Positions 1 through 64,000 of a stretch of 64,000 bases of DNA are shown piece by piece. The notes under the pieces were generated by a model. That model worked only from the letters and a program-made list of their open reading frames with translations. It was not told where the DNA came from and searched no databases. Made by a program: the position numbers and the translations under genes. Each line of letters starts with the position of its first letter. The first letter of the stretch is position 1. Location of the stretch: NCBI RefSeq assembly GCF_031458325.1, contig NZ_JAVDYG010000001.1:744001-808000 (forward strand), given 5' to 3'. The stretch is from Nocardioides marmoribigeumensis (lineage in GTDB: Bacteria > Actinomycetota > Actinomycetes > Propionibacteriales > Nocardioidaceae).

Positions 1-1892
1 TACGACGCGGCGTGGGCGAGCGCGACGACCGCTGCCGCGGGCGAGGAGTACGACGGCACCGAGCCCCGGCCGGCCGAGGAGCCGGTGGCGTCGGGGACGC
101 GCAGCAGCTCGGGCACGCCCTCGGCGGCGAGGAACGAGGAGACGACGGGCTTGTCGGACTGCTCCCCCACGACGGCGAGGACGTTGGCGACCTCGGTGCC
201 GCTGGTGTCGACCGGCGGGAGGTAGACGGCCAGCACGGCGTCGATCTCGGGGTCGTCGAGGGCCTCGTCGAGCGCGTGCTCGAACGCGCCGGCGTCGGCG
301 TCGGGACGCAGGTCGCCGACCCACCTCGCCTCCAGCCCGGTCGCGACCGCGGCGTCGTTGGCGAGCAGGGCGAGGGCGTCGGAGTTGCTGACCACGCCGA
401 GGCGACGCCCGCGCGGCAGCGGCTGGTGGGCCAGGAGCTGGGCGACGTCGAACATCTCGTCGATGGAGTCGACCTGGATCACGCCGGCCTGGCGGAACAT
501 CGCGTCCACCGCGACCGGCCCGACCTCGGAGCTGCGGACGGTGTGGCCCATCGGGACGCCCTGGGTAGTGCGGCCGGACTTCACCACGATCACGGGCTTG
601 CGGCGCGAGACCCGGCGGGAGATGCGGCTGAACTTGCGCGGGTTGCCCAGCGACTCGAGGTAGAGCAGGACGACCTCGGTGGAGTCGTCCTCCTCCCAGT
701 ACTGCAGCAGGTCGTTGCCGGACACGTCGGCGCGGTTGCCCGCGGAGACGAAGGTGGAGAGGCCCAGCCCGCGGCGGGAGACGTTCTCCAGGATCGCGAC
801 GCCGAGCGCGCCCGACTGGCAGAAGAAGCCCGCACGGCCCCGCGGCGGCATCAGCGGCGACAGCGACGCGTTGAGCTGGAGGTCGGTGGCGGTGTTGATC
901 ACGCCCAGGCAGTTGGGCCCGATGAGGCGCAGGCCGTAGGTGCGGCACAGCCGCAGCACCCGCCGCTGCAGCGCGCGGCCCTCGCGGCCGGACTCGGCGA
1001 AGCCGGAGGAGACCACCACGACCCCGCGGACGCCCTTGTGGGCGCAGTCGAGGATCACGTCGGGCACGGCGTCGGCGGGCACCGCGATGACGGCGATCTC
1101 CACCTCGTCGGGGATGTCGGTCACCGAGGCGTACGCCGGCATGCCGGCCACGCTCCCGGCCGCCGGGTTGACGACGTACACCCGCCCCTGGAAGTCGCCG
1201 AGCACGATGTTGCGCACGAGCATCCGGCCGACCGTGTCCTCGCGCCGCGAGGCGCCGATCACCGCGACGCTGCGGGCACCGAGGAAGTGCTGGACGGACG
1301 CGGTGTCGGCACGGTGCTCGCGGGCGAGCATCACCCCGACCGAGGTCTCGGTGGCGTCGATCGCGAACCGCATGGCCACCACGCCGTCCTCGAAGCCGCC
1401 CTTGACCTCGTAGCCGGCGTCGCGGAAGACCTGCAGCATCCCGGTGTTGTCGGGCAGCACCTCGGCGACGAACTCCTCGATCGCCAGCTCCCGCCCGATC
1501 TGGGCGAGGTGCTCCAGGAGCAGCTGCCCGATGCCGCGGTGGTGGTGGCGGTCCTGCACGAGGAACGCGACCTCGGCCCGGGGGCGCGGTCCGTCGATGC
1601 GCTCGAACTGGCCCACCGCGATCATCTTCTCCGCGACCTCGGCGACGAGCGCGACCTTGTGGTCGTGGTCGACGTCGACGAAGCGGCTGACCTCGCGCTC
1701 CGACAGGGTCGGCATCGCGGCGAAGAACCGGTAGTACTTCGACCGCGGGGACACCTCGGCGTAGAACTCCTGGAGCAGCTCCACGTCGTCGCGGCCGATC
1801 GGCCGGAGGTGGGCTGTGCCCCCGTCCCGCAGGACGACGTCGGCCTCCCAGTGCGCGGGGTACGTCGCTGCCCCATCCAGGTCCACGTCCAC
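1..1892 (-). CDS. GNAT acetyltransferase / ADP-forming acyl-CoA synthetase-like fusion (3' end outside window)
   Basis: The N-terminal 630 residues are visible; the C-terminal part, expected to hold an ATP-grasp domain, lies beyond the left edge. Residues about 20-180 form a GNAT domain with an acetyl-CoA loop near 115-125 (RHHHRGIGQLL). From about 203 a CoA-binding Rossmann domain begins (GARSVAVIGASR), followed by a succinyl-CoA-ligase-like region (LIGPNCLGV, GFFCQSGALG). This order matches bacterial Pat-type protein lysine acetyltransferases that acetylate and silence acyl-CoA synthetases; that role is inferred from the family. An in-frame TAG lies three codons before the GTG at 1892, so the start is confined to this GTG or the next one at 1886. 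TAGATT lies exactly 6 nt upstream, which suggests a leaderless mRNA. Confidence 0.85.
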   Translation of the reverse strand, partial: MDVDLDGAATYPAHWEADVVLRDGGTAHLRPIGRDDVELLQEFYAEVSPRSKYYRFFAAMPTLSEREVSRFVDVDHDHKVALVAEVAEKMIAVGQFERIDGPRPRAEVAFLVQDRHHHRGIGQLLLEHLAQIGRELAIEEFVAEVLPDNTGMLQVFRDAGYEVKGGFEDGVVAMRFAIDATETSVGVMLAREHRADTASVQHFLGARSVAVIGASRREDTVGRMLVRNIVLGDFQGRVYVVNPAAGSVAGMPAYASVTDIPDEVEIAVIAVPADAVPDVILDCAHKGVRGVVVVSSGFAESGREGRALQRRVLRLCRTYGLRLIGPNCLGVINTATDLQLNASLSPLMPPRGRAGFFCQSGALGVAILENVSRRGLGLSTFVSAGNRADVSGNDLLQYWEEDDSTEVVLLYLESLGNPRKFSRISRRVSRRKPVIVVKSGRTTQGVPMGHTVRSSEVGPVAVDAMFRQAGVIQVDSIDEMFDVAQLLAHQPLPRGRRLGVVSNSDALALLANDAAVATGLEARWVGDLRPDADAGAFEHALDEALDDPEIDAVLAVYLPPVDTSGTEVANVLAVVGEQSDKPVVSSFLAAEGVPELLRVPDATGSSAGRGSVPSYSSPAAAVVALAHAAS

Positions 1893-1980
1893 GCGGCCAA
1901 TCTAACGGGAGCCGACACTGCTGACGGGAGCACCGGCCGGTGGTTCAATCGGCGCAGCGGCATGGATCGAGGTGGTCGCG

Positions 1981-4900
1981 GTGACCGGATGTGCGGGCTG
2001 CGGCATACAGCTGGCCGACGGGGCGCGGTTCTGCCCCGCGTGCGGCACGCCCGTCGCCCGGGCCTGCGCCTCGTGCGGCGCGACCCTCGTGGCGCCGTAC
2101 CGCTTCTGCATGGAGTGCGGGACGCCCCAGGCCGGGGCCCCGCCCGCAGCGGTGCCGGACGGGGTCAGCACGACGACCCGGCGGCAGGCCTCGGTCCTCT
2201 TCGCCGACCTCGTCGGCTTCACCACGCTGTCGGAGTCGCGCGACACCGAGGACGTCCGCGACCTGCTGAGCCGCTACTTCGAGGAGTGCCGCGCGGTCAT
2301 CGGGAGGTACGGCGGCCAGGTCGAGAAGTTCATCGGCGACGCGGTCATGGCCGTGTGGGGCGCCGACGTCTCCCACGAGGACGACGCCGAGCGCGCCGTG
2401 CGCGCGGGCCTCGAGCTGGTCGCGACCGTCGCGGGCTTCGCGGAGGACGTGGGCGCGCCCGACCTCGCGCTGCGGGTCGGGGTGGTCACCGACCAGGTCG
2501 CGGTCGACGTCGGCGCGGTCGCCCAGGGAGGCCAGGGCATGGTGGCCGGCGACCCGGTCAACACCGCCGCCCGCGTGCAGGCGGCCGCGAGCCCCGGCTC
2601 GGTCTGGGTCGACGAGACGACCCGGAGGCTCACCAGCGCGGCGGTGGCCTACGCCGACACCGGGCTGCACGAGCTCAAGGGCAAGGCCGAGCCCGTGCGT
2701 CTCCACGCGGCGACCGCGGTCGTCGCCGCGATCGGGGGTGCCCAGCGCGCCGACGGCCTCGAGGCGCCTCTCGTGGGCCGCGCCCGGGAGCTGCGCGTGG
2801 TCAAGGAGCTCTTCCACTCCGCCGAGGAGACCCGCTCCCCCGTGCTGGTCGTGGTGGCCGGTGAGGCCGGGGTCGGCAAGACCAGGCTGGGCTGGGAGTT
2901 CGAGAAGTACGTCGACGGCCTGAGCCTCACCACGCGCTGGCACTCCGGCCGCTGCCTGTCCTACGGCGAGGGCGTGTCCTTCTACGCCCTGGCCGAGGCG
3001 GTCCGCGGCCGCCTGCTCACCCTCGTCGACCCCGACGAGCCCCAGCCGACCGAGCAGACGTTGGTCGAGCGCGCGGTGGCCAGGTGGGTCCCCACCGAGG
3101 AGCGCGACTGGATGCGCGCACGCCTCGCAGCCCTGCTGGGGCAGGGATCTGCGGGGACCGGGCTGACCAAGGAGGACCTGTTCATCGCCTGGGCGGCGTT
3201 CTTCCGCCACGTCGGCGACGGGGACTCGGTCACCCTGGTGGTCGACGACGCGCAGCACGCCGACGACGGCCTGCTCGCGTTCGTCGAGTACCTCCTCACC
3301 ACCGTCGACTTCCCGCTCTTCGTCGTGCTCATGACGCGCCCCGACCTGCTGGCCCGCGCCCACGACGTGGTGACCCACCCCCGCGCGCACCTGGTCAACC
3401 TGCCCACCCTCGGCACCGACGACATGGTCGCGCTGGTCGACGGCCTCGTGCCCGGGCTGCCGGCGCGCTTGCGCGCCCAGCTGGTCGAGCGGGCCGAGGG
3501 CATCCCGTTGTACGCCGTGGAGACCGTCCGCGCCCTCGTGGACCGCGACCTCGTCATCCCCCGGGACGGTGTCTACGCCCCGGTGGACCCGTCGACCGCC
3601 GACACGCTCGACCTCGAGTCGCTCGGCGTCCCGGCGTCACTGCACGCCATGGTCGCGGCACGCCTCGACCGGCTGACGGTCGAGCAGCGGACCGTGGTCG
3701 AGCGCGCGTCGGTCCTCGGCCTGTCCTTCACCCCCGACGCCGTCGTGGCGCTCTGCTCCGACGCCGGGCTCGAGCGCGCCACCACGGAGGCCGCCCTCAC
3801 GGCCCTCGTCCGGTCCCAGGTCCTCGCCCGCGAGACCAGCCGGCTCTCCTCCGAGCAGGGCAACTTCAGGTTCGTGCAGGCGATCGTGCGGCAGGTCGCC
3901 TACGACACCCTGTCCCGCCGCGACCGCAAGCGCCTGCACCTCGCCGCCGTCGCCCACCTCGAGTCGCACGGCCTGGACGGCGACGACACGGCCGCCGTAC
4001 GCGCGCAGCACCACCTCGAGGCGCTGGCTGCGTCCGGGGCCGACGACGCGGACGCGGCGATGCTGCGGTCCTCTGCGGTCGACCTGCTGGTGCTCGCCGC
4101 CGACCGCGCGGTGAAGGTCGGAGCACCCGGCGAGGCGATGCGCCACGTCGCCGCGGCCCTCGACCTCCTGCCCGACGACGCGACCTCCTCACCTGCCGAC
4201 GCCGACGTCGTCCGGCGTCGCGCCGAGCTCCACCTGCGCACCGCCGCGGCCGCCTCGGTCGTCGGTGACCTGGAGGCGGTCTCCCGGCACGGTCGTCGCT
4301 CGATCGAGCTCTTCGAGCTCCTCGACGACTCGGTCGGGGCCGCCCTCGCCGCGACCGAGGTCGCCACCGGTCTCGGCAAGGAGGGCGACGACCGGGCAGG
4401 GGCGGCGCTGGGGGAGGAGTGGTGGGACCGGCTGCAGTCGCTGCCGGACTCCGCGCGCGTGCCGGAGGCTCGCCTGGGACTGAGCTTCGCCATCTCGATG
4501 GACCTCACGCCGCGGGAAGCGCTGTGGACGGGACTGACGTGGCGACTCGTCCACTGCGAGCGCACGGCTCACCACGCGGAGCTGTCCAAGACCCTCGCGC
4601 GCATGGCGATGCTCAGCTCCCGCCTCGGTGCCGGCAGTCACGCCCACGACCTCTTCGCCTCGGCCGTGCGGCACGCGCGCATGGGTCACGACCCCCGCTC
4701 GCTCGCCTACCTCCTGGCCAACCTCGCCGGCCAGGACTGCACCTACGACCTGCCGGCCGCGACGGAGCGCGCCACCGAGGCGGTGGAGGTGGCCCGGCGT
4801 TGCGGCGACCGCTTCATGGTCGAGCTCGCCGAGGCCAACCTCGCCATCGCCGCCTGGTCGGCCGGGGCGTGGGACCTGACGCGGCTCGAGGACGCCCCCG

Positions 4901-5544
4901 TCGGGCTGCTGGCTGCCATCGGGGTGCTCGTGCACGTGGCGACCGGACGACCGACGGACGGGAGCTCGCCCCCGCCGATCCCGGCCGAGACGTCCCGTCA
5001 GATCTGGGCCACGTTCGCCCACGCGTTGTGGCACGAGTGGGAGGGCCGTCCGGAGGAGTGCCTCGCCCAGGCCAGGGAGGTGGTGGCGCTGCACCTGGAC
5101 TGGATCGGTGTCGAGGACGACTTCGTGCACTTCTTCGCGCACCTCGCCCGCCTGGCCTGGAGCGTCGGTGACGACGAGACCCTCGGCTGGCTCGTGCAGC
5201 CGGTCGACGGGGCAGGGGATGCCGTCCCGCTCGGCCTGCGCGCCCATCGGCGGCACGTCGCCGGCCTCGTGGCGGACCGCGACGGAGAGATCGAGGCCGC
5301 GGAGGCGGCGTACGGCGAGGCGATCGAGCTGTTCGGTCGGTGGGGCGCCATACCCGCCGAGGCGCGGGCGCACGCCGACCTCGGGGTGCTGCTCACCAGG
5401 CTCGGCCGGGGCGAGGAGGCGGGCCCGCACCTGACACAGGCACGCGAGGTCTTCGACCGTCTGGGTGCAGCTGCCTGGGCCGCCGAGCTCGACGCCGCTC
5501 TCGGCTCCCCGGCAGCGTCTGACCCCGTCCCGGCGAGCCCCTGA
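1981..5544 (+). CDS. Zinc-ribbon class III adenylate cyclase - AAA ATPase - TPR protein
   Basis: A protein of about 1187 residues. Two CxxC...CxxC zinc ribbons occupy residues 3-45 (CAGCG..CPACG, CASCG..CMECG). A class III cyclase domain follows at about 60-230. Its metal-binding Asp residues (D76 in FADLVGF, D120 in IGDAVM), adenine-selecting Lys116 and Asp191, and transition-state Asn194 and Arg198 (VNTAAR) are all present, so it is predicted to make cAMP. A STAND-like AAA ATPase has a Walker A at about 294 (GEAGVGKTR) and a Walker B-like VVDDAQHAD. The C-terminal 500 residues are helical and TPR-like. No C-terminal LuxR helix-turn-helix is seen. The GTG at 1981 has GAGG 9 nt upstream; the in-frame GTG at 1972 abuts that motif and is less likely. 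The gene is monocistronic, 34 nt before parC. Confidence 0.85.
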
Positions 5545-5578
5545 CCGGACTGGGGGTGGGGCCGGAGAGAATGCCCCA

Positions 5579-8035
5579 ATGGCCCGCCGCAGCACACGCT
5601 CCGCTCCGCTCCCCGAGGACTTCGAGGAGCACATCGTCGACATCGACGTGGGCGACGAGATGCGGTCGAGCTTCCTGGAGTACGCCTACTCCGTCATCTA
5701 CTCCCGCGCCCTTCCCGACGCCCGCGACGGGCTCAAGCCGGTGCAGCGCCGGATCCTCTACACGATGAACGACATGGGTCTGCGGCCCGACCGCGGCCAC
5801 GTCAAGTCGGCCCGCGTGGTCGGCGAGGTGATGGGTCGCCTCCACCCCCACGGCGACGGCGCGATCTACGACGCCCTGGTGCGCATGGCGCAGCCGTGGT
5901 CGATGCGGCTGCCGATGATCGACGGCCACGGCAACTTCGGCAGCCCTGACGACTCCCCGGCGGCCATGCGCTACACCGAGTGCCGCATGGCGCCGCCCGC
6001 CTCGGCGATGACGGGGTCGATCGAGGAGAACACGGTCGACTTCAAGCCCAACTACGACAGCCGCGAGGAGGAGCCGACGGTCCTGCCGTCGGCGATCCCC
6101 AACCTGCTGGTCAACGGCGCGTCCGGCATCGCCGTCGGCATGGCCACCAACATGGCGCCGCACAACCTGGTCGAGGTGGTGCAGGCACTCCGCCACCTGA
6201 TCACCCACCCGGCCGCCGACCTCGACGCGCTGATGCGGTTCGTGCCCGGGCCCGACCTGCCGACCGGCGGCAAGATCATCGGGCTGGACGGCATCCGCGA
6301 CGCCTACGAGACCGGCCGCGGCTCGTTCAAGATGCAGGCCACCACCCGCATCGAGAGCGTCACCCCGCGCCGCAAGGGCATCGTCGTGACCGAGCTGCCC
6401 TACGGCGTCGGCCCGGAGCGCGTGATCGAGAAGATCAAGCAGCTCGCCCAGTCCAAGAAGCTCCAGGGCGTCGCCGACATCAAGGACCTCACCGACCGCG
6501 AGCACGGCCTGCGCCTGGTGATCGAGGTCAAGAACGGCTTCAACCCCGAGGCGATCCTGGCCCAGCTGCTCAAGCAGACCCCGATGGAGGACTCCTTCGG
6601 GATCAACAACGTCGCGCTCGTCGACGGCCAGCCCCGCACCCTGGGGCTCAAGGCGCTGCTCGAGGTCTTCCTCGACCACCGCTTCACCGTCGTACGCCGG
6701 CGCTCGCAGTTCCGGCGCGACAAGGCCGCCGACCGGCTGCACCTCGTCGAGGGGCTGCTCGTCGCGATCCTCGACATCGACGAGGTCATCCAGCTGATCC
6801 GCGGCAGCGACAACTCCGGGGAGGCCAAGGAGCGCCTCATGACGGTCTTCGACCTGACCGACCCCCAGGCGACCTACATCCTCGACATGCAGCTGCGCCG
6901 GCTGACCAAGTTCTCCCGCATCGAGCTGGAGAACGAGAAGTCCGAGCTGCTGCAGACCATCGAGGCGCTCGACCAGATCCTCGGCGACGACGCCCAGCTG
7001 CGCCGGGTGGTCTCCGACGAGCTGGCCGAGGTGGCCAAGGCCTACGGCACCCCGCGTCGCACCGTCCTGCTCGCCTCCGCCGGCCAGACCGCGGTGAGCG
7101 CGGTGCCGCTCGAGGTCGCCGACGACCCGTGCTTCGTCCACCTCTCCTCCGCCGGTCTGCTCGCCCGCACCAGCGACGCCGAGCCGCCGGGCCCCGTCGG
7201 GGACCGCGCCACCCATGACGTCGTCGTCTCCACGGTGCGCACGACCGCCAGGGGCCAGGTCGGCGCGCTGACGACGACCGGCCGGCTGCTGCGCCTCGAC
7301 GTGCTCGACCTGCCGACCATCCCCCCGACCGCGGGGTCGCCGCACCTGCAGGGCGGCCAGCCGGTCGAGTCGTTCCTCGTGCTCGAGGGCGCCGAGCGGG
7401 TGGTCGGGCTGTGCGCGCTGCGCGAGGACGGCCCCGGCCTGGCGCTGGGCACCGCCCAGGGCGTGGTGAAGCGGGTCAACCCCGAGGTGCTCAACCGCGA
7501 CGCCTGGGAGGTCGTGCGCCTCGCCGACGGCGACGAGGTGGTGGGCATCGTCGAGCTGGCCGACGGCGAGGAGGAGCTGGTGTTCGTCTCCAGCGACGCC
7601 CAGCTGCTGCACTTCCCGGCCTCGGCGGTGCGCCCGCAGGGTCGCTCCGGGGGCGGCATGGCCGGCATCCGCCTCGCCGCGGGCGCCAGGGTGGTCTTCT
7701 TCGGCGCGATCCGCATCGAGGACGCCGTCGTGGTGACGATCTCCGGGTCCTCCAGCGCGCTCCCCGGCACCGAGGTCGGCGCGGTCAAGGTGACGCCCTT
7801 CTCGGAGTACCCCCCCAAGGGCCGCGCCACCGGCGGCGTCCGCTGCCACCGGTTCCTCAAGGGCGAGGACGCGCTGCTGCTCGCCTGGGCCGGCGCCCAG
7901 CCGATGGCCGCCGCCGCCTCCGGCCAGCCGGTGGACCTGCCCGCCCCCGACGGCCGCCGCGACGGCTCGGGCGTGCCCGGCAGCCAGCCGGTCGCCGCGG
8001 TCGCCTCCCCGCCCTGTGTCAGGGTGACGGCATGA
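5579..8035 (+). CDS. parC: DNA topoisomerase IV subunit A
   Basis: An 818-residue GyrA/ParC-type subunit that with ParE forms topoisomerase IV, the decatenase of replicated chromosomes. The breakage-reunion domain is intact ([39 protein letters not shown]) with catalytic Tyr132 in AMRYTECR. The C-terminal beta-pinwheel is present. A canonical GyrA box is not: the closest segment reads [10 protein letters not shown], which favours ParC over GyrA. The partner parE lies at 16835-18952 on the other strand. The ATG at 5579 is preceded by GAGAAT with a 6-nt spacer, suggesting a leaderless start; a purine-rich GGAGAG overlaps this. The stop codon overlaps the next start (ATGA), so the lipoprotein gene is translationally coupled. 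Confidence 0.93.
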
Positions 8036-8856
8036 CCTCTCCCCGGTCCCGCGCCGCCCGGCCGAGCGGACGCTCGGCCGCCCGGCCGAGCGGACGCTCG
8101 GCCGCCCGGCCGAGCGGACGCTCGGCCGCCCGCTCACCCGGACGCTCGGCCGCCCGCTCACCCGGACGCCGCGCCGGCGTGCTGCTCGCCGTCGTCGTCC
8201 TGGCCACCGGGCTGGCCGCGTGCGGCGGGGGCAAGGACGGCGGCGGGGGCGACGACCCGACCAAGGTGCTGGCTGCCGCCAAGCAGCAGCTCGACGACAC
8301 CCCCGGGGTGCGGCTCTCCCTGCGCACCAAGGCGTTGCCCGAGGGGGTGGACGGCATCCTCGACGCCACCGGCGTGGGCACCCACGCGCCGGCGTTCAAG
8401 GGCGAGATCAAGGTGCTGTTCAACGGCCTCAGCGCGACCGTGCCGATCGTCGCCGTGGGCGGCAAGGTCTACGCCAAGCTGCCCTTCAGCGGCAACGGGT
8501 TCGATCCGATCAACCCCGACGACTACGGCGCCCCCGACCCGGCGGGCCTGCTCGACCCCGACACGGGGGTCGCCACCTGGCTCACGGCGGCCACCGGCGT
8601 CGAGAAGGGCAAGCAGTCCCGCAACGGCAAGCAGGTCCTCACCGACTACACCGGCACGGTGCCCGGTGAGGCCGTCGCCGCGGTCATCCCCAGCGCCAAC
8701 AAGGCGGCCGGGTTCCCCGCGACGTTCTCCCTCGACGGCGACGGGCGCCTGGTGAGCGCCGACATCACCGGGCCGTTCTACACCGGCAAGGAGCCGGTCG
8801 CCTACACGCTCGGCCTCAGCGACTACGGCACCGACCAGGAGATCACCGCGCCGTGA
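8032..8856 (+). CDS. LprG/LppX-family lipoprotein with repeat-extended N terminus
   Basis: A 274-residue lipoprotein of the LppX/LprAFG family, known in mycobacteria as carriers with a lipid-binding cavity. The n-region before the signal helix is unusually long (about 47 residues) and made of five Arg/Ser-rich 8-residue repeats (AARPSGRS and variants). A hydrophobic helix and a lipobox LAAC follow, with lipidated Cys64. The mature part shares the pattern GAPDPAxLLDP and a final DITGPFY...YTLxLSDYG with the lipoprotein at 10651, so the two are paralogues flanking one MFS transporter. The ATG overlaps the parC stop. It is also preceded by CAGGGT at 6 nt, so it may have its own leaderless promoter. 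The stop overlaps the MFS start (GTGA). Confidence 0.8.
8053..8172 (+). repeat. Five in-frame 24-bp tandem repeats in a signal-peptide n-region
   Basis: Three units (8053-8076, 8077-8100, 8101-8124) are identical at nucleotide level and encode AARPSGRS. The next two (8125-8148, 8149-8172) are diverged copies encoding AARSPGRS and AARSPGRR. The unit is a whole number of codons, so copy-number change would keep the reading frame. Confidence 0.95.
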
Positions 8857-10604
8857 CGTCGACCGGCGTCGACCGCACCCAGCGGGTCCTGCTCGGTCTC
8901 GCCGCCGTCGCGGTGATGTTCGCCGCCGCGGACACCTACGTCGTCGTGCTGGCCCTGCCGGACATGATGGCCTCGGCCGGGCTGTCGGCCGACGAGCTGC
9001 AGCGTGCGGCCCCGATCATCTCCGGCTTCCTGCTCGGCTACGTCGCCGTGCTCCCCCTCATCGGCCGCGTCGCCGACCTCCGCGGACGGGTGCCGGTGCT
9101 GGTGGGCTGCCTGGTCCTCTTCGCGGTCGGATCGCTGGTGACCGCCGTCGCCTACGACCTGCCCTCGATGGTGACCGGCCGCGTGCTTCAGGGGGTCGGC
9201 GGCGGCGGGCTGCTCCCGGCCACGCTGGCCCTGGTGGCCGACCTCTACCCGCCGCGCGAGCGGGGCGTGCCGCTCGGGATCGTCGGCGGCATCCAGGAGC
9301 TGGGCAACGTCCTCGGTCCCCTCTACGGCGCGCTGGTGCTCAGCGTCGGCTCGTGGCGCGGCATCTTCTGGCTCAACCTCGCGGTGGCGCTGGTGCTCGC
9401 CGCGGTGGTCCGCAGCCGCGGTCCGCGCACGAGCACCACCGGCACGCCCGACCCGGTCGGGGTCGGCCTCGCCCTGCTGGGCCTGGGCTGCCTCGTGCTC
9501 GTCATGGCCCCGCCCGACCGGCTGGCCACCGACGTGACGTGGGGGCTGGCCGTCGTACCCCTGGTCGGGGAGTCGCGCTGGCTCTCGCCGCTCGCGCTTG
9601 CCACCGTCGCGCTCGCGGTGCTCTTCGTCGCGCGGCTCCTCACCGCCCGCCGCCCGCTGGTCGACCTCGGCTCCTGGCGCGGCACCCTGCGCGAGGTCGA
9701 CGTCTGGGGCTCCCTCCTGCTCGCCGTCGCCCTCGGCGCAGTGATCCTCGCCTTCGCCACCTCCGACCCGCAGGTGCAGGTGTTCTCCCCCGCCGGCCCC
9801 TACCTGCTCCTCCTCGGCGCGGCCGCCGGCGCCGGCTTCTGGTGGCGCAACCGCCGTGCCGAGCACCCGCTGGTGCCGCGGGGAGCGATCGCACGCACCC
9901 CCGCGTGGGGGGCGATGGTGGTGAGCTTCTTCGTCGGCGCGGCCCTCATCGCCGCGCTCGTCGACATCCCGGTGTTCGCCCGGGTGACCGTCTACAACGA
10001 CTCCCAGCTCCTTGCCGCGCTCGTGCTGGTGCGCTTCCTCGTCGGGCTGCCGCTGGGGGCGCTCGCCGGCGGTCTGCTGACCCACCGCTTCCCCGCCGGG
10101 CCGGTGACGGCGGTGGGCATGGCCGCCTCCGCCTACGGCTTCTGGGCGATGTCGCGGTGGTCCTTCGACGCGTTGGAGGGCCCGTGGGCCACGGTGCCGC
10201 TGCTGCTCGCCGGCTTCGGCGTCGGGCTCGCGATGGCGCCGACCAACGCCTCGCTGCTGGCCACCACGACCGAGTCCTCCCACGGCGTGAGCAGCGCGCT
10301 GCTCGTCGTCTCCCGCAGCGTGGGCAAGCTGGTCGGCCTCAGCGTGCTCACCAGCGTCGGGCTGCGCGCCTACTACGCCGGCCAGACCGGCCTGCCCGCA
10401 CCCATGGACGTGTGCGGCGAGGGGGTCAGCCGGTGCACGGCCTACTCCCGCCTGCTCCAGGACGCCGGCCTGGTGCAGCTGCACACGATCTTCCTCGGCG
10501 CGATGGTGTGCTCCGTCGTCGCGGGACTCGTCGCGCTCGTGGTCTTCCGCGGTGCCGACACCCAGCACGTGCAGGCCGCGGCGTTCGAGGGTGCGACCGG
10601 GTGA
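8853..10604 (+). CDS. MFS efflux transporter, 14-TM DHA2 type, P55-like
   Basis: A 583-residue major facilitator with an N-terminal motif A region (GRVADLRGRVPVLVG) and a motif C-like segment (GIQELGNVLGPLYG). The hydrophobic profile fits 14 helices, as in DHA2 transporters. It sits between two LprG-like lipoprotein genes. In mycobacteria LprG (Rv1411c) and the 14-TM transporter P55 (Rv1410c) form an operon that moves triacylglycerol and related lipids outward and affects drug tolerance. By analogy this pair is predicted to export a lipid or amphiphile, but the substrate here is unknown. The GTG start overlaps the lipoprotein stop (GTGA), so translation is coupled. The second lipoprotein begins 46 nt downstream. 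Confidence 0.82.
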   Translation: MTSTGVDRTQRVLLGLAAVAVMFAAADTYVVVLALPDMMASAGLSADELQRAAPIISGFLLGYVAVLPLIGRVADLRGRVPVLVGCLVLFAVGSLVTAVAYDLPSMVTGRVLQGVGGGGLLPATLALVADLYPPRERGVPLGIVGGIQELGNVLGPLYGALVLSVGSWRGIFWLNLAVALVLAAVVRSRGPRTSTTGTPDPVGVGLALLGLGCLVLVMAPPDRLATDVTWGLAVVPLVGESRWLSPLALATVALAVLFVARLLTARRPLVDLGSWRGTLREVDVWGSLLLAVALGAVILAFATSDPQVQVFSPAGPYLLLLGAAAGAGFWWRNRRAEHPLVPRGAIARTPAWGAMVVSFFVGAALIAALVDIPVFARVTVYNDSQLLAALVLVRFLVGLPLGALAGGLLTHRFPAGPVTAVGMAASAYGFWAMSRWSFDALEGPWATVPLLLAGFGVGLAMAPTNASLLATTTESSHGVSSALLVVSRSVGKLVGLSVLTSVGLRAYYAGQTGLPAPMDVCGEGVSRCTAYSRLLQDAGLVQLHTIFLGAMVCSVVAGLVALVVFRGADTQHVQAAAFEGATG

Positions 10605-10650
10605 GGAGTCAGGGGCTGTCCCGTCTCCCGTCGCGTGACAGGGTGTGCGC

Positions 10651-11361
10651 ATGAACACCGGGGGAACCACGCGCCGCCGCCTGCTCGCCGCCACCACGCT
10701 CGTCCTTGTCGTCCCGCTCGCGCTGTCGGCCTGCACCGGCGGCTCCGACAAGGGCACCACCACCGGCCCCCAGGCCGGCGACGGCCCGCTCGCCGCGGCC
10801 CAGCAGAAGCTGCTCGACACCAGCGGTGTCGACCTCACGCTCACGGCGAGCAAGCTGCCCCGCGGCGTCGACGGCGTACGCCGTCTGAGCGGCACCCTGA
10901 CCGCCGCACCGGCCTTCAAGGGCAAGGTCGGCGTGCGGGTCAACGACCTGACCGCCACCCTGCCGATGGTCGCGGTCGACGGGGCCGTCTACGCCCAGCT
11001 GCCGTTCACCGACTCCTACGCCGAGATCGACCCGGCCGCCTACGGCGCCCCCGACCCGGCAGAGCTGCTCGACCCCGAGCACGGGCTCGCCGGCTGGCTG
11101 GGCGAGACCCAGGGGCCGCAGAAGAGCGACGACGGCAAGGTCGTCACCGGCACGATCCCCGGGCAGGTCGTGGCCGGCGCCGTCCCGTCCGCCGCGGCGG
11201 GCGGCACCTTCCAGGCCGAGTGGCACCTCGACGGCGACGGCCTGCTCGAGGACGCGACGATCACCGGCCCGTTCTACGGCAAGGCCAAGGACGTCACCTA
11301 CGCCCTCGACCTGGGCGAGTACGACCTCTCCCCCGACATCACGGACCCCACCCAGAAGTGA
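10651..11361 (+). CDS. LprG/LppX-family lipoprotein (second copy)
   Basis: A 236-residue lipoprotein with a short RRR n-region, a hydrophobic stretch and lipobox LSAC (Cys28). It is paralogous to the protein at 8032-8856: both carry LPRGVDG/LPEGVDG, APAFKG, YGAPDPA.LLDP and a terminal TGPFYxGK motif. It lacks the repeat-extended N terminus. A soluble lipid-carrier role beside the P55-like transporter is inferred from the mycobacterial LprG family. The ATG at 10651 is chosen because CAGGGT lies exactly 6 nt upstream, identical to the element before the first copy. An in-frame GTG two codons earlier is less likely. The stop overlaps the next gene (GTGA). Confidence 0.8.
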   Translation: MNTGGTTRRRLLAATTLVLVVPLALSACTGGSDKGTTTGPQAGDGPLAAAQQKLLDTSGVDLTLTASKLPRGVDGVRRLSGTLTAAPAFKGKVGVRVNDLTATLPMVAVDGAVYAQLPFTDSYAEIDPAAYGAPDPAELLDPEHGLAGWLGETQGPQKSDDGKVVTGTIPGQVVAGAVPSAAAGGTFQAEWHLDGDGLLEDATITGPFYGKAKDVTYALDLGEYDLSPDITDPTQK

Positions 11362-12275
11362 CCGAGCCCCAGCCGCGCTGCAGCACCGCCTCCGTCGCCG
11401 TCGGCGAGCCCACCGAGGGCACCGCACCGCACGCCGTCGGGTGGCTGGTCCTCGAGCAGCCCGGCCCCTGGGGCGCCAAGGCCTTCACCGCCAGCCGCCT
11501 CGACCCGGCCCTCGGCGCCCGCATCGAGGCGGCGTGCGCGACGACCACCCGGCCGGTCCGCCCTGTCCTGGTCCGCCGGCCCGACGGCACCTCCGGGGAC
11601 TCGCGGACGCTCCTGCTCGCGCACACCACGCCCGGGACCGGCTGGCTGCTCGGGGCGCAGGTCGACGCCGCCGCGCTGGGCGACCTGCCGTGGGAGGCGC
11701 TGGCCGTCGCGGTCGCCACCGGCGACGCCGACCTCGTGCGCCGGGAGGTCCCCGGCTGCGTGCCGGTCCCGCCGCTGCTCCTCGTGTGCACCAACGGCAA
11801 GCGCGATCGCTGCTGCGCGATCGAGGGCCGCCCGGTCGCCCTCCACGTCGCCGCGGCCCACCCCGGCCGGGTCTGGGAGACCACGCACCTCGGGGGGCAC
11901 CGGTTCGCCCCGACCGCGGCCGTGCTCCCCTCCGGGTCGGTCCACGGCCGGTTGTCCACGGCCACCGCCGCCGCCCTGCTCCATGCCGCAGACCACGGGA
12001 AGGTCCTCCTCGACGGGACCCGTGGCCGCAGCACCTGGGCGCCTCCTGCCCAGGCCGCGGAGGCCGCCGTACGCCGGGAGGTGGGTGAGCACGACGCCGA
12101 CGCCCTCCACGTGGAGGGCGAGCGAGAGGTGGTCATGGTCCGGCACCGCGACGGCCGGGCGTGGACGGTGGAGGTGACCCGCGAGGAGCGGGCCGACGAG
12201 CGGCCGGAGTCGTGCGGCAAGGCCGCCCTGCCCGTGGCGGCGTGGGTCGCCGGGGTGCCTCAGCCCGCGAGGTGA
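11358..12275 (+). CDS. Sucrase/ferredoxin-like (thioredoxin-fold) protein
   Basis: A 305-residue member of the sucrase/ferredoxin-like family, named from distant plant sucrase and [2Fe-2S] thioredoxin-like ferredoxin similarity. The family signature LVCTNGKRDRCCAIEGRP is present, followed by THLGGHRFAPTAAVLPSG. A further Cys at residue 8 and clustered Cys/His residues are compatible with iron-sulfur binding. The biochemical role of bacterial members is unproven. The GTG overlaps the stop of the second lipoprotein, so this is the last gene of the parC-lipoprotein-MFS-lipoprotein run. Its 3' end overlaps the convergent esterase gene by 16 nt. Confidence 0.75.
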   Translation: MTEPQPRCSTASVAVGEPTEGTAPHAVGWLVLEQPGPWGAKAFTASRLDPALGARIEAACATTTRPVRPVLVRRPDGTSGDSRTLLLAHTTPGTGWLLGAQVDAAALGDLPWEALAVAVATGDADLVRREVPGCVPVPPLLLVCTNGKRDRCCAIEGRPVALHVAAAHPGRVWETTHLGGHRFAPTAAVLPSGSVHGRLSTATAAALLHAADHGKVLLDGTRGRSTWAPPAQAAEAAVRREVGEHDADALHVEGEREVVMVRHRDGRAWTVEVTREERADERPESCGKAALPVAAWVAGVPQPAR

Positions 12276-13123
12276 CGCAGGGTGAAGTCGAGCAGGCCGG
12301 GCACGTAGGTCCGCCAGTAGCGCGCCTCGTGGGCCCCCGGGCCGCCGTGGAGCTCCACGTCCACCCCGGCCCTGCGCAGCCCCTCGACCAGGTCGTCGTC
12401 GACCGGCCGGTAGGGGTCGCCCGCACCGACGTTGACCTGCACCGGCACGCCGACCAGCCGCTCGGGGTGGCCGAGCACGTCGTCGGCCGAGGTCGGCTCG
12501 TCGCGGTGCACCGCCGGGCTCAGCGTGGCCACGGAGGTCGCGGGCACCAGGTCGAGACCGGCGAGCCGCAGCACGCCGTAGCCGCCCATGGACCAGCCGG
12601 CCAGCGCAGGTCGCTCCACGTCGAGCCCGCGCCGCGCCAGCAGCGGCAGCAGCTCGTCGGCGACCATGCGGCCGGCGTCGGCGCCGGAGGGCTCGGGCCG
12701 CCAGTAGCCCGTGCCGCCGTCGACGGTGGCGATCGCGAAGGGCCGGGCCCCGCCGGCGACGGCCGCCGAGGCGTAGCGGTCGAGGCCCAGGTCGGTGAAC
12801 GCCGTCGTGTGGTCGCCGCCCCGGCCGTGCAGGACGACGAGCACGGGCAGCGCGGCGTCGGTGGGCGTCCCGTGCGGGTAGGCCACCGTCCATCCCGTCG
12901 CCGTGCCACGGCGGGCCGCGGAGTCGAAGCTCCCGCTGACCAGCTCGCCGCGGGGGCCCTCGGGGAACGGCGTCCCCTCGCCGTTGCCGATCAGCTCGTG
13001 CAACCGGGCCCGGCCCGGGAGGCGGTCCTCCTCGACCAGCTCGCCGAGCACGAGCCCCGCCGCGGCCAGCCCGACCACTCCCCCGCCGGCGCGGAGGAGG
13101 GCGCGGCGCGACAGCCCGCTCAC
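12260..13123 (-). CDS. Tat-exported alpha/beta-hydrolase (esterase), copy 2
   Basis: A 287-residue protein with a twin-arginine signal (SRRALLRAGGG...) and an esterase-type alpha/beta-hydrolase fold. It has the HGRGGDHTTAF oxyanion region, nucleophile elbow GWSMGGYG and a late His in GPGAHEARYW. The family resembles esterase D and antigen-85-like hydrolases. The substrate is unknown; an outer-envelope ester is plausible because the protein is exported. It is clearly paralogous to the upstream gene at 13120-14025, with which it shares about half of its positions by eye. Its GTG start overlaps that gene's stop (GTGA). Confidence 0.8.
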   Translation of the reverse strand: MSGLSRRALLRAGGGVVGLAAAGLVLGELVEEDRLPGRARLHELIGNGEGTPFPEGPRGELVSGSFDSAARRGTATGWTVAYPHGTPTDAALPVLVVLHGRGGDHTTAFTDLGLDRYASAAVAGGARPFAIATVDGGTGYWRPEPSGADAGRMVADELLPLLARRGLDVERPALAGWSMGGYGVLRLAGLDLVPATSVATLSPAVHRDEPTSADDVLGHPERLVGVPVQVNVGAGDPYRPVDDDLVEGLRRAGVDVELHGGPGAHEARYWRTYVPGLLDFTLRHLAG

Positions 13124-14025
13124 GCGGTGAGGTGCCTCGCGGTGAAGCGCAGCAGGCCGGGCACGAAGGTGCGCCAGAACCGCTGCGTGTGGCCCCCGGG
13201 CCCGGTGTGCACCTCGGGACGGACCCCCTGGGCCCGCAGCGCGGCGACGTACTGCCGGTCGACCCGCCAGAACAGGTCGCCCCGTCCCACGCTGACCTGC
13301 ACCGGCATCCCGCGCAGCCGCTGGGGGTTGCGCAGCACGTCGTCGGCGTCCTCCGCGTAGTGCAGCGCCGGGGCGAAGGTCGCGACCGACCGCACCGGCA
13401 GCAGGCCGAGCCCCGCGATCCGCAGCGAGCCGTAGCCGCCCATCGACCAGCCGCCGAGCGACATCGTCGCGGTGTCGAGACCGTGCTCGGCGAGGAGCGG
13501 GACGAACTCGTCGACCACCATGCGGCTGGCGTCGCTGCCGTCGGGGGCCGGCTTCCAGTAGTCGCGGCCGCCGTCGACCGACGCGATCGCGAACGGCGGC
13601 AGGTCGTGGCGCACGGCCTGGGTGAGGAAGCGGTCCATGCCGAGGCCCTCGAAGGCCGCGGTGTGGTCGCTGGCGTGGCCGTGCAGCATCACCAGCACGG
13701 GGAGCGGCGTGCCGCGCTCGATGCCGTGGGGCCAGCAGATCGTCCAGCCGGTCTGCGCGCCGAGACGGGCCGGGGACGCGAACGACCCGGAGACCAGGGT
13801 GCCGCGGGGCACGTCGGGGATGGGCAGCGTGCCACCGTTGCGGCCGAGCACGGCGCGGAGCACGTCGCCGCCGGGCAGGAGCCCGCCCTCCACGGCCAGC
13901 CCCGCGCCCAGCGCGCCGGCACCGGCGACCCCGGCGCCGGCCAGGAAGGTACGCCGGGTGGTGCGCACGGCGAGCGGTGCCGGGTCCACCGGCGCGTGCG
14001 CGTGTGACGATCCCCCCATGGTCAT
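13120..14025 (-). CDS. Tat-exported alpha/beta-hydrolase (esterase), copy 1
   Basis: About 301 residues, with a twin-arginine motif (TTRRTFLAGAG) and an Ala/Gly-rich h-region. The hydrolase core has HGHASDHTAAF, nucleophile GWSMGGYGSLR and GPGGHTQRFW with the catalytic His. It is the first gene of a two-gene operon of tandem paralogues. The ATG at 14025 is favoured because TATCCT lies exactly 6 nt upstream with no Shine-Dalgarno, which fits a leaderless transcript; the in-frame ATG at 14019 is an alternative. It is divergent from the carbonic anhydrase gene, with only 39 nt between the two starts. Confidence 0.8.
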   Translation of the reverse strand: MTMGGSSHAHAPVDPAPLAVRTTRRTFLAGAGVAGAGALGAGLAVEGGLLPGGDVLRAVLGRNGGTLPIPDVPRGTLVSGSFASPARLGAQTGWTICWPHGIERGTPLPVLVMLHGHASDHTAAFEGLGMDRFLTQAVRHDLPPFAIASVDGGRDYWKPAPDGSDASRMVVDEFVPLLAEHGLDTATMSLGGWSMGGYGSLRIAGLGLLPVRSVATFAPALHYAEDADDVLRNPQRLRGMPVQVSVGRGDLFWRVDRQYVAALRAQGVRPEVHTGPGGHTQRFWRTFVPGLLRFTARHLTA

Positions 14026-14031
14026 GGGCGC

Positions 14032-14057
14032 AGGATAGGTCCCCGGCTGGATAACCT
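14032..14057. promoter_or_regulatory. Back-to-back leaderless promoters (esterase operon / carbonic anhydrase)
   Basis: On the minus strand TATCCT (14037-14032) ends 6 nt before the ATG at 14025. On the plus strand TAACCT (14052-14057) ends 7 nt before the ATG at 14065. Both -10-like elements fit in a 39-nt divergent gap, so no room is left for leaders with ribosome-binding sites. Confidence 0.6.
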
Positions 14058-14064
14058 CATGAGC

Positions 14065-14568
14065 ATGACCGAGTCTGCTTCCTTCGACGACCTGCTCGCC
14101 GCCAACCGCACCTTCGCCGAGACCTTCGACCTGCAGGGCTTCGACGGCGTCGCCCACGCCGGCGTCGCCATCGTGACCTGCATGGACTCCCGCATCGACC
14201 CGCTGCGCATGCTCGGGCTGAAGGCGGGCGACGCCAAGATCCTGCGCAACCCGGGAGGCCGCGTCACCGACGCCGCTCTCGAGGCGCTGGTGCTGGCCAC
14301 GCACCTGCTCAACGTCGACCGGATCCTGGTGGTGCCCCACACCCGCTGCGCGGTGGCCTCCAACGACGAGGACGAGCTGCGTCGCCGCGTCGAGGAGTCC
14401 GCTGGGGTGGACGCCACCTGGCAGAGCTTCCACGTCATCCAGGACCAGCTCGCGACCCTCGCCCAGGACGTCCACCGGGTCACCTCGCACCCGCTGGTCC
14501 GCGACTCGGTGAAGGTCGGCGGGTTCCTCTACGACGTCGACTCGGGCCTGCTCACCCAGCACGTCTGA
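14065..14568 (+). CDS. Beta-class carbonic anhydrase
   Basis: A 167-residue beta-carbonic anhydrase that interconverts CO2 and bicarbonate. Zinc ligands Cys39 (CMDSR), His92 and Cys95 (PHTRC) and the Asp41-Arg43 dyad are present. The small size matches the Rv1284/CanA-like subfamily. An ATG at 14059 is also in frame, but TAACCT lies 7 nt before the ATG at 14065 and only 1 nt before the first, so the downstream ATG is chosen on leaderless spacing. It is probably cytoplasmic because no signal peptide is seen. The WxL-like locus begins 148 nt downstream. Confidence 0.88.
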   Translation: MTESASFDDLLAANRTFAETFDLQGFDGVAHAGVAIVTCMDSRIDPLRMLGLKAGDAKILRNPGGRVTDAALEALVLATHLLNVDRILVVPHTRCAVASNDEDELRRRVEESAGVDATWQSFHVIQDQLATLAQDVHRVTSHPLVRDSVKVGGFLYDVDSGLLTQHV

Positions 14569-14591
14569 ACCTCGCCGGGCCGAAGTTGGTC

Positions 14592-14609
14592 AGTTGGCCT
14601 AGACCGGTG
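14592..14609. promoter_or_regulatory. DasR-like operator (candidate)
   Basis: AGTTGGCCTAGACCGGTG contains TGGCCTAGACCG, which matches the GntR/HutC-type dre consensus TGGTCTAGACCA at 10 of 12 positions, including the central CTAGACC. It lies 108 nt before the first WxL-like gene. The left and right arms are imperfect. A DasR-type regulator binding here is inference. Confidence 0.35.
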
Positions 14610-14716
14610 ACCACATTTCCGCCGGTTCCTGTCCGCTTCAGGCCTTAGGTCCTGTCTCCTTTCGGGTAGTCGGAGCGAGTTGGGAGTGCTCGCCCCGCCG
14701 ACCCTGGGAGACCACC

Positions 14717-15259
14717 ATGACGATCCGTCGTACCCGTCGTACCCGTCGAGCCGCCCTCGCGGCCGCCGCCACCGGTCTCGTCGGCCTCGCGACGGTCGGG
14801 GTCCACGCCCCGGCCGAGGCCGCCGACACCACGACCACCTTCACCATCACCGCCGCCGGCGGCCTGTCGATCAGCGCGCCGACGAGCGTCAGCCTCGGCT
14901 CGGTGACCTCCGGCACCACGTCGGTCAGCGGGAGCCTCGGCGCGGTCACCGTGACCGACCAGCGGGGGCTCATCCTCGGCAACTGGACCGCCACGGCGTC
15001 CAGCACGAGCTTCGCGCACAGCACCGACTCGACCTACGACATCGGCAGCGCCCAGGCGGTCTACGCCACGGGGTCGGTGTCGGGCGACGGGGGCGCCGCG
15101 GTCGGCGCGGGCGGCTCGCTGGCCGCCCCGGTGGTCGCCGCGACACGCCTGGGCGCGGGCAACAACACCGTGACCTGGAACCCGACGGTCACCGTGACGC
15201 TCCCGACCACCGCGGTCGTCGGCACCTACACCGCCACAATCACCCACTCGGTGAGCTGA
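14717..15259 (+). CDS. WxL-like secreted cell-surface protein A
   Basis: A 180-residue protein with an Arg-rich signal peptide (RRTRRTRRAALAAAA... cleaved near AEAAD) and a Thr/Ser/Ala-rich beta-type mature domain. It carries two spaced Trp motifs: GSLGAVTVTD...LILGNWTATAS, and about 85 residues later TVTWNPTVTVTLP ending GTYTATITHSV. This layout resembles WxL cell-wall-binding domains, though the classical W-x-L triplet is relaxed. It is homologous to the protein at 16316-16819, and a DUF916-like protein lies between them, the same partnership as in Gram-positive WxL loci. GGGAG lies 6 nt before the ATG. Non-covalent binding to peptidoglycan is inferred. Confidence 0.7.
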   Translation: MTIRRTRRTRRAALAAAATGLVGLATVGVHAPAEAADTTTTFTITAAGGLSISAPTSVSLGSVTSGTTSVSGSLGAVTVTDQRGLILGNWTATASSTSFAHSTDSTYDIGSAQAVYATGSVSGDGGAAVGAGGSLAAPVVAATRLGAGNNTVTWNPTVTVTLPTTAVVGTYTATITHSVS

Positions 15260-15278
15260 GGCGCCCTACCGTGGGGGC

Positions 15279-16319
15279 GTGACCGCACGTCGTCTGCTCG
15301 CCCTGGGCGCGCTGGTGCTCGCGCTCGCGCCGACGCTGGGGCCCACCGCCGCGCACGCGGCGGCGGACGGCTCGATCGAGATCCAGCTGCTCGAGGCCCC
15401 CGAGTCGCGGCGCGACGACCCGCGCGCCCTGGCCTACATCGTCGACCACCTCCACCCCGGGGACACGATCGAGCGCGACTTCGCGGTCACCAACCACACC
15501 GACCGGCGGCAGCGCGTCCGGCTCTACGCCGGGCCGGCCGAGATCCGCGACGGCCAGTTCATCGGCGACGAGGCCGGCACGAGCAACGAGCTCACCTCCT
15601 GGGTCTCGGTCAGCCGGTCCCGGGTGCGGCTCGCCCCCGGCGAGACCACCGAGCAGACCGTGCGCGTCGAGGTGCCGCCCGACGCCGCGCGGGGCGAGCG
15701 CTACGCCGTGCTGTGGGCGGCGGTGCGCTCCCACGGAGGCGGAGACGTGCGCCTGGTCAACCGGGTCGGCATCCGCCTCTACCTCGACGTGGGTCGAGGC
15801 GGCGAGCCCCCGTCGGACTTCTCGGTCGACGAGATCGTCCCCGGCCGCAACGCCTCGGGCCAGCCCACCCTGACCGCGCAGGTGACCAACACCGGTGAGC
15901 GCGCCATCGACGTCCGGGGCGAGGTGCGGCTGCGCCGCGGGCCGGGCGGGCTCAGTGCCGGGCCCTTCGAGGTGGCCAGCGGGGCGACCCTCGCACCCGG
16001 CGACCGGGGCAGCGTCGCCATCGCGCTCGACAAGTCGCTGCCGGCCGGACCGTGGCGGGCGAAGTTCCTGCTCCGCAGCGGTCGCGTCGTGCACCGCGCC
16101 GCCGCGACGGTCACGTTCCCCACCTCCGGCACCGGCGCCGCGGTGACGCCCCGTGACGCCGACCCGACCGACGCGGCGTCCGGCACGGGCAGCCCGTGGA
16201 CCGACCCCTGGGTGATCGGCACGGTCACGGTCGGGCTGGGCCTGCTCCTGGCGCTGCTCCTGCTGCGCCGGCGCAGGCGGGTCGCCGCCGCTCCCCCGGC
16301 CCCGGGCGGGGGCCCGTGA
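15279..16319 (+). CDS. DUF916/WxLIP-like membrane-anchored peptidoglycan-binding protein
   Basis: A 346-residue protein with a cleavable signal peptide (ending near AHAAADGS). An immunoglobulin-like DUF916-type domain follows (residues about 40-170; LHPGDTIERDFAVTNHTDRRQRVRLYA, LAPGETTEQTVRVEVP), then a second beta-sandwich at about 180-290 (DFSVDEIVPG...LTAQVTNTGERAIDV). A TM helix near 312-332 ends in a basic RRRRR tail. This matches the WxL-interacting protein (WxLIP) layout known in Firmicutes, where DUF916 binds peptidoglycan and WxL proteins. The GTG has TACCGT 6 nt upstream. Its stop overlaps the next gene (GTGA). Confidence 0.75.
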   Translation: MTARRLLALGALVLALAPTLGPTAAHAAADGSIEIQLLEAPESRRDDPRALAYIVDHLHPGDTIERDFAVTNHTDRRQRVRLYAGPAEIRDGQFIGDEAGTSNELTSWVSVSRSRVRLAPGETTEQTVRVEVPPDAARGERYAVLWAAVRSHGGGDVRLVNRVGIRLYLDVGRGGEPPSDFSVDEIVPGRNASGQPTLTAQVTNTGERAIDVRGEVRLRRGPGGLSAGPFEVASGATLAPGDRGSVAIALDKSLPAGPWRAKFLLRSGRVVHRAAATVTFPTSGTGAAVTPRDADPTDAASGTGSPWTDPWVIGTVTVGLGLLLALLLLRRRRRVAAAPPAPGGGP

Positions 16320-16819
16320 CCCGGCTGCTCCCCGTGGCCGTCCTCGGGGCCGTGGCCGTCCTCACCACCGCGACCCCGGCCGACGCCCTGTCGATCACGG
16401 CTCCGGGCCCGACCGACCTCGGCACCACCCAGAGCGGCGGCACGCTCACCGCCCAGCTCGGTCCGGTCACCGTCAGCTCCAACGTCGCGCTCGCCACCGG
16501 GTGGGTCGCGACGGTCTCCCTCTCGGGGGCGTTCACCGTCATCCAGGCCGGCCGGACGGCGACCTTCCCCGCCTCACGGGTGCAGTACTGGTCCGGGAGC
16601 GCCACCGCGCTCACCGGCCTCACCGTCGGGCTGTGCACGCCGGGCCAGGCCACGTCCCTGCTCGCGCAGACCCTGACGAGCCCGCGCACGGCGTACACCT
16701 GTCCGGCGATCGTCGCGCTGAGCTCCTCGCTGACCTGGCGGCCGACGCTGGTGGTCACCACGCAGGGCAGCGACCCGGTCGGGACCTACAGCGGGACGAT
16801 CACCCACTCCGTGGCCTGA
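16316..16819 (+). CDS. WxL-like secreted cell-surface protein B
   Basis: A 167-residue exported protein with a signal peptide ending near ADA-LSIT. It repeats the architecture of protein A: AQLGPVTVSSNVALATGWVA in the N-terminal half and SLTWRPTLVVT...GTYSGTITHSV at the C terminus. One Cys pair (GLCTPGQ and YTCPA) may form a disulfide, which protein A lacks. Its GTG start is embedded in the stop of the DUF916-like gene, so the two are translationally coupled. A surface role together with the DUF916-like protein is inferred; no enzyme motif is seen. Convergent with parE, 15 nt apart. Confidence 0.7.
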   Translation: MTRLLPVAVLGAVAVLTTATPADALSITAPGPTDLGTTQSGGTLTAQLGPVTVSSNVALATGWVATVSLSGAFTVIQAGRTATFPASRVQYWSGSATALTGLTVGLCTPGQATSLLAQTLTSPRTAYTCPAIVALSSSLTWRPTLVVTTQGSDPVGTYSGTITHSVA

Positions 16820-16834
16820 GGCCTCCCGAGCGGC

Positions 16835-18952
16835 TCAGGCGTCGATCAGGTCGGCGTCGATCTCGTAGGCACCCTGGACCAGGAACTCCCGCCGCGGCGC
16901 GACCTCGGAGCCCATCAGCAGCTCGAAGACCTCGGCCGCGACCGCCGCGTCGTCGGCGGTGATCCGCCGCAACGTGCGGTGACGCGGGTCCATGGTGGTC
17001 TCGGCCAGCTGGTCGGCGTCCATCTCGCCGAGGCCCTTGTAGCGCTGCACCGGGTCCTTCCAGCGCAGGCCCTTCTTGGTCAGCTCGGCCAGCTTGCGCT
17101 GCAGGTCGACGTCGGAATAGGTGTAGACGTACTTCTCCATCCCCTTCTTGGGGTTGGTCAGCTCGATGCGGTGCAGCGGCGGCACGGCGGTGAAGACCCG
17201 GCCCGCCGAGATCAGCTCGGGCATGTACTTGAAGAACAGCGTCGCCAGCAGGCACCGGATGTGGGCGCCGTCGGAGTCGGCGTCGGCCATGAAGATGACC
17301 CGGCCGTAGCGCGCGGCCTCGAGGTCGAAGTTGCGCCCCGACCCCGCCCCGACCACCTGGATGATCGAGGCGCACTCGGTGTTCTTGAGCATGTCGCCCA
17401 TCGAGGCCTTCTGGACGTTGAGGATCTTGCCGCGGATCGGCAGGAGCGCCTGGTACTCCGAGTCGCGCGCGAGCTTGGCGGTGCCGAGCGCGGAGTCGCC
17501 CTCGACGATGAACAGCTCGGTGCGCTCGTTGTCGCCGGAGCGGCAGTCGGCCAGCTTGGCCGGCAGCGCCGAGGACTCCAGGGCGTTCTTGCGGCGCTGG
17601 TTGTCGCGCTGGGTGCGCGCGGCGATGCGGGTGCGCGAGGCGTTGGCGACCTTGTCCAGCAGCGGCTTGACCTGGACCTTGTCGGCGCGCTTGCTCGAGG
17701 TCAGGAACGCCTTGAGCTCGGCGGCGACCACCTTGCGCACGATCGAGCGCGCGGCCGGGGTGCCGAGCACCTCCTTGGTCTGGCCCTCGAACTGCGGCTC
17801 GGCCAGCCGGACCGTGACGACCGCGGTCAGCCCCTCCATCACGTCGTCCTTGACCACGTCGGGCTCGGCGACCTTGAGCGTCTTGGACTCGCGCAGCGCC
17901 TCGTTGAGCGTCTTGGTGAGCGCGGCCTCGAAGCCACCGACGTGGGTGCCGCCCTTGGGCGTGGCGATCACGTTGACGTAGGAGCGGACCTCGGCGTCAT
18001 AGCCGTTGGTCCAGCGCAGCGCCACGTCGACGCCCAGCTCGCGCTCGACGTCCTGGGGCGTCATGTGGCCCTGGTCGTCGAGCAGCGGCACGGTCTCGAC
18101 GAACCGGTCGCTGCCGGTCAGCCGCAGCACCTCGGTGACCGGCTCGCCGGCGGAGAGGAACTCGCAGTACTCCGTGATGCCGCCGTCGTGCTTGAACGCC
18201 TCCTCGACCGGCTCGGCGCCGCGCAGGTCGCGCAGCACGATCTCGAGGCCGGGGACGATGAACGTGGTCTGGCGGGCCCGGGTGACCAGGTCCTCCATCA
18301 CGAAGGTCGCGTCCCGGGTGAAGATCTGCGTGTCGGGCCAGAACCGCACCCGCGTGCCGGTGACCGTCTTGGCCACGCGCCTGCCCTTGACCAGCCCGGA
18401 GGCCGGGGTGAAGGCCGCCTTGGGGCCCTCGCCGTCGAACGTGCCCGGGACGCCGCGGTGGAAGCTGATGTGCTGGGTGGCCGGCGAGCGGTCCACCTCG
18501 GCGTCGAGCCGCACCGACAGGGCGTTGACCACCGAGGCGCCCACGCCGTGCAGGCCGCCGGTGGCGACGTAGGACCCGCCGCCGAACTTGCCGCCGGCGT
18601 GGAGCTTGGTGAAGACCACCTCGAGGCCGGACAGGCCCGTCTTGGGCTCCTTGTCGACCGGGATGCCACGGCCGTTGTCGGTGACCTCGGCGGAGCCGTC
18701 GGGGTGCAGCGTCACCACGATGCGGTCGCAGAAGCCACCCAGGGCCTCGTCGACGGCGTTGTCGATGATCTCCCACAGGCAGTGCATGAGCCCGCGCGTG
18801 TCGGTGGACCCGATGTACATGCCGGGCCGCTTGCGCACGGCCTCCAGTCCCTCGAGGACCAGCAGGTGGTGGGCGTTGTAGGTGTTGTCGATGACCGCCT
18901 CCGGAGTTTTGCCCAATCTATCGAGCGAGCCCGGGCGTGAACGGAACGCCAC
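16835..18952 (-). CDS. parE: DNA topoisomerase IV subunit B
   Basis: About 705 residues, depending on the start. The GHKL ATPase is intact (EIIDNAVDEALGG, DNGRGIPV, GGLHGVGASVVNALS). The transducer domain and TOPRIM follow (LFIVEGDSALGTAK, PIRGKILNV, MADADSDGAHIR). It pairs with ParC (5579-8035). The start is uncertain. Homology begins near NAHHLLVLEGLEAVRKRPGM, but there is no ATG before the first in-frame Met at PGMYIGS. Candidates are GTG 18952 with GAGG 10 nt upstream, TTG 18916, or a non-standard codon directly after a good GGAGG at 18897-18901 (see findings). The plus-strand neighbour diverges at 19238. Confidence 0.9.
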   Translation of the reverse strand: MAFRSRPGSLDRLGKTPEAVIDNTYNAHHLLVLEGLEAVRKRPGMYIGSTDTRGLMHCLWEIIDNAVDEALGGFCDRIVVTLHPDGSAEVTDNGRGIPVDKEPKTGLSGLEVVFTKLHAGGKFGGGSYVATGGLHGVGASVVNALSVRLDAEVDRSPATQHISFHRGVPGTFDGEGPKAAFTPASGLVKGRRVAKTVTGTRVRFWPDTQIFTRDATFVMEDLVTRARQTTFIVPGLEIVLRDLRGAEPVEEAFKHDGGITEYCEFLSAGEPVTEVLRLTGSDRFVETVPLLDDQGHMTPQDVERELGVDVALRWTNGYDAEVRSYVNVIATPKGGTHVGGFEAALTKTLNEALRESKTLKVAEPDVVKDDVMEGLTAVVTVRLAEPQFEGQTKEVLGTPAARSIVRKVVAAELKAFLTSSKRADKVQVKPLLDKVANASRTRIAARTQRDNQRRKNALESSALPAKLADCRSGDNERTELFIVEGDSALGTAKLARDSEYQALLPIRGKILNVQKASMGDMLKNTECASIIQVVGAGSGRNFDLEAARYGRVIFMADADSDGAHIRCLLATLFFKYMPELISAGRVFTAVPPLHRIELTNPKKGMEKYVYTYSDVDLQRKLAELTKKGLRWKDPVQRYKGLGEMDADQLAETTMDPRHRTLRRITADDAAVAAEVFELLMGSEVAPRREFLVQGAYEIDADLIDA

Positions 18953-19131
18953 GGGGGTACAACCTCGGCACAGGAAGTGAAATTCCACAGGCCGAACGGA
19001 TTTCCGTCGTCAGCTGGGGTGGGACCTGCACACTGGGTCCCAGCACGGGACGGCAGTCCGCGTGGCTGGGAGACGCGAACCAGGGGTGGGACGGATCACA
19101 GGTCCGGTCCACCCGTCGGCCCGGGAGACCG

Positions 19132-19157
19132 GGAAGTTTGTGGGCCGTGTGATCGTT
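19132..19157 (+). promoter_or_regulatory. Candidate ECF (SigR/SigE-type) promoter of the DUF7455 gene
   Basis: GGAAG (19132-19136), an 18-nt spacer and GTT (19155-19157) match the SigR consensus GGAAT-N18-GTT with one mismatch. It is about 80 nt before the ATG at 19238. The remainder of 18953-19237 holds the divergent parE upstream region and no gene. Confidence 0.4.
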
Positions 19158-19237
19158 GCCGAGGAGTAGCCACGTCGCAGTCGGGACCGACACCCCGCTC
19201 GACGCCGGCTCGACGACAGGAAGGAATGGCCCACATC

Positions 19238-19465
19238 ATGACCACCGCCGTTGCACCCACTCCCCTGACCGCGTCCGACCGCTGCGACCGTTGCGGCGCC
19301 CAGGCCTACGTACGTGTCCACCTCAACAGCGGTGGTGAGCTGCTCTTCTGCGCCCACCACAGCCGCGAGCACGGCGACAAGATCAAGGCCATCGCGGTCA
19401 ACGTCCACGACGAGACCGGCAAGCTCATCGACTCCCCGGCCGTGGCCGCGGAGGACGCGCGCTGA
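19238..19465 (+). CDS. DUF7455 small zinc-ribbon-like protein
   Basis: A 75-residue protein of the actinobacterial DUF7455 family, with Cys pairs CDRCGAQ and CAHH arranged like a small zinc ribbon. Function is unknown. The family is typically encoded near parE and sigA, as here. The ATG at 19238 gives an N terminus (MTTAVAPTPLTASDRCDRCG) like that of relatives. An in-frame ATG at 19226 directly abuts AAGGA and is too close to it. An ECF-type promoter candidate lies upstream, which would suggest a stress link. A strong hairpin terminator follows. Confidence 0.8.
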   Translation: MTTAVAPTPLTASDRCDRCGAQAYVRVHLNSGGELLFCAHHSREHGDKIKAIAVNVHDETGKLIDSPAVAAEDAR

Positions 19466-19491
19466 GCCGCTGACCGCACGACCAGAGACAC

Positions 19492-19525
19492 CCGAGGGGC
19501 CCCGGCACAGGCCGGGGCCCCTCGG
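19492..19525 (+). terminator. Hairpin terminator after DUF7455
   Basis: CCGAGGGGCCCCGGC and GCCGGGGCCCCTCGG form a perfect 15-bp stem with the loop ACAG. No T-tract follows, as is common in high-GC actinobacteria. Confidence 0.75.
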
Positions 19526-19558
19526 CCGTCCTCCCCGGACCCGTGACAGGCTCGGGGC

Positions 19559-20053
19559 GTGGACCTCTCCGACCCCCGCACCACGGCCGACCTCGTCGCC
19601 GGCCTCGTCGTGCTCCTCGGCCTGGTCGGCATGGTCGTCCCCGTGCTGCCCGGCACGCTGCTGGTCGCGGTCGCGATCGCCGGCTGGGCGGCGTACGTCG
19701 GGGAGCCGCGCGGCTGGGCGCTGGCTGGTGCCGCGCTGGTGGTCCTCGCCGCCGGGGCGGGGCTGAAGTACCTCCTCGCCGGTCGCCACCTGCGGGGCCA
19801 CGGCGTGCCGTCCTCGACGCTGGTCGTCGGCGGGCTCCTGGGCATCGTCGGCTTCTTCGTGGTCCCCGTCATCGGGCTGCCGCTGGGCTTCGTGGTCGGG
19901 GTCTACCTCTCCGAGCTCAACCGGGTCGGGTCCCAGCAGGCGTGGCCGGCCACCGTCGCCGCCCTCAAGGCGGTCGGCATCGCCCTCCTCGTCGAGCTCG
20001 CCGCGGGCTTCGCCGCCGCCGCGCTGTGGCTGACCGGGGCCCTCATCACCTGA
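19559..20053 (+). CDS. DUF456 family membrane protein
   Basis: A 164-residue, very hydrophobic protein with about five to six helices and the DUF456 pattern (GLVVLLGLVGMVVPVLPG near the N terminus, then FFVVPVIGLPLGFVVGVYLSE). Function is unknown. The GTG start is supported by CAGGCT with a 6-nt spacer, suggesting leaderless transcription right after the terminator of the preceding gene. The stop is 1 nt from the start of the DMT transporter, so the two are likely one operon. Confidence 0.8.
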   Translation: MDLSDPRTTADLVAGLVVLLGLVGMVVPVLPGTLLVAVAIAGWAAYVGEPRGWALAGAALVVLAAGAGLKYLLAGRHLRGHGVPSSTLVVGGLLGIVGFFVVPVIGLPLGFVVGVYLSELNRVGSQQAWPATVAALKAVGIALLVELAAGFAAAALWLTGALIT

Positions 20054-20054
20054 C

Positions 20055-20912
20055 ATGACCACCGTCCTCCTCGCGCTCGCCTCGGCCGCGGCGTACGGCG
20101 CCTCCGACTTCGTCGGCGGCGTGGTGTCCCGTCGTACGCCGGCGTGGGGCGTCGCCTTCGCCGTCCAGCTCACCAGCGCCCTGGCCGTGCTGGGGGTCGC
20201 GCTCGCCCGGCCCCACGGGCTGACCACCCCCGACCTGCTCTGGGGGCTGATGGGCGGCGTGGGATCGGGCGTGGGCATCGCCTTCCTGTTCCGCGGCTTC
20301 GCCGCCGGCCGGATGAGCGTCGTGGCGCCGCTGTCCGCGGTCGGTGCCGCGGTGGTCCCCGTCGCGGTGGGGCTGCTGACCGGCGAGCGGCCCGGTCCCC
20401 TGGTGCTGGCCGGCCTCGCCGTCGCCGTCCCGGGCATCTGGCTGGTCTCCGTCGGCGAGCGCGCGCCCGGGGAGGTCGGCGCGGACGCGCCCCGCTCGGC
20501 CTCCGACAGCGGCATCCTCGACGGGGTGCTGGCCGGGCTCGGCTTCTCCGCCACGTTCATCGGTCTCGGCCGGCTCGGCGACGACCCCGGCCTGTGGCCC
20601 CTGGTCGCCTCCCAGACGATGAGCGCGGTCACGGTCGTGGTGCTCGCCACCGCGCTCGGCAGCCGCCTGTTCCCGCTCGACCGCGCCGCCTGGCGGGCCT
20701 GGCCCGGCGGGCCGCTCGGCTCGCTGGCCCTCGTGCTCTACCAGGCCTCGACCGCGGCCGGGCTGCTCACGGTCGCGGTGGTGGTCACCTCGCTCTACCC
20801 CGCGATGACGATCCTGCTGGCCGTCCTCCTCCTCAAGGAGCACATCTCCCGCCCGCAGACCCTCGGACTCATCCTTTGTGGGGTGTGCGTGGCCCTCGTC
20901 GCCGCGGGATGA
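20055..20912 (+). CDS. DMT-superfamily transporter (EamA domain)
   Basis: A 285-residue integral membrane protein with ten predicted helices in two EamA-like halves (ASDFVGGVVSRR near the start, LYPAMTILLAVLLLKEHISRPQTLGLILCG at the end). EamA proteins move metabolites or drugs across the inner membrane; the substrate cannot be read from sequence. It starts 1 nt after the DUF456 stop. No separate promoter or clear Shine-Dalgarno is seen, so reinitiation is likely. Confidence 0.8.
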   Translation: MTTVLLALASAAAYGASDFVGGVVSRRTPAWGVAFAVQLTSALAVLGVALARPHGLTTPDLLWGLMGGVGSGVGIAFLFRGFAAGRMSVVAPLSAVGAAVVPVAVGLLTGERPGPLVLAGLAVAVPGIWLVSVGERAPGEVGADAPRSASDSGILDGVLAGLGFSATFIGLGRLGDDPGLWPLVASQTMSAVTVVVLATALGSRLFPLDRAAWRAWPGGPLGSLALVLYQASTAAGLLTVAVVVTSLYPAMTILLAVLLLKEHISRPQTLGLILCGVCVALVAAG

Positions 20913-20994
20913 CCCCGCCAACCGGTGTCGACCCTGTCCCCAGCGCTCTCGCCGCGGCTACGATGACCATCGGGAGATTCACAGGCGCTCAGGG

Positions 20995-22380
20995 GTGAGC
21001 GGCCGGTCAGGGGTACTCGTGGGAGGGACGTCGACGCTCGGCGCACGCCTGAGCACGCGCCTGCGCGACGCCCTGCCCACCGGCTCGGCCCTCCCGGAGG
21101 AGACCTGGCAGGCCCGCCACCGCGCGATCACGCTGCTGCTGTGGGCCCACGTCGTGGCCCTGCCGTTCGTCGGGCTGTGGCAGGACCGCGGGCTCGTCCA
21201 CTCGCTCACCGAGACCGCCCCCGTGGTCGGCCTCGGCCTGGCCGCCACCGTCTCCGGCGCCCCCCGGGTGGTGCGGGCCAGCCTGACCACGCTCGGGCTG
21301 GTGCTCTGCTCGGCCCTGCTCGTGCACCTGTTCCACGGCCTGATCGAGCTGCACTTCCACTTCTTCGTGGTGATCGCGGTCATCTCGCTCTACCAGATGT
21401 GGACGCCCTACCTGCTCGGTGTCGGCTTCGTGCTGGCCCACCACGCGACGATGGGCCTGGTGGCCCCGCTACAGGTGTTCAACCACCCGCTCGCCATGGA
21501 GCACCCCATCCTCTTCGCGCTCGTCCACGGCGGCTTCCTGCTCGCCGAGAGCATCGCCTGCCTGGCCTACTGGCGCGCCAACGAGCGCACCTTGGAGGAC
21601 GAGCGCGCGGCCCGCGAGAGCGCCGAGGAGTCCAACCTCGCGCTGAGCACCGCCCACGCCGAGATCTCCGACCTGGTCGGCATGCTCTCGCACGACCTGC
21701 GCAGCCCGCTCACCTCGATCAACGGCTTCACCCAGATCCTGCGCGAGGCCCACGACCTGCCGGCCGAGCGCTCGGACGACCTGCTGCGCCGCATCGCCGA
21801 GGCCAGCCGCAACCTCGAGCTGATGCTCGACGACGCCCTCAGCGCGACCGCCCTGGAGGCCAACGGCCTGCTCCCCGAGCCCCAGCCGGTGCGGCTGGAC
21901 CAGGCGGTCGGCGACGTCCTGGAGCTCATGCCCGTCCCCCTGCCCGGCGCCGACCTGTCCCGCCTCGAGCCCGTCCTCGCGCTGGTCGACCCGGGCCACC
22001 TGGCCCAGATCCTCACCAACCTGGTGACCAACGCGCAGAAGTACGGCGCGGCGCCGTACGTCTTCGCGACCTGGGTCCGCGGCCAGGAGACCGGGCTCAC
22101 CGTGACCGACCACGGCAGCGGCGTCCCCCCGGACTTCGAGGCCCGCCTGTTCGAGCGGTTCGCCCGAGCCGACCGGCACCGGTCCGGGGGGATCAAGGGC
22201 ACCGGTCTCGGGCTCTACATCGCCCACCGGCTGGCCCAGGCCAACGACGGTGGCCTGAGCCACCGGCGCAGCGAGAGCGGCGGGGCGGAGTTCCGCCTCA
22301 CGCTGCCCCGCGTCGCCCTGCCGGCCTCGCGCACCCAGCCCGGTGACCTGCGCCAGCCGCTCGCGGAGCAGCCCGGCTGA
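20995..22380 (+). CDS. Orphan sensor histidine kinase with multi-TM N terminus
   Basis: About 461 residues. Six hydrophobic segments (about 45-195, including HFHFFVVIAVISLYQMWTPYLLG) are followed by a short coiled coil. A HisKA domain carries phospho-acceptor His233 (SHDLRSPLTSINGF). The HATPase has an N box (LTNLVTNAQKYG), G1 (DHGSGVP) and G2 (GTGLGLYIAHR). No periplasmic sensor domain or neighbouring response regulator is seen, so the partner is unknown. The GTG at 20995 is preceded by an AGGGG-like stretch; the in-frame GTG at 21019 is possible. TACGAT at 20959-20964 could be a -10 element. The stop abuts the stop of the convergent gene. Confidence 0.78.
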   Translation: MSGRSGVLVGGTSTLGARLSTRLRDALPTGSALPEETWQARHRAITLLLWAHVVALPFVGLWQDRGLVHSLTETAPVVGLGLAATVSGAPRVVRASLTTLGLVLCSALLVHLFHGLIELHFHFFVVIAVISLYQMWTPYLLGVGFVLAHHATMGLVAPLQVFNHPLAMEHPILFALVHGGFLLAESIACLAYWRANERTLEDERAARESAEESNLALSTAHAEISDLVGMLSHDLRSPLTSINGFTQILREAHDLPAERSDDLLRRIAEASRNLELMLDDALSATALEANGLLPEPQPVRLDQAVGDVLELMPVPLPGADLSRLEPVLALVDPGHLAQILTNLVTNAQKYGAAPYVFATWVRGQETGLTVTDHGSGVPPDFEARLFERFARADRHRSGGIKGTGLGLYIAHRLAQANDGGLSHRRSESGGAEFRLTLPRVALPASRTQPGDLRQPLAEQPG

Positions 22381-22923
22381 TCACTGGAAGACGTAGCTGC
22401 AGCTCCCGCCGTTCCAGGCGAACCCGTAGGCGCTGATCAGCCGGTAGCTCGTGGTCCGGTCCGCGATCCAGCCGATGCGGCTGGTCGAGTTCCACCACTC
22501 CACCCGCGTCTCGACGCGGTAGTTGCCGCGTCCGGCGAGGGTGAACAACGTGCCGCCGCTCCACGTCGCGGGCGAGTTGTCCCAGGCGCGCTTCCAGCCG
22601 CTGTAGCCCGAGCTGGTCACCGTCGCGCCGGTCGAGGCGTTGACCACGAACACCCGGAAGCGGACCCAGGCGGCGTCGTTGCCTCCGCCGGCGTGCAAGT
22701 TCTTGGCCAACGCCCGCGGGGAGGCCGCGGTCAGGTCGACCACCTGCGTGTTGCCGTAGAGGCGGCTGCGGCACGTGGCCTGCCCGACGTCGTAGTAGCC
22801 CCACGTCCCGTTGCCGGCGAAGATCTGGGCGGACGCGGGGGCCATGGCCCCGACGAGGACGGCCACCAGGGCGGTGGCAGCGGTGAGGAGGGCGGTGCTG
22901 GTGCGGCGGATCGTGGTGCTCAT
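22381..22923 (-). CDS. Secreted protein of unknown function
   Basis: A 180-residue protein with a classical signal peptide (RRTSTALLTAATALVAVLVGAMAPASA-Q, cleavage after ASA). The mature part is rich in Trp, Tyr and Gly with two Cys (TCRSR and SCSYVF), suggesting a small disulfide-closed beta fold. No enzyme motif is recognised. The ATG is chosen because AGGAG lies 6 nt upstream. It is located between the histidine kinase and sigA with no obvious operon partner. Confidence 0.65.
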   Translation of the reverse strand: MSTTIRRTSTALLTAATALVAVLVGAMAPASAQIFAGNGTWGYYDVGQATCRSRLYGNTQVVDLTAASPRALAKNLHAGGGNDAAWVRFRVFVVNASTGATVTSSGYSGWKRAWDNSPATWSGGTLFTLAGRGNYRVETRVEWWNSTSRIGWIADRTTSYRLISAYGFAWNGGSCSYVFQ

Positions 22924-22996
22924 GGTCGGCTCCTGGGGTGTGGTCCTGGTCTGTGACCACACCCTGCGCCGCAGCGCTTAGGAACCGCTTAGTGCC

Positions 22997-24505
22997 TCAG
23001 TCGAGGTAGTCGCGCAGGACCTGCGAACGGCTCGGGTGACGGAGCTTGGACATCGTCTTGGACTCGATCTGGCGGATCCGCTCGCGGGTCACGCCGTAGA
23101 CCTTGCCGATCTCGTCGAGGGTCTTGGGCTGCCCGTCGGTGAGGCCGAAGCGCATCGAGACCACGCCGGCCTCGCGCTCGGACAGGGTGTCGAGCACCGC
23201 GTGCAGCTGCTCCTGGAGCAGCGTGAACGACACCGCGTCGGCCGGGACGATCGCCTCGGAGTCCTCGATCAGGTCACCGAACTCGGAGTCGCCGTCCTCG
23301 CCGAGCGGGGTGTGCAGCGAGATCGGCTCACGGCCGTACTTCTGGACCTCGACGACCTTCTCCGGAGTCATGTCGAGCTCCTTGGCGAGCTCCTCCGGGG
23401 TGGGCTCGCGGCCGAGGTCCTGCAGCATCTGACGCTGGACGCGGGCGAGCTTGTTGATCACCTCGACCATGTGGACCGGGATGCGGATCGTGCGGGCCTG
23501 GTCGGCCATCGCGCGCGTGATCGCCTGCCGGATCCACCAGGTGGCGTAGGTCGAGAACTTGTAGCCCTTGGTGTAGTCGAACTTCTCGACCGCACGGATG
23601 AGGCCGAGGTTGCCCTCCTGGATCAGGTCGAGGAAGAGCATGCCGCGGCCGGTGTAGCGCTTGGCCAGCGAGACCACGAGGCGCAGGTTGGCCTCGAGCA
23701 GGTGGTTCTTGGCCCGGCGGCCGTCCTCGGCGATCCACTCGAGCTCCTCGAGGACCTTGGCCGAGATCTTGCCGCCCTTGGCGAGCTTCTCCTCGGCGAA
23801 CAGGCCCGCCTCGATGCGCTTGGCGAGCTCGACCTCCTCGACCGCGTTGAGGAGGGAGACCTTGCCGATCTGCTTGAGGTAGTCCTTGACCGGGTCGGCG
23901 GTCGCACCGGCGACCATGACCTGCTGCTCGGGCTCGTCGGTGTCATCGGTGTTGTCGATGACGAAGCCCTTGTTCTCGTCCTCCTTGAGCGTCGGGTCCG
24001 TCGCGACGTCCTTCTCGAACTCCTCGTCCGGGATGTCGGGCAGGACCTTCTTGCCGTCGGGGCCGATGACGGTCGGCTCGACCGCGGGCGTCGCGCCGGC
24101 GGCCTTCTTGGCCGGCGCCTTCTTGGCGGTCTTCTTGGCCGGGGCCGTGTCGGCCTCGGCCTCCTCGGCGTCAGCCTTCTTGGCGGGGGCCTTCTTGGCG
24201 GGCGCCTTCTTGGCCGCGGCCTTCTTGGTGGTGGAGGCCGTCACCTTGTTGGCGGTCGAGGTCGCCGCCGCGACGCGCTTGCGCGGTGCGGTGTCGGAGG
24301 CCCCGACCGAGACCGAGATCCCCTCGGCGCTCAGCAGCGTGATGAGGGCCCGGAGGTCCTGGGGCTGGAGCCCGGCGGACTCGGAGGTCTGCCGGACCGC
24401 CTCGGCCGACACCTCCCCGACGGCCTTGCCGAGGCTCACCAGAGCAACGATGTCGGGGTGGGCCAGGGCCTCTGCAGAGTCCTTGCGCGGCATACGCGAC
24501 GACAC
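22997..24505 (-). CDS. sigA: Principal RNA polymerase sigma factor (SigA/HrdB)
   Basis: A 502-residue primary sigma-70 factor. Residues about 80-150 are a Lys/Ala/Pro-rich spacer (repeated PAKK units) typical of actinobacterial HrdB. Region 1.2 precedes [12 protein letters not shown]. Region 2 contains [22 protein letters not shown] and the promoter-melting aromatics. Region 3 and region 4.2 follow ([22 protein letters not shown]). It directs housekeeping transcription. The GTG at 24505 has AGAGG 6 nt upstream; ATG 24493 is an alternative. The promoter candidate lies at 24574-24601. Confidence 0.95.
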
Positions 24506-24573
24506 GAACTACCTCTCGTCCAGGTGTGCTGTGAGCGCGGCAGAGCCAGGTGGTGTCAAGCGCCGCAACGTCC

Positions 24574-24601
24574 ATTGTGACACGCTCTCAGCCCTTTCCA
24601 A
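24574..24601 (-). promoter_or_regulatory. Candidate sigA promoter
   Basis: On the minus strand TTGGAA (24601-24596), a 16-nt spacer and CACAAT (24579-24574) resemble -35 and -10 elements. They would give a leader of about 60 nt. A second TTGACA-like box at 24559-24554 lacks a convincing -10. Confidence 0.4.
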
Positions 24602-24609
24602 GGATCGGG

Positions 24610-25185
24610 TCAGGCCTCGGCCGCCTTGGCTGCGGCCTTCATCTCCTGCTTGTGGGCACGCACCCGGCCCAGGGACTCGGCGTCCACCACGTCGGCCACG
24701 GACTTGAAGGCGCCGGCCTCGGCGTAGCCGCCCGCGGCGGCCTCCCAGCCCTCGGGGCGTACGCCGAGCTGCTTGGCCAGCAGGGCGGTGAAGATCTGCG
24801 CCTTCTGCTTGCCGAACCCGGGCAGCGCGGTCAGCCGCCTCATCAGCTCGTTGCCCGAGGCCGCGTCCTCCCACAGGCGGGCCGTGTCGCCGTCGTACTC
24901 CGCGACGACCAGGCGGGCCAGCGTCTGGACCCGCTCGGCCATCGACCCCGGGAACCGGTGGATCGCCGGCGGGGTGGAGCAGAGCGCCTTGAACTCCTCG
25001 GGGTCCGCCGCCGCCACCGTGGCGGGGTCGATCGACCCGAACCGCTCGAGGATCTTGGCCGGGCCGGCGAAGGCCCGCTCCATGGGGAACTGCTGGTCGA
25101 GCATCATCCCGACGAGCAGCGCGAAGGGGCTCTCGGACAGGACGCGGTCGGCGTCGGGGTCCTGGGCGATGCGCAGCTGGGCCAT
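24610..25185 (-). CDS. HhH-GPD-type base excision DNA repair protein
   Basis: A 191-residue helix-hairpin-helix glycosylase-like protein. The core FALLVGMMLDQQFPMERAF and the hairpin LTALPGFGKQKAQIFTALLAKQLG match the short actinobacterial HhH-GPD branch. No 4Fe-4S cluster motif is seen. A role in removing damaged bases is inferred. The ATG at 25185 has CAGGAT exactly 6 nt upstream and no Shine-Dalgarno, so the mRNA is probably leaderless. Confidence 0.78.
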   Translation of the reverse strand: MAQLRIAQDPDADRVLSESPFALLVGMMLDQQFPMERAFAGPAKILERFGSIDPATVAAADPEEFKALCSTPPAIHRFPGSMAERVQTLARLVVAEYDGDTARLWEDAASGNELMRRLTALPGFGKQKAQIFTALLAKQLGVRPEGWEAAAGGYAEAGAFKSVADVVDAESLGRVRAHKQEMKAAAKAAEA

Positions 25186-25232
25186 GGGCACATCCTGCCG
25201 GGTGCCGCGTGGGCGGCGACAGCTCCGGGGCC

Positions 25233-25559
25233 TCAGGCCACCGGCGGGAAGACCACGAGCAGCAGCGCGACCGACTCCATGGCCACCGCGGCACCGAGGG
25301 CGAGGAGCGCGAGCTGGCCGGCGGTCGGGGGCACGTAGCGGCGCCACAGGCCCCAGCCGATCGCGGCGGCGGCGGTGACGTGGACCACCAGCGGCAGGAC
25401 GACCTGGACCGCCATCGAGGTCGGCTCGACCGACGAGCGCGGGAGGATCCACCACACCGACCACAGCGCCACGAGGGCGACGGCCCCCCACGCGCACCAC
25501 GAGCCGAGCGTGGTCCCGGCCGGGTGGCCGACGGCGCGGTGCTCGCGGTGGAGAGTCAT
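25233..25559 (-). CDS. Small membrane protein, three TM helices
   Basis: A 108-residue hydrophobic protein with helices near residues 22-40, 50-70 and 80-105 and few charged residues. No family is recognised. The ATG at 25559 is supported by TACTTT exactly 6 nt upstream, a good leaderless -10 element. It stands alone between the HhH-GPD gene and osmC. Confidence 0.6.
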   Translation of the reverse strand: MTLHREHRAVGHPAGTTLGSWCAWGAVALVALWSVWWILPRSSVEPTSMAVQVVLPLVVHVTAAAAIGWGLWRRYVPPTAGQLALLALGAAVAMESVALLLVVFPPVA

Positions 25560-25698
25560 GTCCTCAAAGTAAAGGGCGACGGTGCGGGCGGACCTCAGCC
25601 GTTCGGGTCACGTCGTCCACCGGGCGTCGGCAAGAGTGCGACCGAGTCGCGGGTGTGGGTCGTCCGACCCCCGGCGCGTGGACCCCGTCAGCCCCGGG

Positions 25699-26157
25699 TC
25701 AGCCCAGCCGCATCTCGATCGGCGTGCCGAGCTGGACGGTGCGCGACACCGTGCACAACCGGTCGTGGCTCATCGTCACCGCCCGGGGCAGCATGTCGCG
25801 GGCCCGGTCACCGGCCTCCCCCTCGGGGAACCGCACGGTGAAGGTCACCTCGAGGCCCTCCATGTGGTTGCCACGCTCGTCCTTGGCCTTCTCGCCGGAG
25901 GCCGCGACCTCGAACTGCGTCGGCTCGGCCCGGCGGCTGGTCACCGCGTCCACGTCCACCGCGCTGCAGCCCGCGATCGCGGTCAGGAGCAGCTCGACGG
26001 GGGTGAAGTCGGCGGTGCCGCCACCGCCGATGCGGATGGTGCCCCCGCGGACGTTGCGGACGGCGTACTCCCCCGGCGCGACGCGGGTCATCGACACCGA
26101 CCGGTGCCCCAGGCCCGTGCCGCCGGTCGGCTCGTCCCGCGTGCTCTCCTCGCCCAT
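25699..26157 (-). CDS. OsmC family peroxidase-like protein
   Basis: A 152-residue OsmC/Ohr-fold protein with both reactive cysteines in the family positions (LTAIAGCSAVDV and HDRLCTVSR). OsmC proteins reduce organic hydroperoxides with thiols. The start ATG at 26157 is fixed by a strong AGGAGG 6 nt upstream. The N-terminal extension that is open further upstream is not supported by any ribosome site. The 200 nt upstream to 26359 hold no gene that I can recognise. Confidence 0.85.
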   Translation of the reverse strand: MGEESTRDEPTGGTGLGHRSVSMTRVAPGEYAVRNVRGGTIRIGGGGTADFTPVELLLTAIAGCSAVDVDAVTSRRAEPTQFEVAASGEKAKDERGNHMEGLEVTFTVRFPEGEAGDRARDMLPRAVTMSHDRLCTVSRTVQLGTPIEMRLG

Positions 26158-26358
26158 GGCGCTCCTCCTGCGTTGCCGGTCGTCGACCCCCGCCCGTGCG
26201 TCGCCTGCGTGTCGCAGGTCCGACGCGCCCGAGGAGCCGCATCCTGACACGGGGCGACCCGATCAGGTCGCCCGTCCACGCCGAACGGCCGATGCGCCGG
26301 CGGCCCGCCGCGTGTGACCGTGGCGCGCCGAGCTCTCGAGGAAGGCTCCCCCGTCCCC

Positions 26359-26943
26359 ATGCACACCACCGTCACCCGCACCGCACTCGGGCTGCTCGCC
26401 GCGGTCCTGCTGACCGCAGGGCTGAGCGCGCCGGCCTCCGCCGAGCGCTACATCCACCACGACCCGGCCCACGACGTGCGCAAGGTCAGCGTGATGAGCA
26501 TGGGGAACGACGGCTTCGTGCGCGCGCCTCACCGCAAGCAGGGCGACTACGTCAAGGTCAAGATCTGGCACCAGGTCCGGGCCGTCCGCGTGGTCGGCAA
26601 GTTCCGCCGGCTCGACCGGGTGGGCCAGGGCCTGATCCAGATCGTCTCGATCCGGACGCCGGACGGCTCCGAGCGCACCTTCCAGGTCTTCGCCGGCCCG
26701 GGCATGTGGAAGGGCGTCGACTCCGACGAGGCGGGCGAGAACTGCGTGGTCGGCCACCACGTGAACTACCGGCGTGACCGTTTCTCGATGCGCATCTCCC
26801 GCTCCTGCCTCGACCGGCCCCGCTGGGTCAAGGTCGGCGTCGGCTTCATCACGCTCAACCGCCGCGACCTCACCGCGGACGACGCGCAGCTGCGCAAGGT
26901 GCGCAACGACCTCACCTACTCCCCTCGCCTCGGGCACGCCTGA
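26359..26943 (+). CDS. Secreted basic protein of unknown function
   Basis: A 194-residue protein with a signal peptide (RTALGLLAAVLLTAGLSAPASA-E). The mature part is strongly basic (many Arg and Lys) with beta-rich spacing and two Cys (ENCVVGHH and SRSCLDRP). No catalytic motif or family is recognised. The ATG at 26359 places the signal peptide at the N terminus; GAGGAAGG lies about 14 nt upstream, which is long for a Shine-Dalgarno. A stem-loop follows at 26981-27018, so it is probably monocistronic. Confidence 0.6.
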   Translation: MHTTVTRTALGLLAAVLLTAGLSAPASAERYIHHDPAHDVRKVSVMSMGNDGFVRAPHRKQGDYVKVKIWHQVRAVRVVGKFRRLDRVGQGLIQIVSIRTPDGSERTFQVFAGPGMWKGVDSDEAGENCVVGHHVNYRRDRFSMRISRSCLDRPRWVKVGVGFITLNRRDLTADDAQLRKVRNDLTYSPRLGHA

Positions 26944-26980
26944 GCCCCGCGGGCACCCCGCGACCCACCACCTCCGACAG

Positions 26981-27018
26981 ACGGCTCTCGGTCCCGCTCC
27001 CAGTGGACCGGGAGCCGT
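26981..27018 (+). terminator. Hairpin terminator after the secreted basic protein gene
   Basis: ACGGCTCTCGGTCC pairs with GGACCGGGAGCCGT (14 bp, one T-G wobble) around a 10-nt loop. Confidence 0.6.
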
Positions 27019-27101
27019 CGCACGTCCCGGAGGTCCACGCAGTCGTGCCCGCCTGTGGAGGGAGGCCCCGGCCCGTCGGTGCCGCGAGGCAGACTCACGC
27101 C

Positions 27102-27572
27102 GTGACCGACCCTCCCGAGCCCGCCCGTCGCGCGGGCCTGCTCGGTGCCCTCCGCGCCGAGGTGGGCCTCCTGCGGCAGGAGCACCAGCGCCGCCTCTTC
27201 GCGCCCCGGCTGGCCCTCGGCGAGCTCGGCAGCCGCGGTCCGGGCACGGTGCTGAGCGGGCCGATCGCGCCGTGGCAGGGCGACCCGTGGCCGCCACCGG
27301 CGTGGCTCGACGCCGGTCTGCGGTTCGACGTGGTCGACCGTCTCCTCGGCCACCCGCGCGTCCCCCGCGACGGCACCGCCCACGTGTGGCTCCTGCGGCC
27401 CGGGCACCCCGTCCTGCACGACGAGGACCGCGCCTGGCTCGCCGCGACCCGCCACGCCTGCTCGGCCCACGACCTGGCGACGGCCGGCTTCTGGGTGGTG
27501 ACGCGCTACGGCTGGCTCGACCCGGTGTCCGGCGACTCCCGGACGTGGAAGCGGCTCAGGATCGCCCGCTGA
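27102..27572 (+). CDS. Hypothetical protein
   Basis: A 156-residue protein with no signal peptide or TM helix. It has an Arg/Leu-rich N-terminal helix, then Trp-rich segments (IAPWQGDPWPPPAWLDAGL, HVWLLRPGHPVLHDEDRAWL). No family is recognised. The GTG at 27102 is chosen because CAGACT lies 6 nt upstream; the reading frame is open further 5' but has no start signal there. It is convergent with the glutamate-cysteine ligase gene, 16 nt apart. Confidence 0.5.
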   Translation: MTDPPEPARRAGLLGALRAEVGLLRQEHQRRLFAPRLALGELGSRGPGTVLSGPIAPWQGDPWPPPAWLDAGLRFDVVDRLLGHPRVPRDGTAHVWLLRPGHPVLHDEDRAWLAATRHACSAHDLATAGFWVVTRYGWLDPVSGDSRTWKRLRIAR

Positions 27573-27588
27573 GCCGCCGACGCGGCCC

Positions 27589-29055
27589 TCACTGCCAGGT
27601 GTGGACCGGCTCGTTGCTGTGCATGCGCGGTCGGTAGTCGGCGAGCACCCGGCGCAGCACCCCGGCCCGGTCGCCCTCCCCGGAGCGCCGGTGGACCTGG
27701 TCGACGAACCACGAGGCGGCGTTCTGCCCGGTCAGGCAACGCTGCTCGATGATGTCGAGCAGCCGCCCGGCCTCCTCGCCGTCGACGCCCCAGGCCTCGA
27801 GGCCCTGGGCGGCCAGCGGCAGCAGCCGGCGTACGACGAGCTCGGTGGCGCGCACCTGGCCGGCCCCGGGCCAGTACACCTGGGCCTCGACGCCGGCGAT
27901 CGCGGCGGAGTGGAAGTTCTCCTCGGCCGCCGTGAACGACATCTGCGACCACACCGGGCGGTCCTGCTCGGCCAGCGCGCGCACGAGCCCGAAGTAGAAG
28001 GCGGCGTTGGCGATCGTGTCCATCACGGTCGGGCCGGCGGGCAGCACGCGGTTCTCCACGCGCAGGTGCGGGACCCCGTCGACCGCGGCGTAGATCGGGC
28101 GGTTCCAGCGGTAGACGGTGCCGTTGTGCAGGCGGAGCTCGTCCAGTGACGGGGTGCCGCCGGCGGCGAGCACCTCGGCCGGGTCCTCGTCGGAGAGCAC
28201 GGGCAGCAGCGCCGGGAAGTAGCGGGCGTTCTCCTCGAACAGGTCGAAGATCGAGGTGATCCAGCGCTCGCCGAACCACACGCGAGGGCGCACCCCCTGG
28301 GCCTTGAGCTCCTCCCCCCGGGTGTCGGTGGCCTGCTCGAACAGCGCGATGCGCGTCTCGCGCCACAGCTCCTTGCTCATCAGGTAGGGCGAGTTGGCGC
28401 CGAGCGCGAGCTGAACCCCGCTGATCGCCTGGCTGGCGTTCCAGAAGCTGGGGAACTGCTCGGGACTGACCTGCACGTGCAGCTGGGTGCTGGTGCACGC
28501 CGCCTCGGGCGCGATGGAGTCCGCGGTCACCGAGAGGCGCTCCGGGCCCTGGATGTCGAGCGAGATGTCCTCCCCGCGTGCGGCGAGGATCTCGTCGCTG
28601 AGCAGGTGGTAGCGCGGGTTGCCCGACAGCGAGTCGGCGCTGAGGGTCTCCTCGGTCAGCGTCGGGAGGATCCCGATCATCACCAGGTGGGCCCCGACGC
28701 TGTTGGCCGCCTTCTCGGCGGCGTCGAGGCTGTTGCGGATGCCGTCGGCGAAGGCCATCACGCCCTGCTCGGGCAGGCGCTTGGGCGCCACGTTGATCTC
28801 GAGGTTGTACTTGCCGAGCTCGGTCTGGAAGTCGGGGTCGCCGAGCTGCTCGAGGACCTCCATGTTGCGCATCGCGGGCCGCTCGTCCTCGTCGACGAGG
28901 TTGAGCTCGATCTCGAGCCCGGTGGCCGGCCGGTCGAAGTCGAACTTCGACTCCACGAGCATCCGCTCGAACACGTCGAGGCACGCGCGCACCTTCTTGC
29001 GGTAGCGCGTGCGGTCCTCACGCGTGAAGGTCTGGTGCTCGACGTCCTCGCCCAT
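27589..29055 (-). CDS. Glutamate-cysteine ligase, GCS2 family
   Basis: A 488-residue carboxylate-amine ligase of the GCS2 type, with GLEIELNLVDEDERPAMRN near residue 45 and GKYNLEINVAPKRL. ATP/substrate-binding regions are seen at RVENRVLPAGPTVMD and FTAAEENFHSAAIAGV. It is predicted to join glutamate to cysteine or a similar amine. In actinobacteria related enzymes make gamma-glutamylcysteine, for example for ergothioneine, but no ergothioneine genes are adjacent. The ATG at 29055 is preceded by TAAGGT with a 7-nt spacer. It is divergent from the SDR gene. Confidence 0.82.
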   Translation of the reverse strand: MGEDVEHQTFTREDRTRYRKKVRACLDVFERMLVESKFDFDRPATGLEIELNLVDEDERPAMRNMEVLEQLGDPDFQTELGKYNLEINVAPKRLPEQGVMAFADGIRNSLDAAEKAANSVGAHLVMIGILPTLTEETLSADSLSGNPRYHLLSDEILAARGEDISLDIQGPERLSVTADSIAPEAACTSTQLHVQVSPEQFPSFWNASQAISGVQLALGANSPYLMSKELWRETRIALFEQATDTRGEELKAQGVRPRVWFGERWITSIFDLFEENARYFPALLPVLSDEDPAEVLAAGGTPSLDELRLHNGTVYRWNRPIYAAVDGVPHLRVENRVLPAGPTVMDTIANAAFYFGLVRALAEQDRPVWSQMSFTAAEENFHSAAIAGVEAQVYWPGAGQVRATELVVRRLLPLAAQGLEAWGVDGEEAGRLLDIIEQRCLTGQNAASWFVDQVHRRSGEGDRAGVLRRVLADYRPRMHSNEPVHTWQ

Positions 29056-29062
29056 GACATCC

Positions 29063-29094
29063 ACCTTAGGAGAAGCGACCGCCCCTGCCAGACT
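29063..29094. promoter_or_regulatory. Back-to-back leaderless promoters (glutamate-cysteine ligase / SDR)
   Basis: TAAGGT on the minus strand (29068-29063) ends 7 nt before the ATG at 29055. CAGACT on the plus strand (29089-29094) ends 6 nt before the ATG at 29101. The divergent gap is only 45 nt. Confidence 0.55.
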
Positions 29095-29100
29095 GTCCGC

Positions 29101-30054
29101 ATGAGCATCGTCTCCCGGCTGAACCCACTCAACCCCCGACGTGCCGCCGCCAGCCTGGACCGCCTCTCCGGCCAGGTCGTCCTCGTCACCGGCGCCGGAC
29201 GGGGCATCGGCGCCGAGACCGCCAAGGCGCTGGCCCGGCTCGGCGCCGAGGTCGTGCTGACCGACGTCGACGAGCCGGCCCTGCGCGAGACCGTCGCCGC
29301 CATCGGGGAGGCCTCCGCCCTCGGCGTGGTCGCCGACGTCTGCGACCTGTCGTCGATGGAGGACGCGGTCGCCCAGGGAGTCGCCCGGTTCGGCGGCATC
29401 GACGTCGCGGTCGCCAACGCCGGCATCGCCTCCTACGGCTCGGTGCTCGCGGTCGACCCGGCGACGTTCCGCCGCGTCATGGACGTCAACGTCAACGGGG
29501 TCTTCCACACGGTGCGGGCGGCCCTGCCGTCGATCATCGAGCGCAAGGGCTACGTGCTCGTGGTCTCGTCGCTGGCGGCGTTCGCGGCCGCGCCCGGCAT
29601 GTCGCCGTACAACGCGAGCAAGGCGGGGGTCGAGCACTTCGCCAACTGCCTGCGGCTCGAGGTGGCCCACCACGGTGTCGCGGTCGGCTCGGCCCACATG
29701 TCGTGGATCGACACCCCGCTGGTGCAGGACGCCAAGAAGGACCTCTCGGCGTTCGCCGACATGATCGCCACGCTCCCGCCGCCGCTCAACCGCACCACCG
29801 ACGTGCAGACCTGCGTCGACGCCTTCGTCGCCGGCATCGCGCAGCGCTCGCGCCACGTCTACGTGCCGGGCTGGGTCGGCGCGATCGCCAAGTCCCGCAC
29901 GCTGCTCAACTCCGCGTTCGGCGACCGCCCGACGCTCCAGCAGGCGGCGACCTCGGTCAAGCGCATGGACGAGGAGGTGCGCCACCTGGGCCGGTCGACC
30001 AGCGAGCGCAACCTGGACTCCCTCCACGAGGCCGAGCAGGCGGGGAGGGTCTGA
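29101..30054 (+). CDS. Short-chain dehydrogenase/reductase
   Basis: A 317-residue classical SDR. The NAD(P)-binding motif TGAGRGIG is at residue about 31, NAG follows, the catalytic Ser is in VVSSLAAF and the YxxxK is in YNASKAG. The C-terminal extension after residue 230 (HVYVPGWVGAIAKSRTLLNS) is typical of SDRs encoded with flavin monooxygenases in mycobacteria and relatives (SadH/Rv3085-like). An alcohol or ketone oxidoreductase role is inferred. The start ATG has CAGACT 6 nt upstream. The stop is 1 nt before the monooxygenase start, so the two form an operon. Confidence 0.85.
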   Translation: MSIVSRLNPLNPRRAAASLDRLSGQVVLVTGAGRGIGAETAKALARLGAEVVLTDVDEPALRETVAAIGEASALGVVADVCDLSSMEDAVAQGVARFGGIDVAVANAGIASYGSVLAVDPATFRRVMDVNVNGVFHTVRAALPSIIERKGYVLVVSSLAAFAAAPGMSPYNASKAGVEHFANCLRLEVAHHGVAVGSAHMSWIDTPLVQDAKKDLSAFADMIATLPPPLNRTTDVQTCVDAFVAGIAQRSRHVYVPGWVGAIAKSRTLLNSAFGDRPTLQQAATSVKRMDEEVRHLGRSTSERNLDSLHEAEQAGRV

Positions 30055-30055
30055 G

Positions 30056-31564
30056 GTGGCACGACGCACCGCCGAGCGCCTCGACCTGGTCGTCGTCGGC
30101 GCCGGCCTCTCCGGCATCGGGGCGGCCCACCACTTCTCGACCGCGTTCCCCGACCGGTCCTACGCGGTCCTCGAGGGGCGCGGGGCCATGGGCGGCACGT
30201 GGGACCTGTTCCGCTACCCCGGCGTGCGGTCGGACTCCGACATGGTGACGCTGGGCTACTCGTTCCGGCCGTGGACCGACCCGACGACGATGGCCGGGGG
30301 CGACGCGATCCGTGACTACATCCGCGACACCGCGCGGGAAGGCGGCATCGACGGTCACGTCCGCTACCACCACCGCGTCCTCGCGGCCGACTGGTCCTCC
30401 GAGGACGGGGAGTGGCGCCTGACCGTCGAGCGCGGCGCTCCCGACGAGGAGCCGGTGACCGAGGAGATCCGGGCCAGCTTCCTGATGGGGTGCACCGGCT
30501 ACTACCGCTACGACCAGGGCTACACCCCCGAGCTCCCCGGCCAGGACGACTTCCGCGGGCAGCTGGTCCACCCGCAGCACTGGCCCGAGGACCTCGACTA
30601 CACCGGCAAGCGCGTCGTGGTCATCGGGTCGGGGGCCACCGCGATCACGCTGGTGCCCGCGCTGACCGACCGCGCGGAGCACGTCACGATGCTGCAGCGC
30701 ACGCCGACGTACATCACCTCGCTGCCGGCGGAGGACCCCTTCTTCACCTCGCGCCTGGGCCGCGCCCTGCCCGAGGGACTGCGCTACCGCGTGGCGCGGA
30801 CGAAGAACGTCGTGCTGCAGTCGTTCTTCTACCAGCTGGCGCGCAGGCGGCCCGACACCGTGCGCGCCATGCTCCGCAAGGCCACCATGCGGCAGGTGCC
30901 CGACGTGGACGTCGACACCCACTTCAACCCGCCCTACAACCCCTGGGACCAGCGACTGTGCGTCGTGCCCGGTGGTGACCTCTTCCGCGCGCTGCGCAAG
31001 GAGAAGGCCTCGGTCGTCACCGACCGCATCGCCCGCCTCGACGCCACCGGGATCCTGCTGGAGTCCGGCGAGCACCTCGAGGCCGACATCGTCGTCACCG
31101 CAACCGGGCTCAACCTGCTGGCCTTCGGCGGCATCGACGTGCGCGTCGACGGCAAGCCGGTCGACCTCCCCCAGACGATGGTCTACCGCGGGGCGATGCT
31201 CAGCGGGGTGCCCAACTTCGCCTTCGTGGTGGGCTACACCAACGCCTCGTGGACCCTCAAGGCCGACCTGGTGTGCGGCTACGTCATGCGCCTCCTCGGG
31301 CACATGCAGCGCGCCGGGCAGGCCGTGGTGACCCCGACCAGGGAGCCCGACGTGGAGGAGGCGCCGTTCCTGGACTTCGCCTCGGGCTACGTGCAGCGCT
31401 CGGTCGCGGACTTCCCCCGCCAGGGGTCGAGGGAGCCGTGGAAGCTCCGGCAGAACTACTTCTACGACGCCTGGAAGCTGGGGCGGGCGTCCTTCGAGGA
31501 CAGCGCCCTGAGCTTCTCCAACCCCTCCCACGAGCCCGACCCGGAGTCCAGCCTCACGCGCTGA
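30056..31564 (+). CDS. Flavin-containing (Baeyer-Villiger-type) monooxygenase
   Basis: A 502-residue FAD/NADPH enzyme with two Rossmann motifs (GAGLSGIG near residue 16, VIGSGATA near 197). Between them is the Baeyer-Villiger fingerprint FxGxxxHxxxWP, seen as FRGQLVHPQHWP. It is predicted to insert oxygen beside a carbonyl or oxidise a soft nucleophile. With the SDR upstream it could convert an alcohol through a ketone to an ester, as proposed for mymA-type operons. The substrate is unknown. The 3' end overlaps the convergent DUF4192 gene by 11 nt. Confidence 0.85.
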   Translation: MARRTAERLDLVVVGAGLSGIGAAHHFSTAFPDRSYAVLEGRGAMGGTWDLFRYPGVRSDSDMVTLGYSFRPWTDPTTMAGGDAIRDYIRDTAREGGIDGHVRYHHRVLAADWSSEDGEWRLTVERGAPDEEPVTEEIRASFLMGCTGYYRYDQGYTPELPGQDDFRGQLVHPQHWPEDLDYTGKRVVVIGSGATAITLVPALTDRAEHVTMLQRTPTYITSLPAEDPFFTSRLGRALPEGLRYRVARTKNVVLQSFFYQLARRRPDTVRAMLRKATMRQVPDVDVDTHFNPPYNPWDQRLCVVPGGDLFRALRKEKASVVTDRIARLDATGILLESGEHLEADIVVTATGLNLLAFGGIDVRVDGKPVDLPQTMVYRGAMLSGVPNFAFVVGYTNASWTLKADLVCGYVMRLLGHMQRAGQAVVTPTREPDVEEAPFLDFASGYVQRSVADFPRQGSREPWKLRQNYFYDAWKLGRASFEDSALSFSNPSHEPDPESSLTR

Positions 31565-32612
31565 GCAGCGGCAGGGACGCCGGGTCGACCGGTTGCCAGG
31601 TCGTCGGCGGCAGTGCGTTCTCGAGCACGCCTGCCACGACCGTGGCGAGGCCGATCTCGGGGTCGGCGGCCCGGGCGCGGTCCACGGCGCACCAGGCCAG
31701 GGCGCCGTCGCCGTCGAGCCAGGCGGCGAACGCGAGCATCGCGCTGACCGGCCCACGGTGGCCGTCGGGCGCCAGCCGGGCCAGCGCGCGCCACAGCGGC
31801 ACCTGCGCGCGTGCGGTGGGCAGGGTCACCTCGGCGAGGACCACGTCGCGAGCCGCCGGCACGGCCAGCACCCGCAGCAGCCGTGCGGTGTCCTCGGCCG
31901 TGGGCCAGCGGGGCACCTCGACGGGGTGGCCGACCCGGTGGCGGACCCAGGCCGCGGCCCACTGCGCCTCCGCGCGCAGCGCGCCCCGGCCGGTCAGGGC
32001 CGCCAGCCCGTCGAGGGCGTCGGCGACCGCCTCGACCAGCTCGGGCGAGGCGGGGTCGAGGCTCGCCGCCAGCTCCTCGCGGTCGGCGTAGGTCACCCTC
32101 CCCTCCGCCACGGACTCGGCGGTGAGCGCGTGGACGTCGAGGTCGTAGGGCTCGCCTGCGGTGGCGTCGGACCAGCCCGCGTCACCCGGCAGCAGCGGGA
32201 ACCAGTGGGTGCCGTCGGCCCGGAAGACGTGGGCCACCGGCACGTGCCGGTCGGCGAGCTCCTCGAGCAGCGACTCGGCGGAGAGCGCCGCCCAGAGGGG
32301 GTCGTCGGTGTAGGCCACGACGACCGCGAGCACCGAGCCGTTGACGCTCACCGCGTCGGCGAGCGTGCGGGCGCACTCGCGCGCCTCGTCGGCGTCGCCG
32401 CTGAGGTCGGCGCGACCGGTCATGGGCCTGCCGTGCGCGCCCACCCCGATCACGACCAGGGAGTCGTGCGGGTGGAAGCCCAGGCTGTAGGGCACGAAGG
32501 CGAGCACGTCGGCCTCGGTGCGCAGCCGGAGGGCACGCGGGGGCCGGGTGGCAGGGACGTCACGGGCGTCACGGGGGTCGGGGTCCTGCGGGTCCAGGGG
32601 AAAGGTCGTCAT
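31554..32612 (-). CDS. DUF4192 domain protein
   Basis: A 352-residue actinobacterial DUF4192 protein. The N-terminal block reads LRLRTEADVLAFVPYSLGFHPHDSLVVIGV, followed by an Ala/Leu-rich helical region ending DRARAADPEIGLATVVAGVL. Function is unknown; no membrane segment or catalytic motif is seen. The start ATG at 32612 lies just before the conserved domain. It is divergent from dinB with 145 nt between the starts. Confidence 0.75.
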   Translation of the reverse strand: MTTFPLDPQDPDPRDARDVPATRPPRALRLRTEADVLAFVPYSLGFHPHDSLVVIGVGAHGRPMTGRADLSGDADEARECARTLADAVSVNGSVLAVVVAYTDDPLWAALSAESLLEELADRHVPVAHVFRADGTHWFPLLPGDAGWSDATAGEPYDLDVHALTAESVAEGRVTYADREELAASLDPASPELVEAVADALDGLAALTGRGALRAEAQWAAAWVRHRVGHPVEVPRWPTAEDTARLLRVLAVPAARDVVLAEVTLPTARAQVPLWRALARLAPDGHRGPVSAMLAFAAWLDGDGALAWCAVDRARAADPEIGLATVVAGVLENALPPTTWQPVDPASLPLLSA

Positions 32613-32757
32613 GGCCCCATCCCAGGCCCTCTCGTCGTCGTACGGCGGCCCGTCGCCGCGCGCTGGGGAGCTCTCGCTCCTCTGCCGGCCTGGGGACACG
32701 ACCCGGCCCGGCCCCCGGGTGGTCGGCGAGGTCGGTGGCGGCGGCGATGATGGACCG

Positions 32758-34083
32758 GTGCGTGCCGAGCCGACGATCCTCCACGTCGACCTCGACGCGT
32801 TCTTCGCCGCGATCGAGCAGCGCGACAAGCCGTCGCTGCGGGGCAAGCCGGTCGTGGTCGGGGGGACGGGCGGGCGCGGCGTGGTCGCCACGGCGTCCTA
32901 CGAGGCCCGGGTCTTCGGGGTGCACTCGGCGATGTCGACCCGGGAGGCGCGGTCGCGGTGCCCGCACGCGGCGTACCTCTCCGGACGCCACCACGTCTAC
33001 CGCGAGGTCAGCCGGCTGATCATGGCCGAGCTCCGCGGGCTGTCGCCGCTGGTCGAGCCGCTGAGCGTCGACGAGGCCTTCGTCGACCTCGCGGCCGGCG
33101 ACCTGCCGGGCACCGATCCCGACTCGCTCGCGCAGGTCGGCCAGGCCCTCAAGGACCGCATCCACGAGGTGACCGGCGGCCTCACCGCGTCGGTGGGCAT
33201 CGCCTCGTCCAAGCTGGTCGCCAAGATCGCCAGCGACCTCGACAAGCCCGACGGCCTGGTCGTGGTGCCCGCCGGCACCGAGGCCGAGCTGATCGGGCCG
33301 ATGCCGGTGCGGGTCATCCCCGGCGTGGGCCCGGCCACCGGCGAGCGCCTGCGCCGCGTGGGCGTCACGACGGTGGAGGACCTGCGCCGGATCTCCCAGG
33401 ACGAGCTGGTCCGCCTGGTCGGGCAGGCCCACGGCAACGGGCTGTTCGCGCTCTGCCGGGCCGAGGACGACCGTCCGGTCGTCGCCGAGCGGGAGGCCAA
33501 GTCGGTCAGCAACGAGGACACCTACGACACCGACCTGGTCGACAAGCGGCTGCTCGAGGGACTGCTCACCAAGCAGGCCCGCGGCGTCGCCGAGCGGCTG
33601 CGCAAGGCGCGGCTGTCGGGGCGCACGGTGAGCATCAAGGTGCGGCTGCACGACTTCACCACCCACTCGCGCTCCACCACGCTGCCCTCCCCCACCGACG
33701 ACCCGGCGACGATCGGCCGGCTCGCCCGTGCGCTGCTCGCCGAGGTCGACACCTCCGAGGGGGTCCGCCTGCTCGGGGTGGGGGTCTCGGGACTCGCCGA
33801 CTGGATCCAGGAGGACCTGTTCGCGCTGGAGGAGGAGTCGGCCGAGCCCGAGTCCGAGGAGGTCGACGCCGCAGTCGTCCGGCGTCGTGCCGGGTGGTCT
33901 CCGGGCATGGACGTCGAGCACACCGAGCACGGGCCCGGTTGGGTCTGGGGGTCCGGGGTCGGCCGGGTCACGGTCCGCTTCGAGACCGCCGCGACCGGTC
34001 CGGGGCCGGTGCGCACCTTCGCCGACGACGACCCGGCGCTGAGTCCTCTGCGCCGGCCCTCAGCGGAGGACGAGGCGGACTGA
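32758..34083 (+). CDS. dinB: DNA polymerase IV (Y family)
   Basis: A 441-residue translesion polymerase. The palm carboxylates are present (HVDLDAFFAAIEQ at the N terminus, LSVDEAFVDL in the middle). Helix-hairpin-helix thumb segments follow (VIPGVGPATGERLRRVGV) and a little-finger domain. A C-terminal extension after about residue 370 (GWSPGMDVEHTEHGPGWVWGSG) is common in actinobacterial DinB. It is error-prone and bypasses lesions. The GTG at 32758 has GATGAT exactly 6 nt upstream. No LexA box is evident in the upstream 140 nt. The 3' end overlaps pxpC by 24 nt. Confidence 0.92.
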   Translation: MRAEPTILHVDLDAFFAAIEQRDKPSLRGKPVVVGGTGGRGVVATASYEARVFGVHSAMSTREARSRCPHAAYLSGRHHVYREVSRLIMAELRGLSPLVEPLSVDEAFVDLAAGDLPGTDPDSLAQVGQALKDRIHEVTGGLTASVGIASSKLVAKIASDLDKPDGLVVVPAGTEAELIGPMPVRVIPGVGPATGERLRRVGVTTVEDLRRISQDELVRLVGQAHGNGLFALCRAEDDRPVVAEREAKSVSNEDTYDTDLVDKRLLEGLLTKQARGVAERLRKARLSGRTVSIKVRLHDFTTHSRSTTLPSPTDDPATIGRLARALLAEVDTSEGVRLLGVGVSGLADWIQEDLFALEEESAEPESEEVDAAVVRRRAGWSPGMDVEHTEHGPGWVWGSGVGRVTVRFETAATGPGPVRTFADDDPALSPLRRPSAEDEAD

Positions 34084-34902
34084 GTCCCCCGGCCTGAGCT
34101 GGGCGCAGCGCGCCAGGTCCTCCGGCTCGACCACGCACGGCACCGGGTAGCCACCGGTCACCGGGTGGTCGCGCAGGAACACCACCGGCTGCCCGTCCGG
34201 CGGCACCTGCACCGACCCCAGCACCATCCCCTCGCTGGGCAGCTCGTCGGTGCGCACCCGCTCGACCGCCGTCCCGCGGAGCCGCAGCCCGACCCGGTCC
34301 GAGTCGGGAGCGACCTCGTAGGTCGCGTCGACCAGCCCACGCAGGTCGCACCAGTCGAGCCGTGGTCCCGGCCGGCAACGCAGCACGGTCACCTCGTCGG
34401 GCACGTCCGGCCACACCTCGACCCCGCCCACCACGCCGTACGACGGCCCGAGGGCGAGCAGGTCGCCCTCGGCCAGCGGGGCGGGCCCGATCCCGGAGAG
34501 CGTGTCGGTCGACCGGGATCCGAGCACCTCGGGGACCCGGAGCCCGCCGCCGACCGCGACGTAGGCGCGCAGCCCGCTGGCCGGCGTACCGAGTCGCAGG
34601 CGCGAGCCGGCGGGCACCGACACGGCGCACCCGAACCCGGCGCCGGACCCGTCCACGGTGACCGGGCAGGCGGCGCCGGTCACCGCGACGGTCAGGGCGG
34701 AGCCGCAGGTCAGGACGAGCCCGCCGAAGAGGTTCTCCAGGACCGCCTCGGCCTCGTCGTTGCCGACCAGTCGGTTGGCCAGCCGGGCCGCACGCGGGTC
34801 GAGCCAGCCCGAGCGGGGCACGCCGAGGTGGGCCAGGCCGGGCCGGCCGTCGTCCTGGACCGTGGTGAGCACCCCCGGGTCGAGGACACGGACCTGCCTC
34901 AC
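34060..34902 (-). CDS. pxpC: 5-oxoprolinase subunit C (biotin-dependent carboxyltransferase family)
   Basis: A 280-residue PxpC/KipA protein with the family N terminus RVLDPGVLTTVQDDGRPG and later GVPRSGWLD and DRVGLRLRG. With PxpA and PxpB it forms the ATP-dependent 5-oxoprolinase that opens 5-oxo-L-proline to glutamate. Its start overlaps the stop of pxpB (GTGA). Last gene of the pxpABC operon; its end overlaps the convergent dinB gene. Confidence 0.88.
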   Translation of the reverse strand: MRQVRVLDPGVLTTVQDDGRPGLAHLGVPRSGWLDPRAARLANRLVGNDEAEAVLENLFGGLVLTCGSALTVAVTGAACPVTVDGSGAGFGCAVSVPAGSRLRLGTPASGLRAYVAVGGGLRVPEVLGSRSTDTLSGIGPAPLAEGDLLALGPSYGVVGGVEVWPDVPDEVTVLRCRPGPRLDWCDLRGLVDATYEVAPDSDRVGLRLRGTAVERVRTDELPSEGMVLGSVQVPPDGQPVVFLRDHPVTGGYPVPCVVEPEDLARCAQLRPGDSVRLVLR

Positions 34903-35510
34903 CGCACCTCCACGAACCGCACCCGCGTTCCAGGGCTGAGCAGGGCCGGTGGGTCGGCAGCGGGGTCCCACAGCACGAGGTCGGTGCGTCCCAGCAGCAG
35001 CCAGCCACCGGGGCTGGCCCGCGGGTAGACGCCGGTGAACTCGCCGGCCACCGCCACGGACCCGGCCGGCACGCGGGGGCGCGGCGAGTCGCGGCGCGGC
35101 ACGCTGTGCCGCTCGGCCATCCCGGAGAGGTAGGCGAAGCCGGGCGCGAACCCGCAGAACGCCACCACGAGGTCCAGGCCGGTGTGCGTCGCGACGACCT
35201 CCTGGCGGGTCATGTCCCAGTGCCGGGCCACCACGTCCAGGTCCTCCCCGTCGTAGACGGTCGGCACCTCGACCCGGCCACCGCCACTCGAGGGCCCGTC
35301 GGCCCGCGCCGCCGCGACCGCCTCGACCAGCGCCTCGGCGCCCATCCCCCGCAGGCCGTCGACCAGGACGGTCCGCGCCGCCGGGACCACGTCCGCGGCG
35401 CTCGCCCCCGCCGCGGCCAGCGCCGCGGTGACCGCGGCGTAGGCCCGCGGCACGTCGTCGACCTCGAGCAGGAACGACGAGCCGCCGCACGGCAGCACCC
35501 GCACGCTCAC
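34899..35510 (-). CDS. pxpB: 5-oxoprolinase subunit B
   Basis: A 203-residue KipI/allophanate-hydrolase-subunit-1-type protein. The signature FCGFAPGFAYLSGM is present, with PTVYDGEDLDVVARHWDM before it and RASPGGWLLLGRTDLVLWD after. It forms the kinase-like half of the PxpBC complex. The GTG at 35510 overlaps the pxpA stop (GTGA); a GTG at 35504 is also possible. Confidence 0.88.
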   Translation of the reverse strand: MSVRVLPCGGSSFLLEVDDVPRAYAAVTAALAAAGASAADVVPAARTVLVDGLRGMGAEALVEAVAAARADGPSSGGGRVEVPTVYDGEDLDVVARHWDMTRQEVVATHTGLDLVVAFCGFAPGFAYLSGMAERHSVPRRDSPRPRVPAGSVAVAGEFTGVYPRASPGGWLLLGRTDLVLWDPAADPPALLSPGTRVRFVEVR

Positions 35511-36226
35511 AGAAACCCTCGAAGTGCGAACCCGGCCCCGAGCAGCGCCGCCCGCACGGCCCGGGCCGCCTCCACCGCGGTCGGCCCGTCGCCGTGCACG
35601 CACACCGAGTGGACGTCGGCGGCGAGCCCGACCGCGCGCCGGGCGATCTCCTCCGGCTCCTCGACCAGAGCGCCGGGCTGGTCGCGCGGCACCAGCCGGA
35701 CGACCCCACCCTGCGGCTCGAGGTAGCCGCGGTCCGGGAAGCCCTCGGTGTACGTCGCCCGGCCGGCCTCGGCGGCCAGCCGCAGCAGCGCGCCGCCCGG
35801 CAGCCCCAGCACCGGCAGGTCGCCCGACCCGTCGAGCACGGCGGCGGCCTGCTCCTCGTGGTCGACCACGCGGTTGTAGAGCGCGCCGTGCGGCTTGACG
35901 TAGGAGACCAGCGTCCCGGCCGCCCGGGCGATCTCGTCGAGCAGCCCCACCTGCTCCGCCACCTGCGCCCGCAGCACGTCGTACGCCACGTCGAGGGGGC
36001 GCCGGCCGAACCCCTCGCGGTCGTCGTAGGAGACCTGCGCGCCGATCCGCACGCCGGCCTCCGCCGCCCCCTCGCACACGACGCGCATCGTCTCGTCGTC
36101 ACCGGCGTGGAAGCCGCAGGCGACGTTGGCGCTGGTCACCAGGGCCAGCAGCCCCGCGTCGTCGGTGACGCCTTCCCCGAGGTCGGCGTTGAGGTCCACG
36201 GTCCGCCCCGTCGAATGCTCGGTCAC
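35507..36226 (-). CDS. pxpA: 5-oxoprolinase subunit A (LamB/YcsF family)
   Basis: A 239-residue TIM-barrel-type LamB/YcsF protein. It begins VDLNADLGEG and contains SANVACGFHAGD and SYVKPHGALYN. It is the first gene of a pxpA-pxpB-pxpC operon with 4-nt overlaps; in E. coli the order is pxpB-pxpC-pxpA. The GTG at 36226 has GAGAAT 6 nt upstream. A GGGGGAG overlapping that element could instead act as a ribosome site on a longer mRNA. Confidence 0.88.
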   Translation of the reverse strand: MTEHSTGRTVDLNADLGEGVTDDAGLLALVTSANVACGFHAGDDETMRVVCEGAAEAGVRIGAQVSYDDREGFGRRPLDVAYDVLRAQVAEQVGLLDEIARAAGTLVSYVKPHGALYNRVVDHEEQAAAVLDGSGDLPVLGLPGGALLRLAAEAGRATYTEGFPDRGYLEPQGGVVRLVPRDQPGALVEEPEEIARRAVGLAADVHSVCVHGDGPTAVEAARAVRAALLGAGFALRGFL

Positions 36227-36232
36227 GTTCCG

Positions 36233-36251
36233 ATTCTCCCCCTACTAGGCT
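36233..36251. promoter_or_regulatory. Back-to-back leaderless promoters (pxpABC / oligopeptidase B)
   Basis: GAGAAT on the minus strand (36238-36233) ends 6 nt before the pxpA GTG. TAGGCT on the plus strand (36246-36251) ends 7 nt before the peptidase ATG. The two starts are only 32 nt apart, so the -35 regions must lie inside the opposite gene's 5' end. Confidence 0.6.
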
Positions 36252-36258
36252 CGAACGC

Positions 36259-38412
<2,154 letters not shown>

Positions 38413-38449
38413 CGCGTCCCTGAAATTCCCCTGAACTTCGGGGCCGGGA

Positions 38450-38478
38450 GGAAACTATGCGGCCCCGTCGTGCGTAAC
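38450..38478 (+). promoter_or_regulatory. Candidate ECF-type promoter of the group-2 sigma gene
   Basis: GGAAAC (38450-38455), a 17-nt spacer and CGTAAC (38473-38478) resemble ECF (SigE/SigH-type) elements. A second, SigA-like pair, TTGTGA (38553-38558) with N17 and TACCGC (38576-38581), lies closer to the start. The 195-nt gap 38413-38607 contains no gene. Confidence 0.35.
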
Positions 38479-38607
38479 AACCCATGAAGGCAACCTCCGA
38501 GCACCCACGCGGACCCCTCACCCGACGGGACTAAAGGGCCCCACCCGGAGCGTTGTGACTGCTGCAGGGACGGGTTACCGCTCTGCCGTTGTGGGAAGGG
38601 AAGGACC

Positions 38608-39558
38608 GTGACCGCCACCATCACGCACACCCGGGAGATCGAGGGCCGCGACAGCGTCGGGCTCTACCTCGACGAGATCGCGCGCACCCCGCTGCTCGAC
38701 GCCGTCCGCGAGGTCGAGCTGGCCAAGACCATCGAGGCCGGCCTGTTCGCCCAGCACCTCCTGGAGACCGGTCGCATCGGCCGCGCCAAGGGCGGCGCGC
38801 CCAAGCGGGCGACCCGCGAGGAGCTGGAGTGGATGGTCGAGGAGGGCGATCGCGCGATCCAGGAGTTCATCACCGCCAACCTGCGGCTGGTCGTCTCGAT
38901 CGCCCGCAAGTACGGCCGCAGCCAGATGCCGATGCTCGACCTGGTGCAGGAGGGCAACACCGGCCTGATCCGCGCGGTCGAGAAGTTCGACTACACCAAA
39001 GGCTTCAAGTTCTCGACCTATGCCACCTGGTGGGTGCGTCAGGCGATCACCCGCGGCATCGCCCAGCAGGCCCGTGTGGTCCGTCTCCCCGTCCACGTGG
39101 TCGAGGAGATCAACCAGGTCAACGGTGCCCGCCGCACCCTCGAGCGTCAGCTCGGTCGCGACCCGGAGCCCGAGGACATCGCCACCGAGCTCGACATGCC
39201 GGTCGAGCGCGTGCTCGACCTCATGGCCTGGTCCCGCGACCACGTCAGCCTGGACACCCCGCTCGACGAGGAGGGCGACACCTCCCTCGGTGACCTGATC
39301 GCCCAGGAGAGCGCCCCGGGCCCCGACACCACCTTCCTCAGCACCGAGTCGCGTGAGCGCCTCTCGGCCCTGGTGGACAAGCTCGACCCCCGGGCGGCGG
39401 ACATCATCCGGGCGCGCTACGGCCTGGTCGACGGCCGCATCCACAAGCTCGCCGACATCGGCGCCAAGCACGGCATCTCCGCCGAGCGGGTCCGCCAGCT
39501 CGAGCGGGAGGCGCTGCAGAAGCTCCGCGGCTTCGCCGGCCCCGACATGGCGGCCTGA
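38608..39558 (+). CDS. Group-2 alternative sigma factor (SigB/HrdD-like)
   Basis: A 316-residue sigma-70 factor lacking the N-terminal extension of SigA. Region 1.2 begins DSVGLYLDEIARTPLL. Region 2 reads [37 protein letters not shown], nearly identical to SigA. Region 4.2 contains ISAERVRQLEREALQKLR. In mycobacteria the equivalent SigB serves stress and stationary phase. The GTG start follows GGGAAGGGAAGGA. A long 5' region with ECF-like and SigA-like promoter candidates suggests stress control. A strong terminator follows. Confidence 0.85.
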   Translation: MTATITHTREIEGRDSVGLYLDEIARTPLLDAVREVELAKTIEAGLFAQHLLETGRIGRAKGGAPKRATREELEWMVEEGDRAIQEFITANLRLVVSIARKYGRSQMPMLDLVQEGNTGLIRAVEKFDYTKGFKFSTYATWWVRQAITRGIAQQARVVRLPVHVVEEINQVNGARRTLERQLGRDPEPEDIATELDMPVERVLDLMAWSRDHVSLDTPLDEEGDTSLGDLIAQESAPGPDTTFLSTESRERLSALVDKLDPRAADIIRARYGLVDGRIHKLADIGAKHGISAERVRQLEREALQKLRGFAGPDMAA

Positions 39559-39574
39559 TCCGCTGGGTGCGGTT

Positions 39575-39592
39575 TCACTAGGTACCTAGTGA
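39575..39592. promoter_or_regulatory. 18-bp perfect palindrome
   Basis: TCACTAGGTACCTAGTGA reads the same on both strands and lies 17 nt after the sigma gene stop, just before the terminator. It could be an operator for the gene at 39695 or a short extra hairpin. No regulator can be assigned. Confidence 0.5.
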
Positions 39593-39598
39593 CTTTGT

Positions 39599-39630
39599 CA
39601 CTCCCCGAGCGAAACTTCGCTCGGGGAGTG
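39599..39630 (+). terminator. Intrinsic terminator after the group-2 sigma gene
   Basis: CACTCCCCGAGCGAA and TTCGCTCGGGGAGTG are exactly complementary over 15 bp, followed by CCAGTTTT. This is the clearest rho-independent terminator in the window. Confidence 0.85.
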
Positions 39631-39694
39631 CCAGTTTTCCCGCGCGTACGACGGGGCGGGCCCGGTCGCGGCCCACCCGCGGCATGATGCGCCC

Positions 39695-40135
39695 ATGCCG
39701 GCCGCCGCGAGCACCCTGCTCAGCCCCGTGCTGCTCGCGGCCTGGCTCGTGCTCGGCCTGCTGATCGCACGGCGCAGCCACGCGGCCGGCACCGTGATGC
39801 TCTGGATGGTGGTCTTCGGTCCGCTCGGCCTCCTCCTCGTGGCGTACGGCGAGCACCAGCGCGCCCGCCTCGGATCACCTCCCGAGGGCGGCCCGGACAC
39901 GCCCGAGCTCTTCGTCCCCGTCGAGGTGCACACGGAGTCCGGATGGGTGGCGGGCACGCTGCATCACTGGACCCTCACCGCGCAGGGCTGGCACGGCTGG
40001 GTCACGTTCGACCGCGACGGGACGGTCGCCGCCGAGTGGTTCACCTCGGACGCCGTGCGCCGCGGGCCGGGCGAGTCACCGGCGCCCCGCGGGCCCGAGG
40101 AGCCACGAGGTGGTCCCGTCGGCTGGGGTTCCTGA
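39695..40135 (+). CDS. Small membrane protein of unknown function
   Basis: A 146-residue protein with two N-terminal TM helices (about 10-27 and 32-50) and a soluble C-terminal part of about 95 residues rich in Gly, Pro and Trp (WVAGTLHHWTLTAQGWHGWVTFD). No family is recognised. The ATG at 39695 is the first in-frame start after the terminator; CATGAT lies 6 nt upstream. Convergent with coaE, 5 nt apart. Confidence 0.55.
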   Translation: MPAAASTLLSPVLLAAWLVLGLLIARRSHAAGTVMLWMVVFGPLGLLLVAYGEHQRARLGSPPEGGPDTPELFVPVEVHTESGWVAGTLHHWTLTAQGWHGWVTFDRDGTVAAEWFTSDAVRRGPGESPAPRGPEEPRGGPVGWGS

Positions 40136-40140
40136 GGAAA

Positions 40141-40725
40141 TCAGCCCATCAGCTCGGCGTACACCTCACGCACCCGGGCCTCGAGCTCCTCGCGCGTCTC
40201 GTCGTTCTCGATCACGTGGGTGGCGATCGACAGGCGCGTGTCCCGGTCGGCCTGGGCGGCGATGCGGGACTCGGCCTCCTCGCGGGTCATGCCGCGGTCA
40301 CGGACCATGCGGTCGACCTGGGTCTCGTGCGGCGCGTCCACGACGAGCACGGCGTCGAAGTCCTGGGTGCGGCCCGACTCGGCGAGCAGCGGGATGTCGT
40401 GCACGACGAGCGCGCCCTCGGGCGCCTCCGCCTCGAGCCGGACGAACTCCTCGAACACGCGCGGGTGGATGATCCCCTCCAGGCGCCGCCGCGCGTCCTC
40501 GTCGTCGAAGACGATCCTCGCCACGGCCGGGCGGTCCAGCGAGCCGTCGGCGGCCAGCACCGAGTCGCCGAACGCCTCGACCACCTCGGCCAGCCCGTCG
40601 GTCCCGGGTGCGACCACGTCGCGCGCGAGCTGGTCGGCGTCGATGACCACCGCTCCGAGCGTGCGCAGCAACGACGACACGGTGCTCTTGCCCGAGGCGA
40701 TGCCTCCGGTCAGCGCGACCCTCAT
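40141..40725 (-). CDS. coaE: Dephospho-CoA kinase
   Basis: A 194-residue enzyme for the last step of CoA synthesis. The P-loop GGIASGKSTV is at residues 8-17, DADQLAR follows and the lid region contains HPRVFEEF. Mycobacterial CoaE carries an extra C-terminal domain; this protein is the stand-alone form. GAGGAG lies 4 nt before the ATG. In mycobacteria coaE directly follows rpsA; here the paa genes lie between them. Confidence 0.93.
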   Translation of the reverse strand: MRVALTGGIASGKSTVSSLLRTLGAVVIDADQLARDVVAPGTDGLAEVVEAFGDSVLAADGSLDRPAVARIVFDDEDARRRLEGIIHPRVFEEFVRLEAEAPEGALVVHDIPLLAESGRTQDFDAVLVVDAPHETQVDRMVRDRGMTREEAESRIAAQADRDTRLSIATHVIENDETREELEARVREVYAELMG

Positions 40726-40823
40726 GGGACTCCTCTGGTGCGGGGTTGTGGTCGCTCCGATCGTGGCACAACGCCAGATGAGCGACCGTGACTCCGAGTT
40801 GCACGACGGGGCGGAGCTCCCGG

Positions 40824-41861
40824 TCAGGCGTCGTAGTCGACCTCGACCCCGTCGGAGCGGGGGTAGCTCTGGCAGGTCAGGACGTAGCCCCGGGCCACCT
40901 CGTCGTCCTCGAGCGCGAAGTTGCGCACCATCTCGACCTCGCCGCTCACGACCCGGGCCCGGCAGGTCGCGCAGACCCCGCCGCGGCACGCGAACGGCAC
41001 GTCGGACCGCGCGAGGCGGGCGGCGTCCAGCAGGGAGGACCCGGGCGGTGCCGCCACCTCGCTGCGCCGCCCGTCGAGGGTGAAGCACACCGCCACACCA
41101 CCGGCCTCCTCCTGGGCAGCGGGAGCGGGCGGTGGCGGCACGTCCTCGACGAAGAACAGCTCGGCGCGCACCCGGTCGGCCGGCACGCCACGGTCGGCGA
41201 GGACCGCCCGCAGGTCACGCACCATCTCCCACGGGCCGCACAGCCAGTACGCCGCCACGTCCGGCCCGGCGAGCGCGTCGAGCACGGCGGCGAACCGGGC
41301 AGGGTCCAGCCGCCCGCTGAGCAGGGGCGCGTCCTGGGGCTCCCGGGACAGCACGTGCACCAGGGAGACCCGCGTGGGCCAGCGGTCCTTGAGGTCGGCC
41401 AGCTCGTCGAGGAACATCGCGCTGCGCGAGGTGCGGTTGGCGTAGAGGACCGTCACCCTCGCCCCGTGGTCGCGCAGCAGCGTCGTGACCAGCGACAGCA
41501 CCGGGGTGATGCCGGAGCCGGCCGCGACCAGCACGTGGTGCTCGCCGGGCGACGGGGGGTAGGACGAGAGGCTGAACCGGCCGGTCGGGGCGGTCGCCTC
41601 GATCACGTCCCCCGGTCGCGCGGCGTCGACCAGCCACGAGGAGAACGAGCCGTCCGCCACGCGCCGCACCCCGATGCGCAGCGGCGCGCCAGGAGCCGAG
41701 CAGAGCGAGTAGGTGCGCGGCTCGTCCTCCCGGCCGGGCCGGCGTACGACGAGGTGCTGGCCCGCGGAGAACTCGCGGTCGGCGCCGTCGAGGGTCACCG
41801 CGACGGCGTCGTCGGTGAGCCGGTCAACGCGGGTGATCGTGAGGGGACGGAAGCGGGTCAC
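40824..41861 (-). CDS. paaE: 1,2-phenylacetyl-CoA epoxidase, reductase subunit
   Basis: A 345-residue reductase. A ferredoxin-NADP reductase-like FAD domain (RTYSLCSAP) and an NAD domain (VAAGSGITPVLSLV) are followed by a C-terminal plant-type [2Fe-2S] ferredoxin (CRGGVCATCRARV...C). It passes electrons from NADPH to the PaaABCD oxygenase. The GTG overlaps the paaD stop. Last gene of paaABCDE. Confidence 0.92.
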   Translation of the reverse strand: MTRFRPLTITRVDRLTDDAVAVTLDGADREFSAGQHLVVRRPGREDEPRTYSLCSAPGAPLRIGVRRVADGSFSSWLVDAARPGDVIEATAPTGRFSLSSYPPSPGEHHVLVAAGSGITPVLSLVTTLLRDHGARVTVLYANRTSRSAMFLDELADLKDRWPTRVSLVHVLSREPQDAPLLSGRLDPARFAAVLDALAGPDVAAYWLCGPWEMVRDLRAVLADRGVPADRVRAELFFVEDVPPPPAPAAQEEAGGVAVCFTLDGRRSEVAAPPGSSLLDAARLARSDVPFACRGGVCATCRARVVSGEVEMVRNFALEDDEVARGYVLTCQSYPRSDGVEVDYDA

Positions 41862-42334
41862 TGCTCCCGCACCTTCTCGAACGGCTCGCCGCAGGCCGAG
41901 CAGGTGTGCAGCGTCGTGCACGCGGTCGGCCCGAAGGCACTGGTCAGCCTCGTGTCGATGGAGCCGCACCGGGGGCAGGTGGCGTGCACCGGGAGCACGG
42001 CAGGCAGCCCCAGCGACACCGTGCCTGCGGGCCCCGGGGGCGCGACGCCGGCCTCGGCCAGCGCGGCCCGCCCGGCCGGGGTGATCCAGTCGCTGCTCCA
42101 CGGCGGCGAGAGACGCGTGCGGATCTCGGCGCGCAGGCCCAGCGCCTCGACGGTCGCGCGGACGTCGGCCTTGATCTCGGCCATCGCCGGGCAGCCGGAG
42201 TAGGTCGGCGTGAGGGTCACCACCGCCGTCGACCCGGACACCTCGACCGAGCGCAGCACCCCGAGGTCGGCCAGGGTCAGCATCGGCATCTCGGGGTCGG
42301 GGACCGCGGCGACCGCGGCTCGGACGTCGCTCAC
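41858..42334 (-). CDS. paaD: Phenylacetyl-CoA epoxidase subunit PaaD
   Basis: A 158-residue protein. The N-terminal MIP18/DUF59-like domain (VPDPEMPMLTLADLGVLR, TPTYSGCPAMAEIKADV) suggests an iron-sulfur-assembly role. The C-terminal four-Cys motif (CPRCGS...CSACGEPF) is typical of PaaD and may bind zinc. GTGA overlaps link it to paaC and paaE. Confidence 0.9.
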   Translation of the reverse strand: MSDVRAAVAAVPDPEMPMLTLADLGVLRSVEVSGSTAVVTLTPTYSGCPAMAEIKADVRATVEALGLRAEIRTRLSPPWSSDWITPAGRAALAEAGVAPPGPAGTVSLGLPAVLPVHATCPRCGSIDTRLTSAFGPTACTTLHTCSACGEPFEKVREQ

Positions 42335-43248
42335 CACCTGCCCTCCGGGTGCTGCCGGGCCAGCGACTGCAGCTCCTCGAGCAGCTCGGCGAGCCAGGGG
42401 GCGTGCCGGCCGGCGCGACCGTCGTACGCCGAGACGTCGGGGGACGAGGCCGACAGGTCGCACTCCTCCCCCAGCCGCAGCCAGTCCGACCGGGTCTCGG
42501 CGGCGAGCGTCCCGGGGTCGGGCACGACGCCGGGAAGGGCGGCCGCGGCCAGGTCGGGGCGCCCGACCCACGGGGTGACCGCGATCCAGGCCTCGCCGGT
42601 GCGCCGGCGTGACTCGTCGGTGCCCCCTGCGAGCACGCGCACCCAGCCGACCGCGTGGTCGCGGTGGTAGGCGACCTCCTTGACCGCCCGGCCCGCGACC
42701 GCCGCCAGCACCGGGTCGGGCGAGGCAGCCAGCCCGTGCCACAGCCGCACGCGGCCGAGCGAGACCGCCGCGAGGCGGACGACGGCGTGGGCGAAGTCGG
42801 CGTCGGGCAGCGTCATCAGCACGTCGCAGCGGAAGTCGGCCGGGTCGCGGAAGAACGCCAGCCGGTCCTCCCCCGGCACCGGCGACCCCGCGGGCACGCC
42901 CGGCGCCAGGCGGTCCACGAGCCCCGGGTCGGCGGCCGCGGCCCGCGCGTAGAGCAACCGGGTCTGCCCGAGCAGGTCGAGCGCGACGTTGGCCAGCGCC
43001 ACCTCCTCCTCGAGCTCGGGCGCCCGGGCGCACCACTGCTGCAGACGTTGCGCCAGCACCAGCGCGTCGTCGCCCAGCGCCAGGCAGTACGACGCCAGGG
43101 CGGCTGCGTCGATGCCCTCCGGCACCGCCGCGTCGAGCCCCTCGAGCGGGTCGTCCCAGCCGCCGCCGAAGGCCCAGTGGCCGTCCTCGACGTCGGGCTC
43201 GAGCAGGGCGGAGTAGGGGTCGTCGTGCACCTCGTCCACCCCGCTCAC
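42331..43248 (-). CDS. paaC: Phenylacetyl-CoA epoxidase structural subunit PaaC
   Basis: A 305-residue ferritin-like subunit that pairs with PaaA to form the oxygenase core. It has the PaaC pattern YCLALGDDALVLAQRLQQWCARAPELEEEVALANVALDLLGQ and a later EVAYHRDHAVGWV. It is catalytically inactive in characterised systems. GTG start, overlapping the paaB stop (GTGA). Confidence 0.9.
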   Translation of the reverse strand: MSGVDEVHDDPYSALLEPDVEDGHWAFGGGWDDPLEGLDAAVPEGIDAAALASYCLALGDDALVLAQRLQQWCARAPELEEEVALANVALDLLGQTRLLYARAAAADPGLVDRLAPGVPAGSPVPGEDRLAFFRDPADFRCDVLMTLPDADFAHAVVRLAAVSLGRVRLWHGLAASPDPVLAAVAGRAVKEVAYHRDHAVGWVRVLAGGTDESRRRTGEAWIAVTPWVGRPDLAAAALPGVVPDPGTLAAETRSDWLRLGEECDLSASSPDVSAYDGRAGRHAPWLAELLEELQSLARQHPEGRW

Positions 43249-43550
43249 ATGTGGGGGACGTCGTCGCCGACGTCGTAGAAGGTCGGGTGGCGGTAGACCT
43301 TGTCGCCGCTCGGGGCGAAGAACGGGTCCTTCTCGTCGGGGCTCGACGCGGTGACGTCCTCGGCTCGCACCACCCAGATGCTCACGCCCTCGTTGCGCCG
43401 CGTGTAGACGTCGCGCGCGTTGCGCAGCGCCGACTCGGCGTCGGCCGCGTGCAGCGACCCGACGTGCACGTGGTTGAGCCCGCGCTTGGGTCGCACGAAC
43501 ACCTCCCACAGCTCCCAGTCCGACCCGCGCGCCTCAGCCAACGCGACCAC
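43245..43550 (-). CDS. paaB: Phenylacetyl-CoA epoxidase subunit PaaB
   Basis: A 101-residue small subunit with the near-invariant family pattern [21 protein letters not shown] and [17 protein letters not shown]. The start is either GTG 43550, used here and overlapping paaA by 17 nt, or TTG 43541. Conserved sequence begins near residue 12, so both are compatible. Confidence 0.9.
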
Positions 43551-44475
43551 CCCGCGCCGCGAAGGCAGCGGCCGCCTCGCGCACCCAGGCGCCGTCCTCG
43601 TGGGCTGCCCGTCGCCGGGCGACCCGCTCGGCGTTGCAGGGCCCGTCGCCCTTGATCACCCGCGCCAGCTCGTCCCAGTCGGGCTGCCCGAACCGGTAGT
43701 GGCCCGTGGCGGAGTCCCACGCCAGCGACCGGTCGGGCAGGGTGACACCGAGCGCGTCGGCCTGCGGCACGGTCATGTCGACGAACTTCTGTCGCAGCTC
43801 GTCGTTTGTGTGGCGCTTGATGCCCCACGCCATCGACCGCGCGGTGTGGGCGGACTCCGCGTCGGGCGGACCGAACATCATCAACGAGGGCCACCACCAC
43901 CGGTCGACCGACTCCTGCACCATCGCGCGCTGCTCGTCGGTGCCGCGCATCATCGTCTGGAGCAGCTCGTAGCCCTGACGCTGGTGGAAGGACTCCTCCT
44001 TGCACACCCGGATCATCGCGCGGGCGTAGGGGCCGTAGGAGGTGCGGCACAGCGGCACCTGGTTGCAGATCGCGGCCCCGTCCACCAGCCAGCCGATCGT
44101 GCCCACGTCGGCGTACGACGAGGCGGGGTAGTTGAAGATCGAGGAGTACTTCTGGCGCCCGTCGACGAGCATCTGCGTGAGGTCGGCCCGGTCGACCCCG
44201 AGGGTCTCGCAGGCGGAGTAGAGGTAGATCCCGTGGCCGGCCTCGTCCTGCACCTTGGCGGTCAGCACGGCCTTGCGCCGCAGCGACGGCGCGCTGGTCA
44301 GCCACGCTCCCTCGGGCTGCATGCCGATGATCTCGGAGTGCGCGTGCTGGGCGATCTGGCGCACCAGCGTGCGGCGGTAGTCCTCCGGCATCGCGTCGCG
44401 CGGCTCGATCCGCTGGTCGGCGGCGATCGTGCGCTCGAAGGAGTCGAGCTCCCCGGTGGGCGCGGTGGTGGTCAT
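43534..44475 (-). CDS. paaA: 1,2-phenylacetyl-CoA epoxidase catalytic subunit PaaA
   Basis: A 313-residue ferritin-like diiron oxygenase that epoxidises the ring of phenylacetyl-CoA, the committed step of aerobic phenylacetate breakdown. Diiron ligand regions are visible ([10 protein letters not shown] and [12 protein letters not shown]). The ATG at 44475 has AGGAGG 7 nt upstream, and the mRNA appears to have a leader of about 80 nt. First gene of paaABCDE. The downstream ring-opening and beta-oxidation paa genes are not in the window. Confidence 0.93.
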
Positions 44476-44560
44476 TGAGGTGCCTCCTGGCGGACGCGGG
44501 TCACGCGCCACTGGTCGACGGCGGTCGGCGCCCACCCGGTGGGGCGGTGCGCACGCCTCC

Positions 44561-44589
44561 ATCCTGCCTGTGACCGCGGACACATCCAA
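44561..44589 (-). promoter_or_regulatory. Candidate paaA promoter with embedded operator
   Basis: On the minus strand TTGGAT (44589-44584), a 17-nt spacer and CAGGAT (44566-44561) resemble -35 and -10 boxes. The spacer contains GTGTCCGCGGTCAC (44583-44570), a dyad with form GTGnCCGCGGnCAC, well placed for a TetR-type repressor to block polymerase. Confidence 0.5.
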
Positions 44590-44609
44590 CCCGACCCTAG
44601 GCTCGGCAC

Positions 44610-45890
44610 GTGACCGATCTGCTCGACCTGCCCCAGGGGTCCGTCGTCGCGCTGCAGGTGCCCGGCTCGACGGCGTACGTCGAGGTGGTGCTCGCGCTGC
44701 TCGGGCGCGGGGTCGTGCCCGCCCCGCTCGACCCCCGGCTGACCGCGGCAGAGACCGCCGGGATCCTCGAGGACCTCGAGCCCGTGGCCCACGTCACCGA
44801 CCCCGCGGACGTCGACGACCTGGCCGAGCGCGTCGCCGGCGAGCCCCGCCGCACGCCGCTCGCGCGCCCGATGCACATGACCTCCGGCACGACCGGCCGT
44901 CCCAAGGGCGTGTGGAGCGGGGTGCTCACCGAGGAGCAGGGCCGGGCGCTGGTCGAGGAGGAGCGCGACCTCTGGGGGTTCCGCAGCGACGACGTCAACC
45001 TCGTCGTGAGCCCGCTGCACCACTCGGCGCCGCTGCGCTTCGCGATGGGCACGGTGCTGGCCGGCGGCCGGCTCGTGGTCCCGGGCCCGTTCGACGTCGC
45101 GCGTCTCACGCACGCCATCGAGTCCGAGCACCCGACCACCGCGTTCGTCGTGCCGACCCACCTCGCGCGCCTCTTCGCGCACTGGGACGAGGTCGGCACC
45201 CCCGACCTGTCGTCGTTCCGCCTGCTCGCCCACGCCGGGGCCGCCTGCCCGCAACCGGTCAAGGAGCGGCTGCTCGAGACGTTCCCACCCGGGACGACCT
45301 GGGAGTTCTACGGCTCCACCGAGGGCCAGCTCACCGCCTGCCCCGGCGAGGAGTGGCGCGAGCGGCCCGGCACCGTGGGTCGCGCCCGCCCCGGCCGCAG
45401 CATCACCGTCGCCGAGGACCGCACGATCTGGTGCGTGGTCCCCGAGCACGCGCGCTTCACCTACTACCGCGAGCCGGCCAAGACCGCCGAGGCCTGGCGC
45501 GAGACCCCCGACGGGCCCGCCTTCACCGTCGGGGACCACGGCCGGATCGACGACGACGGCTACCTCTACCTCGACGGCCGCCGGGAGGACCTGGTCATCT
45601 CCGGCGGCGTCAACGTCTACCCCGCCGAGGTCGAGGACGTCCTGTCCGCGGTCCCGGGCGTGCTCCAGGTCGCGGTCTTCGGCCGCGAGGACCCCGACTG
45701 GGGACAACGCGTCTGTGCGGCGTACGTCGGCGAGGCCGACCCCGCCGACCTCGCGGCCCGGGCGCGCGAACGACTGTCGCCGGCCAAGCGGCCCAAGGAG
45801 TACCACCGCCTCGACGACCTCCCCCACACGCCGACCGGCAAGGTGCAACGGCTCCTGCTCCCCGACCTGGTCGAGCCGGACCCGGCCTGA
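44610..45890 (+). CDS. AMP-dependent acyl-CoA ligase (ANL superfamily), short form
   Basis: A 426-residue adenylate-forming ligase. It has the P-loop [11 protein letters not shown] near residue 91, [39 protein letters not shown] and the catalytic Lys region PTGKVQR. The N-terminal subdomain is about 80 residues shorter than usual, so it is compact. Although divergent from paaA, the motifs are not those of the PaaK phenylacetate ligase (no YFQTSGTTG). It may activate phenylacetate or another acid. The GTG has TAGGCT 6 nt upstream. Confidence 0.78.
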
Positions 45891-45898
45891 GACGCACC

Positions 45899-45932
45899 GA
45901 GGGCGGCCACCCCGGTGGGGGTGACCGCCCTC
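45899..45932. terminator. Bidirectional hairpin between the ligase gene and rpsA
   Basis: GAGGGCGG (45899-45906) pairs with CCGCCCTC (45925-45932), with an inner CCACCCC/GGGGTGA stem. It separates the convergent ligase and rpsA genes. Confidence 0.65.
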
Positions 45933-45962
45933 GTCTGCTGGTCAGCGAGCGGGACGCTCAGC

Positions 45963-47414
45963 TCACTCGTTGCCGCCGGTGAGCTTGTCGCGCAGCGCCT
46001 GGAGGGCCTCGTCGCTGGCGAGGGAACCCTCGCCCTCGGCGGCCTCGGAGGAGTACGAGGTGGCCTCGCCGGCCTCGATCTCCGCCTTCTTGGCCTCCTC
46101 CTGCTGCTTGACGTGGGCCTCCCAGCGGGCGTGCGCCTCGGCGTACTGCTTCTCCCAGGCGGCGCGCTGCTCGTCGTAGCCCTCGAGCCACTCACCGGTC
46201 TCCGGGTCGAAGCCCTCGGGGTAGATGTAGTTGCCCTCGGCGTCGTAGGAGGCGGTCATGCCGTAGAGGGTCGGGTCGAACTCCTCCACGTCGCTGGCCG
46301 TCGCGGTCTCGTTGGCCTGCTTGAGCGACAGCGAGATCCGGCGACGCTCGAGGTCGATGTCGATGATCTTGACCATGACGTCGTCGTTGACCTGGACGAC
46401 CTGCTCGGGGATCTCGACGTGACGCTCGGCGAGCTCGGAGATGTGCACCAGGCCCTCGATGCCCTCCTCGACGCGGACGAACGAGCCGAACGGCACCAGC
46501 TTGGTGACCTTGCCGGGCACGATCTGGCCGATCTGGTGGGTCCGGGCGAAGTGCTGCCACGGGTCCTCCTGCGTCGCCTTCAGCGACAGGGAGACACGCT
46601 CGCGGTCCATGTCGACGTCGAGCACCTCGACGGTGACCTCGTCACCGACGGTGACGACCTCGGACGGGTGGTCGATGTGCTTCCACGACAGCTCGGAGAC
46701 GTGGACGAGACCGTCGACGCCGCCGAGGTCCACGAACGCACCGAAGTTGACGATCGAGGAGACGACGCCCTTGCGGATCTGGCCCTTCTGGAGCTGGGTC
46801 AGGAAGCCCTGGCGGACCTCGCTCTGGGTCTGCTCGAGCCAGGCGCGACGTGACAGGACCACGTTGTTGCGGTTCTTGTCGAGCTCGATGATCTTGGCCT
46901 CGAGCTCCTTGCCGACGTAGGGCTGGAGGTCGCGCACGCGGCGCATCTCCACCAGCGACGCCGGGAGGAAGCCGCGCAGGCCGATGTCGAGGATGAGGCC
47001 ACCGCGGACCACCTCGATGACGGTGCCGGTGACGACGCCGTCCTCCTCCTTGACCTTCTCGATCGTGCCCCAGGCGCGCTCGTACTGGGCGCGCTTCTTG
47101 GACAGGATGAGTCGACCCTCCTTGTCCTCCTTCTGGAGGACGAGGGCCTCGACGTGGTCGCCGACCGCGACGACCTCGGAGGGGTCGACGTCGTGCTTGA
47201 TCGAGAGCTCGCGGCTCGGGATGACACCCTCGGTCTTGTAGCCGATGTCGAGCAGGACCTCGTCCCGGTCGACCTTGACGATGGTGCCTTCGACGATGTC
47301 GCCGTCGTTGAAGTTCTTGATGGTGCTGTCGATCGCAGCGAGAAGGTCCTCCATGGACCCGATGTCGTTGATCGCGACCTGCGGGGCCTCGGAGAGAGTG
47401 GGGGTGATCGTCAT
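45963..47414 (-). CDS. rpsA: 30S ribosomal protein S1
   Basis: A 483-residue actinobacterial S1 with four S1/OB repeats at about residues 35-105, 120-190, 208-276 and 293-361 (for example VKVDRDEVLLDIGYKTEGVIP and NFGAFVDLGGVDGLVHVSELSW). An acidic tail follows. It helps recruit mRNA to the 30S subunit. The ATG at 47414 lacks a strong Shine-Dalgarno (only AAGGAA about 13 nt upstream), a known feature of self-regulated rpsA. A promoter candidate 126 nt upstream leaves a long leader. Confidence 0.95.
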   Translation of the reverse strand: MTITPTLSEAPQVAINDIGSMEDLLAAIDSTIKNFNDGDIVEGTIVKVDRDEVLLDIGYKTEGVIPSRELSIKHDVDPSEVVAVGDHVEALVLQKEDKEGRLILSKKRAQYERAWGTIEKVKEEDGVVTGTVIEVVRGGLILDIGLRGFLPASLVEMRRVRDLQPYVGKELEAKIIELDKNRNNVVLSRRAWLEQTQSEVRQGFLTQLQKGQIRKGVVSSIVNFGAFVDLGGVDGLVHVSELSWKHIDHPSEVVTVGDEVTVEVLDVDMDRERVSLSLKATQEDPWQHFARTHQIGQIVPGKVTKLVPFGSFVRVEEGIEGLVHISELAERHVEIPEQVVQVNDDVMVKIIDIDLERRRISLSLKQANETATASDVEEFDPTLYGMTASYDAEGNYIYPEGFDPETGEWLEGYDEQRAAWEKQYAEAHARWEAHVKQQEEAKKAEIEAGEATSYSSEAAEGEGSLASDEALQALRDKLTGGNE

Positions 47415-47539
47415 AAGAAGGATGGATTCCTTGGTGGATGGAGGTCGTGGCTGAGCGCGCGGCAGCCTGTTTCACTTCCGGGGAGGTGAGCAGGAGGATC
47501 ATCGGTCTGAGGCTCGAGCGGACCGCACACGCTCTTGAC

Positions 47540-47570
47540 ACTCTACCGGCGCACCCGGCAGCGGGTCCAA
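47540..47570 (-). promoter_or_regulatory. Candidate rpsA promoter
   Basis: On the minus strand TTGGAC (47570-47565), a 19-nt spacer and TAGAGT (47545-47540) precede a leader of about 120 nt that ends at the rpsA ATG. The spacer is longer than ideal. Confidence 0.4.
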
Positions 47571-47608
47571 CCGACCCCGACCGCACCCGGAGGAGGTAGG
47601 AAGACCCT

Positions 47609-48448
47609 GTGACAACGATGCCCGACGGCGTCCACCCGGTCCGGCGACCCGTCGACGAGCAGGGCTCCCGCCGTGCCAACCGGACCGACTGGGACGCCTA
47701 CGCCGACGAGTACCAGTCCACCCACGGCGACTTCCTCGGCGACGTCGGCTTCGTCTGGGGCCCGGAGGGTCACCAGGAGCGCGACCTGCAGGTCCTCGGC
47801 GACCCGGCCGGCCTGGCCGGGCTCGAGGTCCTCGAGGTCGGCTGCGGCGCCGCCCAGTGCTCCCGGTGGCTGGCGACCCAGGGCGCCCGGGTGGTCGGGC
47901 TCGACCTGTCCGAGCGCCAGCTGCAGCACTCGCGCCGCATCGACGAGGCGACCGGTGTCGTCGTACCGACCGTGTGCGCGACGGCGACCGCCCTCCCCTT
48001 CCCCGACGACGCCTTCGACGTGGTCTTCTCCTCCTTCGGTGCGCTGCAGTTCGTCGCCGACGGGGACGTCATGGTCGGCGAGGTCGCCCGGGTGACCCGG
48101 CCCGACGGGGTCTTCGCCTTCTCCGTCACCCACCCGATCCGCTGGTCGATGCCCGACGACGCCGGACCCGAGGGCATGACGGTCACCAGCTCCTACTGGG
48201 ACCGCACGCCCTACGTCGAGGAGGACGAGGACGGGCGCCCGCGCTACGTCGAGCACCACCGCACGCTCGGCGACTGGGCCGACCTGCTGTGGGCCTCCGG
48301 CTTCGCGATCACCGCGCTGCACGAGCCGCAGTGGCCCGAGGGCCTCGACCGGGTGTGGGGCGGGTGGGGTCCGCTGCGCGGTCGCCTCATCCCCGGCACC
48401 GCGATCATCGTGGCGCGCTTGCTCCGCCCGCCGAGCCCCGTCTCCTAG
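47609..48448 (+). CDS. Class I SAM-dependent methyltransferase
   Basis: A 279-residue methyltransferase with motif I VLEVGCGAAQCSRWLA near residue 73. The acidic motif II is VVGLDLSERQLQ, and VFSSFGALQFVADG follows in the UbiE/Methyltransf_11 style. The substrate is unknown. The GTG at 47609 has AGGAGG about 14 nt upstream; the ATG three codons later would have an even longer gap. The stop is 9 nt before the flippase start, but that gene has its own -10-like element. Confidence 0.82.
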   Translation: MTTMPDGVHPVRRPVDEQGSRRANRTDWDAYADEYQSTHGDFLGDVGFVWGPEGHQERDLQVLGDPAGLAGLEVLEVGCGAAQCSRWLATQGARVVGLDLSERQLQHSRRIDEATGVVVPTVCATATALPFPDDAFDVVFSSFGALQFVADGDVMVGEVARVTRPDGVFAFSVTHPIRWSMPDDAGPEGMTVTSSYWDRTPYVEEDEDGRPRYVEHHRTLGDWADLLWASGFAITALHEPQWPEGLDRVWGGWGPLRGRLIPGTAIIVARLLRPPSPVS

Positions 48449-48457
48449 GCTTCCCCG

Positions 48458-49753
48458 GTGATGTCCACCCGCCCCCGCCTGCCCTCGTGGCTCACCGGGA
48501 GCGGTGTCATCGCGATCGGCATGGGGGTGATGAACCTCGGCACCTACGGCTTCACCCTGCTGGCCGCGCGGCTCCTCGGCCCCAAGGAGTACGGCGCCCT
48601 GGCCGCCCTCATGGGCCTCATGCTCGTCACCGCCGTGGTCCAGCTCGGCCTCCAGGCCACCGCGGCCCGCCGCGTCTCGACCCACCCCCACCGGCTCGAG
48701 GAGACCGAGGCGGAGGTGGTGCGCGCGTCGTGGAAGGCCGCCTGGGCGCTCGTGGGCATCACGGTGGTCACCTCGCCGCTCGTGGTGCTGCTGCTCGAGC
48801 CGGGCGGCCCGCTCGGCGGCTACGCCGCGGCGCTGCTGCTCGCGGCCTCCTGCCTCCCGCTGACCCTGATGGGCGCCCAGGCCGGACTGCTCCAGGGCGA
48901 GCGCCGCTGGTACTCCCTCGCCACGGTGTACGCCGCGGTCGGGCTCGGGCGCGTGCTCCTCGGTCTCGGCGGCATGGTGTGGCGCGAGGACGTCACCGGC
49001 GCGATGGTCGGCGTCACCCTCGGCAACGTCGTGCCCACGCTGATCGGGTGGGTCGCGCTGCGTCGCCGGGTCCCGGCGCCGAGCGCCGCCCCCGAGCACG
49101 AGTCCCCGGAGCCCGCGACCGGGGTCCTCACCGAGGTGGCCCACAACTCCCACGCCCTGCTGGCGTTCTTCGCGCTCACCAACACCGACGTGATCCTGGC
49201 GCGCATCCTGTTCGACAAGCACGACAGCGGTCTCTACGCCGGCGGCCTGATCCTCGCCAAGGCCGTCCTCTTCCTGCCCCAGTTCGTGGTCGTGATCGCC
49301 TTCCCCAACATGAACGACCCGGCCGTGCGCCGCCGGATGGAGATCTCGGCGCTGGGCGTCGTCCTCGCGATGGGACTCGTCGCGACCGCCGGGGCAGGGA
49401 TGCTGCGGTCGCTGGCGGTGGTCTTCGTCGGCGGCCCGGAGTATGCCGACCTCGAGCCGGCGATCTGGGCCTTCGCCGCGATCGGCACCCTCTGGGCGAT
49501 GGAGCAGCTGATGGTCTACAGCACCGTCGCTCGCCAGTCGCGCCGCTCGGTGGGGGTGATCTGGCTCGGCCTGGTCGCCCTGGTCGTCCTGGCACAGCCC
49601 GCCCACACCGTCGCCCACCTCCTCGAGGTGGTCGCCGCGGTCCACGTCGTGGTCCTCGGGGTCCTCGTCGTCCTCAGCCAGACCGCCCACCGCCGCCACC
49701 GGCCCACGGCGGTCGACCCCGGTGCCGACGCACCCGCTCCCCCCGCTCCCTGA
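48458..49753 (+). CDS. Polysaccharide flippase-like (MOP superfamily) membrane protein
   Basis: A 431-residue protein with about 12 TM helices and the lipopolysaccharide/O-antigen flippase pattern (MNLGTYGFTLLAARLLGPKEYGALAALMGLM at the N terminus). Wzx-type proteins flip lipid-linked oligosaccharides. No glycosyltransferase or ligase gene is adjacent, so the cargo is unclear. The start is GTG 48458 with TAGGCT 6 nt upstream; the next codon is ATG. A terminator hairpin follows. Confidence 0.8.
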   Translation: MMSTRPRLPSWLTGSGVIAIGMGVMNLGTYGFTLLAARLLGPKEYGALAALMGLMLVTAVVQLGLQATAARRVSTHPHRLEETEAEVVRASWKAAWALVGITVVTSPLVVLLLEPGGPLGGYAAALLLAASCLPLTLMGAQAGLLQGERRWYSLATVYAAVGLGRVLLGLGGMVWREDVTGAMVGVTLGNVVPTLIGWVALRRRVPAPSAAPEHESPEPATGVLTEVAHNSHALLAFFALTNTDVILARILFDKHDSGLYAGGLILAKAVLFLPQFVVVIAFPNMNDPAVRRRMEISALGVVLAMGLVATAGAGMLRSLAVVFVGGPEYADLEPAIWAFAAIGTLWAMEQLMVYSTVARQSRRSVGVIWLGLVALVVLAQPAHTVAHLLEVVAAVHVVVLGVLVVLSQTAHRRHRPTAVDPGADAPAPPAP

Positions 49754-49773
49754 CCGGACCCGGGCGCCACGCG

Positions 49774-49811
49774 ACGAGGGTGCCGGCCCCTCGCGGGACC
49801 GACACCCTCGT
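49774..49811. terminator. Bidirectional hairpin between the flippase and repeat-protein genes
   Basis: ACGAGGGTG (49774-49782) pairs with CACCCTCGT (49803-49811) around a GC-rich loop. The two neighbouring genes converge on it. Confidence 0.6.
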
Positions 49812-49851
49812 GTGTCGTGTGCGCCCCGGCTCAGCGGCCGGGGCGCGTGCC

Positions 49852-52707
49852 TCAGATCAGGCGGCGACGCAGCGCGAAGACCGCACCGCCCGCGCCCAGC
49901 AGGGCCAGCCCGGCGACGCCGCGCATCAGGTTGCGCGAGCCCTCGCCGTCCTCACCCTTGATCTCGTAGCTGTACGCCGCGAGGCCCATGGCGTCCGCCG
50001 GAGCACCGACGACCATCTTCTCCTCCTGGGCACGCTTGGCACCGGCGACCAGCAGGGCGTACTGCTCGCCGTACTTCTGCGCGGTGTCCTGGCCGGCCGC
50101 GACGAGCTTCTTGGTGCCCTCGGTCGAGAGGCGCTGAGCGCCGTCGACCAGCTTCGGCGCACCGCCGGCGGCGGTCACGAGACCGTCGGCCAGCTGGCCC
50201 GAGCCACCCGCGGCGGCCGAGAGGCCGTCGGCGAGCTTGTTGGCACCCGCGTCGAGCTGACCCGCACCGTCGGCGAGCTTGCCCGCACCGTCGTCGAGCT
50301 TGCCCGCACCCGCGCTGAGCTGACCCGTGCCGTCGGCGAGCTGACCCGTGCCGTCGGCGAGCTTGCCCGCACCGGCGGACAGCTTGCCCGCACCGGCGAG
50401 CAGGTCACCGGTGCCACCACTGAGCTGGCCAGTGCCGTCGGAGAGCTGGTCCGCACCGGCCTTGAGGTCGGTCAGACCGGCGGCCAGCTTGCCCGCACCT
50501 GCGGAGAGGGCACCCAGGCCATCGGTCCCGGCGAGGTCCGCACCCCCGGCGGCGAGGGCCGCCGCGGCGCAGATGAGGGTCTCCTCCGGGTTGCAGCCCT
50601 TGTCGGCCGAGCCGAGGCCGGCCAGCAGTTGACCCTGGATGCCGTTGACGACCGTGTCGACCAGAGTCGGGATGCCCTGCTGGATCAGCTGGACAGCCTG
50701 CGAGACTCCGCAGAAGTCCGCAGCGTCCTTGTCAGTCTGGGTCGGGTCACAGGGGTCGTTGAAGAGTGCCTTCTTGAGCAGGGCGATGCCAGGCAGGGCT
50801 TTCGAATCGAGCCCCTCGAAGACTCGGGTCAGCGCCTTGGCGGCAGCATCGGCCTGAACCTTGAGTCCGCCGTCCTCGAATACCGTGTTGGGGCCGAGCT
50901 GAAGACCGCCATCGGGCGCACCGTACCCAAGGGCGGCCACGGTAGCGAACTTGCAGGGGTTGTTGCCCGGGAGTGCCAGGTTCGTGACGGGCGGCAGGCC
51001 ATTCACGAGCGGAGCGCAACCCGCGAGGGTGATCAGCGCCTGGTAGCTTCCCACTGCTGCCGGCAGCAAGGACGTCGAGATGTCGTCGACCCCGACATTG
51101 AACTTGCCAGCAATGATCTCGGCCGCATCCGCTGCGCCACAGTCGTCGGCCAGGGTCGCCGTCGACTCGTCCTGGTCACAAGCGTCTTTTCCGAGCGGGC
51201 TGCGCAGGCCGTACTTGAGCAGGTTGAGTCCGCCGAGGATGGTGTCCGTCGTCGTGTCCGAAGGACTGCCGATGCCGGTGACGATCTTGCCGAGGGTGCC
51301 GATGAGTCGCTGGTAGTCCGGGCTGACGTCGAGCTGGCCCTTGACCGTCTCGTCGATCGCCTCCACGCCGGCCTTAAGGGTCTGGAGACCCACGAGGAGC
51401 TTGGCCTGGCCGGCCGCGATCTGCTGGCTGCCGACGTACGCCGTCTGGGCGCCGGTCGCGAGGGTGCCGGAGCCCTCGGCGAGCTGGCCGGCCCCGTCCT
51501 GCAGCTTCTTGGCGCCCGTGTCGAGCTTCTTCGCGCCACCGTCGAGCTTCGTCGCCCCGTCGTTGAGCTGGGTGAGTCCGCCGTTGAGCTGGCCCGCGCC
51601 GGCGTCGAGCTTGAGCGCACCGCCGTTGAGCTTGGTGGCGCCCGCCCGGAGCTCGGTCGTGCCGCCCTTGAGCTGACCGACGCCGTCGGAGAGCTGGCCC
51701 GCACCGTCGGCGAGCTTGGCCGCACCCGGGGCGGCCTCGTTCTGCAGGCCGTCGCGCAGCTGCTGCGCGCCGTTGCGCAGCTTGATCAGGCCGGCCAGCA
51801 GGTCGCCAGCGCCGTCGCGGAGCTTGAGCAGGTTGCTGTCGATCTCGGCCGCACCGGCAGCGAGCTCCTCGCCCGTCTGCGCACCGCCCTTGTAGGAGTC
51901 GCCCGCGGTCTTGAAGCTGGGGCTCTCCAGGGGGTTGACCGGGAGCGCCGAGACGCTGGCGTCGGGGGCGATCGCGTCAACCACCTTGGCGGTGTAGCCG
52001 AAGGTCGCGGTGTCGGACCCCAGGGGCGCCAGCAAGGTCATCGTGTAGCTGAGCTTGGTGCCGCCCTCGCCGTCGCCGGCCATGTTGGCCTCACCGGACT
52101 TGACGTCGCGGAAGGTCGAGGGCAGGCCCACGGTCAGGCTGCCGACCATGGGGACGATGACGTCGGACTGCTTCTCGACCGTGCCGCCCTTGCCGTCGGT
52201 GAACGAGATGGTCTGCGTGCGACCGGTGACGTTCTTGACGGTGTAGAGGACCTCGAGGTCGCCGGACTTGCCGACGAGGCTCTTGGGGCTGATCTCCTTG
52301 CCGTCGAGCTTGTAGACGATCGAGATGTCGAGGGGCAGGTCGCCCTTGTAGTCGCTGACCGACCGCAGGTTCTTCTCGCCGTCGACCTTGACGTCGACCA
52401 TCTGGTCGTTGCCCTTGACCTTGAACCCGCCGAAGCCGTCGAGGTTGCGCAGGCCGGAGGTGGTGATCGGGTTGGCCAGGTCGACCGCACCCTTGCCGGT
52501 GAGGGCGAGCTGCTCGTAGATGCGCTTGGACTTCACCGCGCCGGTGGCGTCGGTGTAGGCCTGCACGGTCTCGGTGTTGACGACCTGGACGCCGTTGTCC
52601 GAGCCGGAGGTGGCCGCCACAGCGGGGAACGCGCCGGCGGTGAGGACCACCGCGGAGGCGCCGACGAGGGCCGCGAGCCGGCTCGCGGTCGAGGTGGGGG
52701 TGCGCAT
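49852..52707 (-). CDS. Heptad-repeat, membrane-anchored surface protein (YhgE/Pip-like repeats)
   Basis: A 951-residue exported protein with a signal peptide (cleavage near AVAA-TSG). An N-terminal beta domain of about 240 residues (IVYKLDGKEIS, LEVLYTVKNVTGRTQTISF) follows. Two blocks of near-perfect heptads of form GAGQLxDGxGKL lie at about 280-456 and 729-859. A single C-terminal TM helix ends in RRRLI. Similar heptads occur in YhgE/Pip and EsaA-type proteins, where they form long extracellular rods. Between the blocks is a Cys-containing insert (about 457-728) with more A/T-ending codons than its flanks. The ATG overlaps the stop of the upstream membrane protein (TGATG), so the two are coupled. 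Confidence 0.75.
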   Translation of the reverse strand: MRTPTSTASRLAALVGASAVVLTAGAFPAVAATSGSDNGVQVVNTETVQAYTDATGAVKSKRIYEQLALTGKGAVDLANPITTSGLRNLDGFGGFKVKGNDQMVDVKVDGEKNLRSVSDYKGDLPLDISIVYKLDGKEISPKSLVGKSGDLEVLYTVKNVTGRTQTISFTDGKGGTVEKQSDVIVPMVGSLTVGLPSTFRDVKSGEANMAGDGEGGTKLSYTMTLLAPLGSDTATFGYTAKVVDAIAPDASVSALPVNPLESPSFKTAGDSYKGGAQTGEELAAGAAEIDSNLLKLRDGAGDLLAGLIKLRNGAQQLRDGLQNEAAPGAAKLADGAGQLSDGVGQLKGGTTELRAGATKLNGGALKLDAGAGQLNGGLTQLNDGATKLDGGAKKLDTGAKKLQDGAGQLAEGSGTLATGAQTAYVGSQQIAAGQAKLLVGLQTLKAGVEAIDETVKGQLDVSPDYQRLIGTLGKIVTGIGSPSDTTTDTILGGLNLLKYGLRSPLGKDACDQDESTATLADDCGAADAAEIIAGKFNVGVDDISTSLLPAAVGSYQALITLAGCAPLVNGLPPVTNLALPGNNPCKFATVAALGYGAPDGGLQLGPNTVFEDGGLKVQADAAAKALTRVFEGLDSKALPGIALLKKALFNDPCDPTQTDKDAADFCGVSQAVQLIQQGIPTLVDTVVNGIQGQLLAGLGSADKGCNPEETLICAAAALAAGGADLAGTDGLGALSAGAGKLAAGLTDLKAGADQLSDGTGQLSGGTGDLLAGAGKLSAGAGKLADGTGQLADGTGQLSAGAGKLDDGAGKLADGAGQLDAGANKLADGLSAAAGGSGQLADGLVTAAGGAPKLVDGAQRLSTEGTKKLVAAGQDTAQKYGEQYALLVAGAKRAQEEKMVVGAPADAMGLAAYSYEIKGEDGEGSRNLMRGVAGLALLGAGGAVFALRRRLI
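50130..50520 (-). repeat. Coding heptad repeats, C-terminal block
   Basis: Roughly eighteen 21-bp coding repeats, most of form GAGKLADGTGQL. They are imperfect at nucleotide level and belong to the surface-protein gene. Confidence 0.85.
51340..51870 (-). repeat. Coding heptad repeats, N-terminal block
   Basis: About twenty 21-bp repeats with forms such as GATKLNGGALKLDAG and GAKKLDTGAKKLQDG. They are more diverged than the C-terminal block. Confidence 0.8.
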
Positions 52708-53312
52708 CAGTTCTTGCCCATCATGGTGTCGAGGCCGACCGTGTCGTCCTGGGAGTGCTGGGGGGTGGCGCCGCGCGCGGAGCCGTGGGGGGTACGGCGC
52801 TCGGCCAGCTCCCGCTCCTCTGCGTGCTCGTGCTCGGGGCCGAACCACGCGACGGACAGGAAGCCGATCGCGGAGGTCAGCAGCACGGTGGTGGCGGTGC
52901 TGACCGAGGTGTCGAGGATCTCCGGCGGGGCCGCGGCGTAGGTGAACTCGTAGGCTCCGGCGAAGGTGCCGGCGCCGAGCAGGACCGCCCACAGCGGCAG
53001 TCGGCCCATCAGGGCGAGGGTCAGGCCGAGGCACAGCAGCAGGGTGAGCGCGACGGCGACACCCCGTCCCGCGGTGGTGTCAGGCAGGAGCGCGGCCCGG
53101 ACGAAGTAGCCGATCCAGGCGAAGGCGAATCCCCCGACGAAGCCGGCCAGCCGCATCGACGCGGTGCGGTCCGGCACGAGGCCGACCACGGCGCCCATCG
53201 CGGCCCCCAGCAGCGCCACCGACTCGAGCTCGAGGTCGAGGGCCCCGCTGATCAGGACGACGGCAAGGGCGGCCACGGACAGGGCCAACCCCACGAACAG
53301 TTCTTTGCGCAT
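52707..53312 (-). CDS. Multi-TM membrane protein upstream of the repeat protein
   Basis: A 201-residue protein with five to six TM helices in the first 150 residues and a charged cytoplasmic tail (WFGPEHEHAEERELAERR). No family is recognised. AGGGAG lies 9-10 nt before the ATG at 53312; an in-frame ATG at 53354 is less well placed. It is translationally coupled to the heptad-repeat gene (TGATG), so the two probably act together at the membrane. A TATAGT -10 candidate is at 53392-53387. Confidence 0.65.
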   Translation of the reverse strand: MRKELFVGLALSVAALAVVLISGALDLELESVALLGAAMGAVVGLVPDRTASMRLAGFVGGFAFAWIGYFVRAALLPDTTAGRGVAVALTLLLCLGLTLALMGRLPLWAVLLGAGTFAGAYEFTYAAAPPEILDTSVSTATTVLLTSAIGFLSVAWFGPEHEHAEERELAERRTPHGSARGATPQHSQDDTVGLDTMMGKN

Positions 53313-53386
53313 GAATGCGCGCTCCCTTCTAACTGAGCGGTTCCCGCCGCTCATGGCCTGCTCTCCACAGGCAAATGTGTTCCCGC

Positions 53387-53392
53387 ACTATA
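53387..53392 (-). promoter_or_regulatory. -10 element for the two-gene surface operon
   Basis: TATAGT on the minus strand (53392-53387), the best -10 match in this gap, gives a leader of about 68 nt. The gap 53313-53644 is the longest non-coding stretch in the window and is visibly richer in A and T than its surroundings. It also holds the inverted repeat at 53473-53499. Confidence 0.5.
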
Positions 53393-53472
53393 AGGACGCC
53401 GCAGACCGTGGCCCTAATGCGACATGACAGTGCGAATCGTCCTCAACAATGCGAAGTGGCGTCACGTTCTCA

Positions 53473-53499
53473 CGAAACTTGGTCAAATGACCAGTTTCG
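53473..53499. promoter_or_regulatory. 27-bp inverted repeat, candidate operator
   Basis: CGAAACT-T-GGTCA (53473-53485) and TGACC-AGTTTCG (53488-53499) are complementary except for one bulged T, with two A between them. It lies 81 nt upstream of the TATAGT element and 145 nt after the polA stop. GGTCA..TGACC resembles GntR/FadR-like or TetR-like operators; the regulator is unknown. Confidence 0.5.
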
Positions 53500-53644
53500 C
53501 GGGTCAGTTCGGGCAGAAAGTCCTTCTTCCCCCGGGACGGGGGTCGGGGAACGTGTTCTGACCGAAGTGTCACGTTTCACACCCTGCCGCAGCCAGATGG
53601 CGGCGTCCAGGGCCGCATGGGTGCCCCCTGACGGCCGGTCGGGC

Positions 53645-56338
53645 TCAGTGCGCGGCCTCGTGCCAGCTGCGTCCGAGGCCGACGGAGACCTCGAGCGGGA
53701 CGGTGAGGTCGGCCGCCGCCCCCATCTCGGTGCGTACGACGGTCTCGAGCGCCTCGCGCTCCCCCGGGGCGACCTCGAACACGAGCTCGTCGTGGACCTG
53801 CAGGAGCATGCGGGACCGCAGGCCCTGGTCGGCCACCGCGCGGTCGACCCGCAGCATCGCGACCTTGATGATGTCGGCCGCCGACCCCTGGATCGGGGCG
53901 TTGAGCGCCATCCGCTCGGCCATCTCGCGGCGCTGGCGGTTGTCGCTGGTGAGGTCGGGCAGGTAGCGGCGGCGACCCAGGATGGTCTCGGTGTAGCCGC
54001 TGCGGCGGGCCACGTCGACGATGCCGGCGAGGTAGTCGCGGATGCCGCCGAAGGTCTCGAAGTACTCGTCCATCAGGCCCCTCGCCTCCGCGGTGTCGAT
54101 CTTGAGCTGCTGGGACAGCCCGAAGGCCGACAGGCCGTAGGCGAGGCCGTAGTTCATCGCCTTGATCTTGGCCCGCATCTCCCCCGTCACCGCGGTCGCG
54201 TCGACCTCGAAGACCCGGGCGGCCGTGACCGAGTGGAAGTCGTGGCCGGACCGGAACGCCTCGATCAGGCCGGCGTCCTCCGACAGGTGGGCCATGATGC
54301 GCATCTCGATCTGGCTGTAGTCGGCGGTGAGCAGCGACTCGAAGCCGGGCCCCACCACGAAGGCCTCACGGATGCGCCGGCCCTCCTCGGTGCGGACCGG
54401 GATGTTCTGCAGGTTGGGGTCGGTGCTCGACAGGCGGCCGGTCGCGGCGATGAGCTGGTTGAACGTGGTGTGGATGCGGCCGTCGGGCATCACCGTCTTG
54501 AGCAGGCCCTCGACGGTCTGGCGCAGGCGGCTCACGTCGCGGTGGCGCAGCAGGTGGAGCAGGAACGGGTGCTCGGTCTTGTCGTAGAGACCCTGGAGCG
54601 CGTCGGCGTCGGTGGTGTAGCCGGTCTTGGTGCGCTTGGTCTTGGGCATCTCGAGCTCGTCGAAGAGCACCACCTGGAGCTGCTTGGGCGAGCCGAGGTT
54701 GATCTCCTTGCCGATGACGCCGAACGCGTCGGCCGCCGCGCGGCGTACCTCCTCGGCGAAGTGGGACTCCAACCCCTCGAGCAGCTCGACGTCGACGGCG
54801 ATGCCGGTGCGCTCCATGCCGGCCAGCACGTGGACCAGGGGCAGCTCGACCTCGCCGAGCAGGCGGGTGCCACCTCGGTCGGCGAGCTCCTCGTCGAGCG
54901 ACGAGGCGAGGTCGAGGACCGCGCGCGCCTGCAGCATCGCGGTGTCGGCCGCCCCCGTGTCGCCCAGTCCCTCGAGGGTCAGCTGGCCGTCGTCGGCCTG
55001 CTCGGCGACCTTGAGCTCGCGCTTGAGGTAGCGCAGGGTCAGGTCGGCCAGGTCGTAGCTGCGCTGGTCGGGTCGGGCGAGGTAGGCCGACAGCGCGGTG
55101 TCGCGCTCGAGCCCGCCGAGCTCCCAGCCCCGGGCCGCCAGCGCGAGGAGCGGGCCCTTGGCGTCGTGCAGGACCTTGAGCCGTTCGGGGTCGGCCAGCC
55201 AGGCGGCGACGGCCGCGTCGGCCTCGGCGTCGAGCCCCGTGACCTCGAACCAGGCGGCACCGGCCTCGGTGGCCAGGGCCAGGCCGTCGACCTCGCCGCT
55301 CCCGGCGCGCCACGTGCCGACGACCTGGACCCCGACCCGCTCACCAGCCGGCGCGTGCTTGTCCAGCCAGGCGGCGACGTCGGTGCCGGTCAGGGTGGTG
55401 GTGGCCAGGTCGAACCCCGACTCGTCGATCTCCTCCGCGGACTCCAGGGTCTGGAAGAGCCTGTCGCGCAGCACCCGGAACTCCAGCGAGTCGAAGATGG
55501 TGTGCACCTCCTGGCGGTCCCACGGACGCACAGCGAGGTCGCGCGGGTGCAGCGGCAGGTCGAGGTCGCACACCAGGGCGTTGAGCTGGCGGTTGCGCAT
55601 CACGTCGCTCAGGTGCTCGCGGAACGACTCGCCCTTCTTGCCGGTGATCTTGTCGGCGTTGGCGATGACGGCGTCGAGGGAGCCGTACTGCTTGAGCCAG
55701 CGGGCGGCGAACCCGGGCCCCACCCCGGGCACGCCCGGCAGGTTGTCGGAGGTCTCCCCCACGATCGCGGCGAGGTCGGGATACATCTGAGGGGGGAGGC
55801 CGTAGCGCTCCTCGACGGCCTCGGGGGTCATGCGCTTCATCTCGGACACGCCGCGCATCGGATAGATGACCGTCGTGTGCTCGTTGACCAGCTGGAACGA
55901 GTCGCGGTCACCGGTGCAGATGAGCACCTCGAAGCCCTCGGCGACCCCCTGGGTGGCCAGCGTGCCGATCACGTCGTCGGCCTCGAAGCCCGGCTTCTCG
56001 ACGTAGGGGATGCGCAGGGCGTCGAGGACCTCCTTGACCAGGGAGACCTGGCCGGCGAACTCCGAGGGCGAGGCCGAGCGGTTGGCCTTGTAGTCGGCGT
56101 ACTGCTCGGAGCGGAAGGTCTGGCGTGAGACGTCGAAGGCGACGGCGAGGTGGGTCGGCGCCTCGTCACGCAGGACGTTGATCAGCATCGAGGTGAAGCC
56201 GTAGACCGCGTTGGTGTGCTGACCCGTCGAGGTCGAGAAGTTCTCCACCGGGAGCGCGAAGAAGGCGCGGTAGGCCAGCGAGTGGCCGTCGAGGAGGAGC
56301 AGTCGAGGTCGCGTGCCGGGCACCGCGGGGTCAGCCAT
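53645..56338 (-). CDS. polA: DNA polymerase I
   Basis: An 897-residue enzyme for Okazaki-fragment processing and repair. The N-terminal 5' nuclease domain is intact (LLLDGHSLAYRAFFALP, GFEADDVIGTLA, PGVPGVGPGFAARWL). The polymerase domain has TGRLSSTDPNLQNIP, motif A TADYSQIEMR, the O-helix KIKAMNYGLAYGLS and motif C QVHDELVFEV. In the central domain the exonuclease DxE motif is absent (VGVQVVGTWRAGSGEV), so proofreading is probably lost, as in mycobacterial PolA. The ATG has TAGCAT 6 nt upstream, suggesting a leaderless mRNA. Confidence 0.95.
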   Translation of the reverse strand: MADPAVPGTRPRLLLLDGHSLAYRAFFALPVENFSTSTGQHTNAVYGFTSMLINVLRDEAPTHLAVAFDVSRQTFRSEQYADYKANRSASPSEFAGQVSLVKEVLDALRIPYVEKPGFEADDVIGTLATQGVAEGFEVLICTGDRDSFQLVNEHTTVIYPMRGVSEMKRMTPEAVEERYGLPPQMYPDLAAIVGETSDNLPGVPGVGPGFAARWLKQYGSLDAVIANADKITGKKGESFREHLSDVMRNRQLNALVCDLDLPLHPRDLAVRPWDRQEVHTIFDSLEFRVLRDRLFQTLESAEEIDESGFDLATTTLTGTDVAAWLDKHAPAGERVGVQVVGTWRAGSGEVDGLALATEAGAAWFEVTGLDAEADAAVAAWLADPERLKVLHDAKGPLLALAARGWELGGLERDTALSAYLARPDQRSYDLADLTLRYLKRELKVAEQADDGQLTLEGLGDTGAADTAMLQARAVLDLASSLDEELADRGGTRLLGEVELPLVHVLAGMERTGIAVDVELLEGLESHFAEEVRRAAADAFGVIGKEINLGSPKQLQVVLFDELEMPKTKRTKTGYTTDADALQGLYDKTEHPFLLHLLRHRDVSRLRQTVEGLLKTVMPDGRIHTTFNQLIAATGRLSSTDPNLQNIPVRTEEGRRIREAFVVGPGFESLLTADYSQIEMRIMAHLSEDAGLIEAFRSGHDFHSVTAARVFEVDATAVTGEMRAKIKAMNYGLAYGLSAFGLSQQLKIDTAEARGLMDEYFETFGGIRDYLAGIVDVARRSGYTETILGRRRYLPDLTSDNRQRREMAERMALNAPIQGSAADIIKVAMLRVDRAVADQGLRSRMLLQVHDELVFEVAPGEREALETVVRTEMGAAADLTVPLEVSVGLGRSWHEAAH

Positions 56339-56391
56339 CCCGCGATGCTAACCGCCGCCACCGACAGGCAGGACGGCGGTCGCCGGCCTCC

Positions 56392-56973
56392 TCAGGAGAC
56401 GGCGTTGCGCACCCGCGAGCGACGCTGCAGGCGACGCGCAGCCACGACCTGCCCCACGTGCTTGGACCGGGTGGAGCGGGCGGCGACCGAGGGCTCCACC
56501 GGCATCCGCGCCCGGAGGGCCGCCACCGTCGACCCGCGGACGACGGCCACCTGGGCCAGGCCCAGACGCGCCAGGAAGCGGTTGGTCTCGCGGTCGTTGA
56601 CCGCACCCGCGACCAGCAGGTGCGGGATGCCGTGGTGCTCGGCGTGGGTCAGGGCCGCCTCGAGCAGGGCCCGGCCGACACCGCGTCGCGTCTGGGACTC
56701 CTCCACCTGCAGGTGGCTCACGTTGAGCATCTCCTCGCTCAGGAGCGGCGAGAGCCGGGCCGCGCGCAGGTAGGCCGTGCCGACCACCTCGCCCCCCGAC
56801 TCCGCGACCAGGACCCGGGAGCCCGGGTCGTCGGCGAGCGCCGCCAGGACCATGGCAGCCAGGTCGGTGTGCTCGTCCCACTCAGCGGGGTGGGGCAGGT
56901 CGTGCCACAGGCGCGCCAGCGCCGGCCCGTCCTGAGGTCCCAGGTCTCGTACGTCGACAGGGGTGCGCGACAC
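56392..56973 (-). CDS. GNAT family N-acetyltransferase
   Basis: A 193-residue acetyltransferase. The acetyl-CoA-binding loop is seen in VEESQTRRGVGRALLEAAL near residue 100, and the C-terminal part is Arg-rich. The acceptor is unknown. The GTG at 56973 is chosen from GGGAGG 6 nt upstream. It ends 53 nt before the polA start on the same strand; polA has its own -10-like element, so they need not be co-transcribed. Confidence 0.8.
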   Translation of the reverse strand: MSRTPVDVRDLGPQDGPALARLWHDLPHPAEWDEHTDLAAMVLAALADDPGSRVLVAESGGEVVGTAYLRAARLSPLLSEEMLNVSHLQVEESQTRRGVGRALLEAALTHAEHHGIPHLLVAGAVNDRETNRFLARLGLAQVAVVRGSTVAALRARMPVEPSVAARSTRSKHVGQVVAARRLQRRSRVRNAVS

Positions 56974-57149
56974 GTGCTTCCTCCCACACAGGTCCGCGCG
57001 GGGGCGCGGAGCAAACCACCCGAGATCTGAAGTTGTCATGCCCGTCGACCCGACCGGCCATGCCAGGCACCACACCCCGGGCGTACCCCAGCCCGGGACC
57101 GTGGTGAGATGTCCTGCCCCGGGACGAACCCGGGAAGAGGAGGACTCGA

Positions 57150-57929
57150 GTGTTCCCCGGAACCGGCACGCTCGTCAACATGAGCACTGTTCTGGTTGGC
57201 GCCTCGCTCGGTGTGCTGGTCGGCGACCGGCTCCCCCAGCGGGTGCGCGACACGGTCACCGACTGCCTCGGTCTGGTCACCCTCCTCATCGCCGGGCTGA
57301 GCGTCGTGGACGTCCTCGACCCCGCGCTGGCGAGGGCCGTCGGCGACCAGGCCCCGGTGCTCGTCGTCCTCGGGAGCCTCGTGCTGGGCGGCATCACCGG
57401 GTCCTTCCTGCGGGTCGAGGACCGGCTCGAGGGGCTCGGCGGATGGCTGCGCGACCGCCTCACCCCGCCCACCTCGCCGGACAGCCCGCAGCACGTCGCG
57501 GACGGGCCGTCAGCCGCCCGCGCCCGGTTCGTCGAGGGGTTCGTCACCGCCTCCCTGCTGTTCTGCGTGGGCCCGCTGACGGTGCTCGGGTCGCTCGACG
57601 ACGGCCTGGGCCGCGGCGCGGAGCAGCTCTACGTCAAGGCAGCCCTCGACGGCTTCGCCGCGATCGCCTTCGCCGCGTCGTTCGGTTGGGGCGTCGCGGC
57701 CAGTGCCCTCGTCGTCCTCGTCGTGCAGGGCGGCCTGACGCTGGTCGGCGTGCTCGTGGGTGATGTGCTCCCGGCCGCCCACCTCGCGGCCCTGGGCGCG
57801 ACCGGAGGCCTGATGCTGCTCGGCCTCGGCCTCAACCTGCTGCGGGTGCGGCGCCTCCCGGTCGGGGACCTGCTGCCCGGCCTGGTGGCCGCTCCCCTGC
57901 TCGTCGAGCTGCTGGTGCTGCTGCGCTGA
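57150..57929 (+). CDS. DUF554 family membrane protein
   Basis: A 259-residue YdfK/DUF554 protein with about seven TM helices. It begins GTGTLVNMSTVLVGASLGVLVGDRLP and contains the family segment FVTASLLFCVGPLTVLGSLDDGL. Function is unproven. GAGGAGG lies 6 nt before the GTG start. Convergent with livF, 22 nt apart. Confidence 0.82.
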   Translation: MFPGTGTLVNMSTVLVGASLGVLVGDRLPQRVRDTVTDCLGLVTLLIAGLSVVDVLDPALARAVGDQAPVLVVLGSLVLGGITGSFLRVEDRLEGLGGWLRDRLTPPTSPDSPQHVADGPSAARARFVEGFVTASLLFCVGPLTVLGSLDDGLGRGAEQLYVKAALDGFAAIAFAASFGWGVAASALVVLVVQGGLTLVGVLVGDVLPAAHLAALGATGGLMLLGLGLNLLRVRRLPVGDLLPGLVAAPLLVELLVLLR

Positions 57930-57951
57930 CCGCCGGCTCAGGTGCTGGGGC

Positions 57952-58671
57952 TCAGAGGTCCCCGCCGAGGTAGGCCGCCTTGACCGAGTCGTCGCCGGCG
58001 AGCTCCTTGCCCGTGCCCGTCCGCACGATCTCACCGGTCTCGAGGATGTGGGCGGTGTCGGCGATCTTGAGCGCCTGGGCGGCGTTCTGCTCCACCAGGA
58101 GGACCGTGGTCCCCTGCTGGTTGATCTCGCGGATGATCGAGAAGATCTGCTGGATCAGCTTGGGGGCCAGGCCCATCGAGGGTTCGTCGAGCAGCAGGAG
58201 CCGGGGACGCGCCATGAGTGCGCGCCCGATCGCCAGCATCTGCTGCTCGCCGCCGGACATCGTGCCGGCCACCTGCTTCTCGCGCTCCTTGAGCCGGGGG
58301 AAGAGGTCGAACACCCGGTCGAGGTCCTCGGTGTAGGCCGGCGTCTTGCGGTCCTTGCGGACGAACGCCCCCATGTCGAGGTTCTCCCGCACGGTCATCC
58401 CGACGAAGACCCCGCGGCCTTCGGGCGACTGGCTGATGCGCAGCGCGACCCGCTCGTAGGCCGGGACCTTGGTGATGTCCCTGCCCTCGAACACCACGCT
58501 GCCCGCCCGCACGGTGCGCAGCCCCGACAGCGTCTTGAGGGTGGTCGTCTTGCCGGCGCCGTTGGCCCCGATCAGGGTGACGACCTGCCCCTCCTCGACG
58601 GTGAAGGAGATGTCACGGATGGCCTCGATGTGCCCGTAGTTGACGCACAGGCCCTCGACCTCAAGAAGCAT
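57952..58671 (-). CDS. livF: Branched-chain amino-acid ABC transporter, ATPase LivF
   Basis: A 239-residue ABC ATPase with Walker A GANGAGKTT, signature MSGGEQQMLAIGRALM and Walker B LLLLDEPS. The length and sequence fit LivF, the second ATPase of the HAAT uptake system. Last gene of the operon; its start overlaps livG by 11 nt. Confidence 0.88.
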   Translation of the reverse strand: MLLEVEGLCVNYGHIEAIRDISFTVEEGQVVTLIGANGAGKTTTLKTLSGLRTVRAGSVVFEGRDITKVPAYERVALRISQSPEGRGVFVGMTVRENLDMGAFVRKDRKTPAYTEDLDRVFDLFPRLKEREKQVAGTMSGGEQQMLAIGRALMARPRLLLLDEPSMGLAPKLIQQIFSIIREINQQGTTVLLVEQNAAQALKIADTAHILETGEIVRTGTGKELAGDDSVKAAYLGGDL

Positions 58672-59455
58672 CCTCGTCCACTCCCAGGTAGGCGGCGATG
58701 ACCGCCGGGTTGTCGCGGATCTCGGCCGGTGTGCCCTCGGCGATCTTCTTGCCGAACTCCAGGACGACGATCCGGTCGGTCACCCCCATGACCAGCCGCA
58801 TGTCGTGCTCGATCAGCAGCACGGTGTAGCCTCGGTCCCGCACCCGGCGGATCAGCTCCATGAGCTCGACCTTCTCCTGCGGGTTGAACCCCGCGGCGGG
58901 TTCGTCGAGGCAGAGCAGGGCCGGCTCGGTCGCCATCGCGCGCGCGATCTCGAGCCGCCGCTGGTCGCCGTACGACAGGTTGGCGGCGAGCTCGCCGGAG
59001 CGCTTGGTCAGGCCCATGAAGTCGAGGAGCTCCATCGCACGCTCGTGGCCCTCCCCCTCCTCGCGCCGGTGCTTGGGCGTGCGGAACAACGCGGAGACGA
59101 CCCCGGTCGTGTGGTTGGCGTCGGCGCCGACCATGACGTTCTCCAGCGCCGTCATCGACTTGAACAGGCGGATGTTCTGGAACGTGCGCGCGATGCCGAG
59201 GCGCGTGATCTGGTGCTTCTTCATGCCCGCCAGCGAGCCGCCGCGGAAGCGGACCTGGCCCATCGTGGGCTCGTAGACGCCGGTGATGACGTTGAAGCAG
59301 GTGGTCTTGCCGGCGCCGTTGGGGCCGATCAGCCCGAGGATCTCCCCCTCCTCGATGTGGAGGGAGACCTGGTCGAGCGCGGTCAGGCCACCGAAGCGCA
59401 GGGTGACGTCGTCGACCTCGAGGATGCGGCCCGGACGGCCAGTCTCGTCGGCCAT
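58661..59455 (-). CDS. livG: Branched-chain amino-acid ABC transporter, ATPase LivG
   Basis: A 264-residue ABC ATPase with Walker A GPNGAGKTTCFNVITG and signature NLSYGDQRRLEIARAM. The long segment between Walker A and the signature is typical of LivG. Its ATG follows 1 nt after the livM stop. Confidence 0.88.
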   Translation of the reverse strand: MADETGRPGRILEVDDVTLRFGGLTALDQVSLHIEEGEILGLIGPNGAGKTTCFNVITGVYEPTMGQVRFRGGSLAGMKKHQITRLGIARTFQNIRLFKSMTALENVMVGADANHTTGVVSALFRTPKHRREEGEGHERAMELLDFMGLTKRSGELAANLSYGDQRRLEIARAMATEPALLCLDEPAAGFNPQEKVELMELIRRVRDRGYTVLLIEHDMRLVMGVTDRIVVLEFGKKIAEGTPAEIRDNPAVIAAYLGVDEDAS

Positions 59456-59456
59456 G

Positions 59457-60710
59457 TCAGGCCCCCTCGCCCGTCTCGTCGTCGGTCGTGCTCATGCCAC
59501 TCGTGGTGCCACTCGCGACGACGCCGTCCTCCGCGAGCTCGCCCTCCTCGAGCAGCTCGATCTCCTTCTCCGCCGCCTTGGCCCGGATCGTGCGCGCCGG
59601 CGGGAGGAGACCCTGAGGCCGGTAGACCGGCAGGATCATCAGCGCCAGGCCGAACACGAGCAGCCGGAAGTCGGCGAACTCGCGGAACCGCTCGGGCAGG
59701 TAGGCCACCAGCACGCCACCGACCACCGCACCCCACCGGTTGCCGGCTCCGCCGACGATGACCGCGGCGACGAAGAGGATCGAGAGCAGCAGGGGGAAGC
59801 TGAGCGGGTTGATGTAGCCGCCCTGGCTGCTGGCGAACAGCGAGCCCGACAGACCGCCGATCGCGGCGCCCATCGCGAACGCGAGGAGCTTGAACCGGAA
59901 CGTCGGGACGCCCATCAGCTCCGCGGCGTCCTCGTCCTCGCGGGTGGCCTCCCACGCGCGGCCCACCCGGCTGTTCTTGACCAGCTTGTCACCGATCATC
60001 ACCAGGATGAGCACGGTGAGGATGAGCCAGTAGTAGGGGATCGCGTCGACCGCCCCGAAGACCAGGAAGCGGGTCCCCCGGTCCGGGTCGATCGAGGGGA
60101 TGAGGCCGTCCCAGGTCAGCTGCGGGATCGTGAACAGCCCGCCGTCGCCGAACGGCGGCTTGGGGGACGGACCGATCGTCGGGGGGTGCGGGATGTCCTT
60201 GATGCCGGCCGCCGCGCCGAGCCACTCCACGTTGGTGACCACGAGCCGGATGATCTCGCCGAAGCCCAGCGTCACGATCGCGAGGTAGTCGCCGCGCACA
60301 CGCAGCGTCGGTGCGCCGAGGATGACGCCGCTGAGCATCGTGACCGCGATGGCGATCGGCAGCACGAGGAAGAACGGCCACTGGAAGTGCTGCGAGGTCA
60401 GGACGCCGGTGGTGTAGGCGCCGACGAGGTAGAAGCCGATGTAGCCCAGGTCGAGCAGACCGGCATAGCCGATGACGATGTTGAGGCCGACCGCCACGAG
60501 GGCGAGCGCGGCCGAGGAGAACATGATGCCGCCGAAGTCGGTCTGCTGCGTGGTCAGGATCGGGGGCCGCATGAGCGGCAGCGCGTAGAAGAACAGGGCG
60601 AGCAGGACCACGAACAGCAGGCGTACGGCGCGTGGCTGGCGGGTCCAGCCGTCGTGCAGCCGCATGCGCGCCCGGGCGACGGGGTTCATCGTGCTCGTGC
60701 CCGCCATCAC
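59457..60710 (-). CDS. livM: Branched-chain amino-acid ABC transporter, permease LivM
   Basis: A 417-residue permease. The LivM core has about ten helices (GLNIVIGYAGLLDLGYIGFYLVGAYT, GDYLAIVTLGFGEIIR, the EAA-like loop GRAWEATREDEDAAELMGV). An acidic C-terminal tail of about 45 residues is unusual. The start is GTG 60710 or ATG 60707; both overlap the livH stop. Confidence 0.88.
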   Translation of the reverse strand: MMAGTSTMNPVARARMRLHDGWTRQPRAVRLLFVVLLALFFYALPLMRPPILTTQQTDFGGIMFSSAALALVAVGLNIVIGYAGLLDLGYIGFYLVGAYTTGVLTSQHFQWPFFLVLPIAIAVTMLSGVILGAPTLRVRGDYLAIVTLGFGEIIRLVVTNVEWLGAAAGIKDIPHPPTIGPSPKPPFGDGGLFTIPQLTWDGLIPSIDPDRGTRFLVFGAVDAIPYYWLILTVLILVMIGDKLVKNSRVGRAWEATREDEDAAELMGVPTFRFKLLAFAMGAAIGGLSGSLFASSQGGYINPLSFPLLLSILFVAAVIVGGAGNRWGAVVGGVLVAYLPERFREFADFRLLVFGLALMILPVYRPQGLLPPARTIRAKAAEKEIELLEEGELAEDGVVASGTTSGMSTTDDETGEGA

Positions 60711-61708
60711 GCACGCGCCTTTCCGAGAGACTCCCCGAGCAGGCCGGAGGGTCGGACGAGGAGGATCAGGATGAGGAGCACGAACGACACCACGTCCTTC
60801 CAGTCGGTGCCGAAGATCGCCGCCCCGTAGTTCTCGACCACTCCGAGCAGCAGGCCACCCAGCAGCGCACCGCGCAGGTTGCCGATGCCGCCGAGCACCG
60901 CGGCGGTGAAGGCCTTGACGCCGAGGATGAAGCCTGCGTTCTGCCTGGTCGCGCCGATCTTGAGCATGTAGAACGTGGCGGCGGCCCCGGCCATGAGACC
61001 ACCGATGAGGAAGGTCACCTGGACGACCCGGGTCGAGTTCACGCCCATCAGGGCGGCGGACTCGGGGTCCTGCGCGACCGCCCGTATGCCGCGGCCGAAG
61101 CGCGTGCGGCGGACGAACTGGTCGAGCGCGACCATCATCAGCAGCGCGGCCACGATGACCAGCAGGTCGACGTCCTTGACGGTGTAGCCGCCGACGGTGA
61201 ACAGGCCCTGGGGCTGGATGGTCACCGGGTTGGGGTAGACGTCACGTGCCTTGGCGACGTAGTTGTCGAGGTCGTCGTCGAGGCCCACCCACGCGGCGAA
61301 GCGGTTGCGCAGGCCCATTGCCTCGGCCAGCACGAAGGAGGCGCCGATCGCGGAGATCAGCGCCATGAGCCTGGGGGCGTTGCGCGTGAGCAGCGGGCGG
61401 TAGGCCACGCGTTCGAGCAGCAGGGCGATGGCCGCGGACACCAGCATGGCCGCGACGAGGGCGACGGACAGGAGCCCGAGGCTCGCCCCCAGGCTCTCGG
61501 TGCTGGCCACGGTGCCGTGGAAGAAGACGAACACCCACGCGACCGCGAAGGTGCCGTACATGAAGACCTCTGAGTGCGCGAAGTTGATCAGCTGCAGCAC
61601 GCCGTAGACCATCGTGTAGCCCAGGGCGACCAGGGCGTAGATCGCTCCGAAGGCCAGGCCGGTCACGGTCAGGCCGATGAAGTTGTCGAACAGGAACTGG
61701 AAGTTCAC
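60707..61708 (-). CDS. livH: Branched-chain amino-acid ABC transporter, permease LivH
   Basis: A 333-residue permease with the LivH opening (FIGLTVTGLAFGAIYALVALGYTMVYGVLQLINFAHSEVFM) and the coupling loop GRGIRAVAQDPESAALMGVN. The GTG at 61708 has AGGGG 6 nt upstream; the adjacent GTG at 61711 is only 3 nt from it. A strong hairpin lies between the binding-protein gene and this one. Confidence 0.88.
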   Translation of the reverse strand: MNFQFLFDNFIGLTVTGLAFGAIYALVALGYTMVYGVLQLINFAHSEVFMYGTFAVAWVFVFFHGTVASTESLGASLGLLSVALVAAMLVSAAIALLLERVAYRPLLTRNAPRLMALISAIGASFVLAEAMGLRNRFAAWVGLDDDLDNYVAKARDVYPNPVTIQPQGLFTVGGYTVKDVDLLVIVAALLMMVALDQFVRRTRFGRGIRAVAQDPESAALMGVNSTRVVQVTFLIGGLMAGAAATFYMLKIGATRQNAGFILGVKAFTAAVLGGIGNLRGALLGGLLLGVVENYGAAIFGTDWKDVVSFVLLILILLVRPSGLLGESLGKARA

Positions 61709-61730
61709 CACGATCCCCTAGCGACGACGA

Positions 61731-61760
61731 CGGCCGGGGGCGGAATGCCGCCCCCGGCCG
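61731..61760 (-). terminator. Intra-operon hairpin between the binding-protein gene and livH
   Basis: CGGCCGGGGGCGG and CCGCCCCCGGCCG form a perfect 13-bp stem with a 4-nt loop and no T-tract. It may partly terminate transcription or protect the upstream mRNA 3' end. Confidence 0.6.
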
Positions 61761-61795
61761 CAGTCTGTCATCTGTCGTTGTACTCGCCCGTCAGG

Positions 61796-62947
61796 TCACT
61801 TGATCGGCTCGGGGTTCTCCGTGTCGAGCTTGCCGCCCTTGACCTTGTAGACGTAGATCGTCGACTGCTTGATGTCGCCCTTGTCGTCGAAGGCGATCGG
61901 GCCGCTCACGCCCTCACCGGAGTAGCTGCCGATGAAGTCGTTGATCTTCTCGGGGCTGTCCGCGCCGTCCTTCAGCGCCGCCAGGAAGATGTTGGCTGCG
62001 TCGTAGGACTGGGTGGTGTAGAGGCCCGCGTCGTTGCCGGTGACCTTCTTGACCTTGGCGCCGAAGTCCGCCGGAGCGGGACCGGCCGGAGCCGACAGGA
62101 GCGCACCCTCGGCGGCCTGGCCGGCCACCTTCACGAAGGACGGGTCCTCCGCGCCGTCACCCGACATGAATGCGCCCTTGAAGCCACCCTGGCGCAGCTG
62201 CTTGGCGAGCAGGCCGGCCTCGGTGTAGTAGCCGCCGTAGAAGATCGCGTCGGCGCCGGAGGAGGTCACCTTCTGGACGACCGCCGACATGTCGGTCTGG
62301 CCGACCTGGATCTGGTCGGAGCCGACCATCGCCGAGCCGAGGCCGGTCTTGACCACACCGGCCAGGCCCTTGCTGTAGTCCTGCGCGTCGTCGACGACGT
62401 AGACCTTCTTGGCGCCCACGGTCTCGGTGAGGTACTTCGCGTCGGCCTCGCCCTGCGCCTGGTCGTTGCCGATGACGCGGTGCCAGGTGGTCCAGCCCTG
62501 CTGGGTGATGGTCACGTTGGTGGCCGAGGGGGAGATCGACGGGAGACCGGCCTCGAAGAACGTCTTGCCGGTGGCCAGCGACTCACCGGAGAAGCCGGGG
62601 CCGATCAGACCGATGATGGTCTTGTCGTTGACGATCTGGGTCGCCAGCGCCGGGGCCTTCTCGGGGTTGCCCTGGGAGTCGAACTGCTTGAGCTTGACCT
62701 CGCAGTCGGCGCTCTTGTTGTACTCGTCGAGCGCGGTCTGGATGCCGTAGACCATGTTGAGGCCGAGGGCGCCCGCGTCACCGGTCGTCGCGCCGAGGAA
62801 GGCGAGGTTCTGCTCGGTGCAGTCCTTGCCGCCGCCTCCGCCGCCTCCGGCGTTGCTGTCGCCGTTGTCGCTGCCGCAAGCGGCCAGCGAGAACGCGGCC
62901 GCGGTCGCCGCAGCGGCGATGCGCCAGGAGCGGTTCATGCGAATCAT
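61796..62947 (-). CDS. Branched-chain amino-acid ABC transporter, substrate-binding lipoprotein
   Basis: A 383-residue periplasmic-binding-fold type I lipoprotein. The signal has lipobox LAAC (Cys24), and a Gly-rich linker follows. The mature sequence runs LAFLGATTGDAGALGLNMVYG and includes IGLIGPGFSGESLATG. It delivers the substrate, probably Leu/Ile/Val or a related amide, to LivHMGF. The ATG at 62947 has GGAGGA 3-4 nt upstream. A TAGGTT -10 candidate is at 63016-63011. First gene of the operon. Confidence 0.88.
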   Translation of the reverse strand: MIRMNRSWRIAAAATAAAFSLAACGSDNGDSNAGGGGGGGKDCTEQNLAFLGATTGDAGALGLNMVYGIQTALDEYNKSADCEVKLKQFDSQGNPEKAPALATQIVNDKTIIGLIGPGFSGESLATGKTFFEAGLPSISPSATNVTITQQGWTTWHRVIGNDQAQGEADAKYLTETVGAKKVYVVDDAQDYSKGLAGVVKTGLGSAMVGSDQIQVGQTDMSAVVQKVTSSGADAIFYGGYYTEAGLLAKQLRQGGFKGAFMSGDGAEDPSFVKVAGQAAEGALLSAPAGPAPADFGAKVKKVTGNDAGLYTTQSYDAANIFLAALKDGADSPEKINDFIGSYSGEGVSGPIAFDDKGDIKQSTIYVYKVKGGKLDTENPEPIK

Positions 62948-63095
62948 GGGTCCTCCGTCGGGAGTCGTCAGGCGGCCCTCGCCCCGAGGTGAGGACCAGT
63001 GGTTGGCCGGAACCTAGCACCGCGCAGGCGCGATCCCGGGGTCCCAGGACCGTGTCGAACGGCCTGTCGTTAGGAACTTGTGACCTGGGGCGCGG

Positions 63096-63725
63096 TCACT
63101 CGTCGCCGGGCTGGACGCTCCGCGCCGCGACCTCGGGACCGTGACGGACCACGCCCTCGGCCACCTGCCGCATCGAGAGGCGCAGGTCCATCGCCGTCTT
63201 CTGGATCCAGCGGAAGGCCTCGGGCTCGGTCAGGTCGAGCTGCTGCTGCAGCACGCCCTTGGCCCGGTCGACGGCCTTGCGGGTCTCGAGCCGCTCGTGG
63301 AGCTCGGCCACCTCGGCCTCGAGCGTGCTGATCTCGGCGTAGCGGCTGACCGCCATCTCGATGGCGGGCACGAGGTCGTTCTTGGTGAACGGCTTGACCA
63401 CGTAGGCCATCGCTCCCGCGTCCCGCGCCCTCTCCACCAGCTCGCGCTGGCCGAAGGCGGTCAGGATGACGACCGGGGCGATGCGCTGCTCGGCGATGCG
63501 CTGCGCGGCCGAGATCCCGTCGAGCCTCGGCATCTTGACGTCGAGGACGACCAGGTCGGGACGCTCCTGCTCGGCCAGCCGGATGGCCTCCTCGCCGTCC
63601 GAGGCCTGGCCCACCACGTCGTACCCCTCCTCGCCGAGCATCTCGGCCAGGTCCATGCGGATGAGCGCCTGGTCCTCGGCGATCACCACCCGCAGGCGCG
63701 GCGCGGCACGGTCGGTGGTCGTCAC
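63096..63725 (-). CDS. pdtaR: ANTAR-domain response regulator (PdtaR-type)
   Basis: A 209-residue RNA-binding response regulator. The receiver domain has phospho-Asp62 (LVVLDVKMP) and the Thr/Lys switch residues (ILTAFG, VKPFT). The C-terminal ANTAR domain ends RKAVDRAKGVLQQQLDLTEPEAF...SMRQVAEGVV. In mycobacteria PdtaR is an antiterminator controlled by the kinase PdtaS; pdtaS is not in the window. The GTG has TACCCT 7 nt upstream and no Shine-Dalgarno. Confidence 0.9.
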   Translation of the reverse strand: MTTTDRAAPRLRVVIAEDQALIRMDLAEMLGEEGYDVVGQASDGEEAIRLAEQERPDLVVLDVKMPRLDGISAAQRIAEQRIAPVVILTAFGQRELVERARDAGAMAYVVKPFTKNDLVPAIEMAVSRYAEISTLEAEVAELHERLETRKAVDRAKGVLQQQLDLTEPEAFRWIQKTAMDLRLSMRQVAEGVVRHGPEVAARSVQPGDE

Positions 63726-63768
63726 GGCACCCAGGGTAGTCAGCGCGGAGGACGGCCGCCGCGCGGCG

Positions 63769-64000
63769 TCAGGCGCCCGAGGAGGGATGACGCTGCTGGG
63801 CCACCAGCGGGACGTCGAGGTCGAGGTCCCGCTCGAGCTCGAGGGCGGCCTGGCGCTCCTCCTCGTGGTCGGCGAGGAACAGCTCGACGGCGTCCCGCTC
63901 GACCCGCGCGCGGGAGAGCTCGGTGGTCGCGCCGCGGGCGTTGCGCACGGCTCGCTCCTGGCTGCTCAGGCGGACCGCGAGGTCCCTCCCGACCTGGACC
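63769..64000 (-). CDS. C-terminal end of a hypothetical protein (5' end outside window)
   Basis: An open frame enters from the right edge and stops at 63769. The visible 76 residues are strongly charged and helical (RARVERDAVELFLADHEEERQ, LELERDLDLDV), suggesting a coiled coil. No family can be assigned from this piece. Confidence 0.45.
   Translation of the reverse strand, partial: VQVGRDLAVRLSSQERAVRNARGATTELSRARVERDAVELFLADHEEERQAALELERDLDLDVPLVAQQRHPSSGA

Follow-up and report, generated by a model that had tools for sequence, protein, structure and literature searches.

The closest described systems are the WxL/WxLIP (csc) clusters of Bacillota, such as locus A of E. faecium, in which a DUF916-type transmembrane protein is encoded together with two secreted WxL-type proteins. 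Published work places more than 91% of WxL proteins in Firmicutes and ties them to gut hosts and virulence (PMC9772566, PMC10599100), and the survey in the latter gives one WxLIP gene with two WxL genes as the commonest cluster layout (98 of 179 clusters). Features of the WxL domain described in this literature are an Asp and Arg pair before the first Trp (PMC9772566) and a distal YxxxxTWxL motif at the C-terminus (PMC5817068). A trio of genes of similar composition was found in the window analysed here, the 64,000 nucleotides from 744,001 to 808,000 of contig NZ_JAVDYG010000001.1 of Nocardioides marmoribigeumensis. The trio is an actinobacterial branch of this surface system, which has been studied mainly in gut bacteria, and its hallmark motifs are altered; the middle protein, M, is probably the membrane-tethered partner holding two small wall proteins, P1 and P3. 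Homology of both partners to the Bacillota system (WxLIP structures 9i1y/9i25) was reached through profiles and intermediates, and that system also provided the best fold match of M, but the trio differs from it in its triplets (W-x-A; THSV), in the absence of a large WxL protein from the locus, in the unmatched HBD model and in its non-Bacillota host. The original prediction had called the locus minimal and poorly described. A three-gene set is not unusual, however, because it is the commonest published arrangement, and actinobacterial plasmid gene tables already say 'DUF916'.

The three frames were open where they had been predicted, and all features given below lie on the forward strand: P1 (14717-15259, 180 aa, ending in THSVS), M (15279-16319, 346 aa) and P3 (16316-16819, 167 aa), the GTG start of P3 overlapping the stop of M. 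They are arranged like an operon of the WxL/WxLIP type. The neighbours on either side are a carbonic anhydrase-like gene and, as read from the sequence, a gene for the B subunit of a type II topoisomerase. The leader 5' of P1 (14569-14716) is without a detected riboswitch or other Rfam family, and no sigma-70-like promoter or intrinsic terminator was found between 14500 and 16950. Signal peptides of the trio were judged by eye; that of P1 probably occupies 14717-14821 with cleavage after APAEA, as judged also from the leaders of relatives. It is followed by a strand-like N-terminal segment, ADTTTTFTITAAGG (14822-14863); in related loci, the product of the first gene shows alternating hydrophobic residues here. 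This strand is missing in P3, the domain of which begins directly after the leader.

P1 and P3 are homologous by sequence comparison. When the 4.44-Mb genome was searched with P1, P3 was the sole other significant match (E 1.9e-4, 41% identity, residues 41-179; the third match had E 0.74), and a family profile scored these two at E 1.6e-39 and 3.1e-34 and no other place at E <= 1. The C-terminal pattern proposed for both is indeed there (P1, TWNPT...GTYTATITHSV; P3, TWRPT...GTYSGTITHSV) and exceeds chance, because a profile built from the window and loci L002 and L003 only recovered the small-protein family at all 39 named-genome loci. Both Trp residues of the two-Trp architecture described in the original prediction are shared and the first is that of WxL motif 1, but the second (TWxPT) is not the second WxL Trp: it lies upstream of the motif 2 position, where the family has His. 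The triplets had been termed relaxed; both literal triplets are in fact gone. The motif 1 equivalent of P1 (14957-14986) reads D-x-R ... W, followed by x-Ala and not x-Leu, and across 65 aligned rows this position holds W in 59 and Tyr in six, the third residue being Ala in 47 of the 59 and Leu in none, so the first W-x-L motif of the WxL domain (PF13731) is lacking. The Asp and Arg pair that belongs to the same domain is kept by the family (Asp in 57/65 rows, Arg in 56/65) and is present in P1 and absent from P3. The equivalent of motif 2 is the C-terminal strand of P1, YTATITHSVS (15227-15256), in which His replaces Trp; the family retains the Y and T of the distal motif and has His for W in 58/65 rows, and the second WxL is likewise lost. 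P1 and P3 are predicted to be exported and to consist of one beta-sandwich domain each, within a WxL-related subfamily.

Neither P1 nor P3 matched a Pfam, NCBIfam or PHROG family, nor the WxL model PF13731 at E <= 1. Their relatives carry the connection: PF13731 matched 15 of the 65 aligned rows at E <= 1, at least one of them above the cut-off (L057, 29.2 vs 25 bits). The family profile also showed homology to accepted WxL proteins, finding the Bacillota protein WP_211750217.1 of Paenibacillus, which is annotated as WxL domain-containing and adjoined by a DUF916 gene, at E 2e-9 (iterated profile) and 6.5e-8 (alignment A6 only). Of eight loci in which a place exceeds the PF13731 cut-off, the profile matched six (L052-L057). 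It missed L059 and also L051, where the PF13731 score is highest, and in L066 it did not match the larger, WxL-like neighbour. No WxL chain of the PDB was among the best 50 fold matches listed for P1 or was found by sequence search.

A similar situation was found for M. Alone it scored E 0.12 against WxLIP_PGBD (PF06030), under the cut-off, and its one match above a cut-off was the generic Ig-like NPCBM_assoc. As a single query, M retrieved proteins of L004, L005, L006 and L008 (E 6e-8 to 6e-5) that surpass the WxLIP_PGBD cut-off, and this model matched 30 of the 42 aligned M rows, the window row being among the 42, at E <= 1. Profiles that included distant M rows reached the solved E. faecium WxLIP (EfmWxLIP1) at E 6.6e-7 and 1.3e-7, the first with profile A7, which contains no Bacillota row. 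With the 34 close M rows alone, a PDB search up to E 10 gave no WxLIP; it retrieved TLP-IPT instead (E 6.3e-5, 61 positions). For M as modelled by AF2 (pLDDT 90.3, pTM 0.77), the top three Foldseek matches were 9i1y_A, 9i25_C and 9i1y_B (E 3.1e-13 to 1.3e-12), so the solved WxLIP is its best structural match. Domain 1, in the PGBD position, spans 15375-15791 (AF2 strands, residues 5 to 143; HMMER alignment of the wider profile with 9i1y_A), and the Ig-like domain 2, in the HBD position, spans 15819-16115 (AF2 strands, residues 153 to 251; 265 Foldseek columns against 9i1y_A). The HBD model (PF11797) matched 3/42 M rows, the window protein not among them; a second Ig-like domain was modelled. 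As in WxLIP proteins (DUF916-DUF3324-TM), a C-terminal transmembrane helix (16206-16286; AF2 helix 282-308) is present, followed by an arginine-rich tail that is seen also in relatives; at least three Lys/Arg stand right behind the helix in 39/42 rows by script, which misparsed the window row, where RRRRR was read by eye. By these sequence links through intermediates M is placed in the WxLIP (DUF916) superfamily, and the proposed DUF916-like identity is supported by the intermediates, the wider profiles and the top fold match rather than by M alone.

The pairing of M with the small proteins is conserved across genomes. All 39 named loci with M have a small-protein place no more than 220 bases from it, and their M proteins are 41-54% identical to that of the window (best segment). 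In 394 Actinomycetia genomes the small protein was detected in 90, with an M match too in 89 of these (Fisher value 3e-37, relatedness of the genomes ignored). M matches occurred in 176 of the 394, including weak ones near E 1e-4 that are possibly other Ig-like proteins; few candidates per genome were scored for either protein, and true counts may be higher. A strong small-protein place (E <= 1e-20) was found within 3 kb of 47 of the 50 strong M places (E <= 1e-80), and conversely 69 of 74 strong small-protein places have a strong M within 3 kb; M is thus encoded with WxL-type genes, as WxLIP proteins are, in the named loci and the class sample alike. Irregular cases are L043, where the small protein is matched in part and from the opposite strand, and L027 and L050, where M is split over two frames; alignments A3 and A4 omit eight rows each (near-identical, partial or distant). 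Among five species of the same genus M matched at E <= 0.001 in two, the second of these being rejected (E 7e-4, 84 C-terminal positions, internal stop), and the small-protein profile had no match in the other four species. No fourth gene beyond the trio is common across genera, the exceptions lying within Rhodococcus and groups of four loci. None of the outcomes by which the original prediction would have been refuted came about, although the direct matches were weak, and its reading of the locus was largely right.

We consider it likely, at a probability of roughly 0.7, that the trio is a WxL/WxLIP-type unit in which M, tethered in the membrane of its own cell, clasps P1 and P3 at the peptidoglycan. 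P1 and P3 would be secreted as single-domain beta-sandwich proteins, and M would be secreted and kept in the bacterium's own membrane by its C-terminal helix and positive tail, its two Ig-like domains extending into the wall. By analogy with the Enterococcus WxLIP-WxL model and the title of 9i25, the first domain of M would clasp P1 or P3 by adding one strand to their sandwich, and the clasped proteins would be held at the peptidoglycan and, as in their homologues, probably bind it. Neither P1 nor P3 has a further domain, and our guess is therefore that the complex serves as a bare platform on the wall or as a layer with adhesive function. The arginine-rich tail behind the helix of M is consistent with anchoring in the bacterium's own membrane; it argues against a published suggestion in which the helix of WxLIP enters the membranes of the host. 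This branch spans many actinobacterial genera, for example Herbidospora, Rhodococcus and Micromonospora, which suggests a core function other than host binding.

The weak or absent direct Pfam matches, and the retrieval by the close-branch M profile of another Ig-like PDB protein and no WxLIP, could also be explained if the trio were a generic secreted pair of Ig-like and beta-sandwich proteins, functionally unrelated to WxL systems and alike at fold level. This is very improbable, given the significant sequence matches between M and accepted WxLIP_PGBD proteins, the link from the small proteins to an annotated WxL protein whose gene adjoins one for DUF916, and a conserved pairing in which both partners point to one system. 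Somewhat less unlikely, though still doubtful, is a role in a surface complex for carbohydrate utilisation or enzyme display, as proposed for lactobacilli csc clusters, instead of an adhesion module. Actinobacterial proteins labelled DUF916 or passing Pfam WxL are profile-related to the trio, and in some a WxL-like domain is joined to an enzyme or a large surface protein: the domain is C-terminal on proteins matching HtaA (L004), Big_3_5 (L005 and L006, the latter under the cut-off) and Metallophos (L008, under the cut-off), and terminates a gene product annotated as RICIN domain-containing (L065), while Cellulosimicrobium and Clavibacter plasmid loci adjoin glycoside hydrolase family 43 genes. 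At the window locus, in contrast, P1 and P3 are bare domains and the flanking genes are unrelated; the branch to which the window belongs mostly fails the Pfam models.

New here, on the predicted models, is that M resembles pilus chaperones in its fold and that P1, weakly, resembles pilins. Among the 50 Foldseek matches listed for M, 23 that rank after WxLIP are by title chaperone-usher chaperones (PapD/FimC-like) or complexes containing them (E 1.2e-7 to 3.7e-6). To judge again by titles, pilus subunits of chaperone-usher systems or tip adhesins account for 34 of the 50 listed for P1, and a TasA fibre stands at rank 8. M could then be a membrane-tethered counterpart of the PapD-like chaperone, with P1 a pilin- or TasA-like subunit polymerising by its N-terminal strand and P3 a cap or tip. 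The first-gene proteins do have an N-terminal segment in which hydrophobic residues alternate (38 rows; 55/82/84% at -9/-7/-5, compared with 26/16/16/8% at -10/-8/-6/-4), and the downstream genes mostly lack it (37% at -7 and -5; 19 rows, five too short to score); the comparison omits 8/65 rows (opposite strand or no assigned M fragment), and row L002:2535 was placed by hand in the upstream set although the script had labelled it downstream. We nevertheless hold donor-strand assembly to be quite unlikely. The fold matches of P1 are weak, none reaching E <= 1e-3 and the best having E 4.2e-3 with rmsd 11.7; the segment may be the domain's own first strand, and it follows the strict pattern in 30/38 upstream rows (36/38 by eye) and occurs also in 4/19 downstream (L002, L032, L034, L038). 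Residues 1-10 of the P1 model have a mean pLDDT of 67, with strand assignment starting no earlier than residue 15. The Ig-like fold is common, because RbmA, CEP192 and ciliary proteins also resemble M. Sequence matches to chaperone-usher pili or TasA were absent in the PDB searches, and a likeness of mechanism would be a hypothesis from fold alone. The wider idea that WxL/WxLIP systems resemble chaperone-usher pili, a tethered PapD-like WxLIP serving WxL proteins that would be incomplete, pilin-like subunits joined by donor-strand exchange, and that the actinobacterial branch makes fibres under c-di-GMP control in some lineages, is a speculation to which we give little credence; if the likeness holds, a mechanism would be gained for a poorly understood surface system.

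Also new, and outside the window, is a c-di-GMP-I riboswitch, which responds to a biofilm signal, beside the trio in a few relatives. It lies directly upstream of the trio in 5 of the 39 named loci and also in L002, and on the same contig for 1/50 strong M places of the class sample (G560). In these few relatives c-di-GMP probably sets trio expression by way of the riboswitch, and the operon there should respond to it; this suggests growth in an attached or multicellular state. No riboswitch was detected in the window with Rfam at gathering score or E <= 5, nor with a seven-site model; RF01051 had no match in the window's genome but none in the control genomes either, so its absence there is unproven, and model R1 with stricter filters gave no match in G000. 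GGDEF/EAL genes were seen at L016, L032, L038 and L049, a lower bound because the count was drawn from gene clustering. Model R1 gave 57 places in 41/394 genomes, and the small-protein family was downstream of the switch in 2 of 30 kept loci (L067 whole; L084 cut at the contig end, E 2.8e-4), several of the 30 ending shortly past the switch and hiding its target. With these 2/30 loci and 1/50 strong M places, the riboswitch was rejected as a dedicated control of the trio operon. Some other R1 switches precede pilin-like frames, as judged by eye, and that of L074 precedes a glycoside hydrolase.

Within the WxL/WxLIP kind, the P1-M-P3 trio represents a branch that is widespread in actinobacteria and has altered motifs. 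The occurrence of DUF916 in Actinomycetota is not itself new, since PMC12537917 reports DUF916 genes in the neighbourhood of Actinomycetota Ang-2 metal-binding proteins. The open reading frames of P1 (14717-15259), M (15279-16319) and P3 (16316-16819) lie on the forward strand; 19 bases separate P1 from M, the stop of M is overlapped by the start of P3, and all three proteins begin with signal-peptide-like leaders, as judged by eye.

The prediction that the middle protein is DUF916-like held through intermediates, although the direct match is weak, as the single M sequence gave E 0.12 against WxLIP_PGBD. It exceeded the cut-off for NPCBM_assoc, a generic Ig-like model. As a lone query, the window M reached relatives at the fetched loci L004 (E 6.3e-8), L005 (1.9e-7), L006 (3.7e-7) and L008 (5.5e-5), all four of which are above the WxLIP_PGBD cut-off. 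The solved Enterococcus EfmWxLIP1 was matched at 6.6e-7 by a 42-row M profile, which includes these four and other distant actinobacterial rows, and at 1.3e-7 by a 45-row profile including plasmid relatives. The 34 close M rows alone found no WxLIP, even at E 10, and instead matched TLP-IPT (E 6.3e-5, 61 positions); the link therefore runs through intermediates. In the 45-row profile alignment the M stretch prarayivdhvkPG lies opposite the Enterococcus WxLIP DKAIGYFDLLVAPE, in agreement with the conserved NQIDKxxxYFDLK motif described in PMC10599100. The predicted structure of M consists of two Ig-like domains and one helix, and its top three fold matches are the WxLIP entries 9i1y_A, 9i25_C and 9i1y_B. 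The Arg-rich tail C-terminal to the helix is consistent with placement in the bacterium's own membrane.

P1 and P3 resemble each other and are homologous (E 1.9e-4, 41% identity). The small-protein family profile found them at E 1.6e-39 and 3.1e-34, and no other place in the window genome matched it at E <= 1. Family database searches gave no direct match for either, but a Paenibacillus plasmid protein annotated as WxL was matched by a profile grown on related loci (E 2e-9) and by a profile of the 65 rows of alignment A6 alone (6.5e-8); their proposed WxL-like nature is supported by profiles and not by direct matches. Six of the eight fetched loci that exceed the WxL Pfam cut-off are matched by the small-protein profile; L051 (the strongest of the eight), L059 and the larger WxL-like neighbour in L066 are not. 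The original prediction described the WxL triplets as relaxed. The first Trp, W1, is indeed kept in 59 of 65 rows, and the Asp and Arg that precede its position in 57 and 56 of the 65, but the literal triplets are lost: none of the 59 rows with W1 has the Leu of W-x-L, and His takes the second WxL Trp position in 58 of 65. On its sequences, the family falls outside the literal WxL definition and is a WxL-related subfamily, which we named W-x-A/THSV.

The expected co-occurrence in other genomes was borne out. M was detected in 39 loci in the scan of named genomes, in genera including Herbidospora, Streptosporangium, Micromonospora, Rhodococcus, Streptomyces, Kitasatospora, Frankia, Aeromicrobium, Nocardioides and Cryobacterium. 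All 39 have a small-protein place, the nearest at most 220 bases from M, using a profile built from the window, L002 and L003 only; the match in L043 is partial and on the opposite strand. Among 394 Actinomycetia genomes (E <= 0.001), the M profile matched in 176 and the small-protein profile in 90, of which 89 also have M. A strong small-protein place (E <= 1e-20) lies within 3 kb of 47 of the 50 strong M places (E <= 1e-80); in two of the remaining genomes, G502 and G506, a weaker one is next to M, while for the third, G596, there is none among the matches listed. Conversely, 69 of 74 strong small-protein places have a strong M within 3 kb, and five do not. Of five species in the window's genus only the window's own has the trio, so the distribution is patchy.

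In published models a hairpin of WxLIP completes the beta-sandwich of WxL, whose N-terminal strand is regarded as mobile (PMC10599100; PMC9772566). The title of entry 9i25 describes a WxLIP bound to a long WxL; no paper on this entry was found in literature mostly outside subscription journals. By homology M would clasp P1 and P3. Donor-strand assembly is a possible but less probable alternative, given the fold matches of the models and the N-terminal segment of the first-gene proteins. Beyond WxLIP, chaperone-usher chaperones or complexes containing them make up, by title, 23 of the 50 matches listed for M, but biofilm and ciliary Ig-like proteins also match. Of the 50 matches listed for P1, 34 are by title pilus subunits or adhesins, all at E > 1e-3. 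The segment, alternating and strand-like, starts the first-gene proteins and is absent from P3 and most downstream genes. No literature tying WxL to donor strands or chaperone-usher systems was found, again mostly outside subscription papers.

A few lineages of this branch carry a c-di-GMP switch. A c-di-GMP-I or c-di-GMP-I-GGC riboswitch (Rfam) is immediately 5' of the first gene in five of the 39 named loci, all of which were examined (L016, L030, L032, L034 and L046); the aptamers of L032 and L034 are identical. The same position holds an Rfam-detected one in L002, a locus from a family relative. L067 likewise has a riboswitch with the small-protein family downstream, and was located by searching with the riboswitch itself. 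None was detectable in the window. A general rule of riboswitch control is unlikely: among the 50 strong M places of the class sample, only that in G560, the genome L067 comes from, shares its contig with a switch, and most of the riboswitch loci observed had either another target or none in view. GGDEF or EAL genes occur in the fetched flanks of L016, L032, L038 (both sides) and L049. No paper joining c-di-GMP riboswitches with WxL was found, here too in literature mostly outside subscription journals. In Cryobacterium L046 a 1048-aa exported-looking frame without a Pfam match (5996-9139) converges with the trio; farther upstream on the strand of that frame lies a second c-di-GMP-I-GGC riboswitch (10610-10686).

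In the window, the gene on one side of the trio is carbonic anhydrase-like (14059-14568); the one on the other side, convergent to the trio, encodes a topoisomerase B subunit (16835-18988, identity read from the sequence). The trio lies between this B-subunit gene and the A-subunit gene (5465-8035), which is on the opposite strand to the B-subunit gene and about 9 kb away from it. Pfam matches identify LppX_LprAFG lipoprotein genes at 8047-8856 and 10645-11361 with an MFS transporter gene (8853-10604) between them, an arrangement which we take to resemble a doubled mycobacterial lprG-p55 lipid-export pair. A selenocysteine tRNA called by ARAGORN at 8448-8529 is probably a false positive, as it sits within the lipoprotein frame. 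A tandem pair of esterase-like paralogues occupies 12260-14042 on the reverse strand, the first a PF00756 match and the second recognised by eye.

C-terminal WxL-like domains were also seen in proteins with HtaA (L004), Big_3_5 (L005), a sub-threshold Metallophos (L008) and a RICIN annotation (L065), and in actinobacteria the domain may serve as a general tag for wall attachment. In six Rhodococcus/Rhodococcoides loci (L031, L036, L037, L040, L041 and L042), the downstream WxL-like domain is preceded N-terminally by a long Thr/Pro-rich stretch that looks like a wall-spanning stalk.
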